Below, piece by piece: positions 1 to 64,000 of a stretch of DNA of 64,000 bases; position 1 is the stretch's first letter; the number at the start of each line of letters is the position of its first letter. Both the position numbers and the translations under genes were made by a program. Origin of the DNA: Acidobacteriota bacterium. GTDB lineage: Bacteria > Acidobacteriota > Vicinamibacteria > Vicinamibacterales > JAKQTR01. Under the pieces are notes generated by a model that worked only from the letters and a program-made list of their open reading frames with translations, did no database searches and was not told where the DNA came from. Location: the NCBI GenBank assembly GCA_026393755.1, contig JAPKZO010000028.1, positions 248,001 through 312,000 of the forward strand. The letters are read 5' to 3'.

Positions 1-388
1 CCGCTGAAGATAGAGCCGCGCAATGTGAGCACTCCAATCGGCAGGCATAAATTCGCCGAGCGCTCGCGATCGGAAACCGCCGAACTAACTATGAATTATT
101 GCTAGATACGTGCCACCTGGATAGGACCTGTCGTAGCAACGTCTATTGAATGCAGAAATTCAACGAAATACTCCACTATTTGGCTTTTTTGGCTGCACTG
201 GGTTCGTGCACGGCGGCAGGCCAGCCAAGACAAAGTCGCTTGTGGCGGGGACTTTTGTTCCCTTGGTCGCAGAATCCTGTATTTCCCGACTTCCTTCTCA
301 CGACGGTCCGGTATGCGCCGGCCATTTCCGGAAAGTGACAGCGTGGCGCGTCTGGCGCCGCCAGTGGAGCACCGACGCCGACGGTTGG
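1..388. other. Intergenic / no supported gene
   Basis: I see no convincing gene here. The open frames on both strands are short and lack family features. The segment lies downstream of the minus-strand PEP-CTERM gene ending at 389. No clear rho-independent terminator was found. Confidence 0.5.
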
Positions 389-1114
389 CTACCGAGGGCG
401 ACGACGGACGATTCTTGCGAGCCCGACCAGGCCCGTGCCCAGGAGGACCATCGACGCGGGCTCAGGGGCGGGGGTGCAATCTCCCGCCGCAGAACAACCG
501 GGGCCGTCCCACACCATACCCGTATTGGCGCCGGTATAGAAACCGTTGGTGATGTCTGCCGCAAAGTGATGCCCGGCGGCATTGGGAATGAACCAATCGG
601 GCGTTATGCCAGACGAACCGATTCTAAACTCGAGCGGACCTGGGTTTGGGTGAGAAGCACCTTTACCGCAATAAGCGGTGCTCTCAGCATATTTCCCACT
701 ACACAGATACGAGAAGCCGAATTGTCCGGCGTCGCTGGTGGGAGCGTCCCCACCGAGGCGCCAAATCCAAGCCACGTCCGGCGAACCGCCAGCAACGCCC
801 AGGCCATCTTGAATCAAAGTAACATTTGACGGAGTAAGCGTCGTCACGCCAGAAAGGTTCCACGCGAAGTCGGGGTGGTTATTGGTCTCGCTGCCTGTCG
901 TAACGAAGCCGATGCCTGCATTCAACGTGACCAGCACATCTACCACGTTCGCCGACCCGTCCGAGCTGGATGCAAACTGCGTGAGTACGACTGTGCCGAA
1001 TGGCCCGGTGCCACAGCAAGCACTCTGATTGAGCGTGAAAGTCGACGCACTCGCGGTTCCGGCCCACGCCATTACGACGATCGCCACTCCTGCCGCTACG
1101 AGATTCTTCAACAT
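389..1114 (-). CDS. PEP-CTERM sorting domain protein 1
   Basis: Predicted secreted substrate of the exosortase encoded nearby. The 241-residue protein begins with a short positive stretch and hydrophobic signal peptide (residues 1-23, cleavage after a TASA motif). It ends in a PEP-CTERM tripartite tail: Pro-Glu-Pro at about residue 217, a hydrophobic helix beginning SMVLLGTGL, and a final Arg-rich cluster. The middle is a low-complexity beta-rich region with several Cys residues and no recognised catalytic domain. PEP-CTERM proteins are exported by Sec, held in the inner membrane by the tail, cleaved by exosortase and released to the exopolymer matrix (family knowledge). A GG-N10-GC sigma-54 promoter lies about 60 bp upstream, suggesting activator-controlled expression. 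Confidence 0.9.
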   Translation of the reverse strand: MLKNLVAAGVAIVVMAWAGTASASTFTLNQSACCGTGPFGTVVLTQFASSSDGSANVVDVLVTLNAGIGFVTTGSETNNHPDFAWNLSGVTTLTPSNVTLIQDGLGVAGGSPDVAWIWRLGGDAPTSDAGQFGFSYLCSGKYAESTAYCGKGASHPNPGPLEFRIGSSGITPDWFIPNAAGHHFAADITNGFYTGANTGMVWDGPGCSAAGDCTPAPEPASMVLLGTGLVGLARIVRRRPR

Positions 1115-1176
1115 TATCGCTTTCCAACCGGCACCGAGTTAAGTCAAGGACAGTACAGCTAGTTTGCTCTATTCCA

Positions 1177-1192
1177 TGCAAATGTGAAGCCA
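1177..1192 (-). promoter_or_regulatory. sigma-54 (-24/-12) promoter of PEP-CTERM gene 1
   Basis: On the minus strand the sequence is TGGCTTCACATTTGCA. The GG and GC dinucleotides are separated by exactly 10 bases, matching the RpoN consensus TGGCACG-N4-TTGCW apart from the middle. The predicted start of transcription is about 50 nt before the ATG at 1114. A similar element precedes the next PEP-CTERM gene, with 33 of 44 bases shared around it. Confidence 0.75.
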
Positions 1193-1275
1193 GATCGAGG
1201 CTGGCCGACATTCGGGCGTGAAATCAGCGTTTGTTGGCCAATAGCAACCGCTTTGTGAGATGAGACTGACAGGCG

Positions 1276-1297
1276 CAAAAAGACTTAGTCTTCTTTG
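1276..1297. promoter_or_regulatory. Candidate activator-binding dyad upstream of sigma-54 promoter
   Basis: An inverted repeat CAAAAAGACT / AGTCTTCTTTG (one bulged base) sits about 90 bp upstream of the -24 element, a usual distance for an enhancer bound by an NtrC-type activator. The core TAGTCTTCT recurs upstream of the neighbouring PEP-CTERM gene at about 2711. The regulatory role is inferred. Confidence 0.4.
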
Positions 1298-1385
1298 TGA
1301 GCACAAACAGTCTGCCCCGGCGGATCCGTTCTGACTCTTAAGGACTTGCACCTCCAAGTGAACGACCGCGCACGGCGTACAACAA

Positions 1386-1417
1386 GAAGGGCCGCTCGGT
1401 TACCCGGGCGGCCCTTC
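1386..1417 (-). terminator. Rho-independent terminator after PEP-CTERM gene 2
   Basis: A perfect 10-bp inverted repeat (GAAGGGCCGC / GCGGCCCTTC) with an 11-13 base loop lies 45 bp beyond the stop at 1462. On the minus strand it is followed by a modest T-rich run (TTGTTG). Confidence 0.65.
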
Positions 1418-1461
1418 GATCTGTCTCGGTGTTGCGGCGGCGCATGCCGCCCACTCCATTC

Positions 1462-2358
1462 CTACTTCTTCCGCTTCCGCGCCGCACGCGCGAGGCCGAC
1501 CAGGCCAGTGCCGAGCAGCAGAATGGTGGCCGGCTCGGGAACCTCTGGGGGAAGGGGGTCGCCAATCACTTGAATCCACTCATCGGGGCCGTCGTTGTTC
1601 GCGTAGATGCCGCCGGTAATGCCCATGGCGTTGTAAAGATACAGGTAATCGCCATAACTGGTTGGGATCGGTACGTAGAACGCATAGTCACCCGACCCGC
1701 TCCCGTTGTCCCATTTATAGTTCAGCAATAGCGAGTTCGATCCGAGACTCCAGAACTGGTTGCCCAATCCCGCCGCGGTGTCACTTGACTGTGGGTACTG
1801 AGGCACCCCGTTGACCAAGGCGACGCCGGGGTTCCTGGCGGGACTGTCAGAGGTGTAGAAGCCCAGCTGATCTAACGAAATGAGAGGAGCGCCGCCCTGC
1901 TGGTCTATGTCAATGATGAACTTCCAGTAGGCCTGTCCGGAGCCGGTATAGAGTTCGTCCAACCACTGATAATGGTACCCAGTAAGCTGTTTATCATCGG
2001 GGGCCAGTCCCCAATAGACGGAGAGCGCGGCCAACTGATCGGTCTGCACGAGGCTCGTCCAGTTGGCCGATCCATACGCGCCGTTGTAATCTACGCTGCC
2101 GAGGTTGGCCGCATCGTAGTTGTACGCCTGCGTGATGCCGCCATTTGTATCCTTGGTCGGCATGAACTTCAGGAACGGATCGATGAACCCCGTTCCAGTG
2201 GCCTGTGGATTGACCCCTTGGACGATCATCCCACCCAGGACCAAAATCTGCGCGGCGTTGGTGGAGGCAAACTTCGCCGTCAGGTCAATAGTGCCTGCCT
2301 GGGCAGTCCCCACACAGGTGACTAGCGTGACGATGGCGACAAACAGCAGCTTCTTCAT
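1462..2358 (-). CDS. PEP-CTERM sorting domain protein 2
   Basis: A 298-residue secreted exosortase substrate. Signal peptide at residues 1-22 (MKKLLFVAIV..., AxA cleavage site), then an aromatic- and Gly-rich beta-type region without a recognisable enzyme motif. The C-terminal sorting tail has PEP at about residue 274, the hydrophobic segment ATILLLGTGL and the basic end RKRKK. I chose the internal ATG at 2358 because it gives a proper signal peptide. The same frame stays open upstream to 2535 and there encodes a decayed second signal peptide. A sigma-54 promoter at 2578-2593 would give a leader of about 200 nt through that relic. A hairpin terminator follows at 1386-1417. Confidence 0.88.
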   Translation of the reverse strand: MKKLLFVAIVTLVTCVGTAQAGTIDLTAKFASTNAAQILVLGGMIVQGVNPQATGTGFIDPFLKFMPTKDTNGGITQAYNYDAANLGSVDYNGAYGSANWTSLVQTDQLAALSVYWGLAPDDKQLTGYHYQWLDELYTGSGQAYWKFIIDIDQQGGAPLISLDQLGFYTSDSPARNPGVALVNGVPQYPQSSDTAAGLGNQFWSLGSNSLLLNYKWDNGSGSGDYAFYVPIPTSYGDYLYLYNAMGITGGIYANNDGPDEWIQVIGDPLPPEVPEPATILLLGTGLVGLARAARKRKK

Positions 2359-2535
2359 CGGCCGTCTCCATCCCAAGACCCGCCAGCGTTGGACGCCGGC
2401 AACGCACCAGGCAATCACGTGTGCGGTCACGCCAACAATCGCCGATGCACTCCCCGTCTCAGCCCAGCCCATCACGACTACGGCCCTGGCGAATGTCTCT
2501 AACGGCGAATGTCTCCAGAACTTCCCCAACGGCAA
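2359..2535 (-). pseudogene. Relic of a PEP-CTERM-type signal peptide upstream of gene 2
   Basis: In frame with the downstream gene, this stretch encodes AVVVMGWAETGSASA, which resembles the signal peptide of the neighbouring PEP-CTERM gene (AIVVMAWAGTASAS). About two thirds of the bases match over some 42 positions, and the promoter regions are similar too. The simplest reading is that the promoter and signal-peptide start were duplicated and the new copy decayed ahead of an unrelated PEP-CTERM gene. An N-terminally extended functional protein is less likely, because two hydrophobic export signals would be in tandem. Confidence 0.45.
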
Positions 2536-2577
2536 CCGTGAACCACGTGGGCGATGGGGCTAGTTTGTTTACTTACT

Positions 2578-2593
2578 AGCAAATGTGGATCCA
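2578..2593 (-). promoter_or_regulatory. sigma-54 (-24/-12) promoter of PEP-CTERM gene 2
   Basis: The minus strand reads TGGATCCACATTTGCT, with GG and GC separated by exactly 10 bases as RpoN requires. Flanking bases on both sides (GCTAGTTTG downstream and CCAGATC upstream, plus-strand reading) are shared with the promoter of PEP-CTERM gene 1. Confidence 0.75.
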
Positions 2594-2684
2594 GATCAAG
2601 GGCGCGGTGGGCCTAGCCTTGAAATTAGAGTTTCTTGGCCTATTTCACTTGGTACACGGAGTGAGAGTGATACAACGAGGCGTC

Positions 2685-2710
2685 ATTTGTCGCCGCGGAC
2701 GCCGACAAAT
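2685..2710. promoter_or_regulatory. Candidate enhancer dyad upstream of PEP-CTERM gene 2
   Basis: A perfect 8-bp inverted repeat ATTTGTCG / CGACAAAT with a 10-bp GC-rich centre lies about 95 bp upstream of the sigma-54 -24 element. Position and symmetry fit a binding site for a sigma-54 activator dimer. The binding protein is unknown. Confidence 0.45.
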
Positions 2711-2830
2711 AGTCTTCTATGCGGGATCTGCAATGACTTCGGGGGCGGCCCAGCGCGTCGGCACCGATCCAGCCCAGACCCGGCCCGTTCGTGTCGGCCG
2801 CGCCGGCCCGCGAGCGATTTCGGCCGTCTG

Positions 2831-5104
2831 TTAGAGAGTCGCCAGAATCTTCCTGGCCTCCGCGGCGCCGTCGAAGTCGCGCTTCAGCGAGAGCGCCCTC
2901 TCGAGGGCCTGCTTCGCCTGGGGCCTTTCGCCGTTCTTTAGGTACGCCAGCCCGAGATGGTACTGGTATATGGCGTTACCCGGGTCCTTGGCCGCGCTTC
3001 GCTGAAACGACGCGATCGCGAGCGGGGCAAGTCCCTTCTTAAGGTAGACCCAGCCCAGCGTGTCGTCCACTTCGTGCCGGTCGGCAAGTTGGCGCTTTGC
3101 GGTCTGGGCCAACTGCAGCGCGACATCGAGATTGCCACCTCGTTCCGCGTAGAGCCAAGCGAGGTTATTGGCGGCAACCGGCGCATCGCGTCCGATTTCT
3201 ATTGTGCGCTCGTACCGCTTCTGTGCTTCGTCGAGGCGGTTCTGCGTCTGCAGCATCATGCCGACCATCGTGTTGGCGCCGACGTTGGTGGGTTCCTTGT
3301 CCGCAATCCGCTCGAACTCTCGGCGGGCGTCGTCCACGCGACCCTGGGTGTAGAAGATCTGGCCCAGCGCGGCGTAGGCACTCATGTTGTTGGGTTGGAC
3401 CTCAACCAGTCTTCGCCAGGCCTGCTCTGCCTGTTTCACATCTCCCAGCGACATGTATGCGCGCCCGGCAAACTCGAGAACCGCCGGATTCGCAGGGTCC
3501 TTGGCCAGCCGCGCGCCGATTCGGGCTAGGGCGTCGGCCGGCTTCCCGCTTGCAACGTCGAGACCCACCAGCCCCGCCAGCGCCGGGATAGAGGTGCCGT
3601 CCAGTTCCTGGGCCCGCGCAAAGGCGGCACGTGCCGTTGCATAATCCTTCTTAGCGGCAGCGACGGTCCCGGCCAGGATGTGCACGTCCGGCGAGCGGGG
3701 TGCCTGCGCGACAAGCGTCGCCGATTCCGTGGTCGCCCGGGCGATATCGCCGCGCGCGAGCAGGAGACGGACGAGTGTGAGGCGGGCGTCGAGGTTGCCC
3801 GGCTGTCTGCCGACGACTTCCTCGAGCGTCTTCTGAGCGGGCTCGAGCGCGCCTGTTCCAAATTGAATCTTGGCGATCTGGAGAGCCGCGTCCAGCGAGC
3901 TCGGTTTCAGTTTCAGCACTTCCCTGAAGGCCTTTTGCGCCTGCTCTGTGTCATTCTTCTCGAGGTACATCAGGCCGATGGCGTACTGTGCGTCTGTCAG
4001 CCTCGGATCGGCCGCCGCTGCCGCCTGTGCGCGCGCCAGGGCCTCATCGATCTTGCCATCAGTGCTGAGGAACCTTGCCTTCAGCAAGAGGACTTGCGCG
4101 TTGTTGGGCTCGGCGGCCAGCAGTTCGTCGAGCCGTTTGTGTGCCTGCTCGCGTCGTTTGTCGGTAAAATCCCATCGCGCCAGCGCGAGCGTCGCCGGCA
4201 CCTTTCCGTCCGGCTCCTTCGCCAGCGCCTCCAGCACCGGGATTGCCTCCGCGCTCCGGGTGTTGACGAAGTAGTAATCCGCGAGTTGCAGTCTGTCGGC
4301 GACGGCCTTCGTCGTTTCTGCCAGCCGGCGCAGGGGCTGTTCGGCTTCCTTCGTGCGGCCAGACTGCAGGTAGAACGCCGCGAGAGTCCGGTTGGCGTCA
4401 GCGTGCGTAGGCTGAAGCGCAAGCGCTTCCTTCAGGAGCGCTTCGCTCCTGGCGGTGTCGCCGGCGGCCCAGTAGATCTTCACCAGTCCAATCCTGGCAT
4501 CAACCGACGCTGGCTCGACGGCGATCGCGTTGCGCAGAATCGTCTCCGCCTGCGCCGGGTTCCCGCTGTCCCGCACGTAGCCGGCGAGATTCAGGTAGGT
4601 ATCCACCCGGTGCGGGTCGAGCGTGATGGCGATTTCGAGTTCCTTGATGGCCCCAGTCAGGTCCTTCTGGCCGCCCAGAGCATTGGCCAGGGCGAGTCGT
4701 GCGGTGAGGTTTTTCGGGTTCTTCCTCAGCAGCGCCTCCGCAATCCGCTTGCCGTCTTCGTGGCGGCCGGCGAGCACCAGATACTGCGCCGCTCTCAACT
4801 GGACGTCGTCTCTATCGGGAAGCAGGTCCGCGGCCCTCACGAACTCGCGGAAGGCGTTCTCGGGATCGCTCAGGCGTTCGTAGATGCCGGCCAGCTTGAA
4901 GCGTGCCTCGCCGAAGCGCGCATCCACCTTGATCGCGTTCCGGTATTCGATCACCGCCTCGCGCAGCTTGTTCTGTTGGACGTACCGATCTGCGCGCGCC
5001 AGATAGTCCCGCTTGGCCGTCTCGGGATCCTTCGAGCACGAGACAACCGGGATGAGAACAACCACGAGCGCAACGGCGCGGACGAATGGACCAGATGGCC
5101 TCAC
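2831..5104 (-). CDS. prsT: PrsT-like TPR-repeat lipoprotein of the PEP-CTERM system
   Basis: A 757-residue lipoprotein. The N-terminus has a hydrophobic signal and a lipobox ending at Cys23 (PVVSC). The rest is a continuous run of tetratricopeptide repeats, with typical A-x3-Y-x2-A and P-x-A/N patterns about every 34 residues to the C-terminus. PrsT proteins accompany exosortase/EpsH loci and are thought to scaffold polymer export or PEP-CTERM protein handling at the envelope (family association; exact role unknown). The gene starts 16 bp after the exosortase stop, so both are probably one operon. It is somewhat shorter than the roughly 900-residue family norm, so a generic TPR lipoprotein cannot be excluded. 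Confidence 0.8.
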   Translation of the reverse strand: MRPSGPFVRAVALVVVLIPVVSCSKDPETAKRDYLARADRYVQQNKLREAVIEYRNAIKVDARFGEARFKLAGIYERLSDPENAFREFVRAADLLPDRDDVQLRAAQYLVLAGRHEDGKRIAEALLRKNPKNLTARLALANALGGQKDLTGAIKELEIAITLDPHRVDTYLNLAGYVRDSGNPAQAETILRNAIAVEPASVDARIGLVKIYWAAGDTARSEALLKEALALQPTHADANRTLAAFYLQSGRTKEAEQPLRRLAETTKAVADRLQLADYYFVNTRSAEAIPVLEALAKEPDGKVPATLALARWDFTDKRREQAHKRLDELLAAEPNNAQVLLLKARFLSTDGKIDEALARAQAAAAADPRLTDAQYAIGLMYLEKNDTEQAQKAFREVLKLKPSSLDAALQIAKIQFGTGALEPAQKTLEEVVGRQPGNLDARLTLVRLLLARGDIARATTESATLVAQAPRSPDVHILAGTVAAAKKDYATARAAFARAQELDGTSIPALAGLVGLDVASGKPADALARIGARLAKDPANPAVLEFAGRAYMSLGDVKQAEQAWRRLVEVQPNNMSAYAALGQIFYTQGRVDDARREFERIADKEPTNVGANTMVGMMLQTQNRLDEAQKRYERTIEIGRDAPVAANNLAWLYAERGGNLDVALQLAQTAKRQLADRHEVDDTLGWVYLKKGLAPLAIASFQRSAAKDPGNAIYQYHLGLAYLKNGERPQAKQALERALSLKRDFDGAAEARKILATL

Positions 5105-5120
5105 GGTGCCCTTCCTTCGA

Positions 5121-6680
5121 TTACCCGCCCAGATGCTTGGTGAGAACAGGCAACAACTCGCTGACGAATTCCAACCCCGTCGCCGTCGCCGCCTGTCCGT
5201 CGGTTGTGTCTTGAGGGGAGATGGGGACGATCACCCGGACCAGGGCGGCGTCGCTCCTGTTCAATCGAATCGCGTCCACCACCGTGTAGATCTTCCCCCA
5301 GTACTCGCTCGCGATGATTCGGCCGTGGGCCTGATACCAGTAAAGCACCAGCAATCGATCGAGCCCCTTCTGAACGACGAGTTGGTTGATTTCCGCCGTC
5401 TGAGAAGCTGTGCCGTTGTCCACAGCTGGGATGGCGATGCGGCCCCGGTAGACGGGTTCCCATCCCGCGCCCGGCATGCAGTTGAGCGGCGAATGCATGG
5501 TCTGCCCCTGCCGCTGGCTCTCGTAGTACCCCACGTAGAGACTGATTCCCGGCCGGCCCGGTGCCCGGTAGCCACGATTGAGGTAGTCGTCAACGCGCAG
5601 TTGGCCGAGGACATTCCTGTCCAGCGTCTGGTCTCCGGTTCCCTCCCAGGCGCCAATCGTCTGGGGCAGCGTGACCAGGCGCTGGTGCAGCGGAATCGCT
5701 TCGGTCCGCGTTGCGGCTCCCAGCGCACCGGCACCCGCGAGAAGACACGCAGAGACCACCAGGGCTCTCGTGATGAAGCCTGCGCCCTGTTGCGCCTGCA
5801 GCGAGATGGACGCCGTCGGCCCCATGCGCGGATCCGCCGACGCCGCCGCGGCGGGAGCCGCCGGGCCCAACCATTTCGCCAGCCGCTCGACCGCCAGCAG
5901 CAGCACGCCGGCGACGACGAAGACCATCCAGCCCGAGAATGTGTGAAGAAAGCCCTCTGCTGCTGCCGCGCCGACAAAGTGGGCTGCGACGCCCGTGCCG
6001 GCCACCCTGATCCCGTTGGCGAAGATCGCGATGGGCACCGACGAGAGCGCGAGCACCCATCGCAGCCACAAGGCGGACTCCGTCAGGTACCCCCACACCA
6101 AAGCGAGCGTCAGCAGCGACATCAGCGAGCGGATGCCGCTGCACGCATCCACAACCTCGAGGCTGGTCGAGGCGAGGGTGATGACGTTGCCTTCGCGGAG
6201 CACCGGGATCTGGCACGCCGAAATGGCGAACTCTCCAAAGCGAGACGCCAGGAGCTGAAGGGGAAACGTGATCTGGTTGAAGATGATGGCGGGGATCGGA
6301 ATCGCGAGGGCCAGCAGCAGGAACGCGAACCCGAGCGCCTTGAGGTACTGCGTGCCCCGGAGGAAGAGGACCGTGCCGGCGACCGTGCCCAGCAGGGCGA
6401 CGCGCGTGAGGAACAACTCTGCGCCAATGACTCCCGCGACAAGTGTCAAGATGCTGCCAACGACCAGCAGCAAGCCGATCATCGACGGTTTGACAGGGAG
6501 ACTCGCCAGGCGCGCTCGGCTACGCCACCAGACGTAACCCGCCAGCGGGACCACCAGGAGGCCGTGCGAGTAGTTGTCGTCGTTCCACCAGTCGAGGACC
6601 AGTTTCGCGATGACGTCTCGAAACAGGAACGCGATACTCGCCACGAGCACCGCAACAACGCCTGCCCGCTTCATGGTCAT
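5121..6680 (-). CDS. xrtA: Exosortase A fused to EpsI domain
   Basis: An inner-membrane transpeptidase-like enzyme that cleaves PEP-CTERM tails. The N-terminal half (about residues 1-300) has eight or so hydrophobic helices. It carries the exosortase catalytic residues: Cys near 180 (VDACSGIRS), Arg near 225 (ANGIR) and His near 246 (FLHTFSGW). The C-terminal 200 residues form the periplasmic EpsI (DUF3485) domain, with motifs such as VDDYLNRGY and HSPLNCMPGAGW. The fused arrangement and length of about 520 residues are usual for the XrtA class. I use the ATG at 6680; an ATG at 6674 is equally possible and neither has a clear Shine-Dalgarno. It lies downstream of the terminator of PEP-CTERM gene 3, so it needs its own promoter in 6690-6790. 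Confidence 0.93.
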   Translation of the reverse strand: MTMKRAGVVAVLVASIAFLFRDVIAKLVLDWWNDDNYSHGLLVVPLAGYVWWRSRARLASLPVKPSMIGLLLVVGSILTLVAGVIGAELFLTRVALLGTVAGTVLFLRGTQYLKALGFAFLLLALAIPIPAIIFNQITFPLQLLASRFGEFAISACQIPVLREGNVITLASTSLEVVDACSGIRSLMSLLTLALVWGYLTESALWLRWVLALSSVPIAIFANGIRVAGTGVAAHFVGAAAAEGFLHTFSGWMVFVVAGVLLLAVERLAKWLGPAAPAAAASADPRMGPTASISLQAQQGAGFITRALVVSACLLAGAGALGAATRTEAIPLHQRLVTLPQTIGAWEGTGDQTLDRNVLGQLRVDDYLNRGYRAPGRPGISLYVGYYESQRQGQTMHSPLNCMPGAGWEPVYRGRIAIPAVDNGTASQTAEINQLVVQKGLDRLLVLYWYQAHGRIIASEYWGKIYTVVDAIRLNRSDAALVRVIVPISPQDTTDGQAATATGLEFVSELLPVLTKHLGG

Positions 6681-6796
6681 GGTATAGGCACAAGAGTGGA
6701 ACGAGCGCACTCGCCGCAGGCGGGTGGCCGTCTATGTCAACACTAGAGCGCATCTTACCAGACGACAGACGATTATTGTCGACCTGGGCCGGACAG

Positions 6797-6829
6797 AAAA
6801 ACCCCTGGCACCCATCGGGCGCCAGGGGT
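6797..6829 (-). terminator. Rho-independent terminator after PEP-CTERM gene 3
   Basis: A perfect 9-bp stem (ACCCCTGGC / GCCAGGGGT) is followed on the minus strand by a run of five T. It lies about 40 bp beyond the stop at 6868 and separates this gene from the exosortase operon. Confidence 0.85.
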
Positions 6830-6867
6830 GAGATTCAGCGGAGGAGAACAAGCCAAACCGTCGAGCG

Positions 6868-7524
6868 CTACTTCTTGAGGCGGCGACGGACCGCACCGGC
6901 AAGGCCGACCAGGCCCGAGCCAAACAGCAGCATCGATGCGGGCTCGGGGACCGAGGTGTTCTTGATGTCCGTGCTGATGGCAATTCCGTGCTCATCCGGG
7001 GCGGTTCCGATCCAACCTGCATGCAGTGAGAACCCGAAGAAAGCAAACGGCGTCTCCACGGGAATACCGAGGGCACGCAGCACCTCCGGGCTCTTGGTGT
7101 CAACACCGGTAGCAGAAACCAAACCTTGAGCAGTGCTCCCATGTGAGTTGATTGTCCCGGACAACAGCGTCACCAGATTGTTGGCATCGCCCACGCCGAG
7201 CGAAGGGATGTACCCCGTGATGCTGATGAAATTGGTGGCGGAGCGGGTGTCGAAGGCAAGACTCGCCCAAGTTCCAGGTATGATGTGACCGTCGCCGACC
7301 GCAGTGCCGTAGGTCAGGAAGTTACCGGGCACGACACTTCCCTGGACGTTCATTATCTGGATGGGAATCCCTGATCCCCACACATCCGCTCCGTCGCGGA
7401 AAAGGGTGCCACCGGATCCGGCGATCCCGGTGCCGAAATCGATCACGATGGGTACCGCCTGGGCCGGGGCGACGGTGATCACCATCGCGGCCGCCACGAA
7501 CAGCGCTAACAACATCTTTCGCAT
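6868..7524 (-). CDS. PEP-CTERM sorting domain protein 3
   Basis: A 218-residue exosortase substrate. It has a signal peptide (MRKMLLALFVAAAM..., cleavage after an AQA motif near residue 23), a Gly-rich beta-type domain, and a C-terminal PEP motif at about residue 193 followed by the hydrophobic segment ASMLLFGSGLVGL and basic RRRLKK. The ATG at 7524 was chosen over an upstream in-frame start because it gives a clean signal peptide and is preceded by the good ribosome-binding site AGGAGAA. Directly upstream of the exosortase operon but separated by a strong terminator. A weaker sigma-54-like sequence occurs at 7660-7675. Confidence 0.9.
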   Translation of the reverse strand: MRKMLLALFVAAAMVITVAPAQAVPIVIDFGTGIAGSGGTLFRDGADVWGSGIPIQIMNVQGSVVPGNFLTYGTAVGDGHIIPGTWASLAFDTRSATNFISITGYIPSLGVGDANNLVTLLSGTINSHGSTAQGLVSATGVDTKSPEVLRALGIPVETPFAFFGFSLHAGWIGTAPDEHGIAISTDIKNTSVPEPASMLLFGSGLVGLAGAVRRRLKK

Positions 7525-7659
7525 CTTGTGTTCTCCTCTGCAAACCGATCGGCTGAAGGTAGTAACCGTACGAGTGTCGCTCTCAATCGACACTTCTTTC
7601 TTCGTCGTAGTCCTTATCACGATCCGTGCCAGTCAACTGAGCACAGCGTTGCGTTGGGT

Positions 7660-7675
7660 GGCAAGTGCAATGTCA
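7660..7675 (-). promoter_or_regulatory. Weak sigma-54-like element upstream of PEP-CTERM gene 3
   Basis: The minus strand reads TGACATTGCACTTGCC. Spacing of the -24 and -12 elements fits, but the invariant GG is GA, so this is a doubtful promoter. The dyad GCGACA-TG-TGTCGC at 7783-7796 lies about 110 bp upstream. Confidence 0.25.
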
Positions 7676-8042
7676 GGAAATAAAGTGCTATTTTGCAATA
7701 AGTTGCACGCGCGACATTGTTGCCAGTTATGGCAAAACGAAGTTCGATGACGGTGAGGATTCGCTGATAGTCATCCCCCAGCGCGACATGTGTCGCTTTG
7801 TGGGTGTGCCTGTTGGACTTTTGCCGGTCTGTCTCGGGCAGTGATTCCCGGTCGCTGGGTGGAGTAAGCGACGGCTCGGGATGGACGGTTGGGCCCCCCG
7901 TTTGTCGGAGCGATCGGAGGCGCGATTTGAAGGGACCTGCAGTTCTTCGTGTGCGATACTCATTTCCGCCATCTGTTCGGCCGATAAGCACATCGCCGGC
8001 CGGGCGGCGTTTCCCGCCCGGCGGCTGATCCCGAGGTAGGGC

Positions 8043-8351
8043 GTGTTCCACATGGACAGAGATGCCATCAAGGCCGTGGTTCTCGAGGCACTGCGCAACG
8101 CGAACCTTTCGCGCCCGGAGGACGAGCGCCTCACCGTGTCGGACGACGCCATTGTCTTTGGACCTGGCTCGCCGCTGGATTCCCTGGGTCTGGTTGCCTT
8201 GTTGATTGACATCGAGGAGGGGCTGCGCGCCGAAGGCTCGCGAGTGAGCCTGAGCGACGAGCGTGCGATGTCGCAGTCACGAAGCCCGTTCCGGAGTGTG
8301 CCGCGGCTCGTCGAATTCATCGAGGGATTGGTGGCCTCTCCAGCCTTATAG
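8043..8351 (+). CDS. Acyl carrier protein-like
   Basis: A small acidic protein of about 100 residues with the phosphopantetheine attachment motif at SPLDSLGLV (Ser near residue 49), followed by the amphipathic helices of an ACP fold. It should hold an acyl group as a thioester for transfer to sugar or polymer. The GTG at 8043 has a correctly placed ribosome-binding site (GAGGTAGG); the ATG at 8052 is the alternative. The stop is 3 bp before the next gene, and the following two genes are acyltransferase-like, so the three form a likely acyl-modification operon. It differs from the fatty-acid ACP by its long acidic loop and C-terminal extension. Confidence 0.75.
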   Translation: MFHMDRDAIKAVVLEALRNANLSRPEDERLTVSDDAIVFGPGSPLDSLGLVALLIDIEEGLRAEGSRVSLSDERAMSQSRSPFRSVPRLVEFIEGLVASPAL

Positions 8352-8354
8352 CCA

Positions 8355-8996
8355 ATGGACGAAACGCCCGCTTCCGTTCGCTCCTTGGTGAAGGCCGTAG
8401 CCAATGGCCTCGCGCTCGTTCTGGTGTCTCCGTGCGCGCTGACCTGCTGGGTCGAGTCGAGAGTGGCGCCGCACGGTGAGTCGGTGTTCGGCTTCTGGAC
8501 GAACGTGATGGCGCTGCTCCCAGGCCTACCCGGGATGTACCTCCGCCGGGCCTTCTACCACCTCACGCTTGAATCGTGCGCGCTGGACTGTCACCTCGGA
8601 TTCGGGATGGTGTTCACTCACCGACGCGTGGCGGTAGAAAGCGGCGCCTACGTCGGACCGTATTCGCTCATCGGTTCCGCGCGGCTGCGGAGGGGCTGCC
8701 TCATCGGAAGCAGGGTGAGCATCCTGAGCGGGCCATTGCTCCACGCTCTGGACGAACACGGAAGATGGCTTCCGGCCGACCTGAGCAGGCTGCACCAAGT
8801 GGACGTTGGCGAGAATGCGTGGGTAGGTGAAGGGGCAATCGTCATGGTGAACGTCGGCGCAGGTTCGCTAGTCGGAACCGGTGCCGTTGTGTCGACGAGG
8901 GTCCGACCAGGGATCGTGGTCGCTGGAAACCCGGCTCGCTTTGTCCGCCGGCTTCGGGCGGATGAGGAGGCACCCGTCGATGGACATCGAGAGTAG
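8355..8996 (+). CDS. Hexapeptide-repeat (left-handed beta-helix) acyltransferase
   Basis: A 213-residue protein related to serine O-acetyltransferase and WbbJ-like sugar O-acyltransferases. An N-terminal hydrophobic segment (about residues 15-60) may sit at the membrane. Imperfect hexapeptide turns run from about residue 85 to 195, including GAYVGPYSLIG and VGEGAIVMVNVGAGSLVG, ending in the characteristic GNPARFVR. It probably transfers an acyl group from the ACP encoded just upstream, or from acyl-CoA, to a sugar. Its last 17 bp overlap the next gene. Confidence 0.7.
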   Translation: MDETPASVRSLVKAVANGLALVLVSPCALTCWVESRVAPHGESVFGFWTNVMALLPGLPGMYLRRAFYHLTLESCALDCHLGFGMVFTHRRVAVESGAYVGPYSLIGSARLRRGCLIGSRVSILSGPLLHALDEHGRWLPADLSRLHQVDVGENAWVGEGAIVMVNVGAGSLVGTGAVVSTRVRPGIVVAGNPARFVRRLRADEEAPVDGHRE

Positions 8997-10089
8997 AACT
9001 GCGACCAGGCAGTACCTGCCATTTGTTGATTGGATGAAGTGCATCGGCATTGCGCTCATCGTGATCGGGCACGTCGCCTCTGCTCCAATCAACCACCTCA
9101 CGCCGCCCATCTTCCCGAAGCAGCTTGGGGTCGCGTTCTTCATGTTCGTCATGGGGTTCTCCCTGGCTCGAGAGACCCGGCGCCCGCTGCAGGTGCTACT
9201 CAATCGTCTTTTCGAGATCTACCTGTTCGGCATCGCCATTGCCCTGCTGTTGTCGGTAGTCATGTACCTGACGAAAGGCACGCTCAATCTCAGCAACTAT
9301 CTGCCTTTCCTCCTCGGCGTCAACGTCCTGTTCAACAACTTTCCTGCTAATCCCACGACGTGGTACATCGGCACCTACCTCCACGTGCTTATCGTGTGGG
9401 CTGTCATCGTCAGACGGCTTCGCATCCAGCCGTGGATGCTGGCGGTGTCGGTCTTCCTGGAAATCGCCGCTCGAGCCGTTCTGCTCGCGACGGTTGGTAA
9501 GTTCATCGCCTACATGCTCGTTCCGAACTGGATTACCGTGTTTCTACTCGGTACCTGGTTCGGGCAACGAACGCACGTGGCGACAGGTGGTCCCGATGAG
9601 GCGCGGTCTGGCGGTTGGCGGAACGGCGTCTTTGGCTATTCACTGCTGCTTGCGGGTTGGGCCGCGGGGTGGGCGCTCGCCGTTCGGCCACTAGTCCGGG
9701 AGTTCTCGTTTCCGTTCATGAGACTGTCGTCGACGGGACGAGTGTCCGACGCGCTGATTACGTCCATCGCCGCATCCACCGTCTACCTCGTGTACACGCT
9801 GCTCTCTTTCCATGTTGCGAGGAGGACTTCGGCGCCAGGTTGGGTACGGTTCATCGCGCGCAATACACTGATCATCTTCATCGCGCACATGCCCGTGTAC
9901 TATGCACTTGGGGACCTGTTGAACGGTCTCCGGCTCTCATATCTCCAGCGATCGATCATCCACGTCTCCGTGTGTCTGGTGGGCTTGGCATTCGTCTCCG
10001 AGTTCATCCGAAAGGCGGTTCGGCCCGTCGCTGCCCGACAGTGGCTGGCCGCGCGGCTTGGACTGACCAGCAGCTTCGCGAATCGATGA
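8980..10089 (+). CDS. Acyltransferase 3 family membrane protein
   Basis: A 369-residue integral membrane acyltransferase of the OafA/NRDE-3 type. It opens with the family signature in which DWMKCIGIALIVIGH supplies the conserved His of the first helix; about ten hydrophobic helices follow. Such enzymes acylate exported polysaccharide or lipid-linked sugars in the inner membrane. The ATG at 8980 is preceded by GAGGAGG and overlaps the end of the preceding hexapeptide transferase, indicating translational coupling. Confidence 0.82.
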   Translation: MDIESRTATRQYLPFVDWMKCIGIALIVIGHVASAPINHLTPPIFPKQLGVAFFMFVMGFSLARETRRPLQVLLNRLFEIYLFGIAIALLLSVVMYLTKGTLNLSNYLPFLLGVNVLFNNFPANPTTWYIGTYLHVLIVWAVIVRRLRIQPWMLAVSVFLEIAARAVLLATVGKFIAYMLVPNWITVFLLGTWFGQRTHVATGGPDEARSGGWRNGVFGYSLLLAGWAAGWALAVRPLVREFSFPFMRLSSTGRVSDALITSIAASTVYLVYTLLSFHVARRTSAPGWVRFIARNTLIIFIAHMPVYYALGDLLNGLRLSYLQRSIIHVSVCLVGLAFVSEFIRKAVRPVAARQWLAARLGLTSSFANR

Positions 10090-10212
10090 GCGGCGGCGTC
10101 TTCATTCGATGGTCGCGGGTTTGAGACCCTTGGGGCGCCCCGATAGTCGATGTTATCTGTGAGCCTGATCCTTGGCTGTGTCCCGTGCCCAGGGGTCAAT
10201 GAAGGAGGCACG

Positions 10213-12069
10213 ATGGCTGCGATCCTCGGCGTTGTGGGTTCACGAGCGGCCCAGTCGGATGCACTGATCAGGCAGATGCACGCTGCCTTGGCGTTCCGCG
10301 GCACGCAACTGGCGACGGAGCGGGGCCCGGGCTACGCGCTCGGCGCGTCATGTCATCCGTACGAGGTCGGCCCGTTTCTCGTTGCGAATCAGGCCGGCAC
10401 GGTGTTCGCCGTGTGCGAGGGCGAGTTGTACAACGCTCGCGACCTCGCCAGGGCTCTCGGCTCCCCTGAGGCGTCCCGGGGCTTCGAAATCGTCCCGGCG
10501 CTGTTCGAGAAGAGAGGGAAGGACTTCCCGCGCGAGATGAACGGGATCTTCACCATTGCCCTCTTCGACACCAGCACCCGGACGCTCTACCTCGTTCGCG
10601 ACCATGCCGGCTCCCATTCCCTCTTCTACTCTGTCACCGGGGACGCGACGTGCTTCGCCACGACCATCCCGGCCCTGTTCGCCACCGGCCTCGTGGAGCG
10701 GCGGCTCTCGCCGAGCGGCCTCGACGGCTACCTCGCCTGCCTCGCCATCAGTCCGCCCGAGACGATCTTCGAGCGGATCATGTCGATCCGTCCCGGCCAC
10801 ATGGCTATCGACGCGAATGGCGTAACGTCGGAATACTGCTACTGGCCGTTCCATGCGGTCATGGAGGACCGGACCCGTTCGGAGGAGGAGTTCGCGGACG
10901 AAATCAGGCAGGTGTTCACCGATGCGGTGAAGATCCGCGCCGCCGCTCCCGGCACGTTCGGGGCTCTGATCAGCGGCGGCGTCGACACGACCGCCATCGC
11001 ATCCATCCTTGCTCAGGATGCCTCGCGCGGTGCGCTGCACGGCTTCTCCATCGTGTTCGACGAACTGGCCTACTCGGATGCGGCCCTCCAGGAATACGTG
11101 TACCGGGGCCACAAGGTGGAGAGACACCAACTGCTCCTTACCCCGGACGCGTTCCGCGAAGGGCTGATTGCCGGCGCCGCGCACCTCGACTCTCCTGTCA
11201 ACGACGTTGCCTACGTCGGGATGTACAAGGCCATGCAACTGGTCAGGGAGGTTGGCCTCGAGGCGGCGTTCGAAGGTGAAGGGTCCGACGAGATCTTCTG
11301 TACTGGGCACTCCCACGGCGAGCGCTCCATTCAGCCATTCATGGCGGTACCGGAGTGGCTCCGGCGATCGACGCTCGGCGTTGTCTTCCGAGGTATGCCC
11401 ACCGGCGGCTCGTTTGCCCACAAGGTCCGCCGGTTCGGCTGCCGCCTCGGCATGCCCACCTACGAACGCCTCTCAACGTGGCCGCCGGTCGTCCACAACC
11501 CGTTGCGTCGCAGCCTGCACCCGGGCACCACGAACCCGACGTATGGCTACCCCGCCACTCGGCACTACCTGTCCACGACGGCCGTGAAGGATCCGATCAA
11601 CCGGTACAATTACCTGCTAACCCGGTTGTTCCTCGCCGACGACCTGCTGTACAAGAACGAGCGCATGTCCGCGGCGCACGGGATCACAAACCGAACACCG
11701 TTTATCGACTACCGTCTGATGGAACTTGGGTTCGCGGTGCCGGCGCGGTTCAAGCTGCAGAAGCCAACCGCCACCCAGGACATGACGAAGCTCATCTTCA
11801 AGAAGGCGATGGAAGGCATCGTCCCGGAGGCCATCCTGCGCCGGAAGAAGGCTCGCGGGTTCAGCCAGCCGACCAGCGTGTGGTATCGGAAGGACCTGAA
11901 GGACTTCGTGTCGGACCTGCTGACGGGCCCGGACAGCAAGATCTCACGATACCTCGATGGCAAGGAAATCGCCGCCGTCTGGAACACCCACGTATCAGGA
12001 GCGGCCAATCTGGACTACCCCGTCAATGCGCTCGTGATCCTGGAGCTGTGGATGCGCTCCCACCTCTAG
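10213..12069 (+). CDS. Asparagine synthase-like protein lacking the glutaminase Cys
   Basis: A 618-residue two-domain protein of the AsnB family. Residues 1-200 have the N-terminal glutamine-amidotransferase fold (including GELYNARDL and VRDHAGSHSLFY), but the start reads MAAILG instead of MCGI, so the catalytic Cys2 is absent. The C-terminal synthetase domain keeps the ATP pyrophosphatase loop SGGVDTT (254-260) and a later GEGSDEIF motif. It should adenylate a carboxylate and use an amine other than glutamine-derived ammonia, or act with a separate ammonia source. Strong ribosome-binding site GAAGGAGG. Followed 27 bp later by a glycosyltransferase; likely amidates a uronic acid or peptide in the polymer (inference). 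Confidence 0.82.
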   Translation: MAAILGVVGSRAAQSDALIRQMHAALAFRGTQLATERGPGYALGASCHPYEVGPFLVANQAGTVFAVCEGELYNARDLARALGSPEASRGFEIVPALFEKRGKDFPREMNGIFTIALFDTSTRTLYLVRDHAGSHSLFYSVTGDATCFATTIPALFATGLVERRLSPSGLDGYLACLAISPPETIFERIMSIRPGHMAIDANGVTSEYCYWPFHAVMEDRTRSEEEFADEIRQVFTDAVKIRAAAPGTFGALISGGVDTTAIASILAQDASRGALHGFSIVFDELAYSDAALQEYVYRGHKVERHQLLLTPDAFREGLIAGAAHLDSPVNDVAYVGMYKAMQLVREVGLEAAFEGEGSDEIFCTGHSHGERSIQPFMAVPEWLRRSTLGVVFRGMPTGGSFAHKVRRFGCRLGMPTYERLSTWPPVVHNPLRRSLHPGTTNPTYGYPATRHYLSTTAVKDPINRYNYLLTRLFLADDLLYKNERMSAAHGITNRTPFIDYRLMELGFAVPARFKLQKPTATQDMTKLIFKKAMEGIVPEAILRRKKARGFSQPTSVWYRKDLKDFVSDLLTGPDSKISRYLDGKEIAAVWNTHVSGAANLDYPVNALVILELWMRSHL

Positions 12070-12096
12070 CCGTTTCGACCACTGCCGAATCCGACT

Positions 12097-13191
12097 ATGG
12101 ACCAGAAGCACATCGTCCACGTGTTCCACGGCTTTCGAGTCGGTGGATCCGAAGTGAGAACGTGCCAGATCATCAACGGCCTGGGCGACCGCTATCGCCA
12201 CACCATCGTCGCACTCGACGGCGACTTCACCGCGGCTGCCCTGATTGACAAACAGGACAGCGTCACGCTCCTGCACGCTCCGGGCTTTGCCGAACGCTCG
12301 TTCCTGGCAAACGCTGCGGTGAGCAGGCGATGGCTGGAGCGCCTCCGTCCCGACCTCCTGATCGCATACTCGTGGGGCGGATTCGAGTGGCTCGTCGGCA
12401 ACAGCGTACGCAAGGTCTGTCCGGATGTGTTCTCGATCGAGGGCTTCATCACCGACGAGGCCGACGTCGAACTGCCCAAGCGCCGCATCGTGCGCCGCAT
12501 TTTCGCGGGCCGCTGTACCCGGCTGCACGCGTGTTCCCTGCGACTCCAGACGCTTGCGCTGACCTCGTGGAAGGTGAGGCGAGACAATGTCGTCTACATC
12601 CCGAACGGCATCGATCTCGAACGGTTCTCGCCTCGTTCAACCCCTAGTCGGACCTCGCCTGCGGTGCTCGGCATCGTGGCATCCCTAAGTTCGGTGAAGA
12701 ACCACCTCCTGCTGCTCGACGCGTTTCGGCGCCTGCCTCTGGGAGCGGCCGAACTCTACGTCGTCGGCGACGGTCCCGAACGGAGCCGACTCGCCGCGCA
12801 GGCCGCGGACTACGGGGTCGCGGCCCACATAAAGTTGATCGGTCACCAGACAGAACCGGCGCCGTTGCTCCGCACATTCGACGTCTTCTGCCTGTCCTCC
12901 CGGAGCGAGCAGATGCCGATCGCCGTCCTCGAAGCCATGGCAACCGCCCTACCCATCGTCAGCACCGACGTGGGCGACGTGCGTCAGATGGTGTGCGAGG
13001 GCAACAGGCGGTTCGTCGTCCCACCGAACGATGCCCCGGCGTTCGCCGCGGCGATCGCTGAACTGGTTGCCGACGCCCGCCTCCGCAGCCTCCTCGGGAG
13101 CCAGAACCGACGGCGCTGCGAGGAAGAGTTCGGATTCCCCTTGATGCTTCGGAGGCACAAAGACCTCTACGATCGCTGCATGGGGGCGTAG
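12097..13191 (+). CDS. Glycosyltransferase, GT4 type
   Basis: A 364-residue GT-B glycosyltransferase. It has the N-terminal glycine-rich loop HGFRVGGSEVRTC, a central LIAYSWGG region, and a C-terminal GT4 nucleotide-sugar domain with NGIDLERF, GIVASLSSVKNH and the E-x7-E type motif SEQMPIAVLEAMATALP. It would transfer an activated sugar to the growing lipid-linked repeat on the cytosolic face. Directly follows the asparagine-synthase-like gene in the same orientation. Confidence 0.85.
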   Translation: MDQKHIVHVFHGFRVGGSEVRTCQIINGLGDRYRHTIVALDGDFTAAALIDKQDSVTLLHAPGFAERSFLANAAVSRRWLERLRPDLLIAYSWGGFEWLVGNSVRKVCPDVFSIEGFITDEADVELPKRRIVRRIFAGRCTRLHACSLRLQTLALTSWKVRRDNVVYIPNGIDLERFSPRSTPSRTSPAVLGIVASLSSVKNHLLLLDAFRRLPLGAAELYVVGDGPERSRLAAQAADYGVAAHIKLIGHQTEPAPLLRTFDVFCLSSRSEQMPIAVLEAMATALPIVSTDVGDVRQMVCEGNRRFVVPPNDAPAFAAAIAELVADARLRSLLGSQNRRRCEEEFGFPLMLRRHKDLYDRCMGA

Positions 13192-13522
13192 AGCGGACCA
13201 GATCGGGCGAAGACAAGGCGAACGCCACTCAACCAGCGGTGCTGCTCAGCCGATAACGTTCGTGTCCGAATCGCGAGGACAGTGACTCCGGAACTACGCA
13301 GAGAATCCGGCGCTCACCTGATTGTCGCCGCCGTCAGTTTTCTAGCCGTTGCACGGCACCTGATGTGTGACGGCGTCCGCCGCTTGTTCTCGTGGCTCGT
13401 CAGAGCAAATGCGGAAGGATCCGGCAGAAACACCTGATTAGCGGAAACGCCGGAATGAATGTGCCGATCCCCAGCGGATCATGCCGAGCCTCTCAGGTCA
13501 GGGGACAGGCGTGGGTGGTCAA
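13192..13522. other. Intergenic / nothing identified
   Basis: About 330 bases without a supported gene. The region precedes a lower-GC glycosyltransferase. I see no clear promoter or terminator. Confidence 0.4.
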
Positions 13523-14890
13523 ATGAGAGAAGAGATCGAGCGGACCCAAGACAGGCTGCGAAGGCGGTGGGGCCACGAATTCAGATTCTGGGTGGACAGG
13601 GCCAGGGAGCTCGTCCAGTTTGATCTCCCACTACTCACGGTGCCATTGGCATACGTTCTCTTTGGTGCCGCGCTCATGCTGCACGTGTTCGGCCAAACAT
13701 CAAGGGCCGTGGCGCTGATGTCGACCGTTCATCGAGCCGGATACTCGCGGCGAGTCAGTTCGTTTGTCGAGGCCTTCCTGCGAGGTAAGTCAAGGGAGAC
13801 ACCTATCTCAGCGGCGTACCGCCAAGCGGCACTGGACTTCTCCCCGAATAGTGGGACGGTGCAATTCTTCTCTGATCCGCTTAGGATCATCGGCAGTCGA
13901 TTGCTGGTCGTCAAGGAATCCTCGCCCCTTGAGCGTGGCGTGATCATCATCGACTACTCTCTGACGTTCTTCCTGCTGGCAAAGCTATTCGACCTTGAGG
14001 CGATCACAGATCGTTACTACTTGGTACTCGAGCCGAGTTGGAACGGATACTGTACTCCAGAGATTCTCGTCTACACTCAAGTCTCTACGCCAGTGTTTGT
14101 GCAGTGCAGCGAGCCACGCGACGCGGAGTTCATTGAGGGGCTGGGGACCAATCTGAGGGCAGTTTCAACTGCGTCGAATTGGTGGATCGACCATCGAGTG
14201 TTCCGACCTCTCCGAGGCGTTGAGAAGGACACCGATTTGATAATGGTGGCGGGTTGGGCCGGATTCAAGAGGCATAGGGCGCTCTTTTCGGCACTGCGAA
14301 CGAATCGATTGCGAGGCCGTCGCTTGAAGACAGTGTTGGTAGGGTATGCCGTTGAGTTCACAAAGCAGGACGTCTTGAACCTCGCGGAACACTGTGGCGT
14401 GGAAGACCAGGTCGAGGCCTACGAGGGGATGCGACCGCCGGAGGTCAATGAGCAGTACAACCGCGCGAAAGTGAACATCGTGTGGTCAAGGAAAGAGGGC
14501 TGTAATAAGGCAATCATTGAAGGGATGCTCTCCGGTGTGCCGTGCATCTTGCGGGAGGGGTTTAACTACGGATTCCGGTATCCCTACATCAACAGGATGA
14601 CGGGTTGCTACTCGTCTGAGAGCCGCCTTCCAGCTACATTGCTCACGATGGTGGAGAGACACCGGGAGTTCTCGCCGAGAGAGTGGGTAATGCAGAACAT
14701 GACACCAGAGCTGGCTACGGAGGTGCTGACAAAGAACATCCGCGATGTATCACGATCGAGAGGCGAGCCTTGGTCACGCGAATTGGCCATTAAGACGAAG
14801 TCGTTGAATCGCATGGACTACATGAACCCGCCGGATGCCCAGCGCTTCAACGCAGACTACCAGTTCCTGAGGACGACTCTCCGTCGGTGA
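13523..14890 (+). CDS. Putative glycosyltransferase, lower GC
   Basis: A 455-residue protein with two hydrophobic segments near residues 35-60 and a C-terminal GT4-like half. Supporting motifs are DLIMVAGWAGFKRH, the N-terminal beta strand of the sugar-nucleotide domain, and RKEGCNKAIIEGMLSGVPC, an acceptor loop typical of GT4 enzymes. The ATG at 13523 follows GGTGG weakly; an in-frame ATG at 13481 is possible. Base composition is visibly lower in GC than neighbours on both sides, suggesting separate acquisition. Convergent with the next minus-strand operon. Confidence 0.65.
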   Translation: MREEIERTQDRLRRRWGHEFRFWVDRARELVQFDLPLLTVPLAYVLFGAALMLHVFGQTSRAVALMSTVHRAGYSRRVSSFVEAFLRGKSRETPISAAYRQAALDFSPNSGTVQFFSDPLRIIGSRLLVVKESSPLERGVIIIDYSLTFFLLAKLFDLEAITDRYYLVLEPSWNGYCTPEILVYTQVSTPVFVQCSEPRDAEFIEGLGTNLRAVSTASNWWIDHRVFRPLRGVEKDTDLIMVAGWAGFKRHRALFSALRTNRLRGRRLKTVLVGYAVEFTKQDVLNLAEHCGVEDQVEAYEGMRPPEVNEQYNRAKVNIVWSRKEGCNKAIIEGMLSGVPCILREGFNYGFRYPYINRMTGCYSSESRLPATLLTMVERHREFSPREWVMQNMTPELATEVLTKNIRDVSRSRGEPWSRELAIKTKSLNRMDYMNPPDAQRFNADYQFLRTTLRR

Positions 14891-15029
14891 GAGAGGCTCA
14901 CGCCCACCGAGTCTCAGTCGCCGATGTGACCTGAGCGCGTGGTCGTCTCGGCGTTGTGTGCCTGCGCAACCCATAGATCCCCAGACAGCGATCAAGGATT
15001 CGGAGGCAAGCTGAGGCTCCCGCCTGGCC

Positions 15030-16175
15030 TCACGATCGACCTACGCCGACAGACTCCATCCACTGTGCAATCGTCTCCAACCCTCCTGGGTAGCTCAGAA
15101 CCGGCTGGAATCCAAGCTCACGCACCGCCTTTTCGGGCGAATGGAACGGACGTCGAATCTGCGCCCGGATCCACGGTTCGTCGATCGAGAATGGACGCCT
15201 GGGTTTCTCGTGGGGGATGAAAACCGGGCCCTCAACCCGGCCACGCACCGTCTGCTGAAAGCGGATCGGAAGACGGTTGAACGTCTTGGACGCCAGGCTG
15301 TTCAGTCGCCCGAACACCGGCAGCATGGACAGCCCGTTGCGAAACTCACCCGAGACCGCGATTCTCAAGTGGTCGCCGATCCCCGAAGGCACCTTCCGGG
15401 GCGTGAGATCAGCGACAATCTCGTCGCGTGACACCGGCACGAATTCACACTTCAGCCCGGTGAGGCCCATCATGTCGTCGAAATATTGCTTCCAGCTCAC
15501 CGGACGCAGCTCGTTCACGAAGTACCGCTCCCCGGCTCCCTTGTCCACCCGCACTGCGGTCAGCATGGCCTCGACCAGGTTGTCGACGTGCACCAGGTTG
15601 CAGGCATTGCTTCCGTCCTCAACGAGTCCAATGACGCCTCGTTCCAGCGCCCGGGCGAGCCCGAGGGAGAACGGGCTGTACGGTCCCGAGATATTCGACG
15701 GACAGAAGGCGTACGACGCAATCCCTGACCGGCGCAACTCGAGCACCATTTCGTCCTGCTTCTTCTTCACCAACCCGTAACCGGACGCTTTCCTGGCCAC
15801 GGGACAGGATTCGCTCTGGCTCTCCGAAGGCGGATCGTCACCGTAGATGGCGATGCTGCTGAGGTGGATGAGCTTCCGGACGCCGTTGCGTTTCGCCGCG
15901 TCGATCAGGTTCTTCAGCCCTTGAATCATCAACCGATCGTCGCCCCGGCTGCAGTTGACGACCACCGAGTGGCCGGCAAGCGCCTCGCGTGTCTGCTGAG
16001 GATCGAGCACATCGACTGTCTTGAACGTCAGAGGCAGCCGGGCCAGCCGCGCGGCGCTGCCCGAGCCGTGTATGAACGGCGTAAAGTCTCGATTGCCCTC
16101 GAACCACAACCGTTCACAGAGCGCGGAACCGACGAAGCCCGACGCGCCAATGACGGCGAGCCTGTCATTTGCCAT
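15030..16175 (-). CDS. NAD-dependent epimerase/dehydratase
   Basis: A 381-residue extended short-chain dehydrogenase. The Rossmann glycine motif GASGFVGSALCERL is at residues 9-22, and the catalytic region shows SSIAIYGDD (Ser and nearby Tyr) and GYGLVKKKQDE (YxxxK). Likely interconverts or dehydrates a nucleotide sugar. The ATG at 16175 has a GGGAGAAG ribosome-binding site and overlaps the upstream oxidoreductase by 11 bp, so the two are co-translated. Confidence 0.82.
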   Translation of the reverse strand: MANDRLAVIGASGFVGSALCERLWFEGNRDFTPFIHGSGSAARLARLPLTFKTVDVLDPQQTREALAGHSVVVNCSRGDDRLMIQGLKNLIDAAKRNGVRKLIHLSSIAIYGDDPPSESQSESCPVARKASGYGLVKKKQDEMVLELRRSGIASYAFCPSNISGPYSPFSLGLARALERGVIGLVEDGSNACNLVHVDNLVEAMLTAVRVDKGAGERYFVNELRPVSWKQYFDDMMGLTGLKCEFVPVSRDEIVADLTPRKVPSGIGDHLRIAVSGEFRNGLSMLPVFGRLNSLASKTFNRLPIRFQQTVRGRVEGPVFIPHEKPRRPFSIDEPWIRAQIRRPFHSPEKAVRELGFQPVLSYPGGLETIAQWMESVGVGRS

Positions 16176-17205
16176 GTGTCTTCTCCCGCCGACCGTACCT
16201 GACCCACGGCTCCGGCAGCTCTGTTCGGCAAGCGTACAGTTCCTCGGTGAGTTTGACCGATCGCGCGGCGAACCAACCGTCAACCAGGGGCGGTTTCCCC
16301 GCGCGAACGCAGTCGGCGAACTCATCCAGTTGGATTAGGAAGTAATCGGGCGGCGCCTTCGCGTCGGACGACTCTCGCTGAAACAAGTGCATCTCCAGGT
16401 CCGGTCGATCTTTGGGATAGACCTTGATCTCCTCAGTCGCTGCCTCCGGCCATTCGCAACGGTACAGGTCGCTGTCCAACGTGAAGCGATTCTTCAGCAC
16501 GACGGTCTTCGAGAAGAAGAACGTCCCTTCAAACGGTCCACCGGGCGCCTGGAAGCGGAGCCGCGCCTTGCAGTTGGCCTCGACACCGCCCCGGCTGTCA
16601 TCCTGGAACTCAACGATTTCAGGATCTCCGAACCAGTACAGCAGCCTGTCGAGAATGTGTGTGCCCGTGACAACGAGCACCCCGCCTCCGGTGCTCGCGC
16701 GGTTTAGGTTGTAGCCCGACAGCGGCGCCCAGCCGCCCCGCGTGCCGAACTCGTAGTGAAAGCTCCGCAGCGTCCCGAAATACCCGTCGTCGATAAGGCG
16801 CTTCATCAATTGCACGTTCCCCTGATGACGTGTGCGGAACCCAACCGAAATGAAGGTCTTGTTCTCCAGGGCGAACTCGCACAGGCGAAGGGCTTCTTCG
16901 TAGGTCGTGGTGATCGGCTTCTCGATCAGAACCGGAATGCCGGCACCCAGGGCGATTCTCGCCACGGCCGCGTGCGTGTGGTTTGGCGTGGCGATCAGGA
17001 CACCGTCGGCCCGGTCGAGGACTTTCTCGAGCCGATCACTGACCTGTGCCTGGCACACATACTGCCGAAGCAACGCCGCGGCACGGCTCACATCCGAATC
17101 CACCAAAGCTGTCACTTCGACCTTCGACGAACGAAGGGCGGATGGCAGATGAGAATTCGCGGTGATCGCACCGCAACCGACGATGACAAGTCTCAAAGGA
17201 GTCAT
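16165..17205 (-). CDS. Gfo/Idh/MocA family oxidoreductase
   Basis: A 346-residue NAD(P)-dependent sugar oxidoreductase. Residues 4-20 form the nucleotide-binding strand-loop (LVIVGCGAITANSHLP), EKPITTTYEEA holds the conserved catalytic EKP Lys, and the second half is the alpha/beta substrate domain (GGGVLVVTGTHILDRLLYWFG). Likely oxidises or reduces a nucleotide-linked sugar for the exopolymer. Overlaps the downstream epimerase gene. Confidence 0.85.
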   Translation of the reverse strand: MTPLRLVIVGCGAITANSHLPSALRSSKVEVTALVDSDVSRAAALLRQYVCQAQVSDRLEKVLDRADGVLIATPNHTHAAVARIALGAGIPVLIEKPITTTYEEALRLCEFALENKTFISVGFRTRHQGNVQLMKRLIDDGYFGTLRSFHYEFGTRGGWAPLSGYNLNRASTGGGVLVVTGTHILDRLLYWFGDPEIVEFQDDSRGGVEANCKARLRFQAPGGPFEGTFFFSKTVVLKNRFTLDSDLYRCEWPEAATEEIKVYPKDRPDLEMHLFQRESSDAKAPPDYFLIQLDEFADCVRAGKPPLVDGWFAARSVKLTEELYACRTELPEPWVRYGRREKTHGK

Positions 17206-17271
17206 GACCGTATGAGTGCCCCACAAAACATCTGCGCGTTGCCGTTTTCCGCATCGACCGAGTGGCAGCGT

Positions 17272-18002
17272 CTACTCGCGCACCCTGAAGAGCATGAGAA
17301 CCCAGGCCGGCCCGGGCTTTGCCCTGGCCTCTGCCCGCCAGATAAGCCGCTGCAAGACGTAGCCGAAGACGTTCGGCCTCACCGCCCTGGCTGTCACCCC
17401 GCAATTGGGGCACAGACCGAAAATGTGGTCGGACCAGGCACCGCCGAGTCTGTTGGCCGCTGCGTACAGCCAGTCAGGAGCATAACCGGTGGCGCGCCCG
17501 ATGAACTCGGTCCGCAGGCTGACGGCCGAATCGAACAATCGTAGCAAATCTCCCTCTTCAAAGGAGCGACGATGACCCATTCTGTTGCCTATGAATCCGC
17601 AGTGCGCGCATTCTCGTTCCACACACGTTGCCGGTACGGCACCGTGACCAGGATGTATCGGCGACAGACGCGCTGCATCTCCTTCACGCCGCTCGCCAGA
17701 ACATCCGGTGGGAGATGTTCGAGCACCTCGGTGCAAAACACCACATCAAAGGCGCGATCCCTGAACGGCTGGTCCTGAATATCCGCGAAGGCGAGCTTGT
17801 ATCCCTGATGCGCAGGCACACGCCTTGGCAGGTCGATGCTCACCAGGTCCATTCTTGCGCGCAAGCGGTCCGTTACGAGAAAGTCGTAGCACCCGATTTC
17901 GAGACCGTTCGAGATGTCCGCCGGCAGCGCTGCGAACGTTCTCTCCAGTCGTTCCTGCTCCAGAGACGGAATGGAACACGCCCTTTGCTTTTCAGTGCTC
18001 AT
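17272..18002 (-). pseudogene. SAM-dependent methyltransferase, frameshifted
   Basis: The N-terminal part (start 18002) has a class I methyltransferase fold: GLEIGCYDFLVTDRL, an SAM-binding acidic turn, and FDVVFCTEVLEHLPPDVLASG. After VPYRQRVWNE the frame breaks near 17610. The expected continuation ECAHCG with a basic, acidic tail (GHRRSFEEGDLLRLF) lies in another frame that runs to 17272. Read together they make a protein of about 240 residues with a C-terminal Cys-x2-Cys element, typical of methyltransferases in O-antigen and polysaccharide loci. A real frameshift or a sequencing error in one short run is possible. Confidence 0.7.
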
Positions 18003-18188
18003 GCCCGACCCTCTCGGCCAAAGATGCGTGACATGAGCAGACACGCACGGTCACGAATCCCCGTCCGCGCGCCGGCTTGCCGATCCTCGCTTGCCCTGTT
18101 CACGTCCCCAACTTCAGCACAGTTGTCGCCCCGCGACGCGTCCTCATCCGGTTCAGCCTGGCCTCATTCCGCACCCACGGCTGTCGCT

Positions 18189-19643
18189 TCAGAGTTCTGC
18201 GAGGGCGTCTGAAGGGCGCACCATCCTCCACAACCGTGAGCCGTAGAAGGCCCATGCCCAGACGGAATAGGTCGCACCGCCGAGGACGACCTTGACCCCC
18301 AGGCGGTACCAGATGCCGAGATCTCGCCCGGCCAGGAACATCACTCCAAGCACGACGCCCGCCATGACAATCGAACCCGCCGCGGGCCGCCACAGGGAGG
18401 ACAGGTAATCGAGCGCGCGCGTGTCAGCCGTGCGAAGCGCGGCGACCGTCGAAGGAAGAGAGAGCAGGAGCGGATTTCCGACCAGCCAGACCATGGCCAC
18501 GCCAGTGATTCCCCATCGGGTGCCAAGGTAGAAGAGCGGCGGGAGGGTGACGAGGCCCCACAGGGTGATCCGCATCACCACCTTGGTATTGCCAGCAGCA
18601 ACGAGCACCTGGTGCATTACGCTGTTGAGCATGCGCACCGCCAGCGCGAGCGCGAGGATGCGGAAGGCCGGAACCGCCCCAAGCCACTTGTCGCCGAGGA
18701 GCACTTGCACGAGCTCGTCCGCCACAAGGGCAAGGCCGACCCCCATCGGGAACGCCATCACGGCCAGGCCCTCGGACAACGCCAGAAGATAGCGCCGCAG
18801 TTTATCCTTGCTGTCGCGGACGGCGGCCAGCACGGGATAGGCCACCTGCGATGCAACGGCGCTCACCTTCTCTACCGGTCGCCCGGCCATTTCCCAGCCG
18901 ACCTGGTAGAACCCGAGCGGAGCAGCCCCAAGGCATCGTCCGATAATCGCGAAGTCGGCGTTGCGGTAGGCGTAGGACGCAACCCTCGACGTCACCAGCT
19001 GCAGGCCGAAGACAATTGCCGATCTGACATTTGGCACCAGCAACGGAGCGCCGATAGGGTGTGGTCGCGCCGCCGTCGTGATCACGGTGCCTGCCACCGC
19101 CCCAATCACGCTGCCCCACACGAGAGCCCAGTACCCAAAGCCGGTGAGCGCCAGGATCAAGCTGACCAGCGCGCCGACCAGCACTTCGCCCAGATTGAGG
19201 GCCGCCAGCAGACCGAACCGGAGGTCGCGCGTGAGCAACGAAGTGGGCACGACGCGAAAACCCGCTGCGATGAAACTGAGGCTGAACGCCCAGAGCACCG
19301 GCTGCAGCCTGGGCTCACGATAGAACGCGGCAAGCCACCCGGACACCGCAACCGACGCGAGGCAGCAGGCCAGGCCGACCAGCACCGAGACGCCGCCCAA
19401 CGAAGCAACCTCCTGGCGGGTGAGGTCCCGGCGCTGAACGACGGCCGCGCCGAGGCCGAGCTCGTTGACCAGCCTCAGCAGCCCCATGTATAAGTTCGCC
19501 ATCGCGACCAGACCGTAGTCCGCAGGGGTCAGCAGGCGGACGACCAGGAGCGTGACCCCCCAGGCCACAACCTGCCCGCCCCAACTGCCGGCGCTCGTCC
19601 ATGCCAGTCCTCGGACGAGAACCCTATCCATCGATTTGGCCAC
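18189..19643 (-). CDS. Wzx-type polysaccharide flippase
   Basis: A 484-residue integral membrane protein of the MOP exporter superfamily, with about 12-14 hydrophobic helices. The N-terminus reads GLAWTSAGSWGGQVVAWG and a later loop has LTPADYGLVAMA, both typical of O-antigen or capsule flippases. It would translocate undecaprenyl-diphosphate-linked repeat units across the inner membrane for the polymerase encoded at 26231-27568. Start could also be the ATG at 19631. Confidence 0.85.
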   Translation of the reverse strand: MAKSMDRVLVRGLAWTSAGSWGGQVVAWGVTLLVVRLLTPADYGLVAMANLYMGLLRLVNELGLGAAVVQRRDLTRQEVASLGGVSVLVGLACCLASVAVSGWLAAFYREPRLQPVLWAFSLSFIAAGFRVVPTSLLTRDLRFGLLAALNLGEVLVGALVSLILALTGFGYWALVWGSVIGAVAGTVITTAARPHPIGAPLLVPNVRSAIVFGLQLVTSRVASYAYRNADFAIIGRCLGAAPLGFYQVGWEMAGRPVEKVSAVASQVAYPVLAAVRDSKDKLRRYLLALSEGLAVMAFPMGVGLALVADELVQVLLGDKWLGAVPAFRILALALAVRMLNSVMHQVLVAAGNTKVVMRITLWGLVTLPPLFYLGTRWGITGVAMVWLVGNPLLLSLPSTVAALRTADTRALDYLSSLWRPAAGSIVMAGVVLGVMFLAGRDLGIWYRLGVKVVLGGATYSVWAWAFYGSRLWRMVRPSDALAEL

Positions 19644-19727
19644 GGGCTCCTCGTCTGTGCCGGGCGAACCTCGTCATGGGTGCGTGCGCTCCTCCGCCGG
19701 AGAGTCCCATCAGTCGGGCTACACTCC

Positions 19728-20186
19728 GAGCGTCCGTCCCTGAAAGCGAATCATGCCGTCGTCCAGCATGACCGCGTCCTTCATGATCGTCACCGCCGCC
19801 AGAACCTCATTCTCACGTCCCTCGACGAGATCGTCCACGAACCGCCGCACCTGCTGGTCGACGCCCTAGTGGAACCTGGTCGACCCAGTAGACGGCGGCC
19901 GCCATCGTCGTGCCCCGGCTGCTCTCGATGCCATGGCTGGGTCGCAGCTGATGTCGATTATCAAGCGCCTCGGCCTCATCCTCTTGAGGTCGTCTCGGTC
20001 CACGATGTGGTCGGTCCGGAACACGTCCCACAGCACCGCGTCGACGACCACGTCGCAGTCACCGATCTCCTTCCTGATCCTCTCGGTGGACGGACTCGGC
20101 TGGTGTGTCGCCAGCAGGTTGCCACAGCCGTTCCCACTTGGTGCGACCTCGACCACGACGACGGGCGAAGCACCCATCGGCTGCAC
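19728..20186 (-). pseudogene. Decayed N5-(carboxyethyl)ornithine synthase / alanine dehydrogenase-like remnant
   Basis: Pieces in different frames match the C-terminal half of the family. First DCDVVVDAVLWDVFRTDHIV and DDLKRMRPRRLIIDISCDPAM in one frame. Then ESSRGTTM...VYWVDQV in a second frame. After an apparent deletion of the usual DHTPSLFH region, a third frame gives QQVRRFVDDLVEGRENEVLA and MLDDGMIRFQGRTLGV before a stop at 19728. At least two frameshifts and an internal deletion make it non-functional, and the N-terminal catalytic half is missing. It overlaps the extended 3-prime end of the asparagine-synthase-like frame. Assignment is from remembered family motifs. Confidence 0.6.
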
Positions 20187-21991
20187 GTTGTTGTCACATG
20201 TTCTGCACGAGGGTCCAGCACGTCGCTCTGGTGCGGTCCTGCGCCACGACCTCCATCAGGGGTCCGAGCGCCCACATCGTTTGTGCGGCGAATCCGTCGC
20301 TGAACGCCGCGGCACGCCGTCTCATCGTAACCCCTCCCAGTCAGTAGGCCGCCGAGCGTGCCGCTCACATTGGCAGATGCGGTCTCCCGCTCGAGTTGCC
20401 GGTAGCACCCCAGGTAGCGCTCGTCCACGAACCGCGCAGGGTACCGTGGGACGTCGGGAGGCATCGACCGACTGCCTTCGTATACGCTGAGCTCGGGGTC
20501 GGCCTTCTCGAGGCAGGCCCGCTGCATGAACACCGCATATTTCTGCGCGGGATTGAACGCCAGAAGTCCCCGGACGTGATCCAGATCGAGATACGGGCAG
20601 ACCGCGACGTGACCCGGCGGCAGCATCTGCGCGGTCCAAGGTGCAGTCTTCCGCCGAGACTGAAGAAGCAGAAACGCGAGCTCCGATGCGTTCCGGCCGT
20701 CCGGCAGCTTCGTGAGGTATCGCAGCAGGTCCACACGCACATCCGCAGCCGACGGCCAGGCGTCCGAAAGGACCCGGTCGTGACTGTCCCCAACAAGGTC
20801 GTCCGCAATCAGGTCGCGATCTCGCTCGGGATGATCGTGTAAGCCCTGAATCACGAACCCTGAGTTGCCGAGCACGTCGCCCGCCAGGCCGTCCATCACG
20901 AAACAAGGCTCGGTCGGCAGTTGCATGAGGAACGGTACCATACAGGTGTTCTCACCCGTTTCGGCGTCGACGATGAGGCGGCGTATGCGGTCGTACCCGA
21001 CGTAGTCGTGGACGTCTTCTGGCGTGCCGATCCGCGAGTTCTCTTCGGTCACGCGGTGTCGAAAGCCGAAATCCCGCCCCATTCGCGCGGCCACGCTGGC
21101 ATCAACGTCGAACGACCGCTTGTGGAAGACGCGGTTCGTCATTGCCTCGAACCGCACACCGCTCTTCAGGAGGCCGCCGAGGATTCGGCGGCTATCCCAG
21201 CCGCTGGAAAGAGCCAGCAGCGGCAGCGCGCCATCGAGCCGAAGGCAGCGTGAGAGCCCTGTGCCGAAGGCCTCTATCGCTTCGGAGACAGCCGTATCGT
21301 TCACTGGGCGCTCTCCCGCCGGCAGGCCCGCATAGTCAAACCAGGAGGCCGCGTGCCCGCCCGCTTCGTTGAAGCTGGCCACGTGTGCTGCCGGCACACA
21401 CCGCACGCCCTCGATCAGACTGCGGTCGGCGGCGAGAAGTCCCGATTGGATCAGACAGCGCCACGCCACGTAGTCCGGACGATCATCGGGCGTCGTGAGA
21501 TACCTCGGGCTCGTCGCGAAGAGCACGGTCCGGCCGATCGTCCGGTAGTACAGGGGCCCGATGCCGAACGCATCCGCCACGAGCTCCAGCCTCGCCCCCC
21601 CATCCGCAATGACGACTGCCGAGAAGACACCGTTGTGTTCACGGCCAAGCGGCTTCGTCCAGTACGCGAGGACCGCGTCGCTCGGCGAGTACGAGTGCGC
21701 TGGCGGTTCGAGCACGTAGCCCCGGAACGCGACAGCGATGGTCTCGCCACCCGGCGGCGCCCCCACGTGGACGAGCGAGGAGTTCCCCGGATGGAGAGGC
21801 GATCGGCGCGCGGCCACAAACCAGTTCCGTCTGGCAGCCGTTTCGACTTCGGACAATCGTCGCAACGCCGCGCAGTCCACACTGAGCGTCGCCGACGGAT
21901 GCCACGCGCCGAAGAAGTAGTTGTCGCTGAGCTGCGGCGGATGAGGGGGCAGATCGAAGCGCAGTTCGATAGTCGACTCCACGTCAGTCAT
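19976..21991 (-). CDS. Asparagine synthase-related protein, degenerate amidotransferase half
   Basis: The ATG at 21991 follows a GGGAG site. Residues 1-230 resemble an AsnB N-terminal domain (AFGIGPLYYRTIG) but do not begin with Met-Cys, so no glutaminase nucleophile exists. The synthetase domain has the pyrophosphatase loop SSGWDSR (262-268) and an extended C-terminal lobe. Around residue 560 (near 20330) the translation turns into Arg/Ser/Thr-rich sequence that reads through the neighbouring pseudogene in the wrong frame. The true end is therefore uncertain and the 3-prime end is probably damaged by a frameshift. A small frame with a good ribosome-binding site (GGGAGGGG) and ATG near 20318 lies in this zone. 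Confidence 0.65.
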   Translation of the reverse strand: MTDVESTIELRFDLPPHPPQLSDNYFFGAWHPSATLSVDCAALRRLSEVETAARRNWFVAARRSPLHPGNSSLVHVGAPPGGETIAVAFRGYVLEPPAHSYSPSDAVLAYWTKPLGREHNGVFSAVVIADGGARLELVADAFGIGPLYYRTIGRTVLFATSPRYLTTPDDRPDYVAWRCLIQSGLLAADRSLIEGVRCVPAAHVASFNEAGGHAASWFDYAGLPAGERPVNDTAVSEAIEAFGTGLSRCLRLDGALPLLALSSGWDSRRILGGLLKSGVRFEAMTNRVFHKRSFDVDASVAARMGRDFGFRHRVTEENSRIGTPEDVHDYVGYDRIRRLIVDAETGENTCMVPFLMQLPTEPCFVMDGLAGDVLGNSGFVIQGLHDHPERDRDLIADDLVGDSHDRVLSDAWPSAADVRVDLLRYLTKLPDGRNASELAFLLLQSRRKTAPWTAQMLPPGHVAVCPYLDLDHVRGLLAFNPAQKYAVFMQRACLEKADPELSVYEGSRSMPPDVPRYPARFVDERYLGCYRQLERETASANVSGTLGGLLTGRGYDETACRGVQRRIRRTNDVGARTPDGGRGAGPHQSDVLDPRAEHVTTTCSRWVLRPSSWSRSHQVGTAVATCWRHTSRVRPPRGSGRRSVTATWSSTRCCGTCSGPTTSWTETTSRG

Positions 21992-22005
21992 TGCCGCTCC
22001 CCGCT

Positions 22006-23205
22006 TCAACCCATGACCGCGTTTGCCGAGGAAGAGCGCTGGCCGAAGCCGCGCTCAGCCAGCAACGCGTCCACGAAGAATTTCGTCGCCCAGTTCAGCA
22101 CCATATACTGCCCGTATTCGCCCCAGACAGGCCAGGACCCTGCAACGCCGCCTCGAATGGCAGGATCTCGCGAGCTGACATCGTGGTGCGCCAGCAGGTA
22201 GCGATTGACGCACGCGCACGCCTCACGGTAATGCTCCTTCCCCGTTATGCCGTACAGCTGCGCCCAGACGACCGACATCTGCGCGCTGCCGGTCAGGCAA
22301 CACCAGTCGACCGCGCCCTGGAAATCGGCGGTGATCCGGCCGGGGATGAAGCCGCCACCGTCCATCAGCCGGATCAACGCGTCTGCGCTGGCCGCCGCCG
22401 CCGACAAGAACTCGCTCCTGCCGGTCAGCAGCCCAATCCCGACGAGACCCTGCAGCGTATACGCGAGCGTGTGCAGCAGTGGACGATCCGGATCCGTGAG
22501 GCAGCAGCAGCTGAACCATCCGTTGTCGGTCTGGTGTCGCAGCGCCTGCTCGGCGTTCCGGAGCGCCCCCTGCACCCAGGCGGGATTCTCGAATACAATC
22601 CCCGCGCGGCAGAGTCCCCAGGCGGCCTTCACGTTGTAGACGGTGGACCGGGGATTGGCCAGCGGCGAGTTGCCCCTGATCCACTCGCCGCCCGGCTCTT
22701 GCATCTCCAGCAACCAGTCGGCAGCCCGCCGTGCCGCGGCCTGGAACCGGTCCTCGCGCGTCCTCTCGAAGACGGCCACCCACCCAAGCAGCACCTGCCC
22801 CGTGTTGAAGACGGCCGGCCTGGGCTTCTCGGTGACCCGTCCGGCCATGACCGCGCCGCAGGTCATCTGCACGTCGATCTCCCAGTCGGCAGCTTCGATG
22901 GCCCGCTCCTCGAGGTCCGCGTTCGAGCGCGCGTCGGCCGCCCTGAGCAAAGTCGGGATGATGTAACCGGTGGTTTCGGGATAACTGGGCAGGAAGCCGC
23001 CGCCTAGCCGTGTACCGTACGAGAAGCCGCGATCGTTGCCCGCATCCTGAGCCCGACGCAGCCAGTCGATCGCCTCCCGCAGGTGGAGCTCCGGATCGAG
23101 GTTGCCGGCCGCATCCGAGTACAGCCTCCCGAGCGTCTGCTTCTCCCAAGCAACGGTCGCCGCGTTCCGGACGCGCCTGGCCGCTCCTTTGACGGTCCGG
23201 ATCAT
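22006..23205 (-). CDS. Alpha/alpha-toroid protein (terpene-cyclase/prenyltransferase-repeat-like)
   Basis: A 399-residue soluble protein rich in Trp, Ala and paired helices. Recurrent motifs include AIDWLRRAQ, GFSYG, YPETTGYIIPTLL, VFNTGQVLLGW and DNGWFSCCC. These resemble the (alpha/alpha)6 barrel of polysaccharide-modifying or prenyltransferase-repeat proteins. No catalytic residue can be assigned. ATG at 23205 overlaps the stop of the AAC(3)-like gene by 4 bp (ATGA), so they are co-translated; its stop is 15 bp before the asparagine-synthase-like gene. Possibly acts on the polymer or a lipid intermediate. Confidence 0.6.
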   Translation of the reverse strand: MIRTVKGAARRVRNAATVAWEKQTLGRLYSDAAGNLDPELHLREAIDWLRRAQDAGNDRGFSYGTRLGGGFLPSYPETTGYIIPTLLRAADARSNADLEERAIEAADWEIDVQMTCGAVMAGRVTEKPRPAVFNTGQVLLGWVAVFERTREDRFQAAARRAADWLLEMQEPGGEWIRGNSPLANPRSTVYNVKAAWGLCRAGIVFENPAWVQGALRNAEQALRHQTDNGWFSCCCLTDPDRPLLHTLAYTLQGLVGIGLLTGRSEFLSAAAASADALIRLMDGGGFIPGRITADFQGAVDWCCLTGSAQMSVVWAQLYGITGKEHYREACACVNRYLLAHHDVSSRDPAIRGGVAGSWPVWGEYGQYMVLNWATKFFVDALLAERGFGQRSSSANAVMG

Positions 23206-24224
23206 GCCAGCAGCCCCTTTCGCTCGGCCTCCGTCAGGGCCTCGAGCGAGTATGCTTCCTGCCACTCGGCGAACGAGCGACGGAGATCGTCGCACATGCG
23301 CGCCTGCCACCGCTGCAGGTCAACCGCCATCACCTCCCCGGGACCGCACGGCGCGATCCTCAACGTGCCGTCGCGCTGGAGTGCTTCCTGTCTGGCCGCC
23401 AACATTTCGGCCGCCTTCGTTCCGGCCAGCCGGGCGAGGATCTTCTCGCGTCGCGCAGCTGGAAATTGAAGCACGTAGTCGGGAAGCCAGAGATACCTGG
23501 GTTCGCCGGCGGCGCCGGGAACAGCCGGGTAGAGCGGCAGCCTCGGACGATGGATGCGCACCTGATACGTGCGGACTGCGCCTGACGCGTCGTACCCGCG
23601 CGCGGGTACGGTACCCGGCAGGAACAGGTTCGGCCACTCAACGAGTTCCTGGAGCCGGTGGACGTGGCTCGTGCTGTTCGTGTGAAGCACCAGGAGCACC
23701 GCGTTCGGCAGTCTCGAGTAGCGACCGTAGGTGGAATCGTCGCCGAATGGCGTCGGCGAGTTCTCGCTACCATCGATGAGCGCGACCGCCTGAGGGCCGA
23801 ACGCCAGACACGGATGCGTCGGATGGTAGCCCCGGAGCACTCCGGGGACCCGGCGAAACGCCTCGCTCAATGCACCGCTCTGCGACGGCGTCGTGTCGCG
23901 CTCGAACACCGGATCTTGCTCGAGGTACTGGAGGGTCGAATCGCTGAACGGGAAAGACGGCATCATCGCCGTGCAGTCTGGCACCGCCTTCTGCAGGGCG
24001 GAAAACACCGAGGTGAGGCCGTCGGGGAGAAAGCCGAACCCGCTCATGGCCGCATGCACGCACACCACCGAGCCGGCAGGGATCTGCAGCGCGCCGAAGC
24101 AGCAAATGAAATCACGCTCCCCGGTCCGATCGAGGACACGTGCGGCCTGGCGTGCGCCCCATCGCCGCACGCCTTTCGGAAATGCCCGCTGTTTCAGTTC
24201 TCGCATCCAGCCGAACGGCTCCAC
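23202..24224 (-). CDS. AAC(3)-family N-acetyltransferase-like protein
   Basis: Members transfer acetyl from acetyl-CoA to amino sugars. Family blocks are visible in order: VCVHAAMSGFG (usual VHSSLSxFG, here Ala for the first Ser), TAMMPSFPFSDS, PVFERDTTPSQSGALSEAFR, then VLRGYHPTHPCLAFGPQA, and a His-rich C-terminal LHTNSTSHVHRLQEL. The GTG at 24224 has a GGAGG ribosome-binding site; the in-frame ATG at 24206 is the alternative. In this setting it more likely acetylates an amino sugar of the exopolymer than an antibiotic (inference). Part of an operon with the amidotransferase upstream and toroid protein downstream. Confidence 0.75.
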   Translation of the reverse strand: MEPFGWMRELKQRAFPKGVRRWGARQAARVLDRTGERDFICCFGALQIPAGSVVCVHAAMSGFGFLPDGLTSVFSALQKAVPDCTAMMPSFPFSDSTLQYLEQDPVFERDTTPSQSGALSEAFRRVPGVLRGYHPTHPCLAFGPQAVALIDGSENSPTPFGDDSTYGRYSRLPNAVLLVLHTNSTSHVHRLQELVEWPNLFLPGTVPARGYDASGAVRTYQVRIHRPRLPLYPAVPGAAGEPRYLWLPDYVLQFPAARREKILARLAGTKAAEMLAARQEALQRDGTLRIAPCGPGEVMAVDLQRWQARMCDDLRRSFAEWQEAYSLEALTEAERKGLLA

Positions 24225-24238
24225 ATCGCCTCCGCCTG

Positions 24239-26182
24239 CTACGCGGGTCCTTGTGCCGTCACGGTCGCCCCGACCGAGCCCTGCCCCTGCCGGACGGTCC
24301 CGGGCCGCTTCCGTGCCCACCGCTCGAACACCCAGCACGCCCACAGCGGGTACCAGTGGTTTGCCTCGCCGCGCACGTGCTGGTCGTACAGCCGCCGCAG
24401 GTGCTGCATGTCCATGTGCGATGAGATGCACGCGTCGGCTGCAAACAGCTCATCTGCCAGCACTCCGCGGTATGGTCCGGCCAGCCAGGTCGCGACCGGA
24501 GCCGTGAAGCCAAGCTTGGGGAGTCGCGACAGGCGCTCTGGCAAACGGCGCCTGGCGAGCGCCCGCAGCAGGTGCTTCCCGCGCAGGTCTTTCATCTTGG
24601 TCTCGGTGGGCAGCCGGAAGGCGAACTCGACGACGCGCCGATCGAGCAGCGGGCAGCGGACCTCGAGGGCGTGCTGCATGGCCATCCGGTCCACCTTCAC
24701 GAGCGGGTCGTTCGGCATATACACCTTGAGATCCGCGTACTGCGCCCGCTGCACCGCGCTCGGTGACGAGCAGCGCCGGTACGGCGCGGTGACGGCCTCG
24801 TAGATCGGGCTCTCGCGCGGATCTCCGGAAGGCGTGCGTCCAAGCAGACGCCGCGTGGCGGCCGGCTTCAGGAAGCAGAGGTCGTTGTAGTACGCGTCGC
24901 AGGCCTGGCGTCCAAGGTTGTCGAGGATCGTGCCCAGTCGGAGCGGCTTCGGGAGCCCGGGATGCCGGGGCCAGACGGTGGCGAGGCCCCGGGCGGCCGC
25001 TCGGCCGAACGCACCTGGCATGAAACGCCGCGCCCTGCCCTCGAGCGCATGCGGCACGTACCTGAAGTCGTACCCGGCGAACAACTCGTCGCCGCCGTCG
25101 CCGCTGAGCGCGACGGTCACGTGCTCGCGGGCAGCTTTCGACACGTACCACGTCGGGATGGCCGACGAGTCGGCAAACGGCTCGTCGAAGGCGGTCACGA
25201 TCGGGCTGAGGACCTCCTCGAGACGCGCCTCCAATGTGTGGGGATGGTGGCGCGTATGAAAAAACTCCGCGGTGAGCGCGGCCGCCTCGAGTTCGTTCTG
25301 CGTGTCGTTGCTGAAGCCGACCGACGCGGTGACGACGTCGCTTCCTGCTCCCGCCATGTACGACACGACCAGGCCGGAGTCGATGCCACCCGAGAGGAAG
25401 GCACCGAGGGGCACCTCGCTCTCGAGGCGCTCGGTCACCGCCGCCGCCAGCAGGTGGTCGAGTTCCTCGAGCACTTCGTCTTCGGGCCGCCGGTCGGTGT
25501 CGAACTCAGGAACGTCCCAGTACTGGCGCGTCTCGACCTTGCCGTTCGACGCGAGCAGCCAGTGGCCGGGCTCGAGCTTTCTGACGTTTCGGTAGACGGT
25601 GTCGGGCGCCAGGAAGTACCCGAGTGACAGATAGCCTTCGAGGCTGCTCAGATCCACCGACCCGTCCCAGGCGGGGCTCGCGTAGAAGCACTTCATCTCG
25701 CTGGCGAAATGAAAAACACCCCCTAGGACCGCGTAGAACAGCGGCTTCTTGCCGAGACGATCCCGCGCGACGAACAGTTCGCGCCTGGCCGAATCGTAGA
25801 CAGCAAACGCGAACATTCCTTCGAGGTGGCTGACGCACGCCGTGCCGTACTCCTCGTAGGCGTGGAGAATCGCCTCGGTGTCCGATGACGTCTGGAAGAC
25901 GTGCCCGCGCGCGACCAGGTCGCGGCGCAGGTCGCGGTGGTTGTAGATCTCGCCGTTGAAGACAATCCACCGGCTCCGGTCCTCGTTGGGGATGGGCTGG
26001 TCGCCGGTCGCGAGGTCGATAATCGACAGCCGACGGTGGCCGAGAGCCACCACCTCGTCGAGGAAGGAGCCGCCGGCATCCGGTCCCCGGTGACGAATCG
26101 CGTCGGTCATTGCCGGCAACGCAGTCCCGTACCGCGGGTCCAGCGGCCCGTCCAGCGCCATCACGCCGCAGATGCCGCACAC
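24239..26182 (-). CDS. XrtA-associated amidotransferase (AsnB family), catalytically complete
   Basis: A 647-residue glutamine-hydrolysing asparagine-synthase homologue. It begins MCGICGVMAL with the catalytic Cys2. RLSIID, NGEIYNH and RDRLGKKPLFY mark the glutaminase domain, and SGGIDSG (264-270) plus LSGDGGDELFAGY the synthetase half. Such an amidotransferase is a standard partner in exosortase A loci, where it is thought to amidate a sugar acid or similar carboxylate in the polymer. It is the only one of three homologues in this window with an intact glutaminase. Confidence 0.9.
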   Translation of the reverse strand: MCGICGVMALDGPLDPRYGTALPAMTDAIRHRGPDAGGSFLDEVVALGHRRLSIIDLATGDQPIPNEDRSRWIVFNGEIYNHRDLRRDLVARGHVFQTSSDTEAILHAYEEYGTACVSHLEGMFAFAVYDSARRELFVARDRLGKKPLFYAVLGGVFHFASEMKCFYASPAWDGSVDLSSLEGYLSLGYFLAPDTVYRNVRKLEPGHWLLASNGKVETRQYWDVPEFDTDRRPEDEVLEELDHLLAAAVTERLESEVPLGAFLSGGIDSGLVVSYMAGAGSDVVTASVGFSNDTQNELEAAALTAEFFHTRHHPHTLEARLEEVLSPIVTAFDEPFADSSAIPTWYVSKAAREHVTVALSGDGGDELFAGYDFRYVPHALEGRARRFMPGAFGRAAARGLATVWPRHPGLPKPLRLGTILDNLGRQACDAYYNDLCFLKPAATRRLLGRTPSGDPRESPIYEAVTAPYRRCSSPSAVQRAQYADLKVYMPNDPLVKVDRMAMQHALEVRCPLLDRRVVEFAFRLPTETKMKDLRGKHLLRALARRRLPERLSRLPKLGFTAPVATWLAGPYRGVLADELFAADACISSHMDMQHLRRLYDQHVRGEANHWYPLWACWVFERWARKRPGTVRQGQGSVGATVTAQGPA

Positions 26183-26230
26183 GTCAGCGTTTCCTCCACG
26201 GCGCGGTGGCAGATACGAATCACCGGCATA

Positions 26231-27568
26231 CTACACGCCCGCGGCGCCCGCTGGCGCCGGCGGCCCAACGGGCTGCGTCTCTGTTGCTTCCCCTGCGAGC
26301 ACGCGCACGGAAAGGCGGTCAAGAGCGGCGAGCAGGGCAAAGGTCAACCAGGTCAGGTCGTTCAACGCGAGGGCAACGAAGGCTCCGCCTACGACGAAAC
26401 CAGCCATCGAAGCGACCAGTGCGTTCGACATGGTGAACAGGAAGTGCCGATCGGCGTCCGTCAACCCCGGGGTCGAAGCACGCCGCCTGATCCTCCATGC
26501 AATTCGAACAGCCAGGGCAAAAACGCCAGCCCACAGGATCGCGCCGGGAAATCCCATCTCCGCGAGCACCTGGAAGTGGCTGCTGTGTACAGAGCGGCCG
26601 GTACCGTATCGACCCCCGGAGAAGTCATGCGCGTCGTAGGCGTACTGGAAGTTCCACACGCCGACACCAACGGGGTGCTGCTTTGCCATCTCCACCGCGA
26701 CCTGCCAGAAATGCAGGCGGCCGAGGGCGGACTCGTCGCCAACCTCCTGGTACGCCCCGATTGTCTGCATGCGTTCAACGTAGCCCGCCTGGATCGGGAC
26801 GAAGGGCAGCACGGCGGCGAGCCCCAGGACGAGTCCACCCATCGCAAGCAGCCGCCGCTTCTGCAGGAGCACAAGCGTCAAGCTGGCCGCGGCGAGGCCC
26901 AGGAAGCCGCCTCTCGAGAACAAGCTGACGACGGTGAAGGCGCTCAAGGGCACCGAGGCGAAGAACGCTATCCGGACCCAACGCTCGAAAGACCCACTCT
27001 TGGACAGGTTCTGGGCGGCACCCAGGAGAAGGGGCATGATCATCACCGTCCCGAGCGCGTAGCCGTTGTTGTCGGCAAATGCCCCGCTCAATCCCTCGTA
27101 GAACTGCACGCCTCCGCCGATGAGCGACGCCAGGCCAGCCTTGGCGGGATGATATCCAAACGAGCCGGCGATAACGGCCACGGCAAGGACGAACCTTCGC
27201 TTCGTGTTGACCATCGTCACGAGCAGCAGGCACACCAGGATGAGCCGCGCCAGGAAATCGAGCCACTGCCATCCGATGTCCGGGCGGACTGCGCCGAACT
27301 GGGCGAGCAGTCCCATAGCGAGGAAAAGAACGGATCCGATGCTCAGCGGATGCGTGAGGTTCGGCAGGATCCCCGAAAACAGCGCCGGAACGACCAGGAG
27401 CACGCCCAGTACGAGAGAGAACCTGAATTGCGAAACGTCAATCCACACCCATTCCTGCGGTCTGAAGAGCGCAAACCACAGGTAGACGAGGAGCGCAGCA
27501 AAGCGGTTGAACGCCGCCGCCACGGTCCCGACGGTCATCATCACGATGAAGGCGATCGTTCGTAACAC
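26231..27568 (-). CDS. Exosortase-A-associated O-glycosylation ligase / Wzy-like polymerase
   Basis: A 445-residue polytopic membrane protein with about 11-12 hydrophobic helices. The N-terminal LWFALFRPQEWVWIDVSQFR and the central FYEGLSGAFADNNGYALGTV with a following GGFLGLA region are typical of the exosortase-A ligase subgroup of the WaaL/Wzy family. A large periplasmic loop has HSSHFQVLAEMGFPGA, where the His is often functional. It should polymerise or ligate flipped units on the periplasmic face. Divergent from the glycosyltransferase starting at 27617, so the 48-bp gap must hold promoters for both. Confidence 0.85.
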   Translation of the reverse strand: MLRTIAFIVMMTVGTVAAAFNRFAALLVYLWFALFRPQEWVWIDVSQFRFSLVLGVLLVVPALFSGILPNLTHPLSIGSVLFLAMGLLAQFGAVRPDIGWQWLDFLARLILVCLLLVTMVNTKRRFVLAVAVIAGSFGYHPAKAGLASLIGGGVQFYEGLSGAFADNNGYALGTVMIMPLLLGAAQNLSKSGSFERWVRIAFFASVPLSAFTVVSLFSRGGFLGLAAASLTLVLLQKRRLLAMGGLVLGLAAVLPFVPIQAGYVERMQTIGAYQEVGDESALGRLHFWQVAVEMAKQHPVGVGVWNFQYAYDAHDFSGGRYGTGRSVHSSHFQVLAEMGFPGAILWAGVFALAVRIAWRIRRRASTPGLTDADRHFLFTMSNALVASMAGFVVGGAFVALALNDLTWLTFALLAALDRLSVRVLAGEATETQPVGPPAPAGAAGV

Positions 27569-27616
27569 GGCTCATGTAGGATAACATTAGATGCTACGAG
27601 AGCGAGCCCGCCACCG

Positions 27617-28588
27617 ATGCAACCACCTGGCGCTTTGCGCGTGTCCGTCGTCATTCCAGTGCTCAACGACGCGACAGGCCTCCGTCGCTGTCTGGCAAGC
27701 CTCCGGAACAACGCCGTCCCGTCCGCAATCGCGGAGGTCATCGTGGTAGACAACGGGTCAGCCGACGGCTCCTCTGCGGTTGCTCGAGAGGCCGGCGCCT
27801 GCGTCCTCGAGTCCCCGGGGCTCCGCGTTGGCCAGCTTCGAAACCAGGGTGCAGCGGTAGCGCGCGGGCAGATCCTCGCCTTCGTCGACGCCGATCACGA
27901 GATTGTATCGGGTTGGGTCGAAGCCGCCTGTAGGCTGCTCGCCGAACGAGGCGTCGGCGGCGCCGGAGCGGCGTATCTGGCACCCGCGGGCGGAACGTGG
28001 GTTCAACGCATGTACAGCCGTCTCCGAAGCCGCCCGCCAGGGCGTTGCGACGTGGAGTGGCTCGGAAGCGGCAACCTGGCCGTCAGGCGGGACGTGTTCA
28101 CCGAGCTGGGGGGCTTCGACACGCGGCTGGAAGTCTGCGAGGATGTCGATCTGTGTCAGAGGATTCAGGCGACCGGCTGGCGACTGGTCAGCGACGAGCG
28201 GCTCGGCAGCATTCACCATGGCGATCCCGCGACGCTCGGCGCCCTGTTCCGATCCGAGTTGTGGCGTGGGCGCGACAACCTGCGGGTCAGCCTGCGACGC
28301 CTGACGCTGCGCGGCCTGCCCAGCGTCGTCATTCCGCTCGTGGATTTGGCATGCCTTGCGGTAATCTCCCTTTCACTGGCCGTCGCGGGCTGGAGTGGCC
28401 TTTGGCTGGCCGCCGGAGCGGCGCTCGTCGTCGCTACGTCAGCTGTGCTCCGCGCTGCCCGCCTGCTGCGCTCTCCCGGATCCTCGGGCCCACTTGCATG
28501 GATTCAGGCGTTCTCCGTTGCGATCACCTACGACGTTGCGCGCGCGCTCGCCCTGGCTTTCCGCACACGGCATCGGCGTTCCCGGTAG
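27617..28588 (+). CDS. Glycosyltransferase family 2 with C-terminal membrane segments
   Basis: A 323-residue GT-A enzyme. It has the N-terminal VSVVIPVLNDATGLRRCL, the metal-binding DAD of AFVDADHEI, the acceptor motif SGNLAVRRDVF followed by GGFDTRLEVCEDVDLCQR, where the ED is the likely catalytic base, and two hydrophobic helices near residues 245-285. It probably adds a sugar to a lipid-linked intermediate at the membrane. First of three tightly spaced glycosyltransferase genes; the next starts 8 bp downstream. Confidence 0.85.
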   Translation: MQPPGALRVSVVIPVLNDATGLRRCLASLRNNAVPSAIAEVIVVDNGSADGSSAVAREAGACVLESPGLRVGQLRNQGAAVARGQILAFVDADHEIVSGWVEAACRLLAERGVGGAGAAYLAPAGGTWVQRMYSRLRSRPPGRCDVEWLGSGNLAVRRDVFTELGGFDTRLEVCEDVDLCQRIQATGWRLVSDERLGSIHHGDPATLGALFRSELWRGRDNLRVSLRRLTLRGLPSVVIPLVDLACLAVISLSLAVAGWSGLWLAAGAALVVATSAVLRAARLLRSPGSSGPLAWIQAFSVAITYDVARALALAFRTRHRRSR

Positions 28589-28596
28589 GGGGCATC

Positions 28597-29751
28597 ATGG
28601 CAGACCCCATCCGCGTCCTCGAGCTCCGAAGCGTCCGGGGCACCGGGGGCGGACCGGAAAAGACCATCCTGCTCGGCACGAAGCGCACAGATCCCTCGCG
28701 GTTTGCGATCACCGTATGCTATCTGCGAGACGAACGGGATGAGGCGTTCAAGATAGACAATCGCGCGAGACCCCTCGGCATCGACTACGTCGAAGTGTTC
28801 GAGCGACATTCGCTCGATTGGAGGATTTGGCCGCAACTCAGGCGCCTTGTTCGCCACCGGAGTATAGAGATCATTCACGCCCACGACTACAAGACCAATC
28901 TGCTGGCCCTCCTGCTCCGCCGCGCCGAAGGTGTCATCCCCCTGTCCACAGTGCATGGGTGGTCGGGGTACAGTTCCCGCGAACGGTGGTTGTACTACCC
29001 GGCGGACAAGAGAATCCTCGCGAGGTACCCCAGACTGATCGCCGTTTCAGGAAAGATTCGGGACGAGCTCGTGCAGGCGGGCGCCAGACCGCATCGGATC
29101 ACGATCGTCTTGAACGGGATCGACCCAACGCTCTTTCGACGGGATCGCGCGCAGGAATCGACGGTGCGCAGCGAGTACGGCGCGACGAGAGACGACATCG
29201 TTCTAGGCAGCATCGGTCGGCTGGAGCCAGAGAAGCGATTCGACCTGTTGATCGAGGCGTTCGCCCGCCTGGTTGCCAACCGTGCCCATCTGAAGCTGCT
29301 GATCGCGGGCGAAGGGAGCGTAAGGCCGCAGCTCGAGAGTGCCATAACGCAGCTCGGGCTCGGAGGATCTTGCCGCCTGCTCGGCCAGGTCTCGAACGTC
29401 GCGAAGGTCCATCATGCGTTCGACGTATACGTCCAGTCGTCCGACCGCGAGGGCACGCCGAACGCAGTTCTCGAAGCCATGGCGATGGAGACCCCGATCG
29501 TTGCGACGGATGTCGGCGGAACGGTTGAAATCGCCCGGGACGAAGTAGATGCGCTCATCGTGCCGCCGAGAAATGTGTGTGCGCTGCAATCCGCCATAGA
29601 GCGCGCCATCTCGGACCCAACCGCCACGGCCGCGCGAGTTGCAGCAGCAAGAAAGCGCATCGAGGGACCCCTGTCGTTTGAAACGAGGATGAAGACAGTT
29701 GAAGGCATCTACGAGGCATTGATGGCCAGGCGCGCAGGCGGGGCGGCATGA
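28597..29751 (+). CDS. Glycosyltransferase GT4, XrtA-locus type
   Basis: A 384-residue GT-B protein. It opens IRVLELRSVRGTGGGPEKTIL, showing the donor-side glycine loop. HAHDYKTN and STVHGWSGYSS define the acceptor half; VLNGIDPTLF, LGSIGRLEPEKRFDLLIEAF and DREGTPNAVLEAMAMETPIV define the UDP/GDP-sugar domain. The same profile is common in PEP-CTERM/EpsH-associated sugar transferases. Ends with an ATGA overlap to the next gene. Confidence 0.88.
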   Translation: MADPIRVLELRSVRGTGGGPEKTILLGTKRTDPSRFAITVCYLRDERDEAFKIDNRARPLGIDYVEVFERHSLDWRIWPQLRRLVRHRSIEIIHAHDYKTNLLALLLRRAEGVIPLSTVHGWSGYSSRERWLYYPADKRILARYPRLIAVSGKIRDELVQAGARPHRITIVLNGIDPTLFRRDRAQESTVRSEYGATRDDIVLGSIGRLEPEKRFDLLIEAFARLVANRAHLKLLIAGEGSVRPQLESAITQLGLGGSCRLLGQVSNVAKVHHAFDVYVQSSDREGTPNAVLEAMAMETPIVATDVGGTVEIARDEVDALIVPPRNVCALQSAIERAISDPTATAARVAAARKRIEGPLSFETRMKTVEGIYEALMARRAGGAA

Positions 29752-30962
29752 GGATCGTCTTCCTCACCCACCGGCTTCCTTACGCCCCGAACCGCGGCGA
29801 CCGCACTCGCGCCTTCCACGAGCTCCGGCTGCTGACCACGCGTCACGAGACACATCTGCTCTCGCTGGTGCACGATCGGGAGGAGCGCTCGCACGGCCGC
29901 GACCTCCACGGCACGGTCGCCAGCGTGAGTACCGCGCTCGTGCCACGGTTCCGGAACCTCGCCCGCGGAGCATTGAGACTCGCCACAGCGCGTCCTCTGA
30001 CCCACAGCCTGCTCGACGCTCCACAGGTTCTCCCGATGCTGGAGCGTCTTGTGTCGCGGGTTCGTCCAGACCTCGTGATCGCCTACTGCTCCGGCATGGT
30101 CCGGTTTGCCTTCGAACCGCCGCTTGCAGGTGTCCCCTACCTGCTGGACATGGTGGACGTGGACTCTGAGAAGTGGGCCGCGTTGGCTCGGACTGGACCT
30201 CGTCTGATGCGATGGATATACGCGCGAGAAGCCAGAGAACTGAAGCGGTTCGAGGCTGAGGCGACCTGCCGCGCGCGGTGGACGTTCGTGGTCAACGATC
30301 GCGAGGCCGCCAGCCTGCGGGCGCTGGCGGGACAACATGCCCGGATTACGGTCCTGCCAAACGGCGTCGACCTGTCTGGCCTGGCGCCGGTTTCTCCGCC
30401 GGCGACGTCGAGCGACGTTGTGTTCTGCGGTGTGATGGACTACGCCCCGAACGAGCAAGGGGCTCTTTGGATGGCGGGCGAGGTGTGGCCCCGGGTGACG
30501 GCAGCGCGGCGAGAGGCGCGCCTGCTGCTCGTCGGCGCCAACCCGACGAGGCGGCTGCTGCAGTTGCCTCGACGGGACACGTCGGTGGTTGTGACGGGCT
30601 CCGTGTCAGACGTCAGGCCTTATCTGTGGAACGGAGCGGTTTCCGCGGCGCCCTTGATGATTGCGCGGGGAGTCCAGAACAAAGTGCTGGAGGCCGTAGC
30701 GGCTGGTCTTCCGGCGGTAGTTACCCCCGTCGTTGCCGAAGGACTCCCGGTCGAGGTCATGCCCGCTTGTCGCGTGGCCGGCTCACCCGAGGCATTCGCC
30801 GAAGCCCTGACGAACCTGCTGGCGCTTGCCCCTGGAGACCGTCGCCGCATCGCGAGCACCGCTCGCCTCGGCGATATGCAGTGGGACCGTCGCCTGCAAC
30901 CGTTGCTGGATACGGTCGAACGCCTTGCCGTACGTTCCCCTAGCTCACCGAGAAGAAACTGA
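29748..30962 (+). CDS. Sugar transferase, PEP-CTERM/EpsH1-associated (Stp1-like)
   Basis: A 404-residue GT4-type enzyme with the signature start RIVFLTHRLPYAPNRGDRTR, the motif DMVDVDSEKWAALA in the middle, and a C-terminal GVMDYAPNEQGALW...VWP stretch. These features are distinctive of the exosortase-associated Stp1 sugar transferases. Overlaps the preceding glycosyltransferase by four bases, and its 3-prime end overlaps the convergent Tat-exported protein gene by 23 bp. Confidence 0.9.
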   Translation: MRIVFLTHRLPYAPNRGDRTRAFHELRLLTTRHETHLLSLVHDREERSHGRDLHGTVASVSTALVPRFRNLARGALRLATARPLTHSLLDAPQVLPMLERLVSRVRPDLVIAYCSGMVRFAFEPPLAGVPYLLDMVDVDSEKWAALARTGPRLMRWIYAREARELKRFEAEATCRARWTFVVNDREAASLRALAGQHARITVLPNGVDLSGLAPVSPPATSSDVVFCGVMDYAPNEQGALWMAGEVWPRVTAARREARLLLVGANPTRRLLQLPRRDTSVVVTGSVSDVRPYLWNGAVSAAPLMIARGVQNKVLEAVAAGLPAVVTPVVAEGLPVEVMPACRVAGSPEAFAEALTNLLALAPGDRRRIASTARLGDMQWDRRLQPLLDTVERLAVRSPSSPRRN

Positions 30963-32436
30963 GGACCGATGCGCGGGGGGCCGTGCCGTACTGCATCCAG
31001 ATGATCTGCCTCGCCGTGGCATCCCATTCCGCGCCACCGTAGTCCGTATTAGGACCGGTGACTCGTGGCTGGGTCGCATTACCCAGCAGGCTGTAGAAAA
31101 GCGGAATATTGGCTCCATTCGTGACGTTCGTCCGCATGTTCACTTCGTGGGCGTACCGCATCCCGGGCTTGCCAAGGTACGTGTCGGCATACGGACACCG
31201 GGTACCCGCATAGACCTCAGCAAAGTGGTCAGGGTTGAAAATCCGCAACCACAAATAATGCTCAGATGCCTTGGGACCATTCCCGGGATCTGGGTTGGTC
31301 GGCAGGGTTGGGTCAACCAGTGTTGGATATGGGGCGTCCCCCTTTGGGTTGTGGTGCCAATACCCACATCCTCCCTGCCCCTCACACCCAAACATAATCA
31401 ACCCATGCTTGGCTCCTGTGTCGACCCACACTGCACCCTTGACGCCACTGATCATCCCGGTTCCGTTCCAACTCCCCTCGCCATCAACAACGGTGTAGGA
31501 CGTACTATCGTCGGTTAGTGCATCATAGTAGTTAGTCGAGCTTCGCCTTGCGCCGCGTCGAGCCAGGGGCGATAGCGGACTGTACTCAGCCAACTGTTTC
31601 ACCATCGGCACAGGGTTAGCCATGCCGGTGGTAAAGTCGGCCATGGCGTGGAGGTTCGGTCCCAACGGCGCATCGCCGTTGTAGCCCGTATGCCCCGCGC
31701 CGATCAGGAACTTCGCGCCATTGACCAGTGACCGCTCGTCGGGCGGGACTGGAATGATCCACTGATTGACCATGCGTGCGTATGTATAAGCCGCGCGAAT
31801 GTCAGTCGTGACATAGGACCACGGCCCGTACTTCGTCCCGACGTTGCGGTAGACGCCGGTCTTCACGGTATCCAAGAGTTGAACGGCGCCCCACGCTGGT
31901 ACGTTCAGACCCGCCGAATATGGCCCGTACGCCGCAAACCAAAGCACCCCGTGAGCGTCGTCCCAGTAGAGGTCACTAATGGTGCCTCCCTGAGCAAAGG
32001 TGCCGCTGATGTACCACGCGGGCGCCCAATCCGCCGCCGCCCAGCGTCGCGTTTCGATCATGGCGGGGGCATTTGCCATGTCAGTGCCGGTATAGAGCGT
32101 CGGGCTGGCCGGCGCTTTCATCTCAACGATGTCGCCAGGGATTCCCACGCCACCATTCCATTCATGGAAGAGGAATCGGCGTTCACCGCTCACATAGCGC
32201 AGACCCAAGGCCGGGCCGGAATATGATCCGTTGAACGTCCCGGCGGTCTTCCACGCGCCCAGCCACGTCAGGTCCCTCGGGCTGATTACACTTTTCGACC
32301 CGATCCTGACGTTCCTGGGGGCAGTTATCTGGCCGAAGGCGGGAAGAGTCCCCAGAGCCGCCACCGTGCCGGCGACGGATGACTTGAGCACAGTTCCGAG
32401 AAAATCACGACGATTCGGCTTCTGGTCTTTGGGCAT
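30940..32436 (-). CDS. Tat-exported protein of unknown function
   Basis: A 498-residue protein. The N-terminus has a twin-arginine signal (NRRDFLGTVLKSSVAG, followed by AFG at about residue 35). The mature region is rich in Gly, Trp and Tyr with repeated short motifs such as VLWFAAYGPYSAG and GHTGYNGDAP, suggesting a beta-propeller or other beta-fold that binds a cofactor or folds before export; no active site is recognised. Start at 32436 follows GAGGAG. A GG-N10-GC sigma-54-like sequence lies about 80 bp upstream. It could be an extracellular polymer-binding or modifying protein; that is inference. Confidence 0.7.
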   Translation of the reverse strand: MPKDQKPNRRDFLGTVLKSSVAGTVAALGTLPAFGQITAPRNVRIGSKSVISPRDLTWLGAWKTAGTFNGSYSGPALGLRYVSGERRFLFHEWNGGVGIPGDIVEMKAPASPTLYTGTDMANAPAMIETRRWAAADWAPAWYISGTFAQGGTISDLYWDDAHGVLWFAAYGPYSAGLNVPAWGAVQLLDTVKTGVYRNVGTKYGPWSYVTTDIRAAYTYARMVNQWIIPVPPDERSLVNGAKFLIGAGHTGYNGDAPLGPNLHAMADFTTGMANPVPMVKQLAEYSPLSPLARRGARRSSTNYYDALTDDSTSYTVVDGEGSWNGTGMISGVKGAVWVDTGAKHGLIMFGCEGQGGCGYWHHNPKGDAPYPTLVDPTLPTNPDPGNGPKASEHYLWLRIFNPDHFAEVYAGTRCPYADTYLGKPGMRYAHEVNMRTNVTNGANIPLFYSLLGNATQPRVTGPNTDYGGAEWDATARQIIWMQYGTAPRASVLSFFSVS

Positions 32437-32760
32437 GCGCGGCTCCTCGACGAATGATGATACTCCCCGCCCCGTGGTCTCCCCAAACTGCAAGGAAACC
32501 CCACGAGGCGGACAGTGCAAGAAACGGTCCCAGACTCCCCCGTGATCACGCCACCAGAAGCAGAGAACGTGCAAGCCGGTCCTGGGCGATCACCTGGACG
32601 CGTCTGGCTGACGACTGACTCACGGCCGGGTAGCGTTAACGGCGCAGGAGGAACCGCAGCAGCCCCTCAGAAGGCGTCCCAGTCGAAGGTCGTCACATGC
32701 CAGACTGGGACACACGGCAAGTCATTCGGAAGTCCAGCACACAGCCCATGTCGGTCAGGC
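32437..32760. other. Intergenic with candidate promoter
   Basis: About 320 bases between two minus-strand genes with no supported gene. The only notable feature is a sigma-54-like element near 32516-32532 for the Tat protein gene. Confidence 0.45.
32516..32532 (-). promoter_or_regulatory. Possible sigma-54 element upstream of Tat protein gene
   Basis: The minus strand reads TGGGACCGTTTCTTGCA; GG and GC are 10 bases apart when the second and third G are used. It lies about 80 bp before the ATG at 32436. Weaker than the two PEP-CTERM promoters because the preceding T is displaced by one base. Confidence 0.35.
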
Positions 32761-34149
32761 TCATGCCGAAGGGGAAGACGAGGGGCTGCCACCCGCAAGA
32801 ACGACGCGACTCATGACCTCGGCCAGGCGCTCGCCGTCGAAGTCGCCCTCGAAGGCCTTGTCCAGTCGGCCGGTCACGATGCTCCCACGGCACTGCCCTT
32901 CCAGGTACCGCAAAAGCGCGTCGGCACTCTCGCGGCTGCTCAACACGTGGCCCAGATGGTACTTCTCAACCAGGCGGGCGGTCTCCGACCCCTCGTCGGC
33001 CGCACAGACCAGCGGGTTTCCCGTGAAGACGTATTCGAACAGCTTCGCGGGCACCTGCTGGCTTGTCCCAAGCTGCAGGAGGAGGAGGACGTCTGCCCCG
33101 ACCGCTTCCCCGAGCGCCTCCTGGCTTCCCACCTCGCCCGGCAACTCCAGCGCGCTGCCAATGCCCGCCGACGCGAATGCCTCGATCAGCGTCGCTGGCT
33201 CCCACACGCGTCCCAGAAACCGGAACCGCAGCGGGCGCGGCTGTCCCCACCCGACTGCAACCTGTGCCAGCAGCTCCGCAAGCGAACGCGGCATTCGTGC
33301 CGGATACAGCGTGCCCAGGTGACACACGACAAATTTCCCGGATTGCCGGCGCGGTGTCCGCCGCCGGAGCTCCTCGATGCGTCGCCGGGTCTTCTGGTCG
33401 TAGCCGTTGTAGACGGCAAGAACCCGATCCGCACATTCCGGGTACACGCGGCGGAAATTCTGTGCCATGACCTCGGTCGTCGCCATGAGTGATGCGCTGT
33501 TCCTGACAACCCACCGTTCGAGGCGGACGCTCAGCGGAGGAGCCTGCACATAGGGGTTGAGCGTCCACGGGTCGCGGAAATCGACATGGACCGGCACGCG
33601 CAGCAGCTTCCCGGTCAGCACGCCCAGGATCAACGGAGACCACGGCGGCGCGGTCACATAGATCGCGTGCGGCCTCCGAAGGATACTTCGTACCAGCAGC
33701 CCGGGCAGCGTCGTCACGATCCAGCCCGTGAACGTATCGGGGATGGCGAACCACCCCTGGATCCGCGAAATGACCTGCTTAACACCGCCAGATGTCGTCG
33801 CGGCAGAGGACGCCACCTTGGGCGACGGCGCCGGTCCGCCGACCGGCGTACCCGCGGCCCCGGCACCCGGACCACCACGCCGCCGGCGCCAGCGGTCGCG
33901 CCATCCGATGATGATCTTGAACCCGTGAAACGACGGCGTCCTGATCACGCGCACGCGGGGGTCGATCTCGGAGAGCGTGGCGGGATCGACGCCCGTGTAG
34001 TCGCCGAGCCCAGGCGTGCGTGGATGCACGGCGTAGACGGTCACACGGTGGCCCTGTCGCACCAGGTGGTTGGCCAGGCGGAGTGGACGCCTGGCTCCAA
34101 TCTGCTGGATAGGTGGGAACAACAGGGCGATGATGGTGATCCGGCTCAT
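32761..34149 (-). CDS. Glycosyltransferase GT4 (WbuB-like)
   Basis: A 462-residue GT-B enzyme. It begins with MSRITIIALLFPPIQQIG and GARRPLRLANHLVRQGH. HVDFRDPWTLNPY is the WbuB-type motif at the domain interface, CHLGTLYPARMPRSLAEL opens the nucleotide-sugar domain, and LFEYVFTGNPL is near the end. A Pro/Gly/Ala-rich linker of about 40 residues sits near residue 120. Starts 19 bp after the WecB stop, so likely co-transcribed with it. Confidence 0.82.
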   Translation of the reverse strand: MSRITIIALLFPPIQQIGARRPLRLANHLVRQGHRVTVYAVHPRTPGLGDYTGVDPATLSEIDPRVRVIRTPSFHGFKIIIGWRDRWRRRRGGPGAGAAGTPVGGPAPSPKVASSAATTSGGVKQVISRIQGWFAIPDTFTGWIVTTLPGLLVRSILRRPHAIYVTAPPWSPLILGVLTGKLLRVPVHVDFRDPWTLNPYVQAPPLSVRLERWVVRNSASLMATTEVMAQNFRRVYPECADRVLAVYNGYDQKTRRRIEELRRRTPRRQSGKFVVCHLGTLYPARMPRSLAELLAQVAVGWGQPRPLRFRFLGRVWEPATLIEAFASAGIGSALELPGEVGSQEALGEAVGADVLLLLQLGTSQQVPAKLFEYVFTGNPLVCAADEGSETARLVEKYHLGHVLSSRESADALLRYLEGQCRGSIVTGRLDKAFEGDFDGERLAEVMSRVVLAGGSPSSSPSA

Positions 34150-34168
34150 GGCGACCAGGAGGTGAAGC

Positions 34169-35350
34169 TCACGCCAGAATTGCGACGATGCGCTCCGCTG
34201 CCCGACCGTCCCACAGGTCGGGGATACGGCCGGCCGGGCTATGCCCGGAGAGAATCTCGTCGGCGGCCGCCGCGACACGGGTGGGGTCGAGCCCGACGAG
34301 CTGGTTCGTTCCCTGGGTGATGGTGATTGGTCTTTCCGTATTCTCCCTGAATGTGAGGCACGGGACGCCCAGCACGGTTGTCTCTTCCTGGATTCCGCCC
34401 GAGTCGGTGAACACGAGCCTGGCGTTGTCCATCAGCGCCAGAAAGTCCAGGTACCCAAGGGGCTCGACCAGGATCACGTTCCGCCACGCCCGCAATTGAT
34501 CGAGCAAGCCGAAGTCGGCGAACCGCGACTCGGTCCGTGGATGGATTGGCAGCACCACCGGCAATCGGGCAGCCAGCGCCTCGAGCGCCCGCACGGTGTT
34601 CTCGGCGGCTTCCGGCGTGTCCACGTTGCCTGGCCGGTGAAGCGTGCACGCGGCGTAGCCTCGCGGCGTCAGCCGCAGGTCGTGGAGAATCTCGCGCCCA
34701 CGAGCCTTCTCGCGGTGGCGCAGCAGCGTGTCGATCATGACGTTGCCGACGAAATGCACCCGCTCCGCCGCGATGCCCTCCGCCCGCAGATTGTCTTCGG
34801 CCGAACGCTCCGTCGTGAAGAGGTAGTCGGAGATCTGGTCCGTCAGAATGCGATTGACCTCTTCGGGCATCGTCCAATCCCGGCTTCGAAGCCCTGCTTC
34901 GACGTGCGCCACCCGAATACCTCTCTTCACCGCCACGAGGCCGCAGGCGATTGTCGAATTCACGTCGCCGACAACCAGCACGATGTCGGCCGGAGACCTG
35001 TCGAGGAACCCGTCGAACGCCTCCATGATCCGGGCTGTCTGAACCGCGTGGGTTCCCGACCCGACGCCGAGGTGCGCATCCGGCCTGGGCAGGCCCAGCT
35101 CCTCAAAGAAGAGCGCCGACATCCGCTCGTCGTAGTGCTGTCCCGTGTGGACCAGTTTGGCGTCAATGTCGGAATGGCTCCGCGCCGCATCGAGGACCGG
35201 CGCCACCTTCATGAAGTTCGGGCGAGCTCCTGCCACGCACACCAATCTCAATCGTGTTCCACCCACAGGTCGCCCGCGCTCGCCAGTTGTCGTCATCCGT
35301 TCAACCCTGTTGCCCACGCGAAGGCATGGAATCCCCGGAATCTCATCCAT
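34169..35350 (-). CDS. wecB: UDP-N-acetylglucosamine 2-epimerase (non-hydrolysing)
   Basis: Interconverts UDP-GlcNAc and UDP-ManNAc in the cytosol to supply ManNAc-type sugars. Family blocks are complete: CVAGARPNFMKVAPVLDA at the start, HTGQHYDERMS, VVGDVNSTIAC, VAHVEAGLRSRDWTMPEEVNR with the catalytic Asp/Glu/Arg residues, TLHRPGNVD, and FTDSGGIQEE near the end. The protein has 393 residues from 35350; the ATG at 35296 would start closer to the conserved core and neither has a strong ribosome-binding site. Confidence 0.93.
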   Translation of the reverse strand: MDEIPGIPCLRVGNRVERMTTTGERGRPVGGTRLRLVCVAGARPNFMKVAPVLDAARSHSDIDAKLVHTGQHYDERMSALFFEELGLPRPDAHLGVGSGTHAVQTARIMEAFDGFLDRSPADIVLVVGDVNSTIACGLVAVKRGIRVAHVEAGLRSRDWTMPEEVNRILTDQISDYLFTTERSAEDNLRAEGIAAERVHFVGNVMIDTLLRHREKARGREILHDLRLTPRGYAACTLHRPGNVDTPEAAENTVRALEALAARLPVVLPIHPRTESRFADFGLLDQLRAWRNVILVEPLGYLDFLALMDNARLVFTDSGGIQEETTVLGVPCLTFRENTERPITITQGTNQLVGLDPTRVAAAADEILSGHSPAGRIPDLWDGRAAERIVAILA

Positions 35351-35400
35351 GATTATCGGGTCGGGAGGCCCACCTGGTTAGGGAAGCCTCCAGGCCCGCT

Positions 35401-37992
35401 CTATCTCACGAACAGCGCCACAACCGCCGCAAGCGCCAGCAGACAGGCAGCCACGGCTGCAAAGATGGCACGTCTCTCGGCCCTCACCCGCTGCGGAACG
35501 AAAATCCCCGGCGGTTCGAAATCAGGTAGCGGCTGCGCTGCCTCTGGCATCCGAGTCTCGGGGTGACCGGTGAACCAGGCTCGCATGTAGCCGTTCGTGA
35601 GCATGAGGACGGTCGGCCGGGTCAGCACGTGCGACGACATGGAGAGAAGCGCCCGCGTTGAGTAGTCGAAGAAGAACCCGGCCCGCGCCTCGAACCGCTG
35701 GCGCTCGTCACCGCCGGCGTGCAGCGCGGCGTGCATGAAGACCTCGCTCTTGCGCATGTCCTGCGCCGCCCACGTCTCATTCGGATATTCCAGGATCTCC
35801 GGCTTGTCAAGGTATGGATACTCGTTCGCGGCCATCCAACGCGCGAAGTGCAATAGTGACGCGCGGGCGTACGCGTAGGAGGAATCCAGTTCGGCGCGTT
35901 CCGCCTTGTAGTGCAGATATCTTCCCAACGCCTGCAGGAATACTGTATAGAACCACTTCCGCTCGGCATCCAGAAGATCTAGGGTTGCAATGTCGGACGC
36001 CGGATGAATGCACCTGCGAATCAACTCTTCGGCCTTGGCGATGTACTGGTTATTCCCGGTCAGTGTGTGAGCGTTCAGCAGCGTCAGAATCGAGTTCGCC
36101 GAACCCCGGCCGGGACCGTGGTAGGTAGTTGATCCGGTCGAGCTTGCCAGTCCGGTATTCCCTCTATCGAGCCATCGAAAGACGGTCCTTCGCCCATCGT
36201 CCATGTCGATGACCCACCGGGCCAGCTCGAGCACAGCGTCGCGTGACAAAGTGTCCCCGGTGAGAAAGTGGTGGTACAGGAGCCCGGTGGTGTAATCGTG
36301 TTCGTTGGACGGGCCGCCCCCGTTTGTTCCACCCGTTCTTGCGTATGTTCTATGGGTCGCCCTCCCGGCATCCAAGTAGTGCGCGGTGTGCCAGAACAGG
36401 CCGTGGTTGTAAGCCGATTTGTCCTCGTCCGTGTGGTAGATGTCGATATCCACGACATGCCGAGCGAGCTCGTCCATCTGCGTCCACCAGCGGGGGGCCG
36501 CGCTCCGCAGGAACTGGACGGCGAAGCCGCCGACGACATCGTACTGGTTGTTGTAGTGCGACACGAACGAATGGCCGGCCGGAGCGTTCACTGCTTCGTG
36601 GTCTGCGTAGAGGTCGCCAAAATTCCGCCAGCCGTACTCGTCGATTCGCTCTCGCTTGCGCAGAAACGTGTCGTCGCCTTCGATCGCAGCGTTGACCAGC
36701 GCCAGATAGTTAGTGTGGGGGTCGCTGGCAGCCGGCGTGAGATACGGCACGGCGCCTGATGCCGCGTACCATTCGGGCGACGCGTGCACGAGAAGACGCG
36801 ACCGAGACCAGTCGAGAGGAAGATCGGTCACAGGATCGGGACCGAACGCAAGCCAGACCTCGTGCGTCTTCTGCTCGCCTCCTTGCAGTTCGTGGACGTC
36901 GGCCCATTCAGAGGGCCAAAATGAAACTCTGATTCCCGCCGTCGTGGCCGACACCGCGCGTGGGAAGTTCTGCCAGAACTCAGGGACGCAAGCCGCGAGA
37001 AATCGCTCTTCTCCTTGGGTAACGACCACCGGCGTGGCGCGCAGCCCTTCGATCGCCCTCCCGTCAGCCATCGCCCGATAGCCTCGGAATCGGCATGGGA
37101 TTCTGCCTTCTCGATTCACGTGGTTCGGGCTCTGCCAGCTATCGCCGCCGCTCGAATCCTGGTACACCTCGATCCGCCGCTCGGTCGTCAGCGGAGGCGT
37201 GCCGGGTTCCAGTGAGCACTGAAGTCGAGATGCGGCCGCGGCCCGCCTGAGCACAAGGGTCAGCTCCTTCAACAACACTGACCCTGAATCGCCGAGTTCC
37301 CAGAAACCGCCTCGATGCCTCGCCCTCCGCGGGTTACGAACGGTCAGTTGAATCCGCACGGCGGCGGAACCTGCAAAGAAATGGAGCCGCGCGACCAGTT
37401 CCAACCGGAGTCGCTTGCCCGTGACCGCGCCACCGAACCTGACAACCGTCCGCAGCTGTCCCTGCTCTTCCACCGTCGGCGGCCGCCATTTGACGTCGCA
37501 TGGCGCGCCGTCTGCAGCCAGGACCCTCAGCCGAGACCCTGAGCCGTCGATGACAGAAGAGGTCGCAGCGATGACACTGCGGAAAAGGCATGGCGCGTCG
37601 GGGCCCAGGTGAAAGACGACGGCACCAGTGTCAACCACCAGCGCCTCAGCCGACACGGCGATGGCGATCTTCGGGCCTGCAAGCTCTGTTCCTCCACGGT
37701 CAAGTTCCAGAACGGCCAGCAAGTTCGTAGATTCGTCCGCCGTCGCCTGGAAATCGAGCAACGCCCACCGTACAGAGCCGTCACTCCAGCGATTCAGGAC
37801 TCTCGTCTGCAGAGCCAGCGGCACGCCATCCGTGCCGGACAGGGTCCACTGGTTCGTGTCGACGCAAAGGCCCTTGGACAGCGGCACACTTAGCGTCACC
37901 GGCTCGTTCACACGCGCGCAGCCGCGAAGGGTCGAATGGGCGAAGTGGATCTCAAGACGCCGGGGCATGACAGATGATGCTGGTTCGGCCAT
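35401..37992 (-). CDS. Exo-rhamnogalacturonan-lyase-like RIFT-barrel protein with C-terminal anchor
   Basis: An 863-residue protein. The N-terminal beta-rich module (NEPVTLSVPLSKGLC, LQTRVLNRWSDGSVRWALLDF) resembles PcRGLX/YetA-like RIFT barrels. The central and C-terminal parts contain an (alpha/alpha) toroid (SAYNHGLFWHTAHYLDAGRA, SNEHDYTTGLLYHHFLTGD). A single hydrophobic helix lies at the very C-terminus (AIFAAVAACLLALAAVVALF), with no obvious N-terminal signal peptide. A lyase or hydrolase acting on the locus's own polysaccharide is plausible. The missing export signal is odd; a tail-anchored topology would leave the body in the cytosol. Confidence 0.65.
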   Translation of the reverse strand: MAEPASSVMPRRLEIHFAHSTLRGCARVNEPVTLSVPLSKGLCVDTNQWTLSGTDGVPLALQTRVLNRWSDGSVRWALLDFQATADESTNLLAVLELDRGGTELAGPKIAIAVSAEALVVDTGAVVFHLGPDAPCLFRSVIAATSSVIDGSGSRLRVLAADGAPCDVKWRPPTVEEQGQLRTVVRFGGAVTGKRLRLELVARLHFFAGSAAVRIQLTVRNPRRARHRGGFWELGDSGSVLLKELTLVLRRAAAASRLQCSLEPGTPPLTTERRIEVYQDSSGGDSWQSPNHVNREGRIPCRFRGYRAMADGRAIEGLRATPVVVTQGEERFLAACVPEFWQNFPRAVSATTAGIRVSFWPSEWADVHELQGGEQKTHEVWLAFGPDPVTDLPLDWSRSRLLVHASPEWYAASGAVPYLTPAASDPHTNYLALVNAAIEGDDTFLRKRERIDEYGWRNFGDLYADHEAVNAPAGHSFVSHYNNQYDVVGGFAVQFLRSAAPRWWTQMDELARHVVDIDIYHTDEDKSAYNHGLFWHTAHYLDAGRATHRTYARTGGTNGGGPSNEHDYTTGLLYHHFLTGDTLSRDAVLELARWVIDMDDGRRTVFRWLDRGNTGLASSTGSTTYHGPGRGSANSILTLLNAHTLTGNNQYIAKAEELIRRCIHPASDIATLDLLDAERKWFYTVFLQALGRYLHYKAERAELDSSYAYARASLLHFARWMAANEYPYLDKPEILEYPNETWAAQDMRKSEVFMHAALHAGGDERQRFEARAGFFFDYSTRALLSMSSHVLTRPTVLMLTNGYMRAWFTGHPETRMPEAAQPLPDFEPPGIFVPQRVRAERRAIFAAVAACLLALAAVVALFVR

Positions 37993-38090
37993 AGGTAGTG
38001 ATGACAGGGCCTACTGGCTGCGTGGCTGCAGGCATTCGTATGAGCCGAAGTTTCTCGGGAGCCGGATGAAGATGGGCGCCAGCATCATCA

Positions 38091-39209
38091 TCATGGAATA
38101 CTCCGAACGATGCGTGGACCAAGCGCGTTGGCAATTCCAAGCGGCAGCTTCTGCCAAGCGGAAACGGCCATCGAGAACTTCGTGCTCTTCGGATTGTGAT
38201 CAGGAAGCGTCGCGCCGTCCTTCAGGATGTACTCCCAGAAGAACGGGCTCTCCTGCGCGCCCCACTGTTTCTTGAACTGATACGTCCCTTCATTGGGCGT
38301 CGAGCGCCCAAAGTCGAAAACCCTGTAGCCCCGCCCGATTGAGTCACGGAGCATCGTCCAATAGAGAAGCATGTTCGGGTTCAGCGCTCGGTGTTCGCGA
38401 AGCGACGACGCCCACGGGTTCTCAACCGCCGTCCGGTAGCCTATGGTAATCCCGGCCGCCACTGGGGAACCGTCCATTCGAACTGAGTAGGCGCGCGCAT
38501 CCGGAATGCTCTCAAGCACCTGTTCGAAGAGCCGGCGCGAGTAGACCGGTGTTCCGAGGTCCCGCATGTTGCGTGCGAACACTGTGTAGAAATCGTCCAG
38601 CAACTCCAGGCCGCCGACCCGTGCTTCCAGGTTGCTCTTCTCCGCCTTCCGGATCTGGTTGCGCAGTTTGTTGTCGAATCCCTTCCAGGCGGTTTCCTCG
38701 TCCGCCGGCAACGCCAGCGTCATCGCCACCTTGTGCTGTTTCACCGGCAAATCCGGGAACATTCGGCGCGTGTGCCGCAGTTCAACTGAGGCGGCGCCGC
38801 GGCGCGCAGCCTCTATTCCCGCCGCGTCAACGAGCGCCCGCGCGGCGTGGTCGTCATCCGCAATGACGCCGCCGTAGTTGACGAAAGGAAGGGAGACGAG
38901 GAACTTGCCGAAGAAGAGGCTCCTGAAGCTGACGAGCGGCAGCACGCCAACGACGTTGGCGCTGCCGCTCGCCTCGCCGAAGCCGTGAGGCGAAGGCGGG
39001 CCCTCCGCCCCCCGCCTGTCCCTGCGAGCTGCTAGATAGATCGTCTCGTGGCCGAAGACGCGCTCGAAGAGCCCCCGCCAGCACCACTGGTGGTAGCCGG
39101 AGGCGTCAGGATGGGCCGCGACATAGGCGTCCCATTCGGCCGGAGTGACGGTGGAAGACACTTCCAGAGTAGAGTCGTCATCCGTCAACTGGTCTTGGCC
39201 AAGAGACAC
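38091..39209 (-). CDS. FemAB-like protein, PEP-CTERM-locus type
   Basis: A 372-residue GNAT-fold aminoacyl- or acyl-transferase relative. Motifs include YHQWCWRGLFERVFGHE, LPFVNYGGVIADD, WKGFDNKLRNQIRKAEKSNL and the C-terminal DFGRSTPNEGTYQFKKQWGA, all typical of the FemAB-related protein regularly found with exosortase A systems. It probably attaches an amino acid or acyl group to the polymer or its lipid carrier. Lies 25 bp after the upstream deacetylase gene. Confidence 0.88.
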   Translation of the reverse strand: MSLGQDQLTDDDSTLEVSSTVTPAEWDAYVAAHPDASGYHQWCWRGLFERVFGHETIYLAARRDRRGAEGPPSPHGFGEASGSANVVGVLPLVSFRSLFFGKFLVSLPFVNYGGVIADDDHAARALVDAAGIEAARRGAASVELRHTRRMFPDLPVKQHKVAMTLALPADEETAWKGFDNKLRNQIRKAEKSNLEARVGGLELLDDFYTVFARNMRDLGTPVYSRRLFEQVLESIPDARAYSVRMDGSPVAAGITIGYRTAVENPWASSLREHRALNPNMLLYWTMLRDSIGRGYRVFDFGRSTPNEGTYQFKKQWGAQESPFFWEYILKDGATLPDHNPKSTKFSMAVSAWQKLPLGIANALGPRIVRSIP

Positions 39210-39234
39210 AATAGCTCACCAACTGCCGAACACG

Positions 39235-40161
39235 TCAGACCGTTGCCGCGATGGTCTCCGCGATCGTGCCGAAACGGAAGTCGCCGAGCAGCCGTCGAAG
39301 CCTCGGTTCGGTCTTCGCCAGGTTGCAATAGTGCCGGAACCGGCTGAGCGGGGACGCGGCCAGCCTCGGCTGATTCGGATCGACTTCCCACGGATGCAGG
39401 TAGAAGATCGCCGGCCGCCCTTCCGTTTCGTTCACACGACGGATGCCGGCGCGGGTCCACCAGTACGGCAGAAGGCGAAAGAAGCCGCCGCCGCCAGCTG
39501 GAAAGTTCACGCCGCCAACGCGGATGGTGGAGCCGGGGATTTCGAGCAACCCGGGACCATTGACGGCGCCGGGGCTGTGGTCCCCGCCTACACGAACCAG
39601 ATTGCCTGCCCCGGCCGCACCCGCACTTCCGGCGCCAGCGGATATCCAGAACGGATGCCTCGGCGCGTTCGGGATCCCGTACCGGTCGTGGTGGATCGGG
39701 AAGATGCTGGCGTCGTAGGTGAACCCTTCCTCGATCAGGATGTCGAGCGCCCAGAGCGACCGCTCGGTGATCGAGAAACTCGGCGCCCGGTAGCCCATCA
39801 CGGGTTTCCCGCCCGCCGCCTCGAGCACACCCTTCGCCCGCCGGATGTCTTCCCTGAATTCGTCCCTCGTCTGGTTGTAGACCAGCCTGTGCCCGTAGCC
39901 GTGCGACGCGATCTCGTGACCGGCCCCGGCGATGCGCTTGACGATCATCGCGTCGCGCTCGGCCACCCACCCTAGAACGAAGAACGTCACCCGCACGTCC
40001 GCCTCGGCAAGAATCCCCAGCAACCGGTCGGTGTTCGCCGCCACGCGGCTCTCGTACTCGCCCCAACGCTCCCTCGCCACCACGCGCTCGAACGCGGAGA
40101 CCTGGAAGTAGTCCTCCACGTCGATGGTCAGGGCATTGATGATGGGTGCGGGATTGGTCAT
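39235..40161 (-). CDS. Polysaccharide deacetylase, PEP-CTERM-locus subfamily
   Basis: A 308-residue NodB-type carbohydrate esterase. The metal-binding and catalytic motifs are visible: NALTIDVEDYFQVSAFE, TFFVLGWVAER, GHEIASHGYGH with the His pair, and MGYRAPSFSIT with the conserved Arg; the C-terminus has FYLHPWEVDPNQPRL with a catalytic His. This form lacks a signal peptide and is known from exosortase loci. It would deacetylate an amino sugar in the repeat unit or polymer. Confidence 0.92.
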   Translation of the reverse strand: MTNPAPIINALTIDVEDYFQVSAFERVVARERWGEYESRVAANTDRLLGILAEADVRVTFFVLGWVAERDAMIVKRIAGAGHEIASHGYGHRLVYNQTRDEFREDIRRAKGVLEAAGGKPVMGYRAPSFSITERSLWALDILIEEGFTYDASIFPIHHDRYGIPNAPRHPFWISAGAGSAGAAGAGNLVRVGGDHSPGAVNGPGLLEIPGSTIRVGGVNFPAGGGGFFRLLPYWWTRAGIRRVNETEGRPAIFYLHPWEVDPNQPRLAASPLSRFRHYCNLAKTEPRLRRLLGDFRFGTIAETIAATV

Positions 40162-40311
40162 ACGCGAACCGCTGGCTACGCTTGCGCCGCCGAAGCTGTT
40201 GCGTGACGGCGCGATCAGTCTATCGCACCCGCGTCCAGGCGGTCAGGGCCTTGGCTTCAACACCTGCCCCTGCCCGCCGAACCGGACGTCCGTCGCCAAC
40301 CCTTTCGCGCC

Positions 40312-41664
40312 CTATGTCTCGCTTGCCTTCACGCGCATCTTCTTGAAACGCTCACTGTGCATCTCTTCGTGCACAATATTGACCTTCATCGGCACCTTGA
40401 AGGACGCCAGGCGTTCGCGGCAGTGCTTCTTGATGCGCGCCGCGGCGGTCTTTGGGTCTTCGGGGTTGGTCAGGCCCACATCCGCGCATACGATGCTGCC
40501 CGTAATGGGGTTCTTCTCGCCATATACGGTCACTTCGGCGACGTTCTCCACTTCCTGAACGACCGATCCCACTTCGGCCGGATACACCTTCTCGCCCCCG
40601 ACGTTGATGAGCTCGGAACGGCGACCCAGAATGCGGAAGTACTCGCCGTCGACCAACACTTCGTCACCAGTGATGAACCATCCGTCTTCGCTGAACGGGC
40701 TGGGGGCGTTCAGATATCCGAGCATCGCCGACTGCGCCTTGATGTGCAGGATGCCGTCCACCACACGCGTCGCGAACCCCTCGCCGCCGATCTTGACCCA
40801 CAGCGAATCGGAGCTCTTCGACTTCGACCGCAGGATGCCGACTTCGCTCAGGCCATATGTCTGCAGCAGCGTGATATGCGGGAACAGTTGATGGAAACGG
40901 GCAAGCGTCGTCTCGGGCATCGGCTCGGTTCCATACGTCACGGTCTTCAGCGTGGACAGGTCGTACTGTTTGTATGCCTCGCTGAACAGAATCATGTTGA
41001 TGAACGTCGGGGAGGTCGGCAGCAGTGCCGCTTTGTGCTTCTGCACGGCTTCGAGCACCTTCTCCGGCGAGCGCTCCTGCACGGTGATGACGCATCCGCC
41101 ATTGGAGAGCGTATAGAGCAAGGTGTTGACGCCGCCAATGTGGTCGTACAGCAGGAACGTGATGGTGCGCTGTTTATTGCGGCGAATCTTGAACTTCTCC
41201 AGGATTCCCGTCAGGTCGTGCAAGGCGGCCTTGCTCTTCCCTGTCGAGCCGGACGAGAAGAGGATCAGCCCCGGGTGGTTCCGCGCCCGCAGCACGGAAT
41301 ACAGCTGGTGGGTTGCTTTGCGCGGGATCCACGCGAAGGTCACGTGATCTGCCTCGTCTATCGCGACCCGCACTTCGCCTTCGGCAATCTCGATGAACTC
41401 ATCCTTCTTCGACTCAACCGATTTGGTCAGAGGGACGAGCGTGCAACGGCGCTCGATGAGCGCGAGGAAGAGGGCGACAGCGTTGGGCGAAAAATCCGCT
41501 TCGAGGATGACAACGCTTCCCGCCTGCACCTGTTCCTTGTCCAGAGACGCCTGCCACGCCGAGACGCGATCCGCGAGCCAGCCATACGTGAATGGCCGGT
41601 CGCGCCAGATGATGGCGTCATCACTCTTGTTTTCGTTGAAGACATCCAGCAGGAACTCGATCAT
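40312..41664 (-). CDS. AMP-dependent acyl ligase
   Basis: A 450-residue adenylate-forming enzyme. The nucleotide loop is LILFSSGSTGKSKAALHD, A5-type TYGLSEVGILRSK and A7/A8-type TGDEVLVDGEYFRILGR with LINVGGEKVYPAEV follow, and the terminal Lys region is SFKVPMKV. It would activate a carboxylic acid as acyl-AMP and pass it to CoA or an ACP, for instance the ACP at 8043-8351 (inference). Forms a pair with the SDR 24 bp upstream. Slightly lower GC than the flanking genes. Confidence 0.85.
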   Translation of the reverse strand: MIEFLLDVFNENKSDDAIIWRDRPFTYGWLADRVSAWQASLDKEQVQAGSVVILEADFSPNAVALFLALIERRCTLVPLTKSVESKKDEFIEIAEGEVRVAIDEADHVTFAWIPRKATHQLYSVLRARNHPGLILFSSGSTGKSKAALHDLTGILEKFKIRRNKQRTITFLLYDHIGGVNTLLYTLSNGGCVITVQERSPEKVLEAVQKHKAALLPTSPTFINMILFSEAYKQYDLSTLKTVTYGTEPMPETTLARFHQLFPHITLLQTYGLSEVGILRSKSKSSDSLWVKIGGEGFATRVVDGILHIKAQSAMLGYLNAPSPFSEDGWFITGDEVLVDGEYFRILGRRSELINVGGEKVYPAEVGSVVQEVENVAEVTVYGEKNPITGSIVCADVGLTNPEDPKTAAARIKKHCRERLASFKVPMKVNIVHEEMHSERFKKMRVKASET

Positions 41665-41687
41665 GAGACTCCCTCGGGGGCGCCAGG

Positions 41688-42389
41688 TTACTGAATTCCT
41701 CCCAGGTAGATGACCTGGCCGGTGATCATGCCGCTTTCGGGCTTGATGAAGAAATCAACGACGTTCGAGACATCTTCAAGTGCGCCAAGACGCTTCACGG
41801 CCTGCATATTGACGAGCGCGTCCAGCTTGGGTTTGGGGACGGCAGCAATCAAGTCGGTCGAGATGGGATTCGGGCCGACGGCGTTGGCGGTGATGCCGAA
41901 ATCAGCAAGCTCTTTGGCCATCACCTGGGTCAAGGTCAGGACAGCGGCCTTCGAGGCGGCATACGCCGACTCTCCTGCCAACTTGAGAGGCACGGCCACG
42001 GTCGTGAAGTTGACAATGCGACCATAGCGGCGCTTCTGCATGAGCCTGGCGCCCTCGCGGCAAAAGAGAAACGTGCCAACGACATTGGTGTCCAGAATCT
42101 TGTGCAACGAGGAGGTTGGGGTGGTCAGGATGTGGTTCATGGCCGCTATCCCCGCCACATTCAGAAGAACATCCAGCCGGCCATGGTTGGTCCGTATGGC
42201 GGAAAAGAGATCTTGCGCGCGTCCTTCGTCGGCGACGTCCAGACACGAATGCTCATAGTTCGCGTGCGCAAAGTCGCTATCCTGCCGGCTGCAGCCGACG
42301 ACGTGATATCCCTGGGTGGAGTAATACTCCGCAAGATACCGGCCTATGCCCTTGCGCGCGCCGGTTATCAGCATCACTCTGGGTTCCAT
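41688..42389 (-). CDS. Short-chain dehydrogenase/reductase
   Basis: A 233-residue classical SDR with the cofactor motif TGARKGIGRYLAEYY near the N-terminus, NVAGIAAMNH, and the catalytic set Ser at FTTVAVP and YAASKAA (YxxxK). Similar to FabG-type 3-oxoacyl reductases. The ATG at 42389 has AAAGGA upstream; the longer open frame lacks conservation features. Coupled to the ligase gene, suggesting an acyl-group reducing step for the modifying group. Confidence 0.85.
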   Translation of the reverse strand: MEPRVMLITGARKGIGRYLAEYYSTQGYHVVGCSRQDSDFAHANYEHSCLDVADEGRAQDLFSAIRTNHGRLDVLLNVAGIAAMNHILTTPTSSLHKILDTNVVGTFLFCREGARLMQKRRYGRIVNFTTVAVPLKLAGESAYAASKAAVLTLTQVMAKELADFGITANAVGPNPISTDLIAAVPKPKLDALVNMQAVKRLGALEDVSNVVDFFIKPESGMITGQVIYLGGIQ

Positions 42390-42564
42390 GGTTGATGTCC
42401 TTTGCCTGAGAGGGCCGACTTCTCCGCTGCTGCCATCCCTGACTTCCTGGCGATCTGCGTTCTTGCGCGCGGGATTGGCTGCGGGGTCGGCTGCCTTGGG
42501 GGTCGCCGGTGATTGACGAGGTTGACGAAACCACGCACACTGAGCGCAAGCTGGCAGGGCCGGC

Positions 42565-42583
42565 AATCACTCCCGGAGTGATT
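42565..42583. repeat. 19-bp palindrome, first copy of the island family
   Basis: AATCACTCCCGGAGTGATT is a perfect dyad around a central C. It lies between the SDR and YdcF-like genes and marks the left border of the zone where the family occurs; I found no copy at 1-42.5 kb. Confidence 0.9.
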
Positions 42584-42630
42584 ATCCGCTCTTCACCCCG
42601 GGCTGCCAGACCCGGATCAGTGGTCGCACA

Positions 42631-43440
42631 ATGACCCAGTTTGCCAACATCGTCAAGTCGCTCCTCATCCCCGGCTCCATTCCGTTCCTGGTGTTTGGGC
42701 TCGTGGCGGGAGTGGCTCTGCTGTTCGGCCCGCAAGCGCTGCAGCGATGGGCACGCCGCTGGTTGTTGCTGCTGCTGCTCCTGTACGGATTCCTGAGTAC
42801 GCCGTTCGGCGCCAACATGCTTGCCGGGCCGTTGGTGCGTGAGTTCTCGCCGATCCAGACCAGGGAGCAGGCGGGTGGTGCCGACACGGTGGTCGTGCTG
42901 AGCGTGAGCAGCAGTGTCTATTCGGCCAACGGACAGGCGGTGGCGGAAATGGGAAAGGCCACCGCGCTGAACGCGCTCGAAGCTGCACGCGTTTTCCGTC
43001 TGCTGGGACACCCGGCGGTCGTCGCGTCGGGCGGAATGGTTGACGGCGGACAGCCAGGGCCCACGCCGGGGGAGATACTGCGGAACGCGCTCGTGACGCT
43101 GGGCGTCCCGGAGCAGTACATCGAAACCGAGTCGCGCTCGCGGACAACCAGGGAGCAGGGCCTCTTCGTGGCAGAACTCCTGCGCGCGCGAGGAGTCCGG
43201 CGCTTTGTCCTCGTCACAGAGGCGAATCACATGCCACGGGCGGTGGCGACCTTCCGCCAGCTCGGACTGGATCCGCTGCCGTCGCCGTCGCCCTTCTTCC
43301 TCGAGTCCCCGAAGGGAATACTGCAACAACTTCGTCCCAACTTCTCCGCGCTTCAGCTGAGCGACTGGGCAAGCTACGAGCATCTCGCAAGAGCCTACTA
43401 CTGGCTGCGCGGGTGGTCGAGTTCGGGGCCGGACGGGTGA
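42631..43440 (+). CDS. YdcF-like (DUF218) membrane protein
   Basis: A 269-residue protein with two N-terminal hydrophobic helices (about residues 10-55) and a DUF218 domain. Motifs include DTVVVLSVSSSVYSANGQ, a Ser/Thr-rich TESRSRTTREQ and RFVLVTEANHMPRAVATFRQLG, which are typical of ElyC/SanA/YdcF proteins involved in envelope polysaccharide homeostasis. Flanked by palindromes on both sides but may belong to the polysaccharide locus. Confidence 0.82.
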   Translation: MTQFANIVKSLLIPGSIPFLVFGLVAGVALLFGPQALQRWARRWLLLLLLLYGFLSTPFGANMLAGPLVREFSPIQTREQAGGADTVVVLSVSSSVYSANGQAVAEMGKATALNALEAARVFRLLGHPAVVASGGMVDGGQPGPTPGEILRNALVTLGVPEQYIETESRSRTTREQGLFVAELLRARGVRRFVLVTEANHMPRAVATFRQLGLDPLPSPSPFFLESPKGILQQLRPNFSALQLSDWASYEHLARAYYWLRGWSSSGPDG

Positions 43441-43452
43441 AGGAACAGCGAC

Positions 43453-43530
43453 AACCACTCCCGGAGTAATTGCGGGCGGGCCAATTACTCCCGGAGTGAT
43501 TACAGTTTTGTAATTACTCCGGGAGTGATT
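43453..43530. repeat. Array of three palindromes, spacers 11 and 10
   Basis: Palindromes start at 43453, 43483 and 43512. The spacers are GCGGGCGGGCC (11) and ACAGTTTTGT (10). The second and third copies can pair into a 12-bp hairpin with GTTT loop. Immediately followed by a shortened copy of the composite 3-prime module (43531-43577) containing a poly-C run. Confidence 0.92.
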
Positions 43531-43577
43531 GCGGGGCGCCGCTTGCCCCCCCCCCCGACGATGCTAGCGTCGTCGTT
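43531..43577. repeat. Shortened composite module D
   Basis: Shares GCGGGGCGCCGCTTG and CGACGATGCTAGCGTCGTCG with the longer modules at 44408, 47813 and 49401. The second block is a 9-bp stem with a two-base loop and one G-T pair. A run of C replaces the middle. Confidence 0.7.
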
Positions 43578-43606
43578 CGACCAGAGGCCTGCTAGAATGT
43601 CGGGCA

Positions 43607-44098
43607 ATGGCATCGTTTGCGGGCGCGCTCCGGGCACTCAACCAGATGAAGGACGCCGGCGTCATCGAGGAGTACGCCGTCGCGGGTGCCATGGCGGTGG
43701 TGTTCTGGAGCGAGCCGATTCCCACCTTCGACCTCGACGTGCTGGTCTTCCTCCCCGAGAGCGCGTCGCCGATTGTGAGCCTGGATCCAATCTATCAATG
43801 GACCGCCGCACAGGGCTACCCGGCGCACGCCGAGCACGTCCTCGTCGAGCAGGTGCCGGTGCAGTTCCTGCCGGCGCACAGCCCGCTGGCCGATGAGGCC
43901 ATCGAGCGGGCGGCAGCGCTTGAGTACGAGGGGGTGCCGGTTCGTGTGGTCAGGCCAGAGTACCTGATTGCGCTCTATCTGGAGCCGGGGGCTCGCACGC
44001 TCAAGCGACGCGAACGTGCGGCGGCGCTGCGGGAGTCGGCCTCGGTTGATGTGACGCTCCTCGATGATCTGCTTGCTCGATACCGACTGGAGCCCTGA
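43607..44098 (+). CDS. Nucleotidyltransferase-like protein (AbiEii/MNT-type)
   Basis: A 163-residue protein with the minimal nucleotidyltransferase pattern EYAVAGAMAVVFWSEPI and TFDLDVLVFLP, giving the catalytic Asp pair (DLD). The rest resembles the short AbiEii/DUF6036-like domain (RPEYLIALYLEPGARTLKR). Such domains modify tRNA, a toxin or a partner by nucleotide transfer in toxin-antitoxin modules. The next gene begins 3 bp after the stop and encodes a small partner. It is a putative module; no classic HEPN toxin is present. Confidence 0.7.
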   Translation: MASFAGALRALNQMKDAGVIEEYAVAGAMAVVFWSEPIPTFDLDVLVFLPESASPIVSLDPIYQWTAAQGYPAHAEHVLVEQVPVQFLPAHSPLADEAIERAAALEYEGVPVRVVRPEYLIALYLEPGARTLKRRERAAALRESASVDVTLLDDLLARYRLEP

Positions 44099-44101
44099 GC
44101 C

Positions 44102-44314
44102 GTGACCGTGCCAAGCCGCCCGCGACAAAGGCCCTCCGAGGAACTGCTGGTCACGCTCCGGCGCGCGAAGGCCCAGCATCACGAGGAGCAGCGCGGCCTT
44201 CCGCTTCGCGAGAAGGTTCGCCACGTGCTCGAACTCCAGCGCATCTGCCTGCCCCTGATCGCGCGGCAGCGGCCGCTCCGCCCCTGGGAACGCCCGTGGG
44301 CGGTTGAGCCCTGA
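44102..44314 (+). CDS. Small basic partner protein
   Basis: A 70-residue Arg-rich, probably helical protein with a GTG start just after the nucleotidyltransferase stop. No family recognised; helix EELLVTLRRAKAQHHEEQ and an Arg/Pro-rich C-terminus. The coupling suggests it is the second component of a two-gene module. Confidence 0.5.
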   Translation: MTVPSRPRQRPSEELLVTLRRAKAQHHEEQRGLPLREKVRHVLELQRICLPLIARQRPLRPWERPWAVEP

Positions 44315-44342
44315 GTCTCTTCGAACCGTTCCCTGTTCCGAT

Positions 44343-44562
44343 CACGCCCGCGTCGTGCCGTGGACCCAGATCCCCCGCCGGGCGGGCCAATTACTCCCGG
44401 AGTAATTGCAGGGCGCTGCTTGAACCTGCCGGCACGACGATGCTACCGTCGTCGTCCTCGCGGTCGTCGTCGTCTCGAAGTTGGCATCCAGTTGGCAGTT
44501 CTTCCCGAAGGCGCGTGGCTGAGCAATTGCGGTCAGCTGTCGACATGCCGAAGGAGGAATTG
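44343..44562 (+). repeat. Composite element copy A (one palindrome plus 3-prime module)
   Basis: Order: a 46-bp 5-prime flank (44343-44388) identical to 49277-49322; one palindrome (44389-44407); then a 3-prime module containing GCAGGGCGCTGCTTGAACC, the hairpin block GACGATGCTACCGTCGTC, a repeated GTCGTCGTC stretch, and GTTGGCAGTTCTTC. It ends in GAAGGAGGAATTG directly before an ATG at 44563. Similar modules lie at 47813 and 49401. Confidence 0.85.
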
Positions 44563-44622
44563 ATGAATACCACCGATTTGGCGAGGCGAATTGACAGAGG
44601 GTTGGCGCGCATCAGCGTGTGA
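44563..44622 (+). CDS. Very short ORF behind element ribosome-binding site
   Basis: A 19-residue frame (MNTTDLARRIDRG...) with an excellent ribosome-binding site supplied by the repeated module. It occupies the position of the HigA-like fragment after copy B. Probably an antitoxin start interrupted by rearrangement; not expected to be functional on its own. Confidence 0.3.
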   Translation: MNTTDLARRIDRGLARISV

Positions 44623-44648
44623 CGGTCTCGAGAGACGCTGGACACGGC

Positions 44649-44678
44649 TTGCGGGAAGCCGACGAGTATCACTATAGT
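44649..44678 (+). promoter_or_regulatory. Promoter-operator of the Phd/RelE pair
   Basis: TTGCGG and TATAGT are 18 bp apart, and the perfect palindrome ACTATAGT overlaps the -10. This arrangement suits autorepression by the Phd-type antitoxin. The start codon at 44687 follows closely, so the transcript would have almost no leader. Confidence 0.5.
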
Positions 44679-44686
44679 ACCACATC

Positions 44687-44944
44687 ATGAAGACCGAACT
44701 CGTCACCACCCTCAAGCGGCACGCGACGCGAATCCTGGCAACAATGCGCGAATCGAAAGATCCTGTTCTGATCACCGAGCATGGGATTCCATCCGCGTAT
44801 CTGGTCGACGTGTCGGTGTTTGAGTTGATGCAGGAGCGTATGCGCCTGCTCGAAGGCATCGCCCGCGGGGAACGCGCGATCGTGGAGGGTCGGACGCGTA
44901 CTCCAGCGGCAGCCAGGCGGAGACTGCAGAAGTGGCTCGCCTGA
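44687..44944 (+). CDS. Phd/YefM-type antitoxin
   Basis: An 85-residue DNA-binding antitoxin. The N-terminal part follows the Phd fold (LKRHATRILATMRESKDPVLITEHGIPSAYLVD), the C-terminus is basic and flexible, fitting a toxin-wrapping tail. Its last 13 bases overlap the toxin gene, the usual order of antitoxin first, with a probable autoregulatory operator at 44671-44678. Confidence 0.88.
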   Translation: MKTELVTTLKRHATRILATMRESKDPVLITEHGIPSAYLVDVSVFELMQERMRLLEGIARGERAIVEGRTRTPAAARRRLQKWLA

Positions 44945-45264
44945 TCTGGGCCGAACCGGCACTCGACGATCTCGATGCCGTCGCTGAATACATCGCGCTC
45001 GATAACCCGGTGGCAGCCGGTTCGCTTGTTGAGCGCGTGTTCAAACGCGTCAGTCAATTGGCGCGATTCCCGACGTCGGGCAAGCGGCCGCCGGAACTGC
45101 TCCGGACCCTCTATCGCGAAGTGGTTGTGCCGCCGTGCCGGATCTTCTACCGCGTCGAGGGCGACACGGTCTTGATTCTGCACGTCATGAGAGCCGAGCG
45201 ACTGCTCAGGGCCTTTCTGCTCGACGAACGCAGGAAGTTGAAATCGACCGCGGTCCCGGAGTAA
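44932..45264 (+). CDS. RelE/ParE-family toxin
   Basis: A 110-residue toxin with family motifs LIWAEPALDDLDAVAEYIA, FPTSGKRPPELLRTLYREVVV and the C-terminal core RIFYRVEGDTVLILHVMRAERLL. Probably an mRNA interferase or gyrase inhibitor; ParE and RelE cannot be separated here. The final residues VPE and the stop codon are encoded by a degenerate palindrome, so insertion of the repeat has replaced the original end. Confidence 0.87.
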   Translation: MARLIWAEPALDDLDAVAEYIALDNPVAAGSLVERVFKRVSQLARFPTSGKRPPELLRTLYREVVVPPCRIFYRVEGDTVLILHVMRAERLLRAFLLDERRKLKSTAVPE

Positions 45265-45326
45265 GTGCGGGCGGGCCAATTACTCCCGGAGTAATTGCGG
45301 GCGGGCTAATTGCTCCCGGAGTGATT
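45248..45326. repeat. Array of two palindromes plus one degenerate copy
   Basis: Full copies start at 45278 and 45308, with a degenerate one in phase at 45248 (right half CCCGGAGTAA retained). The spacers are GCGGGCGGGCC and GCGGGCGGGCT, both 11 bp, giving 30-bp periods. Confidence 0.88.
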
Positions 45327-45481
45327 TCCCTCCCGACGCCCGTCTCGTCGAAGCCGTCGCGGAGCTCGCCGGGCCCCGGCCGGGCCCCAGATTGACCGGA
45401 GCGCTCGCGTTCTGCACTACACTTTCCCGGTCTACGAGGTGCGCGTCCGGCCGCTCGAATCCGTATACTGGGAGGTGCAAC

Positions 45482-45790
45482 ATGACGGCGTTTCTCGAGA
45501 GCCAACGTGAACCGATTGCGGCGGCATGCGCGCGGCATGGCGTGCTGCGCCTCGACGCATTTGGATCCGCGGTCGGCGGCGACTTCCGCCCGCGCGAGAG
45601 CGACATCGACCTCCTGGTCGAGTTCGGCCCGATGGATCCCCACGCTCGCGTCGATGCCTACTTCGATCTGCTCGATGACCTCAGAAGCATCCTTGGTGGC
45701 GAGGTTGATCTGGTGATGGCGGACGCCGTCAAGAACCGCTACATCGCAGCCGACATCAAACGAACGAAACAGGCCCTCTATGCCGCGTGA
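45482..45790 (+). CDS. mntA: MNT-domain nucleotidyltransferase antitoxin (MntA-type)
   Basis: A 102-residue minimal nucleotidyltransferase with FGSAVGGDFRPRESDIDLLVEF, containing the GS...DxD active site, and a C-terminal DVDLVMAD-type acidic strand (EVDLVMADAV). MntA proteins neutralise HEPN RNases by AMPylating them. The start at 45482 has a GGGAGGTG site. Overlaps the HEPN toxin gene by 11 bp. Confidence 0.9.
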   Translation: MTAFLESQREPIAAACARHGVLRLDAFGSAVGGDFRPRESDIDLLVEFGPMDPHARVDAYFDLLDDLRSILGGEVDLVMADAVKNRYIAADIKRTKQALYAA

Positions 45791-46142
45791 CCGACGCGCC
45801 TATCTATCCGACATCGTCGACTCGTGCGAGGCGATTACGGCGGCGTTGCTGGGTCTTGATCTCGACGCGTACAAGGGTAACCGCCTGGTACGCTCGTCGG
45901 TGGAGCGCGAGTTCATTATCATCGGCGAGGCCATCCTGGCACTGTCCCATGCTGCCCCGGATGTCTTCGCTGCAATCACGGGCGCCCGTCGCATCGTCGA
46001 CTTTCGCAACCAGCTCACGCACGAGTATCCGACGGTGGACGACGCCTTGGTCTGGGCGATAGCGGACCGCGACGTGCCCGTGCTGCGCGACGAATGCGCG
46101 GCGGTCATGAAGGGCCTCCAGTCTGAAAACGACGCGAACTGA
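45780..46142 (+). CDS. hepT: HEPN-domain RNase toxin (HepT, DUF86)
   Basis: A 120-residue helical protein with the HEPN catalytic motif RNQLTHEY (R-x4-H-x-Y) near residue 80 and the upstream EREFIIIGEAI segment typical of DUF86/HepT. It would cleave RNA when released from its nucleotidyltransferase antitoxin, encoded immediately upstream with a small overlap. Confidence 0.9.
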   Translation: MPRDRRAYLSDIVDSCEAITAALLGLDLDAYKGNRLVRSSVEREFIIIGEAILALSHAAPDVFAAITGARRIVDFRNQLTHEYPTVDDALVWAIADRDVPVLRDECAAVMKGLQSENDAN

Positions 46143-46263
46143 ACTGCCGGAGGAACCGAGGATCACGAAGTTCCCCCCGCCCGCTGTGCTCGGTTGGATA
46201 GGATTCGGTCGGCGAATCGCGCCTCCAGCGCGAAGGATGCCACGAGGGCGGCGGCGCGGCATC

Positions 46264-46311
46264 AATCACTCCCGGAGTAATTGCGGGCGGGCTAATTGCT
46301 CCCGCGTGATC
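46264..46311. repeat. One full palindrome plus degenerate partner
   Basis: AATCACTCCCGGAGTAATT at 46264-46282, an 11-bp spacer GCGGGCGGGCT, then a degenerate copy at 46294-46311. Located between the convergent HepT and DUF4143 genes. Confidence 0.85.
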
Positions 46312-46324
46312 GGGCCGCCTTCCG

Positions 46325-47737
46325 TCATTCCGCCGAATTGTCCCGCTGTAGCACGACTTCGCTTCTTGAGCTACGGTCTCGCACGCAGAACTCCGCCGCT
46401 AATCGCCTCACCTGGCCCGCGAGATAAAGCGGCAGCGACAGGATCTCCACCGGCGCCGACCGATCGCCCGGCATCGTCAACACCTCGATGCCGGGTTTTC
46501 CCATGTACAGCCGGATCGCCTTCGAGCGCTTCTTCTCGCCGAGGAACTGGAACACCGACCGCAACGCACCTCCCCGCGCGGCCTTGACCTCGATCGGCAG
46601 CACGTCGGCTCCCTCGCTGATGACGTAGTCCACCTCGGCGTTGGCGTTCCGCGCCTCTCGATGCCAGTAGAAGAGCGGCGCGTCCTGAAACGGCAATCCC
46701 GACACCAGCAGTTCCTGACCCGCGAGTTGCTCGGCGAGCGCGCCCTCGTTGACGGTGAGCACCCCACCGGCCGGAACCAGACCCAATCCGCACACCTGAT
46801 TCACCAGCCCCACGTCCATCAACAGCGTCTTGAAGTGCTTGTCGCTCGCCTCGGCGCCCAGCGGAATCCCGTTCGCCGACGTGTGACGCACAAGGTGAAC
46901 GGTCCGGCTCCGTGCAAGCAGGTCGAGCGCGGCGCGCACCTCCGCGGCACGACGGTCAGGGGCGATGTTGACGTACTTGAGCTTGTGACCGACGTTCTGC
47001 GCGACATGGCGATAGGTGCGCTGCAGCAGATCCTGTTGACCCCGCGTGCCGTACTTCGCGAAGTCATCCTGCAGCGTCGCGATGATGGAGTACTGGAGTC
47101 GCTGGACGTCGATCAGGGGCGCGCGTTCGACGTAGGCGTTGACGACAGCCGGCATGCCGCCCACCAGCAGGTAGTGTCGCAGCGTGTCTTCGAGCCTCGC
47201 GGCCACCGCCTCGGCGATGGTGTCGCCAACGTGAAAGGCGGCGACCACATCAGCCAACGCGTCGCCTTCGCTCGCGCGAACGAACTCCTCGAACGACAGA
47301 GGATACAGAAAGTGGTACTCGACACGGCCGACCGGCATCGAGTGCGCGAAGTCGTGCAAGGCGAAATCGAGCAGCGACCCGGCGGCGATGACGTGGAGGT
47401 CCGGCACAAGCTCGGCGAAATACCGCAGCGTCGCCAACGCGCGGGGACAGGCCTGAATCTCATCGAGGAAGAGAAGATGACTGCCCGGCACCAGACGCTG
47501 TCGCTTGAGAAGGGACAGTTCCTGCAGGAGTTTCGCTGGATCCGATTGGTCGAACACGGGGTGCAGGTGGCGCTCGCGCTCGAGGTCGACCGTGACGACC
47601 CCGTCAAACACCGAGCGACCCCAATGCTCGACGAGATGGGTTTTTCCTACTTGCCTCGCGCCTCGCAGGATCAGCGGCTTGCGGGTTGGCCGATCCCGCC
47701 ACGCTGTAAGATCAATAGCCGCTTGCCTGGTCAACAT
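46325..47737 (-). CDS. AAA ATPase with DUF4143 nuclease-like C-terminus (1)
   Basis: A 470-residue predicted ATPase. Walker A GARQVGKT lies at 26-33, Walker B LLFLDEIQACPRAL at about 92-105, then the helical middle of the AAA_14 family and the C-terminal DUF4143 domain with EVDYVI and IEVKA, the remnants of a PD-(D/E)xK nuclease core. The function of these widespread island genes is unclear; defence or toxin-like roles are suspected. ATG at 47737; an upstream TTG (47773) is also in frame. Confidence 0.85.
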   Translation of the reverse strand: MLTRQAAIDLTAWRDRPTRKPLILRGARQVGKTHLVEHWGRSVFDGVVTVDLERERHLHPVFDQSDPAKLLQELSLLKRQRLVPGSHLLFLDEIQACPRALATLRYFAELVPDLHVIAAGSLLDFALHDFAHSMPVGRVEYHFLYPLSFEEFVRASEGDALADVVAAFHVGDTIAEAVAARLEDTLRHYLLVGGMPAVVNAYVERAPLIDVQRLQYSIIATLQDDFAKYGTRGQQDLLQRTYRHVAQNVGHKLKYVNIAPDRRAAEVRAALDLLARSRTVHLVRHTSANGIPLGAEASDKHFKTLLMDVGLVNQVCGLGLVPAGGVLTVNEGALAEQLAGQELLVSGLPFQDAPLFYWHREARNANAEVDYVISEGADVLPIEVKAARGGALRSVFQFLGEKKRSKAIRLYMGKPGIEVLTMPGDRSAPVEILSLPLYLAGQVRRLAAEFCVRDRSSRSEVVLQRDNSAE

Positions 47738-47793
47738 GGATTGCAATATAGCGCATGAACAGGCTTTTGACAATCCTAATACATCACAGTATC

Positions 47794-47967
47794 AATCACT
47801 CCCGGAGTGATTACGGGACGCCGTTTGAACCCGCCGCCAGGACGATGCTACCGTCGTCGTCCTCGCGGTCGTCGTCGTCTCGAAGTTGGCATCGGGTTGG
47901 CAGTTCTTCTCGAAGGCGCGCGACTGACCAATGGCGGTCAGCCGTGAACAAGCCGAGGGAGGAATTG
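47794..47967 (+). repeat. Composite element copy B
   Basis: One palindrome (AATCACTCCCGGAGTGATT) followed by the 3-prime module, about 90% similar to copy A, ending in GGGAGGAATTG before the ATG at 47968. The 46-bp 5-prime flank is not present. Confidence 0.85.
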
Positions 47968-48141
47968 ATGAAGATCATGACGAACCTCGACCGCATCCGA
48001 AAGCAGCTCAGTCCTGAGCGCCGCAAGAAGATTGGTGCGCGAGCAGCGACGATCATCGCAGAGTTTCCGAACCAGCGCCCCGTCACGCTCACGGGAATCG
48101 CGGCGTTGGACTCCGGTCAGGGCAGCCGGGAATCCAGGTAG
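47968..48141 (+). CDS. Truncated HigA-like antitoxin N-terminus
   Basis: A 57-residue frame translated from the element's ribosome-binding site. Residues 1-34 (TNLDRIRKQLSPERRKKIG, ARAATIIAEF) match the leader helix that precedes the helix-turn-helix in HigA/XRE antitoxins, but no HTH follows; the tail is unrelated sequence. It is likely a remnant of an antitoxin cut off after its first helix. Confidence 0.5.
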   Translation: MKIMTNLDRIRKQLSPERRKKIGARAATIIAEFPNQRPVTLTGIAALDSGQGSRESR

Positions 48142-48258
48142 GCAGCTTCACACCGACCCGGCGCGATGTCCTGGGGCCTGTTGGCGTCAGGGGTGCTGCG
48201 GGTGCACAATAGCGCAAAGCGGTCGCAGGTTCACACGGACGCGGAGCGGAGAGATCAC

Positions 48259-48675
48259 ATGGGCAGGCTGTCAACGCTGGAGAAGCAGTGCCGCGCTCAC
48301 GGCGTGTTGGCCGTCTACCTGTTCGGCTCCCGGGTATCAGACGGGATTCATGCGCTTGCCGGCGGAGCCGTCGATCCCGCGGGATCGGACATGGATGTCG
48401 GCGTCGTGTTTCTTGGGCGCGACGCCGACGTGGCCGCGCTCCCGCTTCTCCAGGTGGCCCTCGAGGACGCGTGCGCGCCGCTGCGAATCGACCTGGTGCC
48501 GCTGCAACGCGTGGATGCGCTTTTCCAGTTCGCAGCCATCGATGGTGAACGCATATTTGCCGCGGACGTGGACCAGGCCGATCTCTACGAATTGGTGGTG
48601 ATGCGGAAGGCTGCGGAGTTGCTGCCCCTCCAGCGCGCGATCGAACACGATCGTTTCGGAGTGTCGACATCATGA
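48259..48675 (+). CDS. mntA: MNT-domain nucleotidyltransferase antitoxin (MntA-type), second
   Basis: A 138-residue minimal nucleotidyltransferase. The active site is split by an insertion: VYLFGSRVSDG, about 15 extra residues, then GSDMDVGVVF. RIDLVPLQRVDALF provides the third acidic strand. It would act as AMP-transferring antitoxin to the following HEPN toxin. ATG at 48259 with GGAGCGGAGAG upstream; its end overlaps the toxin start (ATGA). Distinct from the pair at 45482, so not a recent duplication. Confidence 0.85.
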   Translation: MGRLSTLEKQCRAHGVLAVYLFGSRVSDGIHALAGGAVDPAGSDMDVGVVFLGRDADVAALPLLQVALEDACAPLRIDLVPLQRVDALFQFAAIDGERIFAADVDQADLYELVVMRKAAELLPLQRAIEHDRFGVSTS

Positions 48676-49181
48676 CGCCTGGCCGCGTCAACCTCAAGAT
48701 CGTGGCCGACCGGTTGGCCCTGGCCCGTCGCCATCAAGCCGATCTTGAAACCCTGAAGGCGATGGGGGCCGAGGTGTTCGCCGGCGATCGCCGGAACCCC
48801 GCTGCGGCGGAATCGTTTCTGCGTCGGGCGATCGAAGCGCTGTTTGACGCGGCGCGGCATCTGCTGGCGAAGGGCCATGGCCTGGGAGGCCTGGAGTATC
48901 GCGACGTCGCCCGCCTGGCGCGCGAACGACAACTGGTGGTCGACGAAGCGCTTGCCTCTCGGCTGGTCCAGATTGCCGGCTTCCGCAATCGCCTCACCCA
49001 CTATTACGACGAGGTGACGCCGGAAGAGATCTTCCATGTGCTCGAGTCCGACCTGGGAGACCTCGAAGCGTTTGCCCGAGAGCTCGAAACTGCCGCCATG
49101 CGCCTTGCCGGAGCAACCGAGGATCACGAGGATCCGCCCCGGAGTGATTGTCCGCCTACGAGAATCGAACCGACCCGTTGA
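48672..49181 (+). CDS. hepT: HEPN-domain RNase toxin (HepT-type), second
   Basis: A 169-residue helical protein with catalytic RNRLTHYY (R-x4-H-x-Y) near residue 115, and long helices before it. Larger than the first HepT, of the DUF86-like type. The final dozen residues, after ATEDHEDPPRSD, come from a degenerate palindrome (49131-49149), suggesting the native stop was lost when the repeat inserted. Confidence 0.85.
   Translation: MTPGRVNLKIVADRLALARRHQADLETLKAMGAEVFAGDRRNPAAAESFLRRAIEALFDAARHLLAKGHGLGGLEYRDVARLARERQLVVDEALASRLVQIAGFRNRLTHYYDEVTPEEIFHVLESDLGDLEAFARELETAAMRLAGATEDHEDPPRSDCPPTRIEPTR
49131..49149. repeat. Degenerate palindrome at HepT end
   Basis: Only the right half CCCCGGAGTGATTG matches the family. 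It sits in the 3-prime end of the HEPN gene. Confidence 0.55.
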
Positions 49182-49579
49182 TGGATGCGCTAATTGACAG
49201 TATGTTTGACAATTAGTACCGCTGGCAGCATGTTTTTGGCGTGATTCCACGCAATATCGAATCGACTCTCACTCACCACGCCCGCGTCGTGCCGTGGACC
49301 CAGATCCCCCGCCGGGCGGGCCAATTACTCCCGGAGTGATTACAGTTTTGTAATTACTCCCGGAGTGATTGCGCGGGGGCTAATTACTCCGGGAGTAATT
49401 GCAGGGCGCCGCTTGAACCCGCCGCCCCGACGATGCTACCGTCGTCGTCCTCGCGATCGTCGTCGTCTCGTGATTGGCATGCGGTTGGCAGTTCTTCTCG
49501 AAGGCGCGACGGCTCCGCATGAAGCCAGCCGACACTCGTGCCGCGATTGCGCGGGTTACGGAGCCGCGGGTGAAGCTCG
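49182..49579. other. Non-coding segment occupied by composite element C
   Basis: No gene is supported. Most of it is element copy C (49277-49508); 49182-49276 is AT-richer unique sequence. Confidence 0.6.
49277..49508 (+). repeat. Composite element copy C (three palindromes plus 3-prime module)
   Basis: 5-prime flank of 46 bp identical to copy A; palindromes at 49323, 49352 and 49382 with spacers ACAGTTTTGT (10) and GCGCGGGGGCT (11); 3-prime module (49401-49508) ending at GAAGGCGCG, before the point where copies A and B continue to a ribosome-binding site. Relative to copy A, exactly two palindromes are added between the same flanks. Confidence 0.9.
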
Positions 49580-49951
49580 TCAGATGACGGTGAGATCGTA
49601 TTTCCTGACGATCTCATCGCCGCTCACCAGGCACATGCCTTCCATTCGCGCCTGGGCCACAAGCAATCGGTCGAAGGGATCACGGTGGTGAGGCGGCAAG
49701 TTCTGCGCGGCCTGTGAGTGCTTCCAGGATACGGGCAACTCCACGAAGCCTTCGGAACGAAGCCGGTCCAGATAATCGGAATCGATGACCAGTTTGCCCA
49801 GGGCCTGCTTGATGCTGATTTCCCACACGGTGGCGGCACTGACATAGCACGTGTTGCGCCTGTCCTGGATGGCCCTGCGCTGTTTGTCGGTCAAGTTGGG
49901 ATCATCGGCCAGCCACCAGATCACCCCGTGGGTATCGAGAAGCAGCTTCAT
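49580..49951 (-). CDS. vapC: PIN-domain toxin (VapC)
   Basis: A 124-residue PIN RNase. Acidic positions are LLLDTHGVIWWL (first Asp), VWEISIKQALGK (Glu) and the DPFDRLLVAQA / VSGDEIVRKYD region. Chosen start ATG 49951, one base after the antitoxin stop. The VapC form with the pattern D-T-H-x2-I-W-W is common with Phd-type antitoxins. Confidence 0.9.
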   Translation of the reverse strand: MKLLLDTHGVIWWLADDPNLTDKQRRAIQDRRNTCYVSAATVWEISIKQALGKLVIDSDYLDRLRSEGFVELPVSWKHSQAAQNLPPHHRDPFDRLLVAQARMEGMCLVSGDEIVRKYDLTVI

Positions 49952-49952
49952 G

Positions 49953-50189
49953 TCAGTCTTCCATACCCAGGGCCCGGGCGATGTCTGCGGGCAGTTCGTC
50001 AAAGTCAGGCGCCATGGTGATCCTGCCGCGCAAGGCACCCGGTTTGCGTTCCGAAACCTGTTCAGCATAGGGTTGGATGATCGCCACCGGCCTTCCGCCT
50101 TTCTTGATGATGATCTCTTCCCCTTGCTGAACGCGTGCGATGAGGGCGGAAAAGTGAGCTTTGGCGTCCGAAATGGTATTGACAGTCAT
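49953..50189 (-). CDS. Phd-type antitoxin of VapC
   Basis: A 78-residue antitoxin of the Phd/YefM family: SDAKAHFSALIARVQQGEEI and KKGGRPVAIIQP are diagnostic, with an acidic C-terminal tail ending DIARALGMED for toxin binding. Precedes the toxin gene by one base. Three direct GGTCT repeats lie at 50209-50223 in its promoter region. Confidence 0.9.
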   Translation of the reverse strand: MTVNTISDAKAHFSALIARVQQGEEIIIKKGGRPVAIIQPYAEQVSERKPGALRGRITMAPDFDELPADIARALGMED

Positions 50190-50208
50190 AGATCCTCACA
50201 TCAAACCA

Positions 50209-50223
50209 GGTCTGGTCTGGTCT
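50209..50223 (-). promoter_or_regulatory. Triple GGTCT repeat upstream of Phd/VapC
   Basis: Three tandem GGTCT units (AGACC on the transcribed strand) lie 20-35 bp before the antitoxin start, a likely autoregulatory operator. Repressor binding is inferred. Confidence 0.4.
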
Positions 50224-50300
50224 TAGTCTACTCCATAATTGCGGGCGGGCTAATTACTCCGGGAGTGATTAGAGCGGGGCTAATTACTCCGGGGGTGATT
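50222..50300. repeat. Array of two palindromes plus a degenerate copy
   Basis: Full copies at 50252 and 50282 (the latter with one extra G in the arm), and a degenerate one in phase at 50222. The spacers GCGGGCGGGCT and AGAGCGGGGCT are both 11 bp. Confidence 0.85.
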
Positions 50301-50327
50301 ATCGGGCTGACTGCCTCTGTCTTCTGT

Positions 50328-50341
50328 GTCAACATCTTGAC
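50328..50341. promoter_or_regulatory. Inverted repeat just before the NtrC-type gene
   Basis: GTCAA-CATC-TTGAC ends four bases before the ATG at 50345, with no Shine-Dalgarno. It might be an operator or an RNA hairpin controlling the start. Confidence 0.35.
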
Positions 50342-50344
50342 GCG

Positions 50345-51776
<1,432 letters not shown>

Positions 51777-51778
<2 letters not shown>

Positions 51779-51883
51779 TTACTCCCGGAGTGATTAGCGT
51801 TTTGTAATTACTCCGGGAGTGATTAGGCCGGAGTCAATTACTCCGGGAGTGATTACAGTTTTGTAATTACTCCGGGAGTGATT
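51777..51883. repeat. Array of four palindromes, spacers 10-11-10
   Basis: Copies at 51777, 51806, 51836 and 51865. Spacers AGCGTTTTGT (10), AGGCCGGAGTC (11) and ACAGTTTTGT (10). The longest array in the window and the clearest display of the alternation. The first copy supplies the TAA stop of the NtrC-type gene. Confidence 0.95.
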
Positions 51884-51907
51884 GATCGGAGAGATTCAGG
51901 GCTGATC

Positions 51908-52273
51908 ATGCCAATCTACGAATACCAATGCCGAGTCTGTCACAGGAAGATGTCCGCGTTGGTGTTGATCCGCGCGCACGAGGTTGACGTGCGCTGCGCC
52001 CACTGCGGCAGCGCCGATATCGAGCGGCTCTGGTCGCGGTTCTCCTCGCCCAAGTCCGAGGAGGCGCGCATGGAGTCGCTGGCCGACCCCTCCGCGCTCG
52101 CCGGCCTCGACGAGAACGACCCGCAGAGTGTCGCGAGGTTCATGAAGAAGATGGGGCGCGAGATGGGCGAGGATGTCGGCGGCGACATCGAGCAGGCGAT
52201 GGAAGAGGAAATGGGCGGGGGTGGCGGCGGAGGCGACGCTGGCGGCGGCGATCCTCCGACAGGCTTCGACTGA
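51908..52273 (+). CDS. FmdB-type zinc-ribbon protein
   Basis: A 121-residue protein with an N-terminal zinc ribbon of two Cys-x2-Cys knuckles (YQCRVCHRKM and VRCAHCGSADI) typical of the FmdB/putative regulatory family, then an acidic tail ending in Gly-rich sequence. Function in the family is unknown; thought to be regulatory. ATG at 51908. Upstream lies the four-palindrome array, so it probably depends on a promoter in or beyond it. Confidence 0.85.
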   Translation: MPIYEYQCRVCHRKMSALVLIRAHEVDVRCAHCGSADIERLWSRFSSPKSEEARMESLADPSALAGLDENDPQSVARFMKKMGREMGEDVGGDIEQAMEEEMGGGGGGGDAGGGDPPTGFD

Positions 52274-52315
52274 CAGCGTCCTGCCGATGACCACCCATCA
52301 TCATGCCGGCGAGAC

Positions 52316-52363
52316 AATTACTCCCGGAGTGATTGAGCCGGCGTAATCGCTCCGGGAATAATT
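52316..52363. repeat. Array of two palindromes, spacer 10
   Basis: Copies at 52316 (AATTACTCCCGGAGTGATT) and 52345 (AATCGCTCCGGGAATAATT), spacer GAGCCGGCGT, which contains its own palindrome GCCGGC. The second copy ends in the stop codon of the minus-strand gene at 52362. Confidence 0.85.
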
Positions 52364-52865
52364 AGCTTTTCGGCTTGCCCGGCCCCAGATTGCGCTTCTT
52401 CCACCGCTTGCGCGCCTCGCCCGGCGGCAGCTTGTACTTGTCCTTGGGGTCGCGGTGTTCGCCGCCCGGGCGCCAACTCTTGGATCGTCGCGGCGCACCC
52501 GTTCCTGGCGCCGTTGATCTGGGCCGGGGCTCGGTTCGCGGCTTGCGATCCGCGGGGCCCGATCCCGGGCGATCCAACGGGGCGCGCTGGTCGCGCGGTC
52601 GTTCGTCTCGCACCCGCTGTTCGCGTGCGCGATCTTCGCGGGCCCGGGCCTCGTTGTAGAGTCGCTCCCGCTCCAGCCGCCGCTTTTCGCTCGCCTGTTC
52701 CGGCGAATCCCACAGCGTCCCGCCCGAGAACCACTTCATGATGGCGCCCGGGTTCTTCTTCTTTAGCTGGTTGAAGGTCGGCAGCAATTCAGCCTGCTCG
52801 CGCGCGCGGAACGACGTGGCCGTGCCGTCGAGGATAATGGTCCAGTAGGCGAATCGCGGTGGCAT
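52362..52865 (-). CDS. Conserved hypothetical protein with charged tail
   Basis: A 167-residue protein. The first 65 residues (RFAYWTIILDGTATSFRARE, IMKWFSGGTLWDSPEQA) form a conserved small domain seen in hypothetical proteins of several phyla. The rest is an Arg/Glu/Pro-rich low-complexity tail. Its stop lies in a palindrome. Function unknown. Confidence 0.7.
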   Translation of the reverse strand: MPPRFAYWTIILDGTATSFRAREQAELLPTFNQLKKKNPGAIMKWFSGGTLWDSPEQASEKRRLERERLYNEARAREDRAREQRVRDERPRDQRAPLDRPGSGPADRKPRTEPRPRSTAPGTGAPRRSKSWRPGGEHRDPKDKYKLPPGEARKRWKKRNLGPGKPKS

Positions 52866-52910
52866 GCGATCACCATACACGAAAACGTCCGCCCACGCTG
52901 GCTACTTCCC

Positions 52911-53309
52911 TTATCGCGCCGCGCCGAATCCTTGATCGCCGAAGTGCCGATCGTACGCAAAGGCAGTCGTCACACCCGCTCGCCGCATCACTTCGAAACT
53001 GGCGCAGTCCACCAGGCTGAGGTGGCGCAGACCCGTGGCAAGCAGCGCGGCCACCGCGGCAGCGTGCGTCGCTTCATCCACGAACGCGACGTCCAGCAAG
53101 GGGACGAGGTTGCCCACCAGTGCGCGAACCGCGTCGATGCCGAGTCGGCGTTGGGCCACCGCGGTTGTTTCGACAAGCACGTAGTTGGTCGTTACGAGCC
53201 GGGCCGACTGCGCGGCCAGAGACTGCCAGGCGGCGACCGCCGCCGTGTGGTTGTCATCGCCACCATCCAGCAGGGCCAGCAGCGCTGAAGTATCAACGAA
53301 TGTGGTCAT
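52911..53309 (-). CDS. vapC: PIN-domain toxin (VapC)
   Basis: A 132-residue PIN RNase: FVDTSALLALL with first Asp, NYVLVETTAVAQRR with conserved Glu, and LSLVDCASFEVMRRAGVTTAFAYDRHFGDQG with the acidic cluster. Typical of the VapC group paired with ribbon-helix-helix antitoxins. Overlaps the antitoxin by 4 bp. Confidence 0.9.
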   Translation of the reverse strand: MTTFVDTSALLALLDGGDDNHTAAVAAWQSLAAQSARLVTTNYVLVETTAVAQRRLGIDAVRALVGNLVPLLDVAFVDEATHAAAVAALLATGLRHLSLVDCASFEVMRRAGVTTAFAYDRHFGDQGFGAAR

Positions 53310-53560
53310 GGGCGTTGGTTGGCCGCGTCGGCAAAGTGGTCGTCGTGGCGGCTCGACAGGTCATGCGTCCCCGATGCGAACCTGCCGAACACGCAGGCGG
53401 CGCGGGTCATCCGTTCGGCTCGACTCAGCCCCGCATGGTCCCGGAGCAACTGATCGACGCCCTCTCGAACCAGATCGGCCATCGATCGACCCGACGCGGA
53501 GGCCATGCGCTTCAGTAGCGTGGCTTGTTCCTGGGTCAGTTGAATCTGTGTGCGGATCAT
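53306..53560 (-). CDS. Ribbon-helix-helix antitoxin
   Basis: An 84-residue antitoxin beginning MIRTQIQLTQEQATLLKRMA and SGRSMADLVREGVDQLL, a classic RHH DNA-binding fold, with a longer C-terminal toxin-binding tail. Good ribosome-binding site (AGAGGTG). A perfect palindrome ATGACGTCAT at 53573-53582 just upstream is its probable operator. Confidence 0.88.
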   Translation of the reverse strand: MIRTQIQLTQEQATLLKRMASASGRSMADLVREGVDQLLRDHAGLSRAERMTRAACVFGRFASGTHDLSSRHDDHFADAANQRP

Positions 53561-53572
53561 CGCGGCACCTCT

Positions 53573-53582
53573 ATGACGTCAT
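53573..53582 (-). promoter_or_regulatory. Operator-like palindrome of RHH/PIN module
   Basis: ATGACGTCAT is a perfect 10-bp dyad 13 bp before the antitoxin start. A longer imperfect dyad ATGAT...ATCAT (53582-53604) adjoins. Suits autorepression. Confidence 0.5.
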
Positions 53583-53624
53583 GATGTGTAATCATGTTAT
53601 CATAACTGCGGGGATTATCTATTC

Positions 53625-53643
53625 AATTACTCCCGGAGTAATT
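53625..53643. repeat. Single palindrome at the 3-prime end of a DUF4143 gene
   Basis: AATTACTCCCGGAGTAATT is a perfect dyad. On the minus strand it encodes the last residues LLRE and the TAA stop of the ATPase gene. Confidence 0.9.
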
Positions 53644-54793
53644 GACTCCCCTTGGTGACGTGGGCGATGAGGTCGTCGAGCGAGATGAACGTGACGGTGA
53701 GCGATCCGTACGTCCGCGTGTAGGGATACATGCCGGAGAGATCGGCGGTCACGACGAACGATGGCCCCTCGGGGTAGGCAGTGCGGAAGATCTTCATCGC
53801 GGCCGGGTCGAACTCGCTTGCCGACCACTTGCATTCAATCGCCACGGGCGGCTGGCCGCGGTGCGCGATCACGAAGTCCACTTCTGTGCCGTGTTTGGTT
53901 TGCCAGTATCGGATCGGCGCGCGGCCGATGTGGGCCTGCAGCTCATTGAGGACCAGGTGCTCCCACAGCGTGCCCAGGTCGTCGCGGCGCAGGCTCGTCC
54001 ATCCCCTCTCGTGGCAGATGAACCCCGTGTCGAACCCGTAGGCCTTCGGCGCGGACACGATTTCGGCTCGGGCGCTGCCCGCAAAGGGCCGGACCAGGTG
54101 GACGACGAACGTGGCTTCGAGCACCGCCACGTAGTTGCTGACCGTGGTGCGACTGATCTCGCACTCGCGTGCGAAGCTGGTGGCGTCGAAGATGCCGCCG
54201 CTCCGGATCATCAGCAATTCGACCAGCCGCTTGAAGGCGTGCTGGCGTTCCAGGCGGAAGAGTTCTTGAATGTCGCGCGCCCAGAAGGCGTCGAGCCACT
54301 CCTGGTATTCGCCTTCCGGCAGCGTGGCGCTCGTGAAGAAGGGCGGGAGGCCCCCTCGCAGCAGTCGGTGCTGGATGTCGGTCGCCCCGAAATCTGCGAG
54401 GTCCGCCATCACCATCGGGGTCAGCCACACTTCCTCCTTGCGGCCCGCGAGTGTGTCGCGAAACCGGGCCGAAGCGCCCAGCGTTGAGGAGCCGGTGGCC
54501 AGAATCCGGACGTCGGGAAAGTGGTCGGCGGCGATCTTTAGAAGTTCCGTGGGATCGGGCAGGCGGTGGATTTCGTCGAGGATGACGAGGCGGCCGCGGG
54601 AGGACTGGAGGAAGGCCTCGGGGTCGGCGAGCCGGGCTCGGGTGCGGGGCAATTCGCAGTCGTAGTAGTCCGCGCTGGGCAGTGACTGTGCAAGAACCGA
54701 CTTGCCGGCTCGGCGGACGCCCATCAGCCAGATGATGGAGCGTCGGTCCCATGCCTGGGCCAGGCGGCGATGCCAGAAGCGGCGCTCAAACAC
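53627..54793 (-). CDS. AAA ATPase with DUF4143 domain (2)
   Basis: A 388-residue predicted ATPase. Walker A GVRRAGKS (25-32), Walker B RLVILDEIHRLPDPTELL, a winged-helix-like segment (CEISRTTVSNYVAVLEATF) and a nuclease-like C-terminus with EVDFVI and AIECKW. I use a GTG start (54793), where the sequence FERRFWHRRL begins the family's N-terminus; the longer frame reads low-quality sequence. The terminal LLRE and stop come from the palindrome at 53625. Confidence 0.85.
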   Translation of the reverse strand: MFERRFWHRRLAQAWDRRSIIWLMGVRRAGKSVLAQSLPSADYYDCELPRTRARLADPEAFLQSSRGRLVILDEIHRLPDPTELLKIAADHFPDVRILATGSSTLGASARFRDTLAGRKEEVWLTPMVMADLADFGATDIQHRLLRGGLPPFFTSATLPEGEYQEWLDAFWARDIQELFRLERQHAFKRLVELLMIRSGGIFDATSFARECEISRTTVSNYVAVLEATFVVHLVRPFAGSARAEIVSAPKAYGFDTGFICHERGWTSLRRDDLGTLWEHLVLNELQAHIGRAPIRYWQTKHGTEVDFVIAHRGQPPVAIECKWSASEFDPAAMKIFRTAYPEGPSFVVTADLSGMYPYTRTYGSLTVTFISLDDLIAHVTKGSQLLRE

Positions 54794-54894
54794 GCCAACA
54801 GTATTGCATATGGGTGAACCAGGCGCAATATTGTTCGCGTGGCGTACTGGTCTGCTTTTCGAGCGGCGTAGCGAGGAAATGCGCAGCGTACGTC

Positions 54895-55082
54895 GAACGG
54901 CCGCCCCCGCGGTGTGTGCGGTCAGGCGGCCATGAGGGTGAATTGTCATCCCGGCGGCTTGTCTCGCCGTAGCCCCTCGGCGCGAGCGTGGGGGCGAAGG
55001 CGGAACGCCCGGGGCCCCCGACGCGGCAGCCGCGTTGGGGTGGCCTACGGGATCCAGAGAGGTGCGGGCTTGCTGCCTTCGG
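54895..55082. repeat. Diverged copy of the rmlA-downstream sequence
   Basis: Shares long stretches with 58217-58440: GAGGGTGAAT(T/C)GTCAT, CGACGCGGCAGCCGCGTTGG and ATCCAGAGAGGT, in the same order and orientation. The GC-rich hairpin at its left end is present but has lost the T-run that makes the 58217 copy a terminator. Confidence 0.8.
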
Positions 55083-55148
55083 GGTATCCGCCAGCAGCCG
55101 CCCCAGGTACCGCCCGTAATCGCTCTTGCCGAGGCCGTGCGTCGGCGC
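55083..55148 (-). pseudogene. rmlA 3-prime fragment
   Basis: The minus strand reads [17 protein letters not shown], matching the C-terminus of the intact rmlA at 58458 ([17 protein letters not shown]). Only about 20 codons remain. Confidence 0.8.
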
Positions 55149-55165
55149 TCCCGCCGACGAGGGAA

Positions 55166-55320
55166 TCAGGATGCCGGTCGATGCACGCGTATCAGTTGGC
55201 CCGCCAGGGTGCCGGACGTGGTGATCGCCCGGTCAATCCGCTCAGCCTGGCGGAGAACACAGTGCCCTGGGTGCAGACGACGATGCCGGCGTGGTGATGC
55301 GGGGCTTCCGGCGTCAGTCC
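55166..55320 (-). pseudogene. DUF5615 (PIN-like) toxin fragment
   Basis: One frame gives HHAGIVVCTQGTVF, another, after a shift, AERIDRAITTSGTLAGQLIRV and HRPAS before a stop. This order resembles the C-terminus of small PIN-like DUF5615 proteins. The beginning is cut off next to the palindrome array. Remembered motif, so moderate certainty. Confidence 0.4.
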
Positions 55321-55359
55321 GTCCGCGGGCGGGCCTTGGCACGAGATCCGCGGTGGCAC

Positions 55360-55437
55360 AAGCACTCCCGGAGTAATTGGGTCCCGCGCAATTACTCCGG
55401 GAGTAATTACGAAACCGTAATCACTCCGGGAGTGATT
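55360..55437. repeat. Array of three palindromes, inverted relative to the others
   Basis: Copies at 55360, 55390 and 55419. Spacers GGGTCCCGCGC (11) and ACGAAACCGT (10) resemble the reverse complements of the other spacers (GGCCCGCCCGC and ACAAAACTGT), and the arms show the reverse T/C asymmetry. Its 10-bp spacer carries a paired G-C substitution in the predicted hairpin. Confidence 0.9.
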
Positions 55438-55490
55438 TCCGTTCGGTGTCCAAACACCCCGAGAGTGGTAAACTGAATCGTCTTACAAAA

Positions 55491-55507
55491 ACGGAAAACA
55501 ATTCCGT
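55491..55507 (+). promoter_or_regulatory. Operator-like dyad before DUF4143 gene 3
   Basis: ACGGAA-AACAA-TTCCGT is a perfect 6-bp inverted repeat in an AT-rich stretch just before the start at 55520, in a place to block transcription. Confidence 0.4.
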
Positions 55508-55519
55508 ATTAGTAAAGCA

Positions 55520-56698
55520 ATGGGTGCGTTTATGTACATTCCCAGAACCGCGGAAGCGACCCTGGTCGATATGGCCAATCAGTTCAAGGTCCTGGCCGTA
55601 ACCGGGCCGCGCCAGTCCGGTAAGACGACGCTTGTCCGTCATGTCTTCTCCGACAAGCCTTACGCGAGCCTCGAGAATCCGGACACGCGGGAGTTCGCCC
55701 TGCGCGATCCCCGCCGGTTCTTGCGGCAGTTTGCGAGCGGCGCCGTCCTGGACGAGGTACAGCGCTGCCCGGAGCTTCTCTCGTACCTGCAAGGGATAGT
55801 CGACCAGTCTCAAGAGCGCGGGCACTTTGTGCTCACCGGATCGCAGCATTTGGGTCTTATGGAGAAAATCTCGCAGTCGCTCGCCGGCCGCGTGGGAGTG
55901 CTGCACCTGCTTCCGTTCAGTCTGCGCGAGCTGACCGACGGCGGCGTTCGGCCCGAGAGCGTCGACGCCCTTCTCTTCGCAGGCGGCTATCCGCCTGTCC
56001 ACGATGGCCACGCGTCCCCGGAGAAATGGTACAACGCCTACATCGACACGTATGTCGAGCGGGACATGCGGCAACTGGTCAATGTCCACGACAGGGATCG
56101 GTTCCTGCGGTTCATGCGGCTGTTGGCCGACAGCATCGGCCAACTCGTGAACATGACAAGGATCGGGTCGGACTGCGGCGTGGACCAGAAGACGGTGAAG
56201 GCGTGGCTCGCGATCCTGGAGACCGGGTTCATCATCTACAGGCTGCGCCCGCACCACGAGAACTTCCGCAAGCGGCTGGTCAAGACGCCCAAGCTGTACT
56301 TCCACGATACCGGCCTGGCCGCGAGGCTCCTCGGCATTGAGAAGGTGGACCAGTTGGGGACGCACCGCATGCGGGGCGTCCTGTTCGAGAACTGGGTCGT
56401 GTCGGAGTTGCTCAAGGGCAGGCACAATCTGGCCAGGAGCGACAACCTGTTCTTCTGGAGGGACAACACGGGCGCCGAGGTGGACATCATCGCGGATCAG
56501 GCAGGCGTTCTGCTTCCCATCGAGGTCAAGTCCGGGATGACGATCGCCTCTGACTGGTTCGACGGGCTCGCGAAGTGGCACCGGCTGGCGGGGGAGCGCG
56601 CGGCGAAGCCCGTGCTCGTCTACGGGGGCGAGGCCAGGCAGTCGCGCGAGATCGCCGAGGTGTTGCCCTGGTCGGACGTTGGGGAGTTGACCGGGTGA
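55520..56698 (+). CDS. AAA ATPase with DUF4143 domain (3)
   Basis: A 392-residue ATPase. Walker A GPRQSGKT at 29-36, Walker B AVLDEVQRCPELLSYLQ, sensor-like HFVLTGSQHLGLM, a winged-helix segment (GVDQKTVKAWLAILETGF) and the DUF4143 end with AEVDIIADQ and PIEVKSG. Lies between the two copies of the rmlA-downstream sequence together with the next ATPase. Start 55520; an alternative ATG five codons downstream is closer to the conserved core. Confidence 0.88.
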   Translation: MGAFMYIPRTAEATLVDMANQFKVLAVTGPRQSGKTTLVRHVFSDKPYASLENPDTREFALRDPRRFLRQFASGAVLDEVQRCPELLSYLQGIVDQSQERGHFVLTGSQHLGLMEKISQSLAGRVGVLHLLPFSLRELTDGGVRPESVDALLFAGGYPPVHDGHASPEKWYNAYIDTYVERDMRQLVNVHDRDRFLRFMRLLADSIGQLVNMTRIGSDCGVDQKTVKAWLAILETGFIIYRLRPHHENFRKRLVKTPKLYFHDTGLAARLLGIEKVDQLGTHRMRGVLFENWVVSELLKGRHNLARSDNLFFWRDNTGAEVDIIADQAGVLLPIEVKSGMTIASDWFDGLAKWHRLAGERAAKPVLVYGGEARQSREIAEVLPWSDVGELTG

Positions 56699-56764
56699 CA
56701 GGCATCCGGGACGCGAAACACAGGCGTCTCACCGCTCAAGGAGCGAAGCCGCTCGTCTCACCAT

Positions 56765-57988
56765 CTACATCGGCAGCGCGGCCAGCCAGCAACTGGCCGG
56801 GGCGACGACGACCGGGAGCGAGTCGTTGGTGTATGTCTTGAACGTGCGTGCGTTCCGCACGAGCTGCACCGCGGGAACTCTCAGGGCTCGCTGCATCTTC
56901 AGCAATGGTTCAGTCGGGCGCTCGTCGGCGAGCTTGGCTTCCGCCAGCAACACCGGTTCGCGATTGTTGGTCACCAGGAAGTCCACCTCCTGATGCTCTT
57001 TGTTCCTGATGAAGTGCACCGCGAAGTCGCCGGCTCCCATCGCATTCCAGCAACTGACAGCCCGCCACAATTCGAGGGCCACTTGATTTTCGAAGCGGGC
57101 GGCCGGGTCCTTTACGCGCGGCACATCAAACAGGTAGACCTTGCGCTCCTTCTGGATGGCGCGCGCGATGCGTTCGGTCCAGGTGGTCAGAGCGAAGGTC
57201 AGATAGAAGCGCTCCATGACGCTCAGCCAACTCTGCACGGTGGTATACGCCAGTTTCAGGTCGCGCGCCAGCGAGGGCAGCGACAGCGGGTTGCCGACCT
57301 TTGACGGCAGCAGATTGAACAGCGTCTCGACGTCGCTGACCGAGCGAATCCCCGTCATGTCGCGGATGTCCTCGCGGACGATGCCCTGGCTATAGGTTGC
57401 GGACCAGCGCCGGTACGACGCCACACGTCCGTTCAGGTACGGTTCCGGGAATCCGCTGAGTGTTTCCAGCCGGTCCCAAATTGCTGACAGCTCCTCCTGG
57501 CGGTCGAGCGAGACGAGGAGCGGGTCGCGGAGAAACGCGTCCATCTCGCGGTTCGCGTTGCCCAACTCTCCGATCGTCAGCGGCCAGAGCTGAAACTGGA
57601 GGTACCTGCCGGCCAGCGAATCGCCACCGCGTTGGTACAGGTCCAGCCGCCCGCTTCCTGTCACGAGGAACTGGTAATCGGATCGACACTCGTCGTAGGC
57701 GCCCTTGAGGTAGTTCTTCCAGTTTCGATACTTATGGATCTCGTCGAACACAATCAGTGGACGTGAGGCGTCGTGTCTCGGGATCCCGGTGAAGAATGTG
57801 GGGTTGTCGATCAGTTGCGACTGATGACTCGGAATGTCCCAATTGCAGTAGAGGTGGTTCCGGAACTGGCCGGCGATGAGTCCCGCCAAGGTGGTCTTGC
57901 CGGACTGGCGAGGCCCCGAGATGAAGACCATGGCCTTTTCCGAAGCGAGTGCGCTCCAGATGCGGAGGTACGGCTGTCGCTGCTCCAT
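56765..57988 (-). CDS. AAA ATPase with DUF4143 domain (4)
   Basis: A 407-residue ATPase with Walker A GPRQSGKT (25-32), Walker B LIVFDEIHKYRNWKNYLKG, FLVTGSGRLDLYQRGG, a winged-helix-like stretch (LKLAYTTVQSWLSVMERF) and a terminal nuclease-like pattern QEVDFLVTNN and LAEAKLAD. Sequence differs strongly from the other three. Upstream AT-rich region (57989-58060) likely carries its promoter. Confidence 0.87.
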   Translation of the reverse strand: MEQRQPYLRIWSALASEKAMVFISGPRQSGKTTLAGLIAGQFRNHLYCNWDIPSHQSQLIDNPTFFTGIPRHDASRPLIVFDEIHKYRNWKNYLKGAYDECRSDYQFLVTGSGRLDLYQRGGDSLAGRYLQFQLWPLTIGELGNANREMDAFLRDPLLVSLDRQEELSAIWDRLETLSGFPEPYLNGRVASYRRWSATYSQGIVREDIRDMTGIRSVSDVETLFNLLPSKVGNPLSLPSLARDLKLAYTTVQSWLSVMERFYLTFALTTWTERIARAIQKERKVYLFDVPRVKDPAARFENQVALELWRAVSCWNAMGAGDFAVHFIRNKEHQEVDFLVTNNREPVLLAEAKLADERPTEPLLKMQRALRVPAVQLVRNARTFKTYTNDSLPVVVAPASCWLAALPM

Positions 57989-58457
57989 GGTGACTATTAT
58001 TTGTTGATTACTAACATAGTCAAGACTATTCTTGCAAACACACTAAGAACCGTGTTGTGCCGGTCACTCGCGACCACTTATTCCGGCCATCGCGAACGCA
58101 CACATTTCTTATGTTTCTCGCACGTCATGTTTGACAGACTGTGTTTGGACCGGCTGATAAGCACTCCCGCTGACGATCACAGTGCCTCCAGTTGAACCGC
58201 GGTGCCTGGCGTACCGAAAAACGGCCGCCCCCGCGATGAGCGCGGTCGGGCGGCCCTGAGGGTGAATCGTCATGCCGGCGACTTGTCTCGCCGTAGCCCG
58301 ATCCGCCTCCGCGCGCGGCGCTTCGGCGAGACCTCAGCGAAGCTCTTCGCGGCGAAGTCTGGGCGGAGGCGGAAGGCCGGGTCCCCCGACGCGGCAGCCG
58401 CGTTGGGGTGGCAGGCCGGCATCCAGAGAGGTTCGGGTTTGGCTGGGGCTTTTGCCT
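57989..58457. other. Intergenic, AT-rich promoter zone and rmlA-downstream repeat
   Basis: 57989-58200 is AT-rich and should include the promoter of the ATPase gene at 57988. 58217-58440 is the intact copy of the sequence duplicated at 54895. No gene is supported. Confidence 0.55.
58217..58255 (-). terminator. Rho-independent terminator of the rmlA operon
   Basis: A strong GC-rich hairpin (GGCCGCCC ... GGGCGGCC, inner CCGCG/CGCGG) is followed on the minus strand by TTTTT. It lies about 200 bp beyond the rmlA stop. Confidence 0.75.
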
Positions 58458-59333
58458 CTATTCTGTCAACAGCCGCGCGAGATACCGCCCGTAGTCGCTC
58501 TTGCCGAGGTCGTGCGCCAGCGTCGCCAACTGTTCGGCGTCAATGTAGCCGAGCCGGTACGCGATTTCCTCCGGGCAGGCTATTTTCAAACCCTGCCGGC
58601 GTTCGATTGTCTGGATGAAGAGGCTCGCTTCGAGCATTGATTCGTGCGTGCCCGTGTCGAGCCACGCGTAGCCGCGTCCCATGCGTTCGACCGTGAGTTG
58701 CCCGCGCTCGAGGTAGAGCCGGTTCAGGTCCGTGATTTCCAGTTCGCCGCGCGCCGACGCCTTGAGCGAGGCCGCCATGTCCGTCACCTGGTCGTCGTAG
58801 AAGTACAGCCCCGTCACTGCGTAACTTGATTTCGGTTCCTTCGGCTTCTCCTCGATCGAGGTGGCTCTGCGCTGTTCGTCGAAGGCAACGACGCCGTATC
58901 GTTCCGGATCGTCAACGTGGTAGGCGAACACCGTCGCCCCTCGTGTCTGGCCCACCACGCGCGCCAGCAGCGTCTGCAGGTTGTCGCCGTAGAAGATGTT
59001 GTCGCCGAGCACGAGCGCGGATGGTGCGCCATCCACGAAGGTGCGGCCGATGATGAACGCCTGCGCCAGCCCGCCCGGAGATTGCTGCACCGCATACTCC
59101 AGGTTGATGCCCCACTGCCGGCCGTCACCCAGCAGGTGCTGGAATCGCGGCGTGTCCTGCGGCGTCGAGATGACCAGCACGTCCCGGATCCCCGCCAGCA
59201 TCAGCGTGGTCAGCGGGTAGTAGATCATCGGCTTGTCGTAGATCGGCAGGAGCTGCTTCGACACCGCCTGCGTCACCGGATACAAGCGCGTCCCCGCCCC
59301 GCCAGCCAGGATGATGCCTTTTCGATCGCTCAT
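58458..59333 (-). CDS. rmlA: Glucose-1-phosphate thymidylyltransferase
   Basis: Catalyses dTTP + glucose-1-phosphate to dTDP-glucose, the first step toward dTDP-rhamnose and related sugars. The 291-residue protein has the complete signature: [69 protein letters not shown], and [15 protein letters not shown] near the end. The 3-prime end and its downstream sequence occur as a decayed copy at 54895-55148. Confidence 0.97.
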
Positions 59334-59566
59334 GGGATGCTCAGTGTACTCCGGAGGAATCGCCTACCGAACCGCGACAAGCTCACGTTCTGGCTTCGTC
59401 GTTGTCGCTCGCCGCAGATGAGGGCGCAGGTCGTCCCCTTCTCCGCGAAGTATCGATCGTCGAGGCCGGCTGTGGCAGGCAAACAGAACAGCAATTGGTT
59501 TCGAGCGTCTCCCCGAGGTCCTGTTACCAGAAGCCGAATTTGCAAGCTCTGACAGATTGCCAGGAA

Positions 59567-60556
59567 TCACACTTCTCCTCTCGCCCTCATTTCCCTTACT
59601 GCTTCTCGCCAGCCAGATGCCATGTCATATCGGGGTGTAAACCCCAGAACAGAATGAATTCGTTGCCCACCTACTGCGATATCTTCGGTATATTTGTCTA
59701 ATGCGGCACGTGACACGGGTGCGTGAAGCCCGACGAGTCTTGCCAGATCTTCGATCGTGGCAGCAACAGCCCGAACCGGCCCGATGGGGAATGAGATCTT
59801 TGGCCGCGCCCGCCCGAGCGCGTCGCACATCCCACACAAGATTTCCTTCATGCTGTGGATCTCGCCATCGGTCACATTGAAGATGCCCCCGGAGGCATCT
59901 GGATGTGTCATGCAGAGAACCGCGGCGCTCGCCACGTCCTTGACATAGATCAAGGTGCGGCGGTTTTCTCCCTGGCCTATCGGAACAAATCGGTTCCTTG
60001 CCAATGCAAGGAGAAGCCGTCGGTAATTTCCCGCAACCCTTGAACCATACACCGCCGCGACGCGCAACACCACGCCCATAGGCTGACCACGGCCATCCAG
60101 CGCAGACAGCACAATTTGCTCCGCGGCGCGCTTGGTTAGTCCATAGAGCGAATCGGGGTGCGGAGTGGTCAGTTCGTCTGCAGTGCTCCCGCCGGTACTT
60201 CCGTACACATTAATCGTACTAAAGAACACTATCCGTCTAACGCCAGCTCTAATCGCCGCGTCCACGACCGCCGCAGTGCCATCGACGTTAACCCTCCGGT
60301 ATTCTTCCGCCGATTCACCCGTCGAGCTGGCACTCGGCACCAAGGCGGCCATATGAATAACCGACTCCACGTCAGCCATCGCGGCCTGAACCGCGGCCGG
60401 ATCGGTCACATCGCCGATCCGAGCATCAACGCCATCGGATGCGCCCCCTGAAGGTACGGACCAGCAAGACAACGAACGGACTCTGTAGCCCAGCCCACAT
60501 AACTCAGCCACAACATACGGCCCGACAGCACCGGTCGCACCTGTTACAAGGACCAT
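59567..60556 (-). CDS. NAD-dependent epimerase/dehydratase
   Basis: A 329-residue extended SDR: Rossmann motif VLVTGATGAVGPYVV at the start, FFSTINVYGS and LYGLTKRAAEQIV (YxxxK) for catalysis, VYGSRVAGNYRRLL downstream. Likely produces a nucleotide sugar for the polymer. Ends 26 bp before... the preceding gene in the operon (initiating sugar transferase) lies downstream at 60583 on the same strand. Confidence 0.85.
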   Translation of the reverse strand: MVLVTGATGAVGPYVVAELCGLGYRVRSLSCWSVPSGGASDGVDARIGDVTDPAAVQAAMADVESVIHMAALVPSASSTGESAEEYRRVNVDGTAAVVDAAIRAGVRRIVFFSTINVYGSTGGSTADELTTPHPDSLYGLTKRAAEQIVLSALDGRGQPMGVVLRVAAVYGSRVAGNYRRLLLALARNRFVPIGQGENRRTLIYVKDVASAAVLCMTHPDASGGIFNVTDGEIHSMKEILCGMCDALGRARPKISFPIGPVRAVAATIEDLARLVGLHAPVSRAALDKYTEDIAVGGQRIHSVLGFTPRYDMASGWREAVREMRARGEV

Positions 60557-60582
60557 TCCTCCCCCAAGATACGATCAGAACG

Positions 60583-62076
60583 CTACTGACGCTCTAAACA
60601 CCTCTTCATTAGAGCAAACGCCTTCTCCTTTGGAGCGCCTTTCCCCCATAACATCAATCGAATGGTGTAATAAGCAATCGCACAATCACACCTTAGCGTT
60701 TTGCCTCTCACATACACTTCAGAATACAGACCTTCCAGTTCCAGCCGCTCCTGAGGAGTTAGACTCAGTTTTCCAACCACCTGGGTTATCCCCGTAATTC
60801 CTGCCGGCGAATCGAATCTTCTTTCCCATCCTTTGTGTCTCTTCAACAGAGCAAGATTCTCGAGAGGAAGTGGTCTGTTGCCGACCAAGCTAATCCCATC
60901 AAACAGCACATTGAGCAGTTGAAGCAATTCCACGATTTGCGTCTTCTCAAGCACTCTTCCCAAAGGCGTATAGACCTCGCAGTCCAGTGGAATATCCAGG
61001 AATCCGTCCCGCATAAAGCGTTCTTTCAATCTATGCTTAGGATCGGTTGCGTTCTTGATCATGGACCGAAATTTGTAAGTGAAGATCTTCTGGTTTGCGG
61101 ACACATAGCGTTCTGACCGATAGAGTATGGGCCTCCCCTCGAATATGAGGAGCAGACAGGAACATGTCAGTATAAGAGGCAGACATAATAGTAGGAGCAA
61201 CAGCGAGGAAACTACATCAATAGATCTCTTGATTCGATGCGACAACCTCTCACCCCGGCGACCTGTGCCCATCAGGGGATTGGCGACAACACTGACGGTT
61301 GGGATGCCATCCAGATTGATTACCTTTGTGTCGATAAAGTCGCGCATCAATCGATCCGGGATCAGGTTGATGGCAACGTGTGTACCAGCCAAATCGCCAA
61401 CGAGGGTAAGGATTCTCTCTTCCGCCCTGATCGGTAGGGCGATGTAGACGTAGTCCAAGAGCCCGCGCCTTGCGGTGTCGACCAGGTCGTCGAGGTTTCC
61501 CCGGATCTGAATGTTGGACTCTGGAACCGTTTCCTGTTGCACAAAATCATCATAGAGACCATAGATTGACAATCCGGTCCAGGGGTTGTTCAGAATCGAG
61601 CGTGCAACCGTAGTACCTAGGATGCCAGCGCCAGCTATGGCAACGGCCCTCGAGTCTCGGCCTTTCCTGCGAAAACGCCGCTGTGAGATGCGTACGGCCA
61701 CTCGCCACAAGAGAAGCCCCGCTGCGCCAGACAGGTACCACGTTGCAAGAAGGCGACGACCGGATCCACCCGTCACTCTCAGAAAGAGAATGAGTGCAGT
61801 GGCCAGCAGGAATACCACGGACCATGAGCTGATTACTGTCCTGCTTTCCGCCCAGACAGAGGACGTGCGCCACGACTTGTAGAGTTTGTTGTCCCTTGCG
61901 AAATAGTAGAAGAGAAGCACGGACGTGGCGGCGATCAGGCTGATGCGCCGATCCCAAGGGAAGCCGTGCATTGATGCGGATATATAGAAGCACCCGACGA
62001 TCAATAGTGCGTCCAGAACAATGCAGGCGATCTCTAGTGTTCGGCCGTGTCTTTGGGTGAGGCTATTGTAGGGCAT
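60583..62076 (-). CDS. Undecaprenyl-phosphate sugar phosphotransferase (WcaJ/WbaP-like)
   Basis: A 497-residue initiating enzyme that puts the first sugar phosphate on undecaprenyl phosphate. N-terminal four to five helices (about 15-120), a nucleotide-binding-like middle (AGAGILGTTVARSIL), another helix near 285-305, and the catalytic PglC-like domain with RSIDVVSSLLLLLL, YKFRSM, EKTQIVELLQLLNVL and VGNRPLP. It lies 26 bp upstream of the epimerase gene at 60556 in transcription order. Lower GC than the average of the window. Confidence 0.88.
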   Translation of the reverse strand: MPYNSLTQRHGRTLEIACIVLDALLIVGCFYISASMHGFPWDRRISLIAATSVLLFYYFARDNKLYKSWRTSSVWAESRTVISSWSVVFLLATALILFLRVTGGSGRRLLATWYLSGAAGLLLWRVAVRISQRRFRRKGRDSRAVAIAGAGILGTTVARSILNNPWTGLSIYGLYDDFVQQETVPESNIQIRGNLDDLVDTARRGLLDYVYIALPIRAEERILTLVGDLAGTHVAINLIPDRLMRDFIDTKVINLDGIPTVSVVANPLMGTGRRGERLSHRIKRSIDVVSSLLLLLLCLPLILTCSCLLLIFEGRPILYRSERYVSANQKIFTYKFRSMIKNATDPKHRLKERFMRDGFLDIPLDCEVYTPLGRVLEKTQIVELLQLLNVLFDGISLVGNRPLPLENLALLKRHKGWERRFDSPAGITGITQVVGKLSLTPQERLELEGLYSEVYVRGKTLRCDCAIAYYTIRLMLWGKGAPKEKAFALMKRCLERQ

Positions 62077-62170
62077 GAAGATGTGAAGTGTCCGGGATCG
62101 GCAGTCGTGGCGTGGCCGTGTGTCGTGAGAGATCGCTGACAGGCACTAAATCAATTCTGGAGCCTCGACA

Positions 62171-63382
62171 TCATCGATCGCTGCTGCCGGCCACGGCAAT
62201 TATGTCCGCTGCCAGCTTGCGGGTGACATTCGTTCGGGCGTACTCAGCCACAAACTCGTTTCGGGGAATGTCCTGTATGCGCAATGTATCGAACGCTCGC
62301 ACTGCGCCTTGTATGTCACACGGATGAAAGACGGCCGAGTTGCTGACTTGTGTCTTGAGAAACTTCTCGGCGTAACCAGACACGCCAGCCCAAATTGGTT
62401 TACCCGAGGCAGCATACTCAAAGATCTTCGAAGGTAGCACTCGTGTAAAGGCGTCGCGGTCGTTCAAGTGCAGGAACAAGATATCCGCTGCACGGTAGGC
62501 CGTGAGGAGGTGTTCACGGTTCATGGGCGGGAGCAGCTCCACGTTCGTCACACCGAGTGCTTTCAGGGCGTCCTCAAGTACGTGCTTGCGGCCCCCGTCT
62601 CCGATAATCCTGAACTGAATGCGGGATCCCATCGACTTGGCAAGTTGAGGCACAACCGCGTGCAACCCCTGACTCTCTCCTACATTGCCGGCGTAAAGCA
62701 CTCGGAGCGGCTGACCCTCGGTCGCCTGGCCGAGCGCGAGAGCGCTGGTTGGCGCAACTTCCAGAAACTCGTCGTCGATGCCATTCGTAAAGAAAGAGAA
62801 TCGCTGGTGTGGATATCGAGAACTGAAATATTCCGAGAAACCTGCCGAGACCAGGTTAACCTTCTCGGCGCGTCGGATCGTCCACTTCTCCACCACTGAA
62901 AAGACCGGTGCAATGGCCCACGCAATGCCGCGCGGCAGCATGTCCCTGACCATGTAGACGAAGATGTCCCGAATGTCGAGATAGAGCTTCGCGGCCTTCC
63001 GCCGCGCGATCCAAGCTCCCAAGAAGGCCGTCATCAGTCGTGAGGACGTCGCAATGACGATATCGTATCTTTGGACCGCCGCCAGTCTAACGGCCCTACG
63101 GAAGAATGTGTAGAATGCCATCGACTGGTCCAGCATGCCACTTTGGTGCTTCGGCACGGCGATACGGAAGATCCGCACGTTCCCGTGCTCTTCCATCAAC
63201 GGTGCCTCGGCCGCAAATGAAGAATATCGGTTGGGTAGCGTCGTGATCACGTCTACCCGAGAACCATCGGGTGCAAGCTTGCGAAGCGAATCGACGAGTG
63301 CCGTCGCCCGAAAGGACCCCGCACTTATGTCGGGCGGAAAATAGAAGCTGAGTAACAGGAACTTCAACTCGATCTTTCCCAT
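62171..63382 (-). CDS. Glycosyltransferase, WbuB-like
   Basis: A 403-residue GT4 enzyme: LLLSFYFPPDISAGSFRATA at the start, YLDIRDIFVYMVRDML in the middle, FFTNGIDDEFL, LYAGNVGESQGL and LPSKIFEYAASGKPIW near the end, the WbuB pattern. It likely adds an amino sugar such as FucNAc or QuiNAc. The ATG at 63382 overlaps the heparinase-like gene end by 19 bp, so they are co-transcribed. Confidence 0.88.
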   Translation of the reverse strand: MGKIELKFLLLSFYFPPDISAGSFRATALVDSLRKLAPDGSRVDVITTLPNRYSSFAAEAPLMEEHGNVRIFRIAVPKHQSGMLDQSMAFYTFFRRAVRLAAVQRYDIVIATSSRLMTAFLGAWIARRKAAKLYLDIRDIFVYMVRDMLPRGIAWAIAPVFSVVEKWTIRRAEKVNLVSAGFSEYFSSRYPHQRFSFFTNGIDDEFLEVAPTSALALGQATEGQPLRVLYAGNVGESQGLHAVVPQLAKSMGSRIQFRIIGDGGRKHVLEDALKALGVTNVELLPPMNREHLLTAYRAADILFLHLNDRDAFTRVLPSKIFEYAASGKPIWAGVSGYAEKFLKTQVSNSAVFHPCDIQGAVRAFDTLRIQDIPRNEFVAEYARTNVTRKLAADIIAVAGSSDR

Positions 63383-64000
63383 CCAAGGCTGGTGCGAAGC
63401 ATCGCACAAGTGAGCTCTACAACCAGACATACGCTAGGCTCGCTACGACCGAACTCCGGGTGCCAACTGGCGGCCTCCTCTCTCAGTCTGCCGCCTTCAA
63501 CGTGAAGGCGGACGCGTTGGCCCTGGGGCAGCAGCAATGTCGTCTCTGCACTTCCACTGGAAGTCACACATTGTTTAGCGAGCCTGATAGACGGATGCAG
63601 ATGAAACCGCGCTTCGGCGTGTTCACAGCTTCCGACAATGCGATCGTCAACTTCCAGCGTGTTCTCTCGGAACGACCAGTGCCGCAGATGATCTACCTTG
63701 CCAGGCAAACGCCGGTAGCCGTCGTGCGCACAGCGCACCGCAATGTTCCCGTCAGTCTCTATCTCGAGCCCCACTGGCCGCGCCCGCCGCGCGACGCGAA
63801 AACCGGCCCACATCTCCGAGGAATCCTGACCATCCACGACGACCGTGTTGTGCGCCGACGTCCCGCGCTGCCGCGATCGCTCAGCGCTCTGCCCATAGCA
63901 AGAAGTGCCCGAATTGACAAAGACTCGCTGTCCAAAGAGAGACAACTCGAAAGAAAGCGTGTCAGCGTGCGCGTGACCTGGAATGTAATCCGGGCCAATC
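63364..64000 (-). CDS. Heparinase II/III-like protein, C-terminal part
   Basis: Cut by the right window edge; the visible 211 residues begin GPDYIPGHAHADTLSFEL, which is the conserved His-Ala-His-Ala-Asp active-site region of heparinase II/III lyases, followed by SGTSCYG, HNTVVVDGQDSSEMW and a beta-sandwich domain. Such genes in polysaccharide operons encode lyases that trim or turn over the polymer. No signal peptide can be judged. Confidence 0.85.
   Translation of the reverse strand, partial: IGPDYIPGHAHADTLSFELSLFGQRVFVNSGTSCYGQSAERSRQRGTSAHNTVVVDGQDSSEMWAGFRVARRARPVGLEIETDGNIAVRCAHDGYRRLPGKVDHLRHWSFRENTLEVDDRIVGSCEHAEARFHLHPSIRLAKQCVTSSGSAETTLLLPQGQRVRLHVEGGRLREEAASWHPEFGRSEPSVCLVVELTCAMLRTSLGWERSS

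Follow-up and report, generated by a model that had tools for sequence, protein, structure and literature searches.

A predicted sigma-54 regulon of PEP-CTERM genes, with a duplicated promoter and a putative upstream activator site, in a Vicinamibacterales genome lacking PrsK and PrsR

The window analyzed here, a whole stretch of 64,000 nucleotides from a genome of the order Vicinamibacterales (Acidobacteriota), carries at its left edge four PEP-CTERM genes in tandem; the genome has 10 such genes. Gene 1 (positions 389 to 1114, minus strand) and gene 2 (1462 to 2358, minus strand) encode proteins of 241 and 298 amino acids, whose PEP-CTERM tails match TIGR02595 with 22.0 and 26.2 bits (cut-off of 16) as well as PF07589. 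Start codons were predicted by rule, on the basis of the signal peptide, the start codon, and the ribosome site. Also on the minus strand lie the gene for a PrsT-like TPR protein (2831 to 5104; TIGR02917, 326.5 bits, cut-off of 312.2), the gene for an XrtD-like exosortase with an EpsI domain (5121 to 6710; TIGR04152, 413 bits, cut-off of 400), and a third PEP-CTERM gene (6868 to 7524). Both parts of the PEP-CTERM/exosortase sorting system, the tails and the exosortase, are therefore present. An exosortase-type exopolysaccharide cluster takes up much of the window as far as ∼42 kb and includes genes for a FemAB-like protein, a polysaccharide deacetylase, amidotransferases, and an O-ligase-like protein. 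In three other genomes (G003, G014, and G020), each with at least three PEP-CTERM genes, a search at E ≤ 1e-10 returned no exosortase; the assemblies may be incomplete, or the sorting enzyme may be divergent.

The initial annotation claimed sigma-54 (−24/−12) elements of the form GG-N10-GC upstream of genes 1 and 2. We found both 16-mers on the minus strand, TGGCTTCACATTTGCA at 1177 to 1192 for gene 1 and TGGATCCACATTTGCT at 2578 to 2593 for gene 2, and the reported 33 identities over 44 bp were reproduced as the best ungapped stretch between the two promoter regions. None of 60 shuffles matched the score of the gene 1 element. The third PEP-CTERM gene had been described as having a weak match only, and this was borne out: its best sigma-54 match, TGGCACGGATCGTGAT, lacks the −12 GC and thus falls outside the TGG...TTGC context in which the sense-strand GG-N10-GC is found upstream of genes 1 and 2 and of most other PEP-CTERM genes. 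The top-scoring element among the 10 genes, TGGCACGTATCTAGCA at 100 to 115 (minus strand), had been overlooked; it lies 256 nt before the start of a further PEP-CTERM gene (in locus L006), a start that is off the left edge of the window. The genome encodes one copy of rpoN (PF04552, 219 bits). A sigma-70-like promoter for gene 1 was considered and rejected, with a single upstream match at chance level. Elsewhere in the window, a gene for an MntA-like antitoxin (48166 to 48675, plus strand; 42 bits, cut-off of 60) is preceded by a sigma-54-like sequence, TGGCATCGGGTTGGCA, that is probably there by chance.

Alignment of the promoter regions of genes 1 and 2 gave a local score of 98, whereas none of 200 shuffles scored above 41. 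The similarity begins ∼160 bp before the sigma-54 element and runs into the signal-peptide codons of gene 1, ∼300 bp of homology in all, and it identifies the two promoters as homologous copies, duplicates of each other. The 33/44 identity is thus partly due to common descent, the two promoters are not independent evidence, and the similarity of their elements alone cannot show function. The DNA alignment continues through the leader of gene 2 (2359 to 2577, minus strand; 219 nt), where its downstream part alone is no better than shuffles. This leader contains a relic resembling the gene 1 signal peptide (ARAVVVMGWAETGSAS against VAIVVMAWAGTASAS, 10/14 identities), and the current start of gene 2 lies downstream of the relic. 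We infer that the leader preserves, in decayed form, the signal-peptide start of a gene resembling gene 1 and that the duplicated promoter was apparently captured by an unrelated PEP-CTERM gene, gene 2.

A genome-wide search for the element at PEP-CTERM genes had been suggested as a check, and it revealed a clear enrichment. The strict element TGG-N8-TTGC[A/T] shows no overall excess in the 4.43-Mb genome (180 matches versus 254 for the control), but four matches are on the correct strand and no more than 300 nt before one of the 10 PEP-CTERM starts, compared to 0.061 expected (P = 5e-7). We then scored upstream regions with a sigma-54 weight matrix that we set from the known consensus and did not fit to these data. 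The best sense-strand score reached a shuffle p of ≤0.1 at all 10 PEP-CTERM genes of the genome, whereas the antisense strand reached it at none. These 10 genes also outscored 49 other genes of the window (Mann-Whitney, 1.2e-6), a comparison in which the other genes had 60 nt more sequence, a bias against the result. In 11 genomes of the order taken together, the same threshold was reached on the sense strand at 53 of 70 PEP-CTERM genes and on the antisense strand at 11 of 70; the 10 further genomes alone contributed 43 of 60 genes with a sense-strand element. Not all sites in the genome are perfect (the −24 motif reads CGG in L002, L007, and L010), and some of the promoters are related: L001 and L009 are homologous, and L002, L004, and L007 are alike over ∼75 bp, such that the 10 represent at most five to seven independent promoters. 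On sequence evidence, the PEP-CTERM promoters here form a real sigma-54 regulon, and the claim of sigma-54 control is well supported by this enrichment and by the presence of RpoN.

We then asked which upstream feature the promoters share. The initial annotation pointed to paired inverted repeats, and these do exist. Dyad 1 (1277 to 1295) reads AAAAAGACT-T-AGTCTTCTT, with arms at 1277 to 1285 and 1287 to 1295 that are 89% complementary; dyad 2 (2685 to 2710) reads ATTTGTCGCCG...CGCCGACAAAT, with arms at 2685 to 2695 and 2700 to 2710 that are 91% complementary. The two dyads do not correspond, however: the local alignment contains no counterpart of dyad 1 in the gene 2 promoter, and dyad 2 is partly an insertion relative to the gene 1 promoter. 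What both duplicated promoters have in common is G[C/A]AGACT[G/A]TTTGT, which in each case lies exactly 110 bp from the sigma-54 element. This putative activator site is found at 1303 to 1316 for gene 1 (ACAAACAGTCTGCC on the plus strand, GGCAGACTGTTTGT on the minus strand) and at 2704 to 2717 for gene 2 (GACAAATAGTCTTC and GAAGACTATTTGTC, respectively). The dyads only overlap or flank this common element, dyad 2 overlapping the gene 2 site at one end and dyad 1 adjoining the gene 1 site. Read on the minus strand, dyad 1 also includes GAC-TAA-GTC, which may be a second site whose spacer is 3 bp.

A de novo motif search of the 10 promoters, covering 15 to 190 bp upstream of each sigma-54 element, recovered GGAGACTATTGTC, which is GACAATAGTCTCC on the opposite strand, with a likelihood of 67.8 compared to a shuffled mean of 42.2 (SD of 1.7). 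The site takes the form GAC-(AT-rich, 3 to 5)-GTC and lies at a variable distance, about 60 to 131 bp, from the promoter; examples from the genome's own promoters, besides GACAATAGTCTCC, are GACATTAGTCTCC, AACATTAGTCTGC, AACTATAGTCTCC, GACAACAGTCTGC, and GACTAACGTCTGC. The same motif provides a putative activator site for the L006 gene (AACAAAAGTCCCC, 247 to 259, minus strand). Separate de novo searches in relatives yielded GACAAAAGTC in G019 (GAC-N4-GTC), a similar but weaker GAACGAAGTC in G021, and a weaker motif in G007. When the matrix from the genome of the window was applied to other genomes, 20 of 44 promoters had a match at p ≤ 0.1 (P = 1.6e-9). Among regions lacking a sigma-54 match of 8 bits, a small group, the figure was 3 of 11; the totals are our own count.

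Exact matches to the core RACNNNAGTCT[C/G]C number 16 genome-wide, as expected by chance (20 for the reversed control), and only their position is enriched. Five of the 16 cores are at PEP-CTERM promoters, and 6 are followed, 60 to 135 bp downstream, by a sigma-54 match scoring ≥9 bits: these 5 and one other, which has a GC-rich spacer and is inside a 451-codon open frame. Cores with both an AT-rich spacer and such a downstream match thus number five, all of them at PEP-CTERM promoters. Since the core pattern was drawn from these promoters, this result shows specificity and is not an independent discovery. The exact core on contig C36 (GACAAAAGTCTCC) was rejected as it has no sigma-54 match nearby.

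Could the elements in the window be alike merely through DNA duplication and not be promoters at all? The ∼300 bp of homology between the two regions would account for their likeness, and sequences with three or fewer mismatches to the element occur in the window at the chance rate. This explanation is nevertheless barely plausible, because the element and the upstream site recur on the sense strand at unrelated PEP-CTERM genes, both in this genome and in relatives. A different possibility is that the promoters are real but that GAC-N4-GTC is bound by a protein not of the NtrC type, such as a repressor or a nucleoid protein, with the activator sites located elsewhere, for example, at the dyads. 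The presence of the dyads and the variable distance between site and promoter are consistent with this idea. The palindromic form of the site, its distance range, and its presence alongside sigma-54 elements are instead consistent with an enhancer, and the dyads are not common to the two promoters; we therefore regard this possibility as unlikely.

The closest precedent comes from the Proteobacteria. At PEP-CTERM genes, and in Proteobacteria only, Haft et al. (2006; PMC1569441) found a sigma-54 motif preceded at ∼63 bp by a 17-nt motif whose last bases are TTTACA. They linked this sigma-54 control to PrsK/PrsR, reported that PrsK, PrsR, and PrsT match the motif's profile, and left further regulators and motifs to discover. 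As in their system, PEP-CTERM genes here have long upstream regions in which a −24/−12 element is preceded by a conserved putative activator site, and PrsT and an exosortase are present. Unlike in their system, the site is GAC-(AT-rich)-GTC[N][C/G]C rather than the 17-nt motif, its spacing is ∼60 to 130 bp rather than ∼63 bp on average, and PrsK and PrsR are absent from the genome. In Aquincola tertiaricarbonis RN12, pepA is expressed from a mapped −24/−12 promoter dependent on rpoN1, whereas prsT is unaffected by rpoN1 (PMC9850573). The likeness is a PEP-CTERM gene with a −24/−12 promoter, known here from sequence alone, whereas RN12 is a PrsK/PrsR strain with experimental data. In the open papers that we searched, we found no description of sigma-54, RpoN, or an exosortase together with PEP-CTERM in Acidobacteria, although one may exist elsewhere.

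Could this genome use the known proteobacterial arrangement, in which PrsK/PrsR work with RpoN by way of the PrsR box, as the initial annotation had proposed in extending the pair to this lineage? The shared sigma-54 logic and the presence of PrsT (TIGR02917 above its cut-off) are in its favor, as are true PrsR proteins in three relatives (G002, G007, and G019; 554 to 574 bits) and PrsK in G007 (346.8 bits). The assembly is rated 100% complete, and the suggested search for prsK and prsR elsewhere in the genome returned no protein above either cut-off: the best TIGR02915 score was 428.6 bits, the level of ordinary NtrC-family regulators (cut-off for PrsR, 502.6 bits), and the best TIGR02916 score of a whole protein scanned was 154.6 bits (cut-off for PrsK, 300 bits). 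The genome's closest regulators are ∼40% identical to the PrsR proteins of the relatives, which are 71 to 77% identical to one another. Moreover, the PrsR box TGTCGG-N5-TTTAC was found in 0 of the 70 PEP-CTERM upstream regions of the order, whereas the same pipeline plainly recovered TGTCGG-N5-TTTACA, along with strong sigma-54 elements, in two positive controls with PrsR-like genes (G026 and G027, one labelled Proteobacteria and one Smithella). G007 and G019, which have a true PrsR, have the GAC...GTC type of site and not the PrsR box. With family scores below cut-off and a different upstream site, the extension of PrsK/PrsR fails in this genome; we consider this explanation very improbable, and for this genome it is largely refuted.

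G002, a genome of the same family, combines its true PrsR (566.6 bits; L108, G002:C27:44000-60000) with an exosortase-like gene but gave no TIGR02595 match at E ≤ 0.01. PrsR-like proteins of Bryobacteraceae and Verrucomicrobia (G024/L126 and G025/L129) are 63 to 71% identical to the PrsR proteins of the order; the PEP-CTERM genes of these two genomes, few in number and with predicted starts, have no consistent sigma-54 element.

We thus consider it likely that genes 1 and 2 carry copies of one duplicated sigma-54 promoter within a genome-wide PEP-CTERM regulon whose activator is not PrsR. RNA polymerase with RpoN would occupy GG-N10-GC as a closed complex, PEP-CTERM promoters would depend on RpoN, and the upstream site would bind an activator, probably another of the genome's NtrC-type proteins. 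For the order as a whole, we lean slightly toward a sigma-54 regulon of PEP-CTERM genes that is controlled by a non-PrsR enhancer-binding protein acting through a new GAC-N4-GTC enhancer. If this view is correct, activators differ by lineage under constant sigma-54 control, since GAC-N4-GTC occurs both with and without PrsR. The promoter logic is separable from PrsK/PrsR, as the same promoter type is found with another putative enhancer in a genome without the pair. We predict coordinated induction of many uncharacterized surface proteins in these bacteria.

The GAC...GTC motif provides a concrete handle for finding the activator. The genome encodes some 15 receiver-type NtrC-type regulators and several others. 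A kinase/regulator pair on contig C30 was rejected as PrsK/PrsR: the scores of 154.6 and 379.9 bits are below cut-off, and the kinase, which matches PrsK positions 135 to 486, has PDZ, GAF, and PAS domains. The window itself contains an NtrC-type response regulator gene (50345 to 51778, plus strand), ∼8 kb past the exopolysaccharide cluster; its product was rejected as a shared activator, with at most ∼50% identity to the regulators compared from G001, G003, and G021. Seven of the genome's regulators have orthologs 84 to 93% identical in G001, a member of the same genus that has no PEP-CTERM genes, and are therefore unlikely to be dedicated to PEP-CTERM. One of these seven, C40_205776, is the ortholog of a regulator that adjoins a PEP-CTERM gene in G021 (G021:C237), and the latter was rejected as well. 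A weak candidate, which we offer as a lead only, is the regulator at C5:150463-151851, which adjoins a sensor kinase with sCache, HAMP, and PAS domains. Of 12 genomes that have PEP-CTERM or exosortase genes, 11 encode an ortholog (63 to 73% identity), compared to 6 of 12 others, a marginal co-occurrence (Fisher, 0.034) for a regulator picked after looking among those of the receiver type.
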